Virus record (IMG/VR): IMGVR_UViG_3300048924_000206
Coordinates: 1-24,523 of that record
Source of the DNA: a virus
Strand: one strand, 5' to 3'
Length of the DNA: 24,523 nucleotides
Shown here: positions 1-24,523 of the stretch, one piece after another
How positions within the stretch are numbered: position 1 is the first letter of the stretch
How the letters are laid out: each line of letters begins with the position of its first letter
Position numbers and translations under genes: made by a program
The notes under the pieces: model-generated
What the model was told of the DNA's origin: nothing
Seen by the model: the letters and a program-made list of their open reading frames with translations, nothing else
Databases searched by the model: none

Positions 1-1073
1 CCGACCTGGCTGAGTGCCTGACCCATTGCAGGAACCAACTCGGTCTTGATTTTGTCGGCGATCGAGGTGATCGCGTCGCCACCCTGCGTACCAAGTCCGA
101 TCGCGGACGCCGTGATAGCCGCGAAGGCAGCCTTGGCCTGATCGCCGGTCAGATAAAGATCCTTCAGCCGTTTCTGCGTTCCTTCGAGCGCCTCCTGCAG
201 CGGCAGGGACTCGTTCGCCGAGAGGCGCAGCTGTTTGGCAAGCTCCCGGATATTGTCGGGGATGCCCTTCATCCCCTCGATCTTCGCCATTTCAAGCGAG
301 AACTCTCGGAAATCCGGAACGTCTTTATCGAGCAGACGAAGCGCTCGCTGAAAGTCCTGGACAGACTGCGTGGCGCCGCCGAACTCGCTGACAGGAACGC
401 TGAGGACGTCGGACGACAGCTCCTTGCTAGCGGCCGCCACAGCCGTTCGGAGGTCGCCAAACTCATCGCGGAGCTTCTGCAATGCGATCTGCTTGACGGA
501 CTCGGAATACCCATCAGCGCCCTTCTTCGCGATACCCCAAACCTCATCGAAGGAGCGGATCAGCTCGACATGGGCCTTCAAGAGCTTTTCAGCATCAGGA
601 ACGTCGGATTTCAGGGCCATGAGGTATTGGACGGCAGCGCCCGTCAGACCGATGAAGGCGAAGGAGGCGAGAGACACCGGATTGACCATGGCTGCAATAG
701 CGCCGCCAAGCGTCTTCGCAGCGCCGACGAGCCCGCCGCCCGTTCCCTGAAACACCTGCGCAACCTGGCTGCCCTGTTGCACCATGACGGTGAAGGGCGA
801 AGCACCTGAAAGCAGGCTGGTCGTGATGTCGTTCAGCTGGAACGACAAGTTCGAGACAGCAGCTCGCTGTGCCCCAAGCGACGCTTCGACCTTCTTGCCG
901 GAAGACGCAAAGCTGCCGGCGACATTGTCGTTTGCCTTCTTGAAACGACCCTCAATCCCTGTCGCACTGTCGCCGGCAGCTTTTGCGATGGCCGCGAGCT
1001 GGCGTTCGAACTTCTTCTGTGTCGCCTCGATCGAGACGAGAAGCCGAGCCTGATCTTCTGCATTCGCCGCCAC
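1..1073 (-). CDS. Phage tail tape measure protein, N-terminal part (runs off the left edge)
   Basis: About 357 residues are visible before the window ends, with no stop. The frame begins with GTG, whose G is also the last base of the preceding TAG stop, so translation is probably coupled to the tail chaperone fusion. The N-terminus is charged and helical (KKFERQLAAIAKAAG), then comes a stretch typical of prophage tape measure proteins (LNDITTSLLSGASPFTVMVQQGSQ). A glycine/alanine-rich hydrophobic segment follows at about residues 90-135. Tape measure proteins are threaded through the tail tube, set its length and are ejected at infection. The position directly after tail tube and chaperone genes is the standard siphophage order. 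Total length cannot be judged here. Confidence 0.9.
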   Translation of the reverse strand, partial: MAANAEDQARLLVSIEATQKKFERQLAAIAKAAGDSATGIEGRFKKANDNVAGSFASSGKKVEASLGAQRAAVSNLSFQLNDITTSLLSGASPFTVMVQQGSQVAQVFQGTGGGLVGAAKTLGGAIAAMVNPVSLASFAFIGLTGAAVQYLMALKSDVPDAEKLLKAHVELIRSFDEVWGIAKKGADGYSESVKQIALQKLRDEFGDLRTAVAAASKELSSDVLSVPVSEFGGATQSVQDFQRALRLLDKDVPDFREFSLEMAKIEGMKGIPDNIRELAKQLRLSANESLPLQEALEGTQKRLKDLYLTGDQAKAAFAAITASAIGLGTQGGDAITSIADKIKTELVPAMGQALSQV

Positions 1074-1318
1074 TAGAAGCCCTCAACGCCGAGTTCGGCC
1101 ATCAGCTCGTCGCTCATGGCAGGGGGTGGATCGTCTTTTGCCTGATGTGCTTTGCGATAGCCCTCCATGCAGGCGGCGAACTCCCAAAGCGTCATGTCGT
1201 CAACATCGCGCGGCGAATAGCCTACGACGGCTCCGGCCCCGTAGTAGGTGGACCACCGGGTTCTTCCATTAGGGAGCGGGTTTGGGACAGGATCTCCGCC
1301 CCCGCTTGGCGCTCCCCC
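1073..1318 (-). CDS. Tail assembly chaperone, C-terminal domain expressed by -1 frameshift (GT-like fusion)
   Basis: The -1 frame relative to the short chaperone is open from a TGA just upstream of the G run at 1314-1318 down to TAG at 1075-1073. It encodes a protein-like sequence including YSPRDVDDMTLWEFAACMEG and ending MAELGVEGF. The WEFAACMEGY pattern is characteristic of the second tail chaperone domain found after Phage_TAC_11 proteins. Shifting at the heptamer G GGG GAG would give a fusion of about 186 aa. Alternatively the domain could start at the ATG of MTLWEF (a 41-aa protein), but the open frame upstream of that ATG carries an aromatic-rich stretch that continues the conserved-looking sequence. 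That favours fusion. The stop overlaps the tape measure start. Confidence 0.75.
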   Translation of the reverse strand, partial: GGAPSGGGDPVPNPLPNGRTRWSTYYGAGAVVGYSPRDVDDMTLWEFAACMEGYRKAHQAKDDPPPAMSDELMAELGVEGF

Positions 1319-1632
1319 GGCTGGTCATCCGTTTCCCACATAATGAACCGGCGAAGGACGTCAGCCGCAGGAATTGCAAGCGCATACGGACTCGCGATGT
1401 CGAGAGCACTGTCGAGCGCCTTTTGTGCTTCCTTCTCGTTCATGCCGGCGCCGATGAGCCCAAGGCGGAGCGGCTGAACGACATCGTCGATCTTCCACTG
1501 CTGACCGAGAAGGCGCATCATGACGACAGCACAGCCGGCGTCGCAACGCTGCTCGATCGCACGCAACTCGCCAATACCCAGGCGGAAGTCGTGCTCTCCG
1601 CCTGGCCAAACGATGGGTTCCGCCGAGCGCAT
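1222..1632 (-). CDS. Tail assembly chaperone, short form (GTA-gp10-like)
   Basis: 136 aa. It shows the motif pattern of the Phage_TAC_11 / GTA tail chaperone group: a reading like FRLGIGELRAIEQRCDAG, then VVMMRLLGQQWKIDDV and LRLGLIGAGM. These proteins bind the tape measure protein during tail assembly and are not part of the finished virion. The ATG overlaps the TGA of the tail tube gene (TGATG). The last 30 residues are low-complexity (EEPGGPPTTGPEPS) and look like a read-out tail rather than a folded domain, which agrees with the -1 frame continuing into the next chaperone domain. The short form is the expected major product. Confidence 0.9.
   Translation of the reverse strand: MRSAEPIVWPGGEHDFRLGIGELRAIEQRCDAGCAVVMMRLLGQQWKIDDVVQPLRLGLIGAGMNEKEAQKALDSALDIASPYALAIPAADVLRRFIMWETDDQPGERQAGAEILSQTRSLMEEPGGPPTTGPEPS
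1312..1318 (-). promoter_or_regulatory. Candidate programmed -1 ribosomal frameshift site
   Basis: The minus strand reads G GGG GAG in the zero frame, at codons 106-107 of the short chaperone. After a one-base backward slip the P-site tRNA re-pairs perfectly (GGG to GGG). The A-site Glu tRNA meets GGA with a G.U in the middle position. The TGA that opens the -1 frame lies only six bases upstream of the shifted GGG codon, so the shift must occur in this short overlap. Frameshifting between tail chaperones is a well-established feature of long-tailed phages. The exact heptamer used here is inferred. Confidence 0.6.
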
Positions 1633-2078
1633 CAGGCAGCCTTGGCGGTACGAACAGGCAGGCCGTCGAACTGGATCTCGATTTCCGCCGTGACGCTCGG
1701 ACCTTTTTCGGCCGAGTTGTTGAGACTGACGAGATAAGCATTGCCCGTCTCGTATTCGGTATCGCCGACGTCAGCCTTGAGGTGGCCGACGCGGATCTTC
1801 TTGGTCTGGCCGGAATACCACCAGTCAAGCATCGTCTCGTGGCTCTGCGAGGCCCATACGCCGGTACCGGAGATCGTGACTTCCTGCGACTGGACAGAGC
1901 GTTCGATGCTGTTCGGCTTGGACTCGTCGTCACAGTCAGGGACTTCAGACGTCTGCATGGTCGAGGAGCGATTGACGCCGCGCTGCGTTACGCCGCAGAT
2001 TTTCGACCAGGTGCCGGGCGTTTCGGTTTCGAATTCCACAACCAGGTGCTGGAACTTCGCGGTAGTTGCGTTTGCCAT
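1632..2078 (-). CDS. Major tail tube protein
   Basis: 148 aa. Acidic, beta-rich small protein with the pattern of siphophage tail tube proteins: an N-terminal stretch with FQHLVVEFETETPGTWSKICGV, a central VTISGTGVWASQSHETMLDWWYSG and a C-terminal VTAEIEIQFDGLPV. Hexameric rings of this protein stack to form the tail tube. Preceded by GGAGAACTGCA, a good ribosome binding site. It sits between the terminator/gp10 cluster and the tail chaperones, as in HK97 and GTA-like cassettes. A terminator-like hairpin precedes it. Confidence 0.88.
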   Translation of the reverse strand: MANATTAKFQHLVVEFETETPGTWSKICGVTQRGVNRSSTMQTSEVPDCDDESKPNSIERSVQSQEVTISGTGVWASQSHETMLDWWYSGQTKKIRVGHLKADVGDTEYETGNAYLVSLNNSAEKGPSVTAEIEIQFDGLPVRTAKAA

Positions 2079-2092
2079 TGCAGTTCTCCATT

Positions 2093-2120
2093 GGAAAAGC
2101 AGACCGGCGTCAGCCAGTCT
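2093..2120 (-). terminator. Hairpin with short T tract upstream of the tail tube gene
   Basis: Minus strand: AGACTGGC, loop TGAC, GCCGGTCT (8-bp stem with one G.U), followed by GCTTTTCC. It lies in the 80-bp gap between the 67-aa gene and the tail tube gene. It could be a weak terminator/attenuator or a processing site that sets the 5' end of a tail tube message. Confidence 0.35.
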
Positions 2121-2158
2121 AACGACAAGGGCTTGAGGCCCGGTTTTGGTTGAAGGGC

Positions 2159-2362
2159 TTACGCCCGGTTTTCGCTCTCGCGAGCCTCTGCCGCTTTCCT
2201 GCGAGGAGCGCGGACCTTTTCAGCCAGCCCTTTCGAGACGGCATATTCGACAGCATCGTTCGGAAACTGCTGCGGCTCAGGGCTAGCGTCGAACGTGAAT
2301 GAATATTTCGAGCGCGGGCGGCGATACGTGGCGCCGGTCTTGACGATCATCCAGGCCATCAT
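2159..2362 (-). CDS. Small protein of the neck/tail cluster, unknown function
   Basis: 67 aa, basic. The N-terminus is hydrophobic and the middle has an aromatic stretch (SKYSFTFDASPEP). The C-terminus is rich in K, R, A and E (RAPRRKAAEARESENRA). It starts four bases inside the end of the tail terminator gene (ATGATG, second ATG possible), so it is translationally coupled. I do not recognise the family. Its place between tail terminator and tail tube suggests a small structural or assembly factor, but nothing in the sequence proves it. Confidence 0.7.
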   Translation of the reverse strand: MMAWMIVKTGATYRRPRSKYSFTFDASPEPQQFPNDAVEYAVSKGLAEKVRAPRRKAAEARESENRA

Positions 2363-2781
2363 GCCGCCTCCGGCACTTCGACCGTTGCCACCACCTGGAC
2401 AATGCCATGAACAGTGTTCGGGTCAGGATCATCAATCACCCGCCAAAGCGTGACGCGGAGCTGAACAAGGGCATTTTCGGTGAGCTGCAGATCGTCGCGC
2501 TCATGCAATGTCTTGCGAACGGCCTCGACTATATCGTCGCAGCTCCAGCGGTTCGGCTTGCGCGACCAGATATCTATCTGAAACGTCAGTTCCTGCCCAT
2601 CGACGCAATCGGCGCTGTCATCGACGCCATACACGGGGCCGCGACTGATATAAGCGTCCTTCTCTTTCCACGGGCTTTTGCCGACCTTGTCATAGACAGC
2701 ATCGACGAGCGCCATGACGGCGGGCGTGGCTTCCAGCGTATTCTGGATGAGCTTCCACGTTTCGGCCGCTGGGCTCGTCAT
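2359..2781 (-). CDS. Tail terminator / completion protein (DUF3168-like)
   Basis: 140 aa from ATG at 2781, chosen because it overlaps the preceding TGA as ATGA; the open frame extends further upstream but overlaps the gp10-like gene. The sequence fits DUF3168 neck/tail-terminator proteins: VMALVDAVYDKV, then the basic-polar segment around YISRGPVYGVDD, ELTFQIDIWSR, a helix VEAVRKTLHE and final strands VTLWRVIDDPD and GIVQVVATVE. In GTA-like and HK97-like phages this gene caps the tail tube and joins it to the head. Order between gp10-like and tail tube genes is canonical. Confidence 0.85.
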   Translation of the reverse strand: MTSPAAETWKLIQNTLEATPAVMALVDAVYDKVGKSPWKEKDAYISRGPVYGVDDSADCVDGQELTFQIDIWSRKPNRWSCDDIVEAVRKTLHERDDLQLTENALVQLRVTLWRVIDDPDPNTVHGIVQVVATVEVPEAA

Positions 2782-3194
2782 TCGGATGCGCTTTCTGCCT
2801 GAACGGCTTTCTTCATGGCGCGAGTGACGCGCGATTTGATCCGCTTGCGCAGCGATCGGTAGGCAGGGAAGAAGAACGGATGCGCGGGTTGCTCTTTCGT
2901 CCCAAACTCGACCCATCGGGCATAGTAGGCAGCCTTGCTACCGGCATAGATGGTGATCTTGAGGCCGCGACTGTCTTCGCCGCTCTCCGCAACGACGACA
3001 GCGCCCTCAGGCGCATTGCCCCATGTCCACGAGATCGACATCTGCAAATCGCCGCGATCCACGGGCACAAGGCGCTTCATCATCGATACGAGTTCTTCGG
3101 CGCTCTTCTCCATCGCTGACTTGAGCGCTTCTTCGACCCTTTTCGGCAGATCGACCTTCAGTTTCTTGTTCAGCGCCGCGATACCCTGAACCAT
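2778..3194 (-). CDS. HK97 gp10-like neck/minor tail protein
   Basis: 138 aa. Family hallmarks are the N-terminal helix, VPVDRGDLQMSISW (a V-D-x-G-x-L pattern), a strand with IYAGSKAAYYARWVEFGT, and PAHPFFFPAYRSLR near the C-terminus. The YA-x-x-V/E-F-G-T and HPFF-PA motifs are the most diagnostic features of the HK97 gp10 family. Such proteins act in the head-tail neck or tail completion. The ATG overlaps the stop of the head-closure gene (TGATG). Confidence 0.92.
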   Translation of the reverse strand: MVQGIAALNKKLKVDLPKRVEEALKSAMEKSAEELVSMMKRLVPVDRGDLQMSISWTWGNAPEGAVVVAESGEDSRGLKITIYAGSKAAYYARWVEFGTKEQPAHPFFFPAYRSLRKRIKSRVTRAMKKAVQAESASE

Positions 3195-3577
3195 CAGGCA
3201 GCAACTCCGCTTTCGACCATGATGTCGAGGAACTGACGGTCATCGCTTTCGATAATGGAGCGCACCGCGTAGACAGGACCGTCCCAGTATTTCTCGATAT
3301 CACCAGCCCATCGCCCCTTCCGCAGGTCGCGCATGCGCCAATCAGCCTCGATCTTGCGGGTGTCCGGATCGGCCCGAACCCGGACGACGATCGGCTGCCG
3401 CCCTTCTAGTCGAGCGGCGATCACAGTCTCGCTGCCACGCAAGGGCGTGAAGCCTGCGCGCCGCTCTAACCGCTGAACGAAACCAGCCTGCCGGTTCCCG
3501 TAACCATCGCCCACATTGGCGCGCTCGTCGAACGCGACATGCTGAAAGAGATCGCCGGCAGAAGCGTGTTGTGCCAT
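3194..3577 (-). CDS. Head closure / head-tail adaptor protein
   Basis: 127 aa. Resembles the Phage_H_T_join group (SPP1 gp16 / HK97 gp7-like). The N-terminal region contains GFVQRLERRAGFTPLRGSE, the middle has strands VVRVRADPDTRKIEADWRMRD, and the C-terminus has AVRSIIESDDRQFLDIMVES. The pattern of strands followed by I-x-x-DDR-x-x-L-x-x is typical. It would close the connector and attach the tail. No strong ribosome binding site is visible; the start lies four bases after the stop of the previous gene, so re-initiation is likely. Confidence 0.8.
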   Translation of the reverse strand: MAQHASAGDLFQHVAFDERANVGDGYGNRQAGFVQRLERRAGFTPLRGSETVIAARLEGRQPIVVRVRADPDTRKIEADWRMRDLRKGRWAGDIEKYWDGPVYAVRSIIESDDRQFLDIMVESGVAA

Positions 3578-3580
3578 CGC

Positions 3581-3991
3581 TTAAAGCGCTACGTTCGGGA
3601 ACTGTACGTTGACCGAGAGAACGCTGGTCGAGCGTGCAAGACCGATAAGGCAGACATATTCCCCCGCGCCGACATCTGCCACCGGGCAGAGAGCGCCAGG
3701 CGTATCGGAAAGGTAGTAGGCTGTGCCGGCAGTCAAAACTGCACCGAGAGAAAGATCTCCGGAGCGCAGGACATCCAGCGGCTGATTGGCCGCAGCATTG
3801 TTGAGAGCAACACCGCGAGCCCGCCGCGCTTCTACAGTGGCAGAGTTGGAATCGGCGAGCATGTACTTGCCGGTAGCCGAACTCTTGTAGATCGCCTGCC
3901 CTGCGGTGATCGCCTCGCCGGAAATACCAGCCTCAGTCACAGCACCGTCACCAGCGACGACATTCGCCGCAGTAATCGTCAGATTTGCCAT
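3581..3991 (-). CDS. Putative capsid decoration or head fibre-like protein
   Basis: 136 aa, alanine- and glycine-rich with regular beta-strand pattern and few charged residues. It reads GQAIYKSSATGKYMLADSN, GVALNNAAANQPLDVL and GTAYYLSDTPGALCPV. The style resembles head decoration or fibre proteins (DUF2190-like jelly folds), but this is only by general resemblance. The gene is inserted between the connector and head-closure genes, where many related phages have none, so it may be a moron or virion-surface protein. It has its own strong ribosome binding site (AGGAGAACTACA before ATG), fitting a product needed in many copies. Confidence 0.7.
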   Translation of the reverse strand: MANLTITAANVVAGDGAVTEAGISGEAITAGQAIYKSSATGKYMLADSNSATVEARRARGVALNNAAANQPLDVLRSGDLSLGAVLTAGTAYYLSDTPGALCPVADVGAGEYVCLIGLARSTSVLSVNVQFPNVAL

Positions 3992-4015
3992 TGTAGTTCT
4001 CCTGTGAAAGACCGC

Positions 4016-4579
4016 TCAACGATAGACGCGGTAAGGCTGCAAAAGCTGCTCGACGCCGAAAGGGAGAGCCTCAACCGAGGCGCCGACAACGGCAGCCTCT
4101 CGCGTTCTGTACCATTGGGCGACAAGCATCATGATGGAGACTTTGATTGGAGCGGGCGCAGCGTTCACCCACGTTGTGGGCTCATCATCTGCCGGTGCTC
4201 CATAGCCCGCTCGATATCGAATCTTTACGTCCCCGACCTGTCCGCGAACGCTTGGCATATTGATAAAGCTGATCGGATCGACCAACGGCCAACTCTGTTC
4301 GACACCTTCCGGGTCGATATACTTGACGGATACAATTCCGATCATCGGCGGAAAGGGAAGATCATCGATGTGGCAGGGCCATTCGCAGCTCTGCCACTCC
4401 AAAATTTGCACGCCGATCGCACGCGATAACCACCCAGCCGGACCATCGAGCCACGCCGTCGCCGCCTGAATCAGCGTCTCGATCAGGAAATCGTCACCGG
4501 AATGCTCAACAAGCAGGTGCTGTTTCGCTTCCTCCTTGGTGACGACAGGCGTCGGCGGGCTAATGACCACGACCTTCAT
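4016..4579 (-). CDS. Head-tail connector protein (gp6-like)
   Basis: 187 aa. Matches the Phage_gp6 / GTA gp6 pattern: VTKEEAKQHLLVEHSGDDFLIETLIQAATAWLD at the N-terminus (helical adaptor with KxHL and D-D-x-L-I), WLSRAIGVQILEW, then PPMIGIVSVKYIDPEG and a final VSIMMLVAQWYRTREA. It forms the ring below the portal. The start is preceded by GAGGATTGATCC. Length is normal for the family. Confidence 0.9.
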   Translation of the reverse strand: MKVVVISPPTPVVTKEEAKQHLLVEHSGDDFLIETLIQAATAWLDGPAGWLSRAIGVQILEWQSCEWPCHIDDLPFPPMIGIVSVKYIDPEGVEQSWPLVDPISFINMPSVRGQVGDVKIRYRAGYGAPADDEPTTWVNAAPAPIKVSIMMLVAQWYRTREAAVVGASVEALPFGVEQLLQPYRVYR

Positions 4580-4589
4580 GGATCAATCC

Positions 4590-4964
4590 TCAGGCGTCAA
4601 CGAGAACGACGAAGGAGCCAGTCTTAGCGTTGCCGCCTTGAGCGACGGCAATCTTGATCCGCTCATTGCTGACCGCAATCTTGTCCAAGACTGCTGTGCC
4701 GCCAGCCGCATAGAGAGCCGCCGCGCCAGCCTGAGTGTGAACGGGAGCACGCGGGTAACGAATTGCGGAAGCGTTGACGTTTGCTTCGTTCCAGATGCTT
4801 TCGCCGGTGGATTCCGCCGTGAGCGTGAAATCGACGCCATCCGTGTAGGCGTTGGCACCGTCCTTGACGTACTGAACGCTGTGGATCTTGCCGGAAACCT
4901 TATTCATGAATGCAGTGGCTGTGCCATCTGCAGCCGTTGTGACTGCCAGTTTGAGCTTTCGCAT
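4590..4964 (-). CDS. Small phage head-region protein, unknown function
   Basis: 124 aa from ATG at 4964, chosen over an upstream ATG because GAGGAGATCGCC gives an excellent ribosome binding site. The N-terminus reads MRKLKLAVTTAADGTAT. The protein alternates strands and short turns (GKIHSVQYVKDGANAYTDG, then FTLTAESTGESIW), ending in FVVLVDA. It looks like a small all-beta structural protein. Location between the 97-aa protein and the connector suggests a role on or near the capsid. Family not recognised with certainty. Confidence 0.75.
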   Translation of the reverse strand: MRKLKLAVTTAADGTATAFMNKVSGKIHSVQYVKDGANAYTDGVDFTLTAESTGESIWNEANVNASAIRYPRAPVHTQAGAAALYAAGGTAVLDKIAVSNERIKIAVAQGGNAKTGSFVVLVDA

Positions 4965-5013
4965 GGCGATCTCCTCGATCGGGTGAACTGTGGGTCTGGG
5001 TGGCAGGACGCGA

Positions 5014-5307
5014 TCAGGCAGACTGTTCGCGGCTGGCAATATCTTCAGCGATGATCGCTTCGGCCTCGTCGGCAGTCATCTTCGACTTGCCGGAGATCTT
5101 TTTTGCGAGAGCAATTTTCTTGCTCTTCGAAAACTCCTGCCAGTTGGCGGAGATTTCGATGGAGCCAGGGCTGCCGACCTGACCGGATGCGATGGCAATG
5201 CCGCGAGAGATCAGCTCCTTGGCCTCGGCATCCGTAAATTCACCGATCGCACCACGCCGAAAGGTGCCTCTGTCATGGCGGAAGGTCGCCAATGCACGAA
5301 GTTTCAT
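5014..5307 (-). CDS. Small phage head-region protein, unknown function
   Basis: 97 aa. N-terminal segment MKLRALATFRHDRGTFRRG followed by EFTDAEAKELISRGIAIAS is a pattern I associate with small proteins just downstream of the major capsid gene in many phages (a short beta domain ending in a helix before a G-x-A turn). The C-terminus is helical and lysine-rich, then acidic. The ribosome binding site GGAGAAGCGAA precedes ATG. Function not established; decoration or head completion are guesses. Confidence 0.75.
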   Translation of the reverse strand: MKLRALATFRHDRGTFRRGAIGEFTDAEAKELISRGIAIASGQVGSPGSIEISANWQEFSKSKKIALAKKISGKSKMTADEAEAIIAEDIASREQSA

Positions 5308-5329
5308 TTCGCTTCTCCAAGAGGGAAGT

Positions 5330-5352
5330 GACCGCCGCCATTGGCGGCGGTC
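5330..5352 (-). terminator. Very stable hairpin directly downstream of the major capsid gene
   Basis: Perfect 10-bp GC-rich inverted repeat (GACCGCCGCC / GGCGGCGGTC) with a 3-base loop, in the 67-bp gap between the capsid stop and the next gene. There is no T tract on the minus strand, so it is more likely a 3'-end stabiliser of capsid mRNA or a partial, factor-dependent terminator than a simple intrinsic terminator. Confidence 0.5.
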
Positions 5353-5374
5353 TATGCAAGGGGAGGACCGGCGA

Positions 5375-6577
5375 TTATTCGCTGAACGGTCCGGTGACGA
5401 ATGCTTCCGGCCGCTTGACGGCGAGCGCCAGGCGCTCTTCGCAGCGGATGGTGATCATGTTCTTTTCGAAGTCGTCATTGTTCTCGGTGGAAATGACGAT
5501 GTTCGCATCTTCGCGATCGAAGATCTGCGCCGCGGTGCGGAAAGCGCCGACGAGGAACTCGCCCTCGAATTCCGGCACTTCGGTTGCGACAACCGGAAGC
5601 CCCCAGAGAGTGGGCGATGCCAGGCGCAGCGGGTTCGCCAGGATGTACTGACCGTTGGCGTCCTTGGTGAGTTCGATCTTCGCCCAATCGATGAAGTGAA
5701 GAACGATGCCAGTCGCCGGCAGGCGAGCGAGCTGCGTTTGCAGCATCGCAAGGCGCAGATCGTCGATCGGAGACTGCATATCGACGCTGAACGCCGGATT
5801 GTACGCCGATGCCTGCGGTACGATACCGTGCAGGTGTACACCGGTGCCAGAGCCGAAGAGGATTTCGCCTTCTTCCGCGAACTTCAGCCCGTAATTCAAC
5901 TCGACATCGACGGTGGAGCGGAGCTGCTTGAAGTCGTCGAGGATCTGCTTCGATGCCTTGAACAGATGAGCGATCGTCGAAACCGGCGTGATTTTGGTGT
6001 CGAACGAGATGGTCGACTCCGGCTTCTTGGTGTTTTCGGCGACGACTGCGGCGTTGTTGGTGAAGCCGGTCTGCTGAACCCAGAAGATCGCCGGCGCATC
6101 GGTTTCACCGGGCGCGATGAGATCGCGGATAAACAGGCGCTGTTTGGGCATTGTATCGATGCCAGGCAGGCGCTGCGGCTCGACAACGTCCGTGGCGACG
6201 CCAGTGCTGATAAGGGCATTCGTGACCGGCACGCTGATGCGTTTGCCCGCCTGAACACCGTTCTTGGCAAATTCCTTCAGGCCTTCATGCTCGATCAGCT
6301 GGGCGCCAACGGTTTTCGCCTTCGCCTCTGCACCACCGCCGCGGCGAGCCGACTTCTGCTCAACTTCGCCGAGGCGCGCCTTCAGCTCTTCGACGACGCC
6401 GCTCAGCTCGGTCTGCTTGACGGCCATCTGATCGACGACGCCCTTGGTTTCCTCGGACAGCTTGCCGGCGTTTTTGACTTCCTTCATGGCCTCTTCGGCC
6501 TTCTTGGTGAATTCGTCGCTGACGCGCACGAGTTCGTTCGAGACCTGCTTCAGCAGGTCTTTGGTATCGTCTGCCAT
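5375..6577 (-). CDS. Major capsid protein, HK97 fold, with N-terminal delta (scaffold) domain
   Basis: 400 aa. Residues 1 to about 100 form a charged coiled coil, the delta domain that acts as scaffold and is removed by the prohead protease. The HK97 gp5-like coat follows, with family signatures: FIRDLIAPGETDAPAIFWVQQTG, AAVVAENTKKPES, and later LTKDANGQYILANP, LWGLPVV and FEKNMITIRCEERLALAVKRPEAF near the C-terminus. It forms the icosahedral shell. It follows the protease gene by about 23 bases with a good ribosome binding site (CAGGAGCCAACA). Order portal, protease, capsid is canonical for HK97-type phages. Confidence 0.97.
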   Translation of the reverse strand: MADDTKDLLKQVSNELVRVSDEFTKKAEEAMKEVKNAGKLSEETKGVVDQMAVKQTELSGVVEELKARLGEVEQKSARRGGGAEAKAKTVGAQLIEHEGLKEFAKNGVQAGKRISVPVTNALISTGVATDVVEPQRLPGIDTMPKQRLFIRDLIAPGETDAPAIFWVQQTGFTNNAAVVAENTKKPESTISFDTKITPVSTIAHLFKASKQILDDFKQLRSTVDVELNYGLKFAEEGEILFGSGTGVHLHGIVPQASAYNPAFSVDMQSPIDDLRLAMLQTQLARLPATGIVLHFIDWAKIELTKDANGQYILANPLRLASPTLWGLPVVATEVPEFEGEFLVGAFRTAAQIFDREDANIVISTENNDDFEKNMITIRCEERLALAVKRPEAFVTGPFSE

Positions 6578-6600
6578 TGTTGGCTCCTGGGTTGGCTGGT

Positions 6601-7482
6601 TTATGCTCTGGCGAGTTTCAAACGCGCGAGAGCGAGGCTCAGGTGTGCGCTGCCATCATCAGCAGCATTGTCGCCAGCGCCCGGCATGGCGTCATCCGCA
6701 GCAGCGCTCGGCATGCCATCGGAGATCTCTTTGAGCAGCTTGCGCCGCTCGGAACGAGGGAGGGGCCGCCCGGAGGTGAGCGCAGCCTCGAGTCTGTAAA
6801 GGGCAGGCTTCGTGTTTGTTGCGCGTGCACTTTGCTCGATATCAAATTCACGAACCTTGTCGGCGAAACCTTTATCGACGACGCTTTGTCCCGCCATCCA
6901 TGTCTCGCTATCGAGCATTTTGGAGATGACATCGACCTTGTCGCCGGTCTTCTCCGCGAACATTTCGGCAACAGCGGTGTCGAACACTTCCATGATATCG
7001 TGGGTTTCCTGCATCACGTGCCGGTCGCCAACGGCGACCCACTGCGTGTTGTGGATCATCATGAAGCCAAGCTTGGCTATCTCGATTTCGTCGCCCGCCA
7101 TTGCGATGACAGATGCCGCCGAGGCAGCAACCCCGAGGATCTGGACTGTGACCTTCGCGGGATGCGCCCGCAGCATGTTGTAGATAGTCACGCCTTCGAA
7201 GAAATCGCCGCCGGGAGAATTGATCTGCACCGTGACCGGCTTTTCTCCTATATTGCGGAGTGCGGCGGCAACTCGCTTCGCCGTCACGCCTTCGCCAGTC
7301 CACCAATCATAACCGATAACATCAAGGATGCTGATCGTTGCGTCGGAATCGTTTGCCGCAGCTTGTACCGCAGCAGCGCTAACCTGCATCGGCGTCCAAG
7401 TCTGAACCGCCTTTTCGGAGAGCGCAAAGGAGCACTTCGCATTTTCAGGGCGATGCAATTCCGGAAGATTGCGGAGCGTCAT
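6601..7482 (-). CDS. ClpP-like (S14) prohead maturation protease
   Basis: 293 aa. The ClpP fold is seen from about residue 47 to 205. The oxyanion strand motif QINSPGGD is at 87-93. The nucleophile is Ser121 in GVAASAAS and the catalytic His is His144 in MMIHN. Downstream, SETWMAGQSVVDKGFADKV corresponds to the ClpP region carrying the third triad residue; the usual Asp position seems to be Thr, as I recall for some phage members, so the third residue is uncertain. The C-terminal 80 residues are a low-complexity A/D-rich tail. It removes the capsid delta domain during head maturation. The start overlaps the portal stop (ATGA). Confidence 0.95.
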   Translation of the reverse strand: MTLRNLPELHRPENAKCSFALSEKAVQTWTPMQVSAAAVQAAANDSDATISILDVIGYDWWTGEGVTAKRVAAALRNIGEKPVTVQINSPGGDFFEGVTIYNMLRAHPAKVTVQILGVAASAASVIAMAGDEIEIAKLGFMMIHNTQWVAVGDRHVMQETHDIMEVFDTAVAEMFAEKTGDKVDVISKMLDSETWMAGQSVVDKGFADKVREFDIEQSARATNTKPALYRLEAALTSGRPLPRSERRKLLKEISDGMPSAAADDAMPGAGDNAADDGSAHLSLALARLKLARA

Positions 7483-8717
7483 TCGTTTTCTCCAATCGGA
7501 GGGCCGCCGTTGTGACCCAGATTGTTTGATGGCTGATCGATAGGCACGTTCTGCGACTGCATGCGGGGCACGTCACCGCCTGTGACAGGCGGAAGTCCTT
7601 CGAGGCGCCGCACCTCGTTGATGGTCATCACGCCGGCGTTGAGAAGAGAGGTGTAGAAGGCAGCACGAGCGGTGCTATCGCCGCGCAGCAGATCCTCATA
7701 GTTGATCTTGATAGAGAACCGCAGACGCTCTTCCGGCGTGAAGATGCGCTTCTCGATCGCCTTTTCGATCCGCTTAAGGTAAGAGCGCAGACCGAAGGTG
7801 AGCCAGGCCTGCATAACGGCAGTGACACCAGTTCCCCACATTGTCTGACCTTCACCGGAATGACCGATGATGATCGGCGGCACTCCCAGCCAGCGGCAGA
7901 CTTCCTCGACGTTGAAACGCCGGTTCATGATCATCTCGGCGTCTCGCATGGAGAGACTGACCGTTTTGAAATCCACACCACCTTCGAGGATGCCTGCCCA
8001 TGGCGCATTCGGCCCGCTGTTGGCATCGACGAGCGTTTCCTTGGCGTCTTTTCTTTGCTCAGGTGTCAGCGGCCGGGATCCAGCCGGCATGACGAAGAAA
8101 CCCTTGGAGCGGATGCCTTTGGAGAAAGCCTGCCCGACAGCTCTTTCGGTCGCGATCGCCAGGCTCAGTGTCTGTCGAGCATAGGCAACAGGTGACAACC
8201 CCACGTCTCCATCGCCAAACGCCTTGATATGGAAGACCTTCGCCTCCGGAAGGATCTCCTCTTTGCCACGGTCGAGGAATTTGTACTCAAGCTCATCGTC
8301 GCTGTTGCGATAAACTCTCGTGTCAGCTGGCATTCGGTTGAGGGCGACAAGGTTCTTGCCGTAGAACACTTTCTCAGCGAAGCCGTTGCCTGACGTGCAC
8401 AAGCCGAGGACGCGGCCCTCCCAGAACTCGATGCTGGTCTGATCGGCGTTCGGACTGTTCTCGATGATCCCTTGCAGCCAATGATCTGGCGCTCGAACTT
8501 TCACGCCGTCCTTCGTCCGCTCCATAACGTCGAATGAAAGACTGGCAACCGTCTGCGCAGTAATGCGGGTTGCGGCCCAGTACGCGGATAGGTTCATCGC
8601 GCCCTGAGCGGTCACGCGCTCCCCCGCCCAGTTTTCCCCGGCACCGAGAAGACGGTAAAGCTCTTCATCGCGCGCCGTGAGAGAACGACCGCTGAACCAG
8701 TTGGACCAAAAAGCCAT
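7479..8717 (-). CDS. Portal protein (HK97 family)
   Basis: 412 aa, normal for the family. Signatures are the N-terminal AYWAATRITAQTVASL, WEGRVLGLCTSGNGFAE, the strand region with FHIKAFGDGDVGLSPVAYAR, and FNVEEVCRWLGVPPIIIGH. The C-terminal LLNAGVMTINEVRRLEGLPPV is diagnostic of HK97-type portals. It forms the dodecameric ring at one capsid vertex and is the docking point of the terminase. The ATG overlaps the terminase TGA. The proline/asparagine-rich C-terminal end (PSNNLGHNGGPPI) is typical. Confidence 0.97.
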   Translation of the reverse strand: MAFWSNWFSGRSLTARDEELYRLLGAGENWAGERVTAQGAMNLSAYWAATRITAQTVASLSFDVMERTKDGVKVRAPDHWLQGIIENSPNADQTSIEFWEGRVLGLCTSGNGFAEKVFYGKNLVALNRMPADTRVYRNSDDELEYKFLDRGKEEILPEAKVFHIKAFGDGDVGLSPVAYARQTLSLAIATERAVGQAFSKGIRSKGFFVMPAGSRPLTPEQRKDAKETLVDANSGPNAPWAGILEGGVDFKTVSLSMRDAEMIMNRRFNVEEVCRWLGVPPIIIGHSGEGQTMWGTGVTAVMQAWLTFGLRSYLKRIEKAIEKRIFTPEERLRFSIKINYEDLLRGDSTARAAFYTSLLNAGVMTINEVRRLEGLPPVTGGDVPRMQSQNVPIDQPSNNLGHNGGPPIGENE

Positions 8718-10480
8718 CAGGCCATCACCGCATTTTTGAGAAAGTCGCCGAGATCGGCATCGGTAGCTACTTCCGGATTTCGGCTCATCAGCGTGACCGC
8801 ATTAAACATCGCCATGGCCGGATCGACCTTCGCATCGCCAGCCGACTGCTTCGTCGCCCTGATCGCCGTCGCCGTCGGCTCAATCTTCAAATTAGAGATG
8901 CACCACTCCATCAGCGGGCCCCCGGAATGCTTGAAGAGACCGCTCTTGAGGCGGCGGCCAGTGGTCTTGAGAGCATTCATCATGCCAATCCCCTGGGGGG
9001 CGCCGACCAAAAGCCCGTTCTCCATTGTGACGTCGATCTCTGCCAGCGCATCGATCAGATCACCAATCCCTGCTGGGTCCACTGCGACGCCGCCCAGTTT
9101 CCCGGCTTGTTTCACCTGATGGATGCGCTCGACGATCTCGCCCATATCGCTGAGACCATCGCCCACGATCGTAAGGTCGCCATATGCTTTCAGGTCGAGA
9201 AGCTTAGGAGCGATCTTCTTGCGAATCCGCAGGACGTCCTCGTCGCACCACGCATGCGACCACGACAGCCATCGCTTCATGAACACCTGACGCTTGATGC
9301 CGTCCACTTCCGTCCAGACTTCTATTTCGCTTGGCTCGCGTCCAAGGATCGAGAAGCCGAACAAGTCATCCAGGCCGCCGCCGTCGATGCCGACACACAC
9401 ACATTCAGATCGACGAACGATCTCCCTGAATGCATCGAGGTGAGGCATGGAGGCGAGGATCTTGTGCGCGCCACCGATCCAAAGAGGAGACCCCTCCCAG
9501 CGGTTCGCGCGATGGCGCATGCCGATCTCGACATTGAGGTGCTTCGCGAGGAATGATTGGATTGTATCGCCGTCCTCATCGTCACCGGCCTGCACCTTGG
9601 CGAGCTTACGCTCCAACCAGTCCTGACTGACCGATCGGCCCATGTTGGGATTGGTCACGTAGAAGTTTGCCGGATCGAGATAGGCCTTATCCTCGATCAT
9701 CTGATCCGGAAACTCATACAACACCGGCAGGCTGCGCGGGTCGTCGATCTTGCCATCGCGCACGTCGCGGAAGTAGCTCAGCTTCTCCTTGAACACGCCG
9801 GCGGGCGGCTCGTCTGACTGCGTGGTGATGTAGATCACGAAGCCTTCCGGCCTCGATATCAATCCCCCGGTTGCTTCCTGCAGCATCGACGATGCGCCGG
9901 CCTGCTTGCCAAACAGCCAAAGCTCCTCAATAAGAACGAAGGCCGCCTTCTTGCCAGACGACGTTTTGGCATCGGCCGAGATGATCTTGAGCACCGCTCT
10001 TGTCCTGAGGTGGGTGATCTTCTTCAGGTTCCGGTTGACGTCGAGAAACTCTCGAAGCTCCGGATCGACATCGACCATGTCGGCCGCCGGTATGAACGAG
10101 TTCGCCGCGATCTCTTGTGTCGGAGCGAGAATGAGCAGCTCCGCCGAATGGCGCCAGTTGCGTATCAATGCGGTGAGCATGATGCCGGCGGCGAGCGTGC
10201 TCTTGATGTTCTTCTTCGAGATGAGGAGGAAGAACTCTTCGATGAGGCGGCGCCCAGTCTCCGCATCATAGGCCCCGAAAATGGAACGCACGAAATCGAA
10301 AACATATTCTTCGCATGCTTCGCCAAACGTTGGCTGACCGGCGACATCGACAATGCGCAGCGATTTGAAGACATCGAGCGCCGCTTCCGCTTCGTTAGGA
10401 AAGAGAGGATCGAGCGGTATCAATGACCGGCGGCCAACAATGCGCTCTTCCCAGTCGAGACAGGCCGTAGACCACTGCAT
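8717..10480 (-). CDS. Terminase large subunit
   Basis: 587 aa. ATPase plus RNase H-like nuclease of the Terminase_1 (HK97-type) group. The P-loop is atypical: ISKKNIKST at about 87-95, where many relatives have a glycine before KS. The Walker B strand is FVLIEELW at 181-188, with Glu where Asp is common. The coupling motif ITTQSDEPPAG starts near 218. The nuclease domain starts with CVCVGIDGGGLDD at about 360-371, Asp366 being the probable first metal ligand, and ends with a D-A-x-x-D-P-A-M-A-M-F-N-A motif typical of the family. It cuts and pumps DNA into the prohead through the portal. The start overlaps the small subunit stop. Confidence 0.96.
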   Translation of the reverse strand: MQWSTACLDWEERIVGRRSLIPLDPLFPNEAEAALDVFKSLRIVDVAGQPTFGEACEEYVFDFVRSIFGAYDAETGRRLIEEFFLLISKKNIKSTLAAGIMLTALIRNWRHSAELLILAPTQEIAANSFIPAADMVDVDPELREFLDVNRNLKKITHLRTRAVLKIISADAKTSSGKKAAFVLIEELWLFGKQAGASSMLQEATGGLISRPEGFVIYITTQSDEPPAGVFKEKLSYFRDVRDGKIDDPRSLPVLYEFPDQMIEDKAYLDPANFYVTNPNMGRSVSQDWLERKLAKVQAGDDEDGDTIQSFLAKHLNVEIGMRHRANRWEGSPLWIGGAHKILASMPHLDAFREIVRRSECVCVGIDGGGLDDLFGFSILGREPSEIEVWTEVDGIKRQVFMKRWLSWSHAWCDEDVLRIRKKIAPKLLDLKAYGDLTIVGDGLSDMGEIVERIHQVKQAGKLGGVAVDPAGIGDLIDALAEIDVTMENGLLVGAPQGIGMMNALKTTGRRLKSGLFKHSGGPLMEWCISNLKIEPTATAIRATKQSAGDAKVDPAMAMFNAVTLMSRNPEVATDADLGDFLKNAVMA

Positions 10481-10962
10481 CAGCGATTGTTATCGACGAT
10501 CAGCTTTGGAGCCGATGGAGGCGCGAACTTGCCGGACACTTGCTGTGCGGCCAGCTGGCGCTCCTCTTTCTTCCCGAGCTTCTTCGTCTTCTCCTGTTTC
10601 GGCTTCTCACGGCCCTTGAACTTGGCTTCCGCGTTTTCGGAATGAACCTTGTCGAGGGTGGCAAGTGCTGCGTTGAGCGCTGAGGCGTTTCCAGCTAGGC
10701 CTTGCTTGATCTGGCTAACCCGGAGCTTCGTCTTCAGCCGATCGAGCATCAGCTCTCGATCTTTGATCAGATGCAAATAATGTTTGCGAAAAGTCGGCAC
10801 CGAGAGCCCCATCCGCTTCGCGACTTCCGCGTTCGTCATGCCGGACCCGAGTAACACCATGACAAATATGATGTTTTCTTCCGACGGCTGATGCTCAGGC
10901 CTGCCGCGCTTCGCGTCAGCGGTCAGGAGAGGGTTGCCGAAGAGGTCGAAATCTTGATCCAT
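10480..10962 (-). CDS. Terminase small subunit (putative)
   Basis: 160 aa from ATG at 10962; upstream in-frame starts read through GC-rich non-coding sequence and are rejected. MDQDFDLFGNPLLT is a typical opening of alphaproteobacterial phage small terminases. RGRPEHQPSEEN follows, then a helix-turn-helix (MTNAEVAKRMGLSVPTFRKHY) at about residues 42-62. The C-terminal half is a lysine-rich helix and tail. It would recognise the packaging site and hand DNA to the large subunit. No clear ribosome binding site is seen; a T8 run on the message lies just before the start, so translation may be weak or coupled in another way. Confidence 0.82.
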   Translation of the reverse strand: MDQDFDLFGNPLLTADAKRGRPEHQPSEENIIFVMVLLGSGMTNAEVAKRMGLSVPTFRKHYLHLIKDRELMLDRLKTKLRVSQIKQGLAGNASALNAALATLDKVHSENAEAKFKGREKPKQEKTKKLGKKEERQLAAQQVSGKFAPPSAPKLIVDNNR

Positions 10963-11038
10963 CGAAAAAAAATCGTGTGCGTGAGAGGGGCGCGGGTCTA
11001 GGGGGTCGAGGCCTTCCAGACTTTTGACCCGCCCCCCC
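10963..11038. other. GC-rich gap ahead of terminase; candidate packaging (cos) region
   Basis: A 76-bp non-coding gap in an otherwise overlapping operon. It holds a C7 run (11032-11038), an inverted repeat CGGGTC/GACCCG and, on the plus strand, an A8 run near 10965-10972. It lies between the HNH-side genes and the small terminase gene, where 3'-cos phages of the HK97 type carry cos. The assignment rests only on position and composition. Confidence 0.3.
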
Positions 11039-11293
11039 TTAGGCCTTGATCGGGGCTTCGGTCGGCACATCGCCGACCTCGACCATGACGGGCGGGTGCG
11101 TGGTGCCGAGGATGCGAAGGTGGACGGAGGCGCCAGCGTTAAGGCGCTCAAGCTCATCAGGTGTCGGCGTCCATGCGGTCACCATAGCGGGTGTTCCTTC
11201 GCCGCCAACGGTGCAGTTGATCAGCTCGTCACGCAGAGGGAGACCGAGATAGCCTTGGCTCTTACCGAGGATGCGGGTTGCGCGTTCGATCAT
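11039..11293 (-). CDS. Small protein between HNH and terminase genes, unknown function
   Basis: 84 aa from ATG at 11293, or 88 aa from a GTG at 11305. It reads MIERATRILGKSQGYLGLPLRDELINC, followed by AMVTAWTPTPDELERLNAGASVHLRILGTTHPPVMVEVGD. The beta-rich C-terminal part ending in a HPPVMVEVG strand looks folded and conserved in style. I recognise it only as a small protein often found beside HNH/terminase genes of rhizobial phages; I do not know its role. Codon use matches its neighbours. Confidence 0.72.
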   Translation of the reverse strand: MIERATRILGKSQGYLGLPLRDELINCTVGGEGTPAMVTAWTPTPDELERLNAGASVHLRILGTTHPPVMVEVGDVPTEAPIKA

Positions 11294-11306
11294 CGCTATC
11301 TGCACG

Positions 11307-11690
11307 TCACCACCGAGCCTGTGCTCGCTCCTGTTTCTGCTTCTCGCTGTCGTGATACGCCTTGCTCACGCAGTGCAGATTGTTGATGTCCCAGAAGAGT
11401 TGCTCGTCACCGTGGTGCGGCTTCTTGTGGTCGGCGACCGGACTATTGGGCGCTGGATGCTTGCCGATGCAGAGGACGCCAGTGCGCTGGCAGATGAAGG
11501 CATCACGCAGTAGCACCTGCTCTCGCAGCTTCTGCCATCTGCTGGTCTTGTACCACTTGCGATGTTCGAGGTTCTGATCACGTTCGCGATGTCGGATGGC
11601 TTCAGCTTCCTGCCTGTTGGCAGGAGCTATCGGAGAGAGGCGAGACCCGAGCGTCTTAAGTCGAGGCTGCAGAGATTTCAGCTTGCCCAT
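11307..11690 (-). CDS. HNH endonuclease of the packaging module
   Basis: 127 aa from ATG at 11690 (MGKLKSLQPRL, the usual opening of such proteins). An ATG at 11717 has a better-spaced GAGG and would add nine residues, but it lies inside a hairpin. The core is HRKWYKTSRWQKLREQVLLRD, then FICQRTGVLC, ADHKKPHHGDEQLFWDINNLH and CVSKAYHDSEKQ. The HNH residues are the His of ADHKKPH, the Asn of INNL and the His of AYHDS. The second zinc Cys pair seems incomplete (CVSKAYH rather than CxxCH). HNH proteins next to terminase are needed for specific cos cutting in HK97-type phages, and this one fits that role by position. Confidence 0.92.
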   Translation of the reverse strand: MGKLKSLQPRLKTLGSRLSPIAPANRQEAEAIRHRERDQNLEHRKWYKTSRWQKLREQVLLRDAFICQRTGVLCIGKHPAPNSPVADHKKPHHGDEQLFWDINNLHCVSKAYHDSEKQKQERAQARW

Positions 11691-11701
11691 ATCCCTAGAT
11701 G

Positions 11702-11726
11702 CAACAAAGGCGCCCATTTGGACGCC
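11702..11726 (-). terminator. Terminator-like hairpin at the front of the late operon
   Basis: Minus strand: GGCGTCC, loop AAAT, GGGCGCC (7-bp stem with one U.G), then TTTGTTGC. It stands between the NusG-like gene and the HNH gene, just before the HNH start favoured here. As an intrinsic terminator it is of moderate quality. It would be a natural stop point for the early leftward transcript, to be overcome by an antiterminator. The alternative HNH start at 11717 would lie in its loop, in which case it could instead control translation. Confidence 0.4.
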
Positions 11727-11759
11727 TCGTAAATCATCTGGTCATAGCAGTAGCACGGA

Positions 11760-11789
11760 CCCTGAATCGATGCCTCTTGGCAATCAGGG
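11760..11789 (-). promoter_or_regulatory. Structured leader RNA element between the NusG-like and HNH genes
   Basis: Minus strand shows two nested stems: outer CCCTGA/TCAGGG and inner TGCC/GGCA with loop AAGA and an asymmetric internal loop. The whole gap 11691-11904 is non-coding in a genome that otherwise overlaps its genes. It also has a 9-base direct repeat GCAATCAGG on the plus strand (11780-11788 and 11866-11874). A site for an antitermination complex or a late promoter region are both possible; no convincing promoter hexamers are seen. Confidence 0.4.
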
Positions 11790-11904
11790 CTGGGGCTTAC
11801 CGGCGTACCCACCTGGAAGCTTTCGCTTCACTCGCACCACGATCAAGTCGGGTACTCAAAGGCTCGCAATCAGGATCATAAGCTCGTCCGTGGAGATCTT
11901 GTAC

Positions 11905-12573
11905 TCACACTTTCTCGATCTGGGCAACATCTAATTCAACGGGCGTCTCACGACCGAATATCATCACCTCCACCTTAACTCGGTTCTTTTCGCCATCCCA
12001 ATCGATGACCGTTCCGGGGAAGCTGGCGAATGGACCATCGGTCACTTGTATGGCCTCGCCTACCTCGTAAACCGTAGGGTCTGGCGGCCGGTGGTCATAG
12101 GCTCCTTCGTGCACCCGCTGAATGAATTTCTCGATAAACGCCAATGGGATGCGGTACGGTCTGTCAGCTCCTCCAACGATATCTAGTACACGCTCGAAGC
12201 GTCGCAATCCCATCATCGCTGCCGCTGAGGGAACGCACCGAACGAGGACATATCCCGGCAAAACCGGAAGGGTTGGCGCCGGAATGATGCGATGGCGCTT
12301 CATGATTTTGTCGCCAACTCTCGTCGGCACGAGTGCATGAACCTTCGCGTTCGTCAGCGCTTCTTCCACAAGGAATTCTCGACCAGCGACGACTCGAAGG
12401 CAAAACCACTGAGCTAAATTCGGGTAATCATCAGCGATTCGCTTCGCCGCCATTCCAATATGAGCGATCTTGATTCGCTTTTCCCGGATGGCCTTGTCCT
12501 GTTTGAAGTCAGCGAAGGGACGAATTTCGATTGGCTCGCCGCTGATGCCATTCCGTCTATGCTGCATCGTCAT
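11905..12573 (-). CDS. Phage-encoded NusG/RfaH-like transcription elongation factor
   Basis: 222 aa from ATG at 12573, supported by GAGGGAACGAGGCA; upstream extension is a shadow of the preceding gene. After a basic 50-residue N-terminal extension, the NGN domain starts at about 55: WFCLRVVAGREFLVEEAL, LVPTRVGDKIM, VLPGYVLVRC (105-113), and an IVGG segment near 132. A KOW domain follows at about 170-190 (VGEAIQVTDGPFASFPGTV) with a C-terminal strand VEVMIFGRETPVELD. NusG paralogues bind RNA polymerase at the clamp and stop pausing or termination. Being the last gene before the non-coding leader and late operon, it is a strong candidate for a late antiterminator. It overlaps the preceding gene by 17 bases. 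Confidence 0.92.
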   Translation of the reverse strand: MTMQHRRNGISGEPIEIRPFADFKQDKAIREKRIKIAHIGMAAKRIADDYPNLAQWFCLRVVAGREFLVEEALTNAKVHALVPTRVGDKIMKRHRIIPAPTLPVLPGYVLVRCVPSAAAMMGLRRFERVLDIVGGADRPYRIPLAFIEKFIQRVHEGAYDHRPPDPTVYEVGEAIQVTDGPFASFPGTVIDWDGEKNRVKVEVMIFGRETPVELDVAQIEKV

Positions 12574-13768
12574 TGCCTCGTTCCCTCGTGATCGCACCGC
12601 TGAATTCCGCCACCGCCTGCTCTGGCTCTCCCGGCGGGAAGTAGAGCCAGTCAACGCCGTTCGCTGGCACCGGCAGCCACGGCCAACCCTGCGCCTGGTG
12701 ATAAGCCTTCCAGCGCAGCGCTTCCGCACTGTCCTTGTGGTAGCTGACGAAGTTCTCGGAGAGTTTCACCAGCCATGGCGCCACGGTCACGCCTTCGGCC
12801 ATCTGCGCCCGCTGGTGCATCGTCATGACCTTCGGCCAGCCATAAGCCAGTCTGCGTTCCAACTTGATATTCTCAGCGGCCTCTCCACCCTGCTGCAGCT
12901 GCATCAGCTGGAAGCGCGTCGGCGGCACTGGTGGCTCAGAGGGATTTGCCAGAAGGTGCATGATGCGCTTGGCGCTCCATGCCCGGCTGAAGGCGTTGTG
13001 GAGCCCGGATCGATCAGACTCGGGCGGCAGCGCAGCGATGATGTCACGCCACTGGCGGCCCTTGAGGTAGACCGCCGCGGCTGAGCGATCGTCCTTCTTG
13101 GTCCACCTCAGAACCTCAGGCGTTTTCTCCACGCACTCGGCACGGTCTTCTGCCGGCATGGCGAACCAGGCGTTGCGAGCGAACTCGACGTCGCCCTTGT
13201 CCCAAGCCGCAAACCAGATCGTGAAGCCGTGCTCAATCTTTTTTCGATCAGCCCGCTTCAAATCTCCCTCTCCCGCGCCAGCGGCTGGAAGGTTAGAGGG
13301 AGAGTTAGCTGGAAGAGTCTTATCTTGGTGGAGCTGCTCCACCACCTTTTGGGAAACAGTTCCACCACCTTCGGGTGACAGTTCCACCACCTTTTCCTCG
13401 GAAGGCGGTGGAACAGCTCCACCACCTTTTTCATCGTCAGCTTTGGCTGCTTCACCGACAAGATCGCGGCCGGGCCAGCGCGCGACATACTCGTTGCGCT
13501 TCCACTTCTGGCCTCGATATCCGTGCTGCGAAACCTCGATCCAGCCCTTGTCCTCGGCAATTTCGAGGTGTTTCAGGACCGTCTTCTTGTCGAGGCCGCT
13601 CAGCTCGACCAGCTCCGTGATCGGCGGATAGCAGGAGCCGCCCGTTTCATCCATCTTCAGGCTGAGCGTCAGCAACACGAGACGGGTATTGGAGGGCAGG
13701 CCGGACTTCGCCACGGCGTGACGCCATGACCATGCCCGCGATCCGGACCCATGCGTAGGCTCCATCAT
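12557..13768 (-). CDS. Winged-helix protein, replication-initiator-like
   Basis: 403 aa from ATG at 13768 (AGGTGG ribosome binding site, ATGA overlap with the methyltransferase stop). An HTH_36-type winged helix spans about residues 15-95: WRHAVAKSGLPSNTRLVLLTLSLKMDE, CYPPITELVELSGLDKKTVLKHLEIAEDKGWI. A linker with repeated KVVEL-like units (about 115-155) follows; its DNA carries the iteron-like repeats. The C-terminal half is helical with many W residues (TIWFAAWDKGDVEFARNAW, YLKGRQWRDIIAALP). Lambda-O-like initiators have this plan: N-terminal winged helix binding iterons within their own gene. No helicase or primase motifs are seen. A purely regulatory role is the alternative. Confidence 0.85.
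   Translation of the reverse strand: MMEPTHGSGSRAWSWRHAVAKSGLPSNTRLVLLTLSLKMDETGGSCYPPITELVELSGLDKKTVLKHLEIAEDKGWIEVSQHGYRGQKWKRNEYVARWPGRDLVGEAAKADDEKGGGAVPPPSEEKVVELSPEGGGTVSQKVVEQLHQDKTLPANSPSNLPAAGAGEGDLKRADRKKIEHGFTIWFAAWDKGDVEFARNAWFAMPAEDRAECVEKTPEVLRWTKKDDRSAAAVYLKGRQWRDIIAALPPESDRSGLHNAFSRAWSAKRIMHLLANPSEPPVPPTRFQLMQLQQGGEAAENIKLERRLAYGWPKVMTMHQRAQMAEGVTVAPWLVKLSENFVSYHKDSAEALRWKAYHQAQGWPWLPVPANGVDWLYFPPGEPEQAVAEFSGAITRERGNDDAA
13338..13430. repeat. Iteron-like direct repeats inside the initiator-like gene (candidate origin)
   Basis: The 13-mer TCCACCACCTTTT occurs exactly at 13338-13350, 13383-13395 and 13418-13430. A fourth copy at 13361-13372 matches the first 12 bases except its end (TCCACCACCTTC). 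An inverted near-copy (GGCGGTGGAAC) is at 13403-13413. Start-to-start spacings are 23, 22 and 35 bases, so the first three lie on one DNA face (two turns apart). At protein level they encode KVVEL-type units. Confidence 0.6.
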
Positions 13769-15792
13769 GCCGCCACCTGCTGCACGGCCATGTGCCCGCA
13801 ATTGGCCGCGACAAGCGCCGTGGCGACCGGCGGCGAGACGCTGTTGCCGACGCAGCTCACCTGCACAGACTTCGAGAACGGCTTCCAGACCGGCTCTCCG
13901 CCGCCCTCAGGCTCCACATAGGCGCCGTCGATCTGATATCCCGGCGGAAAGCCCTGCGCGTTGTACAGCTCGCGCGGCGTCAGCATGCGCATGCCGATAT
14001 CGACGATAACGAAGGTCTCGCCGCCAATGCTGATCGTCACGAATTCCCGGTCATCCCAGAAGCCGTGCGCCCGCATGAAGGCGGCCACCTGGCGCGCCCG
14101 CTCTGCCTGATCTTCCGTGAACGGCGGAACGTCAATCGTGCTCTCCACATGGCTGAACCGCGGCTTCGTCGTCAGCGTGTGCAAAGGCTCATCTTCTGGC
14201 GTGTCCTGATCGACGCCATAATACGCGTGCAGGTGGGGCATGATCAGAGCCGACTTGCCCCCGCCGCCGTCCGCCGTCGTTGTCGCGAGAGGACGATCAA
14301 TCTTGTGCCCCGTGGCGGTTCCGAACTGGCGCGAGATGAAGGCCGTCACCGGCTGCTGCTGCGAGCCCTTAGCCGTGGCCGTTGCCAGCGGCTCCTCGGC
14401 ATTGCGGCCCGGATTGACGCCACCGACCCTGCGGCTGTCGTTGTTGTGCTGCGCCACGAAGGCAACCGCGGCGGCATGCTTCACGCCGCCGGCGACCACT
14501 GTGCCCAGCGGCTTGCCGATATCGAGCGCACGAGGCTCCTGGCCTTCTCGCTCGCCGTACCCGGTCTGGATGAGCGTCGGCACCAAGACCGAGTTCTGAT
14601 CCTTCTTCGAGGCGCAAATCGTGTGGTGAGGCTCGTCTACCGGTCGGTTCGCGCCTCCCTGCTGCGCGTAGGTCAGGACGGGAGCGACAAGACCGAGCGG
14701 CGCAGCGCCGCCTGGCCGCTTGATGAAGCTATTCGCCGTAATCGTCGAGAGTGGATCACGAATGTCTTGCCCAGTCGCGCCGGTATTTATGCGGATGACC
14801 GATGGTGCTACCGCCGCCTTCTCGCCTCGATGTGCCCCAGTGATGGTATTGAATGGCTCGGCTACGTCCTCACAGCGCCCGCCATGCGTCAGGTTGACGA
14901 TGAAGGGGCGTTCGGCTTCGAGCACATAACGCTTCATGCCGCGCGCCACGCGGGCCATTGTGTTGTCGGCGAGCGGGCGGACGGCCTTCAGGCCGAAGCG
15001 GCGCATGATCTCCCCGGAGGTGTCGAAGATCGACGGGCATGGCTGCGACCAGTCGATGATCTCCGCCGCTGTGCGCCACGGCAGCTTCTTGCCAGCGATC
15101 ACGTCGCGGTCATCTGGCTTGCCATGAGTCGGTTGCGGCCAGACGATTGGCTGGCCGTCAAACCTGATGATGACGAACAGGCGCTTGCGGATCGTCGGCG
15201 CGCCGTAGTCGCACGCGCGTAGCTCGCGATACTGGATCTTGCCGCCGAGTTTGCGGATGGCCTTGCACCATTTCTGGAAGGTCTCGCCGCGGCGCTCCGG
15301 ATCGGGCATCAAACCGCGTTCGGTGGCGATCAGCGGCCCGTAATCTTTGAACTCCTCGACGTTCTCCATGATGATGACATCGACCTTGCCGCCGCTCTTC
15401 TGGATGCGCTCCACCCAGCCCGGAATGATCCATGCGAGATCCCGGATGTTGCGCTCGACGGGCTTGCCGCCCTTGGCCTTTGAGAAGTGCTTGCAATCGG
15501 GCGAGAACCACGCGAGCCCGATATGACGCCCTTTCAGGTAATCCAGCGGGTCGATCTTGTAGACGTTTTCCGACAGGTGCAGCGTCTCCGGGTGATTGGC
15601 CGCGTGCAGCGCCAGCGCGTCCGGATTGTGGTTGATGGCGATATCGGGCGAACGGCCAAGCGCCATCTCAATCCCGGTCGATGCCCCGCCGCCGCCGGCG
15701 AAGCTGTCGATAATCATCGGCGGCAGCCTGCCGCCGTGGTGCTGAAACAGGTCAGCAGTGCTCATGCCCCCGAAGAGCGATCCCGCATACAT
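13765..15792 (-). CDS. C5-cytosine DNA methyltransferase with a repeat-rich target-recognition region
   Basis: 675 aa from ATG at 15792; a TTG six bases upstream is in frame, but GAGGGGATTGACC suits the ATG. Motif I is DSFAGGGGASTGIE (29-42). Motif IV is FSPDCKHFS with Cys100 as the likely nucleophile; most family members have PPCQ. Motif VI is ENVEEF, motif VIII is RKRLFVI, and motifs IX-X (RELYNAQGFPPGY, CVGNSVSPPVA) are at the C-terminus. Between VIII and IX lies an unusually long segment (about 300-545) with seven copies of an E/D-P-L-x-T-x-T-like unit spaced 33-41 residues apart. No restriction partner is nearby, so protection from host restriction or an epigenetic role is likely. Confidence 0.93.
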   Translation of the reverse strand: MYAGSLFGGMSTADLFQHHGGRLPPMIIDSFAGGGGASTGIEMALGRSPDIAINHNPDALALHAANHPETLHLSENVYKIDPLDYLKGRHIGLAWFSPDCKHFSKAKGGKPVERNIRDLAWIIPGWVERIQKSGGKVDVIIMENVEEFKDYGPLIATERGLMPDPERRGETFQKWCKAIRKLGGKIQYRELRACDYGAPTIRKRLFVIIRFDGQPIVWPQPTHGKPDDRDVIAGKKLPWRTAAEIIDWSQPCPSIFDTSGEIMRRFGLKAVRPLADNTMARVARGMKRYVLEAERPFIVNLTHGGRCEDVAEPFNTITGAHRGEKAAVAPSVIRINTGATGQDIRDPLSTITANSFIKRPGGAAPLGLVAPVLTYAQQGGANRPVDEPHHTICASKKDQNSVLVPTLIQTGYGEREGQEPRALDIGKPLGTVVAGGVKHAAAVAFVAQHNNDSRRVGGVNPGRNAEEPLATATAKGSQQQPVTAFISRQFGTATGHKIDRPLATTTADGGGGKSALIMPHLHAYYGVDQDTPEDEPLHTLTTKPRFSHVESTIDVPPFTEDQAERARQVAAFMRAHGFWDDREFVTISIGGETFVIVDIGMRMLTPRELYNAQGFPPGYQIDGAYVEPEGGGEPVWKPFSKSVQVSCVGNSVSPPVATALVAANCGHMAVQQVAA

Positions 15793-15794
15793 GG

Positions 15795-16085
15795 TCAATC
15801 CCCTCTGGCCGCCGCCGCGACCCGCATATCGAGCCCGGCAATCGCCAGCGCCTTCTCGATTTCAATGGTGTATTTGCCGTCCTCGGTTCGAACGGACGAC
15901 GCGGCGGCCAAGCGGACTGCCGCATAGGTGACCGCTGCCTCGAATCCGCTGGCGGCGAGCACGATCTTGATTTCGGAAACGCTGCGCACGTAGACCGCGT
16001 CGGGCGCTCGAAAGAGCCAATCGGCCTGATCAGGCGCCGTCGTCAGGCTGATGAGATGTTCGACTGTGGGAAGGAAGGGGGTCAT
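15795..16085 (-). CDS. Small protein between the two methyltransferases, unknown function
   Basis: 96 aa from ATG at 16085, which overlaps the upstream stop (ATGA). It begins MTPFLPTVEHLISLTTAPDQADWLFRAPDAVY. A strand-helix region follows (EIKIVLAASGFEAAVTYAAVRLAAAS), then YTIEIEKALAIAGLDMR, ending in an alanine-rich helix. No catalytic motif is visible. Its translational coupling to both methyltransferase genes suggests a connected role or merely economy of space. Family not recognised. Confidence 0.78.
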   Translation of the reverse strand: MTPFLPTVEHLISLTTAPDQADWLFRAPDAVYVRSVSEIKIVLAASGFEAAVTYAAVRLAAASSVRTEDGKYTIEIEKALAIAGLDMRVAAAARGD

Positions 16086-17593
16086 GCCACCTCGCTTTCC
16101 GCTTTGGCGGCTTCGAAGCCCCACGCTTCCCAACCGGGGCGCGGCGCCCTGCAGAAAAGTTCGAGCTTCGGGATGCCGGGATAGAGCTTATCAATCGTCT
16201 CGGCGTAGAAGTCTGGCTTGGCGCTGTGCCTGCCCTTGGCTTCGCGATGCACTGTCTGCGGCTGAGTACCGGGAAGCGGCGCCACCGGCTGGCCCTTCTT
16301 GCCGATCAGCAGCAGCTCGTGCCGGTCGCGGCCCCAGTATCCGGTTCCAGCGATCTCCTTGTCCCATATCCAGTGATGGACATAGGTGAAGCCCCACGCC
16401 TCCATGACGCGCAGTGCGTCAGTCAGCATGGGGTTCGTGGCCCAGAGGAAGAGCACCGCATCAGCTTTGGCAGGCGAGCCGATCTCGGAGAACAGATCGC
16501 AGATCGCTCCAGTCGGCATTGTGGGATAATGGTTTTCGGCGCTCTTTTCGCGCCCTGTCACTTCCGACCGGACACCGAACTGCCACGGCGGATCGGCATA
16601 AATGATCGGGAACCGCTTCGTGATCTGCCCCGCCGTCGCCGCGCCGTTGGTCTGGACATGCGCCATGTGCGTCAGGCGCACGCTATGGCGCACCTCCGCC
16701 AGCTTGCGCCGGTTTTCCTTCGTCGCAGCCGCCATGCGTTTCTCTTCGTCGAGAGCGGCCTCGACATAGAGAACCTGCTTGTCGGGCGCCACCTGCTTGA
16801 GGCGATCGAGAAAGGCGCCGCTGTCGAGACGGGTGCCGCGCAACCGGTGCAACGCCATATCGACGATCTTTTCGCCGCGCGACGCATCGCGTTGGACTGT
16901 CCGCTGATCGCGGCCCGTTGCTTCAGCCGTCTGCGCAGCAAACGACAACTTGTCGCTTGCTAAGTTTTGCCGGGCTCGCCCACCCGCTACGCCCTGCGCC
17001 GTCTCAGGGTACTTTTCGAGGTAGATTTCCTTGCGGCGCGCCACGAACAGCGCTCGGTCTGCAGGCGTCAGCTCCGCCCTGCAGAGATTTTCGTCGATCT
17101 CCCACAGTTCACGGTCGAGGTCATCGATAGCCTCATGGAAGCAGAGGATTTTGGGCCACCCGAGCTGCCGTGCCGTCTCCAGGCGGTGCAGGCCAGCTGA
17201 GAGGTTGACCCGTTCGTCCGCCTCCACGCCCTGCACAGTGATCGGCGTTTTCTGTCCGATCTCCCGAAACGACGGCTTGAGCGCATCGACCTTGGTCTGA
17301 TCCGCCTGGCGCAGCCGGTCGCCGATGTTGATCGTGTCGATGTCGCGCCAAATTGCCACGCGGCTATCGATTGCCGGCGCCGAGGGGGACGGCGCCACCG
17401 GATTCAGCTTTCGCGCCTTGTCGGTCGGATACCAAAGATCCGCATCAGTCTTATCGCGCAGCAGCATGCCCGTGCCGTTCATCCGGGCGCAAGCCTGCCG
17501 CTCGTTCGACGATGCGCTCCGGTAAGAGCCGCTCATCAGCGCTTCATCAAGGATTGCGCGGGCGCGTTCGCCACTCTTGGCCTGCTGTGTCAT
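16082..17593 (-). CDS. ParB-like domain fused to MT-A70 adenine-N6 DNA methyltransferase
   Basis: 503 aa. Residues 1-75 form a variable N-terminus. A ParB/Srx domain (about 85-250) has DALKPSFREIGQKTPITV, the GLHRLETARQLGW motif (134-146, G-x-H-R) and ENLCRAELTPADRAL. A charged helix follows (EEKRMAAATKENRRKLAEVRH), then MT-A70 from about 325: IIYADPPWQFG with catalytic DPPW at 334-337, NHYPTMPTGAICDL, LFLWATNPML, GFTYVHHWIWDK, RHELLLIGKKG and the C-terminal LELFCRAPRPGWEAWG. It should methylate adenine in DNA. The ParB domain probably binds DNA or supplies nucleotide-dependent clamping; its activity here is unknown. The fusion occurs in other phages. Coupled by ATGA to the preceding gene. 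Confidence 0.95.
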   Translation of the reverse strand: MTQQAKSGERARAILDEALMSGSYRSASSNERQACARMNGTGMLLRDKTDADLWYPTDKARKLNPVAPSPSAPAIDSRVAIWRDIDTINIGDRLRQADQTKVDALKPSFREIGQKTPITVQGVEADERVNLSAGLHRLETARQLGWPKILCFHEAIDDLDRELWEIDENLCRAELTPADRALFVARRKEIYLEKYPETAQGVAGGRARQNLASDKLSFAAQTAEATGRDQRTVQRDASRGEKIVDMALHRLRGTRLDSGAFLDRLKQVAPDKQVLYVEAALDEEKRMAAATKENRRKLAEVRHSVRLTHMAHVQTNGAATAGQITKRFPIIYADPPWQFGVRSEVTGREKSAENHYPTMPTGAICDLFSEIGSPAKADAVLFLWATNPMLTDALRVMEAWGFTYVHHWIWDKEIAGTGYWGRDRHELLLIGKKGQPVAPLPGTQPQTVHREAKGRHSAKPDFYAETIDKLYPGIPKLELFCRAPRPGWEAWGFEAAKAESEVA

Positions 17594-17781
17594 ACTGCGG
17601 CCCTTTCCTGCCAGCGCAGAAGCCCGCGCAGCATCGTCTCAGGGCTTCGGCCCTTGGCGATGCGCGCGGCAAACTCGCGGGGGTCGTGGATGTAATCGCT
17701 ATCGGCGATGACGTGGCGGATTGCCTGTGGCAGCGTGTCGAAGGCACTCATGTGCTCTGCGGAGACAGGGTTGGGGCTCAT
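17590..17781 (-). CDS. Small protein in the early leftward operon, unknown function
   Basis: 63 aa: MSPNPVSAEHMSAFDTLPQ at the start, then the helix IRHVIADSDYIHDPREFAARIAKG and MLRGLLRWQERAAV. It overlaps genes on both sides by four bases (ATGA), which strongly supports translation. A second in-frame Met at residue 11 could also serve as start. No motif or family recognised. Confidence 0.75.
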   Translation of the reverse strand: MSPNPVSAEHMSAFDTLPQAIRHVIADSDYIHDPREFAARIAKGRSPETMLRGLLRWQERAAV

Positions 17782-18251
17782 GCGCGCGTCCCGTTGAAGC
17801 GGTCGCGGAAATGTTCGAGCGCCCGAAAAGCCTCTGAAATTTCCGGGTTGACCGCCTTGCGATCGGCGGAATCAACAGATCCGTCCGCCATCGCCTTGCG
17901 GGCTTCGCGGACGACGTCGCCGAATTCGTCAATGACCTTCAGAAGATCGTCCAGCAGCGATGCCCCGCTTGTCGGCGCCGTGCTTTCGTCATCGCGAACC
18001 AGCCGGTAACCTAGCAACCGCGCCATGGCCGAAACGATAACCGGGCTTTTCGCACGGCGGTCGGCCTCAATGGCGATGTCGCAAGGGATGACGCTCTCCC
18101 GCATGTCGTCGTTGAAGGATGCGTACTTTGACAACGTCGAAACGTTGACGCGCGTCAGATCCGGGAAGGCGGTCACGCCGCCGCCCAGGGTGTAAGAAGC
18201 ATCGGTTGCGGATTTGATCGAACGAGTTTCGACCTCGGAAATTGTGCGCAC
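17778..18251 (-). CDS. Putative phage regulatory protein, CII-like
   Basis: 157 aa from GTG at 18251, chosen for its GAGGGGAG ribosome binding site seven bases upstream; the open frame extends to a TTG at 18275. It reads VRTISEVETRSIKSATDASYTLGG, then VNVSTLSKYASFNDDMRESVIPCDIAIEADRRAKSPVIVSAMARLLG. The pattern of L-S-x-Y, IP-x-D-x-A-I-E-x-D and P-V-I-x-A-x-A is that of compact phage DNA-binding regulators of the CII / Cro-like type. A helical C-terminal half (LLDDLLKVIDEFGDVVREARKAM) may oligomerise. Second gene of the leftward operon, where lambdoid phages have cII. Function inferred. Confidence 0.72.
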   Translation of the reverse strand: MRTISEVETRSIKSATDASYTLGGGVTAFPDLTRVNVSTLSKYASFNDDMRESVIPCDIAIEADRRAKSPVIVSAMARLLGYRLVRDDESTAPTSGASLLDDLLKVIDEFGDVVREARKAMADGSVDSADRKAVNPEISEAFRALEHFRDRFNGTRA

Positions 18252-18336
18252 GAAAACACTCCCCTCGAAGAGCAAGGAAACAAAATCTGAATTGGATTCG
18301 GTGATCGACGCCGCGAGGCGCCTTATTGATCGTTCG

Positions 18337-18564
18337 TCAGCAGGTTACGGCAGGGCATGGTGCCGGTCCGAACACGTCAGGACGAAGCGCGTATCGTGAA
18401 ATGCCCGTCGCCACTTCAACCGCAAGCGCTCTTTCTGCCGGAACAATCCGCCACTGAGCTACCGCCTGGGGTGAAATGCCTAAAGCTCTCGCGATGTTGG
18501 AGGAGCCTCCAACCGCGTCTCGTGCGTCATCCAATGCTTTTTCCGCCGCCAGTTCCTGTGTCAT
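18337..18564 (-). CDS. Cro/YdaS-like helix-turn-helix regulator
   Basis: 75 aa from ATG at 18564. The HTH is NIARALGISPQAVAQWRIVPAERALAVEVATG at about residues 24-55, followed by ISRYALRPDVFG, the usual end of YdaS/Cro-type phage regulators. It is transcribed away from the CI-like repressor across a 47-bp gap, the classic cro position, and heads the leftward operon. No ribosome binding site is seen; a promoter whose start would fall at the ATG suggests a leaderless message. Confidence 0.88.
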   Translation of the reverse strand: MTQELAAEKALDDARDAVGGSSNIARALGISPQAVAQWRIVPAERALAVEVATGISRYALRPDVFGPAPCPAVTC

Positions 18565-18611
18565 GGAGCGGATACAAGCATAACTCAAATCTATTTTCAA
18601 GGGACTCTTAA
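18565..18611. promoter_or_regulatory. Switch region: divergent promoters and operator between cro-like and cI-like genes
   Basis: Minus strand: TTGAAA (18600-18595), 17-base spacer, TTGTAT (18577-18572), giving a start near 18565, next to the cro-like ATG at 18564. Plus strand: AAGGGA serves as ribosome binding site of the repressor. TTTCAAGGGA (18595-18604) overlaps the -35 and recurs as TTTCAAGCGA (18621-18630), with a TTTCAA core again at 18634. These may be repressor half-sites. No convincing plus-strand hexamers were found. Confidence 0.55.
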
Positions 18612-19343
18612 ATGGACGCCTTTCAAGCGACGCTTTCAAATGCAAGCATGAGACGGAATGATAAAGCTGAACTGGTTGGGGCCGCAATTCGAACCGCGCG
18701 CAAGCGTAAGGGCTTGGTTATGCAGGCGATTGCTACTCATCTTGGGGTAGACGTGGCCGCAGTAGGAAACTGGGAAACCGGCAAGAATCTTCCTTCAACT
18801 GAGAACCTGTTGAAAACTGCGGAATTCTTGGGTGTGGATGCGGCGTCACTGGGGCGTGGGGAGGTTAAGTTCGCGGACGACTCCCAAATCACAACCGAAG
18901 CGGAGATCGTAACCGACGCGGCTGCGCTCGAACTCGGCCCCATGGATGTAACCGTCTTTGGCGGCGCGATCGGCGGTGTTGATGGCGATTTTTTCTTGAA
19001 TGGCGAAGTGGCCGGCTACGTGCGCCGTCCTCCGGGCCTCCGGAAGGTGCCTAATGTTTTTGCCATTCACATCCTAACAGACAGCATGGTCCCGCGTTAC
19101 GATCCTGGGGAGCTACTCTACTGCGGCGGCCGCGCGCCTGTGCCGGGTGACCACGTGTTGATCGAGATGCACCCAGAGGATGGCGAGAGGAACGGGAAAG
19201 CTTACGTCAAGAAGCTGAAACGGCGCACCAAGGGCGAGATCCTCTGCGAACAATACAATCCACCAGAAGATCTCACCTTCAACGCATACTCCCTCAAGAA
19301 CATGTGGCGCATCATCCCGCCGCGCGAACTTTTTGGATTCTAG
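18612..19343 (+). CDS. CI-like repressor: XRE helix-turn-helix plus S24 (LexA-like) domain
   Basis: 243 aa. The HTH spans about 20-75: IRTARKRKGLVMQAIATHLGVDVAAVGNWETG, then NLLKTAEFLGVD. The S24 domain spans about 110-240: GGVDGDFFLNGEVAGYVRRPPGL, FAIHILTDSMVPRYDPGELLY with Ser158 as nucleophile, PVPGDHVLIEM, and Lys200 in AYVKKLKRR as general base. Ends LKNMWRIIPPREL. The clear Ser/Lys pair suggests autocleavage can occur, but I see no unmistakable Ala-Gly or Cys-Gly cleavage site, so RecA-dependent induction is not assured. Start chosen for AAGGGACTCTTAA; a second ATG lies at residue 13. It should keep the phage dormant by blocking the leftward and probably rightward promoters. Confidence 0.94.
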   Translation: MDAFQATLSNASMRRNDKAELVGAAIRTARKRKGLVMQAIATHLGVDVAAVGNWETGKNLPSTENLLKTAEFLGVDAASLGRGEVKFADDSQITTEAEIVTDAAALELGPMDVTVFGGAIGGVDGDFFLNGEVAGYVRRPPGLRKVPNVFAIHILTDSMVPRYDPGELLYCGGRAPVPGDHVLIEMHPEDGERNGKAYVKKLKRRTKGEILCEQYNPPEDLTFNAYSLKNMWRIIPPRELFGF

Positions 19344-19602
19344 CCTCGGCAAAGGCTGCTGCACGTTTCTGACTTTCGGCAGTCAAAAATGCCGCCTGAA
19401 CCACCACGTTCTTGCCAGGCAGCCCATCCTCTCTGCAGCTTGAGCAAAACAATCGCTTTGCGACCGCCTCTAAAGGCGCGTCCGCGCGGATGCCTTTCTT
19501 GTAAAGCTCTGCAGGCTTTCGCCAGCGCGAATGCCCGCAATCCGCGCATTCAATCGACAGAGACGCGACCTCGCCTATCACGGGCTCAGCTGTAAAGCGC
19601 AT
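19312..19602 (-). CDS. Zinc-ribbon-like small protein, unknown function
   Basis: 96 aa from ATG at 19602, preceded by AGGGTGAGATCA. Two Cys pairs are evident, CADCGHSRWRKPAEL and LFCSSCREDGLPGKN, about 30 residues apart, suggesting one zinc ribbon. The C-terminus is a charged helix (ESQKRAAAFAEARIQKVRAAG). The gene converges on the repressor and the two coding ends overlap by 32 bases, leaving no room for a terminator between them. It might bind nucleic acid or a protein partner; the family is not known to me. Confidence 0.75.
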   Translation of the reverse strand: MRFTAEPVIGEVASLSIECADCGHSRWRKPAELYKKGIRADAPLEAVAKRLFCSSCREDGLPGKNVVVQAAFLTAESQKRAAAFAEARIQKVRAAG

Positions 19603-19676
19603 TGATCTCACCCTGTTTGTTCTTTTTCTGTTCCCATAATCGATTCTTTCGATCCCGGAGTCGAGTCGGAATCGCG

Positions 19677-19704
19677 ATTCAAGCATTTAAAGTTTTGCTT
19701 GAAT
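19677..19704. promoter_or_regulatory. Perfect 9-bp inverted repeat, candidate operator
   Basis: ATTCAAGCA, 10-base AT-rich spacer, TGCTTGAAT, inside an AT-rich island of the 234-bp intergenic region upstream of the rightward operon. The half-site core TTCAAG also appears in the switch region (18596-18601 and 18622-18627), so the same repressor may bind both. A rightward promoter should lie nearby; only weak hexamer candidates are seen. Confidence 0.5.
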
Positions 19705-19761
19705 TAATTTTCGAGCTGTGCTTTTCATATGCTCGTCCGGTCAACTCCTCCCCATCCGGAC

Positions 19762-19812
19762 TGCCACGTTGGCAACGCCGCCGCCTCCCTCCTCCCTGCA
19801 AGGCGGCGGCGT
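19762..19812 (+). repeat. Two adjacent inverted repeats in the leader of the rightward operon
   Basis: TGCCACGTTGGCA at 19762-19774 (5-bp arms), then at 19775-19812 a perfect 12-bp GC-rich stem, ACGCCGCCGCCT / AGGCGGCGGCGT, with a 14-base C/T-rich loop. They end about 24 bases before the start of the 61-aa gene, upstream of its GGAG. As RNA the 12-bp stem would be very stable; no T tract follows, so translation control or transcript protection is more likely than termination. Confidence 0.5.
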
Positions 19813-19836
19813 CAACGCGGGGAGCAGGAGACCGAC

Positions 19837-20022
19837 ATGAAAGCCGAATCCACAAACGTCACCGCTGCCGACCGCGCCGACCGCGCGCTTATGGTCAAGC
19901 TCTTTCAGGAGCGCGGCCCACAGACCGATAAGCAGCTCCTTGCCGCCGGCATCTCGTTTGAAAGCCAGGCGAAGAACGCCCCAGCCGTCGCCGAGATCGT
20001 CCGCGGCGCTGAGCTGCACTGA
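19837..20022 (+). CDS. Small protein heading the rightward operon, unknown function
   Basis: 61 aa from ATG at 19837 with GGAGCAGGAGACCGAC upstream; longer readings of the frame cross the hairpins and are rejected. It reads MKAESTNVTAADRADRALM, VKLFQERGPQTDKQLLAAGIS, then FESQAKNAPAVAEIVRGAEL. It looks helical, and the region LFQERGPQTDKQLLAAGIS could be a small HTH-like unit. Function unknown; as first gene of the rightward unit a regulatory role is possible. Confidence 0.65.
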   Translation: MKAESTNVTAADRADRALMVKLFQERGPQTDKQLLAAGISFESQAKNAPAVAEIVRGAELH

Positions 20023-20026
20023 TCCG

Positions 20027-20077
20027 ATCCGTTTTGATTTTCGCCCCGGCCACCACGGGGCGAAAGGCCGAACGGAT
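20027..20077 (+). repeat. Two-tier stem-loop between small genes
   Basis: Outer perfect 7-bp arms ATCCGTT / AACGGAT (20027-20033, 20071-20077) enclose a symmetrical 5+5 internal loop. Inside is a perfect 10-bp stem TTTCGCCCCG / CGGGGCGAAA (20039-20048, 20056-20065) with loop GCCACCA. It lies 4 bases after the stop of the 61-aa gene and 16 bases before the next start. No T tract follows on the plus strand. Confidence 0.55.
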
Positions 20078-20093
20078 GCGAGAGGGCTCCCAG

Positions 20094-20273
20094 ATGCAGC
20101 ACATAACAATCAGGCCGATGACAGTGTCGCGCGAATACATCGAGCAGCGACGCCGCATCAATCGCGTGGCGCTGGCGCTCGTCGCCGCTTTCCTCCTTTG
20201 CGCCGATATCGTCGCAGTAGCCAAAGCGCTCTCTTCTATGGAGCGCCAGGCTGAAATCGCAGCGAGGGTCTGA
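20094..20273 (+). CDS. Small membrane protein, one transmembrane segment
   Basis: 59 aa from ATG at 20094 (GAGAGGGCTCCCAG ahead). A polar N-terminus with EYIEQRRRIN is followed by a hydrophobic helix VALALVAAFLLCADIVAVA at about 26-44 and a short tail KALSSMERQAEIAARV. Arginines before the helix suggest the N-terminus stays in the cytoplasm. No endolysin is nearby, so a holin role cannot be argued; superinfection exclusion is an open possibility. The stop overlaps the next start (TGATG). Confidence 0.7.
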   Translation: MQHITIRPMTVSREYIEQRRRINRVALALVAAFLLCADIVAVAKALSSMERQAEIAARV

Positions 20274-20440
20274 TGGGCACCGGCCTGTTTGTTTCCGTCA
20301 TGGCACTCATCGCCGCGTGGTGCGTGCTTCTTCTGCTGCTGGTCGCCCTTAGTCTTCGCCGCGCAGCCTTGCGAATGCGCTGCGAGCGCTTGGCCGTTCG
20401 GCCAGTCTGCCAACCCTTCGTCACGCGTAGAGGAGAGTAA
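20273..20440 (+). CDS. Small membrane protein, one transmembrane segment
   Basis: 55 aa. Its ATG overlaps the stop of the preceding membrane protein, indicating coupled translation. The hydrophobic stretch FVSVMALIAAWCVLLLLLVAL (about 6-26, one strong segment) is at the N-terminus, followed by a basic tail rich in Arg (SLRRAALRMRCERLAVRP). By the positive-inside rule the tail is cytoplasmic. The two proteins may work as a pair. Unknown family. Confidence 0.6.
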   Translation: MGTGLFVSVMALIAAWCVLLLLLVALSLRRAALRMRCERLAVRPVCQPFVTRRGE

Positions 20441-20442
20441 AG

Positions 20443-20820
20443 ATGCGCAAGACACTGCCAAAGAAGGACACGCTCGCGGCCCATCTCGCCGCCGGCATGA
20501 CGCCTGACCATATCGCCGAGACCTACGGCTGCAGGACCGATTCGACGCGCCGCAAGCTGCGCCAGCTCGGGTTGATCGGCCCCATCACGAAGGCTCATCC
20601 GAACCACGTCGAGCGGCGCATGGGCAAATCGTTGATCGATTGTGCACAGGAGCCGGGCGTCGTCCTGCGCGATGACCGCATCACCTTCAATCGCGAAGTC
20701 CCGTGGCAGGGAACCGGGATGCGCATTCGGCCCATCTCGCTGGCGCGCCCGTCGATGTATCTCGCGGCGATCGCCAAGCGTTATCCCGACCTGCAGGGAG
20801 GCGCACATGCCGGTCTGTGA
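20443..20820 (+). CDS. Helix-turn-helix-like small protein
   Basis: 125 aa with AGAGGAGAGTAAAG as ribosome binding site. The N-terminal third (TLAAHLAAGMTPDHIAETYGC, then STRRKLRQLGLIG) has the shape of a resolvase-type HTH: helix, G-M-T turn, I-A-x-x-Y, recognition helix. The rest contains GMRIRPISLARPSMYLAAIAKRYPDL, which may be a second small domain. Probably DNA-binding, target unknown. Its 3' end overlaps the next gene by 14 bases. Confidence 0.78.
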   Translation: MRKTLPKKDTLAAHLAAGMTPDHIAETYGCRTDSTRRKLRQLGLIGPITKAHPNHVERRMGKSLIDCAQEPGVVLRDDRITFNREVPWQGTGMRIRPISLARPSMYLAAIAKRYPDLQGGAHAGL

Positions 20821-21022
20821 AGAATGCGGGGAGAGCTTCGTCGAACCTCTCGAAGAGCTGGTCGCCCTCGATGAGGTATCGCGCCTTTACCGGGCAGTCG
20901 CTGATGGCGAGCCCAAGATTGAAGTCCTGCAGATGATCTATGAAATCTTCGGCGTCAGCTATGGGCTTGCCCCCCCCGGTAACCGAGATCAAGATTGCCG
21001 AACGGTGCAGCGCAGGGATTAG
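20807..21022 (+). CDS. Small protein with a Cys pair; reading frame broken or switched at a C8 run
   Basis: 71 aa as read: MPVCEECGESFVEPLEELVALDEVSRLYRAVADG, then IEVLQMIYEIFGVSYGLAPPG and a polar tail that does not look folded. The run of eight C at 20970-20977 sits where the sequence loses its protein-like character. With one C fewer the frame continues VTEIKIAERCSAG and stops just inside the dnaN-like start. So the gene may be frameshifted, phase-variable or affected by a sequencing error. CEEC could bind metal or be redox-active. Family unknown. Confidence 0.65.
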   Translation: MPVCEECGESFVEPLEELVALDEVSRLYRAVADGEPKIEVLQMIYEIFGVSYGLAPPGNRDQDCRTVQRRD

Positions 21023-21027
21023 GTCGC

Positions 21028-22161
21028 ATGGCTGATCTTCTTTTCCGCGTCCATCGCTCGCAGCTGCTGCCCGCCGTCAATGCCGTTTCAGACGCCGTCG
21101 ATGCAAAGGCTACGATTCCAATCCTTGCCAACATCCTCTTGCGGCCAGTCGGCGATCAGCTTGTGGTGCGCGGCACGGATCTCAACCTCGAAGTCGAGGC
21201 CCGTTGCGAACTGCTGGAAGATGCCAGCGGCCAGGCAATCACGCTCGATGGCGCACGGCTTCGCGATATCTTGCGTAATCTGCCGGAGTCGTCCGAGATC
21301 GACTTCCTGCCCGGCCCGATCGAAGGCCAGATCCGCGTCCGCGCTGGTCGCGCAAGCTTCCTGATCTTCAGCCTGCCGGAAACCGACTTCCCGTCGATTG
21401 CCAAGCATGTGAAGGGCGAACCTTTCAACATCGAGATCAAGACGCTTTCGCAGGCTTTCGGCAAGGTGCTCTATGCCGTGGAGCCTTCCGGTAGTGACCG
21501 CGTCTACCTGACCGGCATATGCATCCATCCCTACGAGGACGGAAACAAGATTGCCATTGTCGCCACGAACGGCCGCTGCGTGGCAGTCGTTCGCGTGCCG
21601 ACAAGAACACGGGCGAAGTTTCCTTCCGTCATCCTGCCGGTCAAGGCGGTGAATGCGATCCGGAAGCATATCGGCGACGGCAAGGCGGAGGCGACCGTCC
21701 ATGTGTCGGACACCTTGGTGCAGATATCGGCTGAAGGTATTTGCATCATCAGCAACCTCGTCGATGGCCGCTATCCGGACTACATGAAGGTCGTGCCGAC
21801 CGATAACAACAGCGTCATGCGCGGCACGATCGACGCACTTGCAGGTGCGGCTCGCCGTGTTTCCCTCGTCGCCAAGGAGAAATCCAAGACAGGGATGGTT
21901 CTGACCATCGAGAATAACAAGCTTCACTTCGAGGCAACCAGCCGCGAGGGCGAGGAAGCCAGTGATGAAATCGCCGTCGAGTACGGCGGCGACCGCTTCG
22001 TTACCGGCTTCAATGGCGATTTGTTCGACAAGACGCTCGAAGCGATCGCCACAACCGACGTCGATGTCTTCTTCGGCGAGCCTGCGTCACCGGCAATTTT
22101 CAAGCCGACCGCTGCCCTCGACGAGTTTTTCATCCTCATGCCGGTGAGGGTCAGCGCATGA
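21028..22161 (+). CDS. dnaN: DNA polymerase III beta subunit (sliding clamp) homologue
   Basis: 377 aa, close to the bacterial clamp length, from ATG at 21028 (upstream Met residues lie in the previous gene). Three clamp-like domains can be followed. Domain 1 holds LLPAVNAVSDAVDAKATIPILANILL, VVRGTDLNLEVEA and GRASFLIFSLPETDFPS. Domain 2 holds GKVLYAVEPSGSDRVYLTGICIH and IAIVATNGRCVAV. Domain 3 holds LVDGRYPDYMKVVPTDNN, MVLTIENNKLHFEA and VTGFNGDLFDKTLEAI. The C-terminal MPVRVSA corresponds to MPMRL of the E. coli clamp pocket that binds polymerase and other partners. It probably tethers host Pol III or a phage partner to phage DNA. Confidence 0.95.
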   Translation: MADLLFRVHRSQLLPAVNAVSDAVDAKATIPILANILLRPVGDQLVVRGTDLNLEVEARCELLEDASGQAITLDGARLRDILRNLPESSEIDFLPGPIEGQIRVRAGRASFLIFSLPETDFPSIAKHVKGEPFNIEIKTLSQAFGKVLYAVEPSGSDRVYLTGICIHPYEDGNKIAIVATNGRCVAVVRVPTRTRAKFPSVILPVKAVNAIRKHIGDGKAEATVHVSDTLVQISAEGICIISNLVDGRYPDYMKVVPTDNNSVMRGTIDALAGAARRVSLVAKEKSKTGMVLTIENNKLHFEATSREGEEASDEIAVEYGGDRFVTGFNGDLFDKTLEAIATTDVDVFFGEPASPAIFKPTAALDEFFILMPVRVSA

Positions 22162-22730
22162 AACAGCTAGACGCCTTCGAGCCTGCCATGAAAAAGACCG
22201 CTCTCATTTCAGATTGCGGCCTCTATCGCTACGAGCTGACGCGCGTCTGGCAGAAGGGCGCGCCACTGCTCGTCACCTGCATGCTGAACCCATCGACGGC
22301 AGACGCCGATATCGACGATCCCACCATTCGCACGCTGATCCATTTCGGCAAGGCGTGGGGTTACGGCGGCCTGATGGTCGTCAACCTGTTCGCGTTCCGC
22401 TCGTCGAGCCCGTCCGTCATGATGGCGCAGACCTATCCGCGTGGACCGAAGAACGAGGGCGCAATCGCTACCGCCCTGGGCATCGCCCGCGCGCAGAACA
22501 CGCCGATGCTCGCCGCATGGGGAGCCAACGGCGCTCACCACGCCGGGCCGCGTGATCTGCTCGGCGGTCAAGACTGGCTTTGCATGCTGGCGAAGAAGCA
22601 CACGGTTGATCTCGTCTGCCTCGGCCTGACCAAAGACCGTTTTCCGAAACATCCGATGGCGCGCGGCACCCATCGCATCCCCCGTGACCAGCAACCAATC
22701 CCGTTCCAGCGTGCGACGGAGGTGGCCTGA
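22158..22730 (+). CDS. DUF1643 domain protein
   Basis: 190 aa. It matches the DUF1643 pattern: CGLYRYELTRVW, then TCMLNPSTADADIDDPTIRTLIHFGKAWGYGGLMVVNLFAFRS, a central KNEGAIATAL, MLAAWGANG and a C-terminal LVCLGLTKDRFPKHP. The family is frequent in phages and bacteria; its biochemical function is not known to me. The conserved NPSTAD and WG-x-x-G residues suggest a ligand pocket. The start overlaps the dnaN-like stop by four bases. Confidence 0.9.
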   Translation: MKQLDAFEPAMKKTALISDCGLYRYELTRVWQKGAPLLVTCMLNPSTADADIDDPTIRTLIHFGKAWGYGGLMVVNLFAFRSSSPSVMMAQTYPRGPKNEGAIATALGIARAQNTPMLAAWGANGAHHAGPRDLLGGQDWLCMLAKKHTVDLVCLGLTKDRFPKHPMARGTHRIPRDQQPIPFQRATEVA

Positions 22731-23293
22731 TGGATCTCGCCGAAGCCCGTACCTATCTGCCTGCGGCCCGCGAACTGGCGGGCCTGAGTAGCCAGGCATG
22801 GTTCGAAACCTGCAACACAGATATCGAGTTCGTCGAGATCAGTACGGCCGATCGCAAGACGGGCGAGATAGTGCCGATTGCGCACGTACTTCCTGACTGT
22901 CCGTTTGATGACAAGCGCTTGATGGTTCTGACGCCCGTGCTGTTGCGGGCGCTTCTTACCATTATCGACGAAGCCTCTCGCATCATTCGCGCCAGCCAGC
23001 CGCCAGAAGATCCGCGCGCCGCCGAGCGTCGCAGGAGAGATGCGCGCGAGGAGGCCGACAAAGACTTCGCGGCCAACTGCGCGATGATGTGTGCCAACGA
23101 TCGCGCCTTTCGCCAGTTCCTTATCGAACGCCACGAGCTGCAGGACGCCGGCGACACCGAGCGCGTGAAGACGCGCATCCGCTCGATCCTCGCCATCACG
23201 TCGATGGCTGAACTCAACAACGATCCGAATGCCGCACAGCGCTGGAAGGCGCTGCGGTCGGATTTTAAAGCATGGATGAGGGTAAGCGCATGA
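22730..23293 (+). CDS. Phage protein of unknown function, helical
   Basis: 187 aa. The N-terminal part has short strands (IEFVEISTADRKTGEIVPIAHV), then a helix VLLRALLTIIDEASRIIRASQ. A strongly charged segment (AAERRRRDAREEADKDFAANCAMMC) follows. The final third, FRQFLIERHELQDAGDTERVKTRIRSIL, AELNNDPNAAQRWKALRSDFKAWMR, looks like a compact helical domain resembling that of other rhizobial phage proteins near replication genes. Starts by TGATG overlap. No catalytic motif recognised. Confidence 0.8.
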   Translation: MDLAEARTYLPAARELAGLSSQAWFETCNTDIEFVEISTADRKTGEIVPIAHVLPDCPFDDKRLMVLTPVLLRALLTIIDEASRIIRASQPPEDPRAAERRRRDAREEADKDFAANCAMMCANDRAFRQFLIERHELQDAGDTERVKTRIRSILAITSMAELNNDPNAAQRWKALRSDFKAWMRVSA

Positions 23294-24444
23294 CTGAGCA
23301 GCAGTTTATCATCCGCAAAGGCGGATACTACTACCGGCCCAACGCGCAGGGATACACCTCTTCGCTTCTTGAGGCCGGACGTTACCCGGAAACGGAAGCG
23401 ATGGCGCATATGGAGCACTGCGATCCGGGCGAGATCACAATTTTTCCAGCGCCCGCAGTTCCATCGTCGCTGACCGTGTCGCAGGACGTTGCAGCAACTG
23501 CTGAACGGATCGTGCTTGAGCACGTTGCCGCCAGCTTGGATATGGACGGCAAGCCGCCCGGCGCGCGACTGGACGATTTGGCTGTCGCCATCGCGTTGGC
23601 GCTTGAGATTGAGCGGAACACCCCATCAACCCCGGCACAAATGGTGGCGGGCATCCCGTGCCACTGCACGACGATCCAACAGGATGAAACCTGCCCAGTT
23701 GGCTATCCCTCGCTGCTGTGTGTGCAGTGCGACGGCAAAGGCGTTGTACATGATATCAAGCTCGATGGCGCCGAACTCTGGGAGATAGTTTTTGGCATCG
23801 CTGACGATGTCGCTTCCGAGATTACGGAAGAGCAATACGAGAAGATCGCCACGGCCATCCGCGAGGTCTTTATCGAGCCCAAAGCCCCTGCACCTCAAAT
23901 GGTTGGGCTCTCCAGCGCAGACTTCGAGACTCTTGCGGCTGATCTCGATATCGATTGGGTCGCCGGTCTGTTCGGAAGCCGACACGGATCAGGCGCCGAG
24001 TTCTTGGCGGAGGTCGCGCGCTGCATCGTTCCGCGCGCTCCCACTGATCTTTTGGTGGGGGATGGAGAAGCCTCAATCATCGAGTGCCTAGCCGCTGGCG
24101 AGCCATTCGTTTTCGACCCTGCCGCCAACTTCCTGCATGCCGATGACGGCACGGTCGAGGGCGGCATTCGATACCTGCCTGCAGATCAGGTGATGGCATA
24201 CCCACGCGAGGCGACAGACGATCTGCGCGACGTTCTTTCCATGATGATGTGGAACACTGGACCGATCGCGCACGTCCTTCGGGCTGGCGGTGCGGATATC
24301 CCGCGCAAAGGCGAGCTTGAGCAGGCGCACGTCCTACACTGGCTGACACTGCTCGTGCTCGAACACGGCTCCGCTTGGCGTGAAAAGGGCGAGGAAGAGA
24401 TCAAGCGCATCCGCGCCGCTCTCTCTGCGGAGGTGGAGGGATGA
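23290..24444 (+). CDS. Multi-segment phage protein of unknown function
   Basis: 384 aa from ATG at 23290 (ATGA overlap). Residues 1-50 form a small unit: FIIRKGGYYYRPNAQGYTSSLLEAGRYPETEAMAHM, a pattern seen in other phage proteins of rhizobia. A middle part has a Cys/His cluster, CHCTTIQQDETC and LLCVQCDGKGVV, a DnaJ-like CxxC-x-GKG unit likely to bind zinc. C-terminal segments, including GDGEASIIECLAAGEPF and DLRDVLSMMMWNTGPIAHVLRAGG, read like separate short modules. It seems a mosaic of small domains. No enzymatic motif seen. Confidence 0.82.
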   Translation: MTEQQFIIRKGGYYYRPNAQGYTSSLLEAGRYPETEAMAHMEHCDPGEITIFPAPAVPSSLTVSQDVAATAERIVLEHVAASLDMDGKPPGARLDDLAVAIALALEIERNTPSTPAQMVAGIPCHCTTIQQDETCPVGYPSLLCVQCDGKGVVHDIKLDGAELWEIVFGIADDVASEITEEQYEKIATAIREVFIEPKAPAPQMVGLSSADFETLAADLDIDWVAGLFGSRHGSGAEFLAEVARCIVPRAPTDLLVGDGEASIIECLAAGEPFVFDPAANFLHADDGTVEGGIRYLPADQVMAYPREATDDLRDVLSMMMWNTGPIAHVLRAGGADIPRKGELEQAHVLHWLTLLVLEHGSAWREKGEEEIKRIRAALSAEVEG

Positions 24445-24523
24445 GCACATCCGATCTCTACATCCTGAACGGCAAAAGCACGACTTGGGTCGCCGAGTTC
24501 CGCAACGGTTGGGGTTCCGGCCC
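24441..24523 (+). CDS. Start of a phage protein of unknown function (runs off the right edge)
   Basis: Only 27 residues are visible: MSTSDLYILNGKSTTWVAEFRNGWGS and onward. The start overlaps the preceding stop (ATGA). The opening DLYILNGK and EFRNGWGSG looks like a short conserved phage protein, but too little is present to name it. Confidence 0.7.
   Translation, partial: MSTSDLYILNGKSTTWVAEFRNGWGSG

Follow-up and report, generated by a model that had tools for sequence, protein, structure and literature searches.

Why should a phage encode a NusG protein of its own, and what would that protein act on? The question is raised by a gene in the window, as we call the whole 24,523-base virus record that was analysed. 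In the first-pass annotation this gene was read as a NusG paralogue that has an NGN domain, a KOW domain and a 50-residue extension, and as a candidate late antiterminator. Its boundaries, both domains and the extension had been assigned correctly, as judged by the ORF listing, Pfam, PHROG and AlphaFold2. The Pfam NusG domain was found at residues 55-150 (E=4e-12), with an NGN (PF02357) score of 46.8 bits against a cut-off of 22.2, and a KOW motif at residues 171-202 scored slightly below its Pfam cut-off (20 against 22.3 bits). With an NGN domain above the curated cut-off and a KOW motif after it, the window protein belongs to the NusG superfamily (PF02357). In the AlphaFold2 model (mean pLDDT 87.8), the N-terminal extension is followed by the NGN fold and by a KOW domain that forms a beta-barrel; its fold matches include NusG, RfaH and a NusG-RNA complex from the PDB (8f5g).

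Below the level of the superfamily the protein stands apart. Its scores were 94.8 bits with the housekeeping NusG model TIGR00922 (cut-off 135.7), 46.7 bits with the LoaP model NF033641 (cut-off 125) and 32.8 bits with the RfaH model TIGR01955 (cut-off 144.5), and it fell far under the NCBIfam cut-off for UpxY. Judged by its sequence, the phage NusG falls into none of the curated NusG subfamilies. The 13 housekeeping NusGs included in a tree of 70 sequences formed one separate group (support 100/98) that contained no phage sequence. The protein does match PHROG 6386, annotated as 'transcription antiterminator' (E=2e-40); since this family also matches host NusG, its genome counts are unusable as prophage counts. 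The surmise in the first-pass annotation that similar genes may already be annotated in rhizobial phages is borne out by this PHROG and by the phiLM21-like prophages, for which the relevant passages of PMC12429752 report an annotated 'transcription antiterminator' that closes the early region and has an HNH gene next to it.

The nusG gene is the last of a leftward early operon that also includes a CII-like gene, methyltransferases and the replication-initiation gene Rep, the end of which overlaps the start of nusG. It is followed by a non-coding gap of 214 nt (nusG stop at 11905, next ATG at 11690) and then by genes for an HNH endonuclease, a candidate terminase small subunit, the terminase large subunit (TerL), a portal protein, a ClpP-type protease and a capsid protein, all on the minus strand to the end of the window, so that the late operon extends over at least 11.7 kb (Table 1). 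A place at the early/late boundary, immediately before the packaging and structural genes, had been proposed for nusG and is what we find. Other genes of the window include (i) a phage-encoded homologue of the DNA polymerase III beta-clamp, DnaN (20995..22161, plus strand), (ii) a ParB-like domain fused to an MT-A70 methyltransferase (17593..16082, minus strand), and (iii) in the early operon, a C5-cytosine methyltransferase of 677 aa (15798..13765, minus strand), similar to genes located near nusG in several relatives.

Table 1. Features of the nusG region and the adjoining leader, in window coordinates.
Feature	Position	Strand	Basis or remark
Replication-initiation (HTH) gene, Rep	12557..13801	-	phrog_270; conserved upstream neighbour of nusG
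Phage NusG paralogue, 222 aa	12573..11905 (stop included)	-	ORF listing, Pfam, PHROG, AlphaFold2, tree
NusG parts	N-terminal extension ~residues 1-50 (helix 19-40), NGN 55-150, KOW beta-barrel 171-222		
Conserved structured leader RNA, ~165 nt	11904..11741	-	begins directly after nusG stop; motif enrichment, class alignments, covariation
GGACGA motif	11889..11884	-	5' part of leader RNA
Closing helix P1, 5' strand GCUUAU	11883..11878	-	anchored alignment
Closing helix P1, 3' strand GUAAGC	11795..11800	-	anchored alignment
3' domain common to all RNA classes	11741..11795	-	covariance model R1, pair counts
P4	11790..11784 with 11765..11759	-	inside the 3' domain, which also has P5
Mini-hairpin GC-UACU-GC	11754..11747	-	3' domain, which also includes GCUAUGA
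Terminator-like hairpin GAGGCGUCC-AAAU-GGGCGCCUU, then UGUUG	11728..11707	-	9-bp stem
HNH endonuclease, first late gene	11307..11690	-	PHROG HNH families; ATG 11690 just past terminator
Candidate terminase small subunit, HTH-containing	10480..11157	-	weak family matches; listed ORF bounds
Terminase large subunit (TerL), start of packaging and structural run	8717..10480	-	family matches

Homologues were collected with narrower alignments and with single proteins, an alignment of eight proteins being too diverse to work; one of the queries gave no matches. The order Rep, nusG, gap, packaging genes was kept, as far as the records reach, in all seven named phages (Nostoc phage Nsp-JY10, Sinorhizobium phages phi2LM21 and phi3LM21, Mesorhizobium phage P1, Agrobacterium phage Rivra, Rhizobium phage PPF1 and Labrenzia phage V1). 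The listed viral and prophage loci, retrieved by similarity, have Rep directly 5' of nusG, and TerL was found 3' of it in most of those long enough. Homologues scattered with no link to late operons would have spoken against an antiterminator; instead, nusG has a fixed place after Rep and before the late module, even though the TerL genes downstream span two Pfam families (TerL in 11/16, GpA in 5/16).

The gap itself had been described as a non-coding leader. Non-coding it is, but the description stopped short of what proved to be its main feature, as the leader is a conserved structured RNA accompanied by a terminator-like hairpin. Among 89 dereplicated leaders, GGTCGCCTTT recurred in 66 loci and CGATTCAGGG in 40, compared to a maximum of 4 for ten-mers in the shuffled control. 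In the 5' part of the common plan, GGAYGA and helix P1, which closes the structure, are followed by an inner domain that differs from class to class, the P1 partner strand and CCC; the 3' part consists of P4 (GCCYUGA with UCARGGC) around P5, a 2-bp mini-hairpin, GCUAUGA, ∼15 nt, and the terminator-like hairpin. The covariance model R1 matched the window at 11795..11741 (E=1.7e-18) and had no other convincing match there. A second copy, as in paired nut or put sites, was not found: there was one convincing match per window or phage record, and the weak extra matches in these sequences were at chance level.

Since the 5' domains are not alike, only weak structures came out of a global RNAalifold analysis of the mixed RNA classes, and the helices were therefore tested separately. 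For P4-P6, pairing was 92.4% compared to 85.9% in shuffled alignments, there were 35 double-change cells compared to 12.5, and covariation was 0.235 compared to 0.127, a value reached in none of 500 shuffles. For P1, with both strands anchored by alignment and pairing ignored, 15 of 33 distinct 5-mers were fully paired, compared to a mean of 3.3 and a maximum of 9 when the partners were swapped; two earlier tests of this helix, with a poorly anchored register, had given a weak signal at best. In the largest RNA class, 18 of 28 distinct P3 7-mers were fully paired (mean 1.9 and maximum 8 when swapped), a count obtained with a second pattern after the first had caught nine loci only. Compensatory change in P1, P3 and P4 is, in these sequence comparisons, well above the controls. 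G-U pairs outnumbered A-C oppositions by 13 to 0 in P3 and by 53 to 0 in the terminator-like hairpin, which points to the late-sense RNA as the functional strand; in P4-P6 the two were nearly equal (15 to 14). The minimum-energy fold of the window leader alone was of modest stability (z=-2.6) and did not contain the comparative helices.

Rfam gave no match at E<=5 in the leader region of the window, none at the gathering score in ten loci except a tRNA, and, in three relatives, no more than chance matches below the threshold. The leader RNA is thus assigned to no Rfam covariance model, EAR, JUMPstart and put-type entries (where present) included. The published motif Rhizobiales-1 has no listed Rfam entry and hence lies outside this comparison; its table describes it as not cis-acting.

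With a stem of 7 bp or longer and a T-rich tail as the criterion, a terminator-like hairpin was detected in 73 of the 89 leaders, compared to 20 of 324 control stretches taken from genes and no more than 1 of 89 leaders after shuffling; by the same criterion 16 leaders have none. The U tract is strong in most relatives and weak in the window, where a stricter consensus terminator scan did not accept the hairpin. The RNA and the terminator need not be contiguous. A tRNA-Met (CAU) gene lies between them in one locus (L092:6853-6929), and four others (L016, L035, L070 and L107) have an ORF or a short stretch there. Such a separation is more in keeping with a site at which an elongation factor is loaded than with an attenuator of the riboswitch type. 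Inserted ORFs or short stretches, in some cases with antisense ORFs, separate the leader RNA from the late genes in L016, L035, L070, L107, L132 and L106, and it is possible that this region is a site for added genes.

The RNA was invariably accompanied by nusG. A pattern based on the RNA only retrieved 118 oriented viral loci, nine of which were too short upstream for nusG to be looked for; in all the remaining 109, nusG was located 91-158 nt upstream of the RNA. The RNA was also carried by 48 of 396 sampled Rhizobiaceae genomes (∼12%), three of which had several matches, as expected with several prophages, and in 30/30 loci from bacterial genomes both nusG and Rep were present upstream on the same strand. 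Outside Rhizobiaceae, R1 gave weak, chance-like matches only. Nostoc phage Nsp-JY10 (L001, PP395642.1) was recorded from a cyanobacterium and has a NusG, RNA leader and synteny of the type otherwise seen here in Rhizobiaceae; it may in truth be a phage of a rhizobium. A NusG 83-84% identical to its own is present in two viral contigs. NusG-like genes also turned up in Microcystis phage MaAM05 and in unannotated records of gut phages and of very large phages.

The two elements also appear to be inherited together. Over 62 loci, RNA distance correlated with NusG distance at r=0.82, part of which is accounted for by adjacency, compared to r=0.33 with Rep, which overlaps nusG, and r=0.14 with TerL. 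The partial correlation of RNA and NusG given Rep was 0.59, and that of RNA and Rep given NusG was 0.12. There were no pairs of loci with NusG at least 85% identical yet RNA below 70%, and none with NusG below 45% yet RNA at least 85%. Where Rep was at least 80% and NusG less than 50% identical, the RNA was unlike as well in 16/16 pairs, two of which have a TerL 96% identical. Loci L109 and L131, each compared with L071, have Rep at 89% and TerL at 96%, but NusG at 34% and RNA at 60%. As the flanks are alike and both NusG and the RNA are unlike, the latter two appear, on these identities, to have been exchanged as one cassette. When mapped onto the NusG tree, the RNA classes required 8 changes, compared to 40 when shuffled (L099 having been given a default class label). 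A conserved cis element with its cognate factor, one of the features by which processive antitermination is recognised, is thus indicated by covariation, linkage and joint inheritance. Another such feature, read-through of distant terminators that depends on the factor, is hinted at indirectly by the insertions between RNA and terminator.

Seven loci with divergent phage NusGs (L026, L027, L033, L036, L037, L039 and L007) have leaders that are shorter or different. The leaders of L026, L027, L033, L036 and L037 have neither an R1 match nor a terminator by the above criterion, while those of L007 and L039 lack an R1 match but have terminator-like hairpins. In several of them a GGACGA-like motif and P1-like pairing can be seen by eye, and these leaders are perhaps further RNA classes.

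We propose, at a probability of roughly 0.7, that the phage NusG and the leader RNA are a processive-antitermination pair that switches transcription from early to late genes. Transcription of the early operon would proceed through the leader RNA and reach, ahead of the first late gene, a terminator of the intrinsic type, where most polymerases would stop until phage NusG accumulates. As the product of the last early gene, expressed from the 3' end of the early transcript, this protein would recognise the nascent leader RNA immediately downstream on its own transcript and replace host NusG on RNA polymerase, and the modified complex would pass the terminator and continue through the late operon. 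From the comparative patterns we infer NusG-RNA binding, termination at the hairpin, read-through caused by NusG, its processivity and the absence of a late promoter. A scan for the sigma-70 consensus, from which rhizobial promoters can differ, gave no such promoter in the interval from nusG to the late genes, either in the window or in two relatives. The late-antiterminator reading of the first-pass annotation gains support from the fixed position, the cognate RNA, the terminator-like hairpin and the exchange of nusG with the RNA. It has to be refined in two respects: comparable genes are already annotated, and what is distinctive is the cis element and not the protein alone. As to whether, in many Rhizobiaceae phages, a matched NusG and multi-helix RNA form the early-to-late switch and their sequence types are swapped as specificity cassettes, we lean towards this broader view at slightly better than even odds.

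The leader might instead be an ordinary attenuator or riboswitch-like element of the late operon that senses something else, with nusG a mere neighbour in the early operon. A structured RNA and a terminator right before a start codon are indeed the classic layout of such elements. This explanation is nevertheless unlikely, as the RNA and NusG types change together even where both flanks are kept, the RNA was never found without nusG in viral or bacterial-genome loci, and a tRNA or an ORF can separate it from the terminator. Less likely still, the structured transcript end could be a 3'-UTR small RNA or an mRNA-stabilising element of the early operon, the late operon having its own promoter. 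The RNA does end in a terminator-like hairpin, and read-through into the late operon is something that we infer; against this explanation stands the lack of a sigma-70-like promoter in the window and two relatives, which is weak evidence, and it would leave unexplained the co-inheritance with NusG, a transcription elongation factor.

It is also rather improbable that the phage NusG acts mainly elsewhere, for example by competing with host NusG in the infected cell and so disturbing Rho termination or transcription-translation coupling, while the RNA autoregulates nusG or is of minor importance. The KOW sequence is close to that of E. coli NusG, GPF segment included, and general contacts may persist; yet the placement before the late genes is fixed, and the cognate RNA lies downstream, not upstream, of nusG. 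Finally, a DNA site, either a cos/pac packaging site near terminase or a replication origin beside Rep, was rejected as very improbable: the stretch adjoins terminase and replication genes, but the TerL genes that it precedes fall into two Pfam families, its sequence distances correlate little with those of TerL (r=0.14) or Rep (r=0.33), and its compensatory changes, with G-U pairs on the sense strand, point to RNA.

No description of the leader RNA or of a phage NusG-RNA pair was found in the open-access literature, to which the search was confined, and the LM21 prophage paper makes no mention of the antiterminator. Annotated phage antiterminator genes are known, as is processive antitermination by a NusG paralogue and an RNA; the proposed setting in a phage late switch and an RNA family absent from Rfam 15 appear to be new. 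If our proposal is true, the combination of a NusG paralogue and a structured RNA, represented by LoaP in Bacillota, also serves as a late-gene switch of phages in Proteobacteria. Its occurrence in ∼12% of 396 Rhizobiaceae genomes, as judged by the RNA, makes the system common, and phages and prophages of rhizobia that are in laboratory use (phi2LM21, phi3LM21) have it. The natural swaps of NusG-RNA cassettes between otherwise similar phages are ready tests of the specificity of RNA recognition by NusG.

In phage lambda, the early protein N and its cognate nut RNA site load an antitermination complex, and the N-nut types of lambdoid phages swap together; N, which is small and disordered, brings in host NusG along with NusA, NusB and S10. 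The protein and RNA-site sequence types change together here too, but the phage factor is itself a NusG, and its RNA site lies just 3' of its own gene, before the late genes. The lambda Q type relies on a DNA site within the late promoter. The sigma-70-consensus scan gave no promoter here, with the proviso that rhizobial promoters can differ. RfaH is, like the phage protein, a NusG paralogue and prevents termination in long operons, an activity that the phage protein may share by analogy. Its ops element is a DNA pause element, whereas the cis element here is an RNA, and the KOW domain of RfaH switches fold from an all-alpha, autoinhibited state, whereas the KOW domain of the phage protein is predicted by AlphaFold2 to be a beta-barrel, a second fold being possible.

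The put RNA of HK022 is a nascent phage RNA element that suppresses termination (PMC9378689), as the leader RNA may do; put works alone and on early genes, while the leader RNA always occurs with nusG and before late genes. GafZ of the Caulobacter gene transfer agent offers a possible parallel in the antitermination of a phage-like structural gene cluster in an alphaproteobacterium, but it is not a NusG; it acts, in concert with host NusG, from a putative DNA element close to the promoter (PMC11150451). For the antiterminator of the phiLM21-like prophages, the relevant passages of PMC12429752 give an annotation and mention neither an RNA element nor a terminator nor a pairing of protein and RNA. 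By analogy, the phage NusG-RNA pair has its closest precedent in LoaP. This protein binds a hairpin of the leader RNA and, by antagonising NusA, favours read-through at the intrinsic terminator that follows (PMC12691694). The layout of LoaP and its dfn/mln hairpin in Bacillus velezensis (PMC12691694), with a specialised NusG paralogue, a leader RNA and a following terminator, matches that of the phage locus, and the fold of the phage NusG matches, among others, that of the NusG-RNA complex 8f5g. LoaP, however, is chromosomal and serves antibiotic operons, and its RNA is a small UNCG hairpin, whereas the phage NusG is set before the late operon of a Rhizobiaceae phage and would act through a leader RNA of ∼165 nt with several helices.
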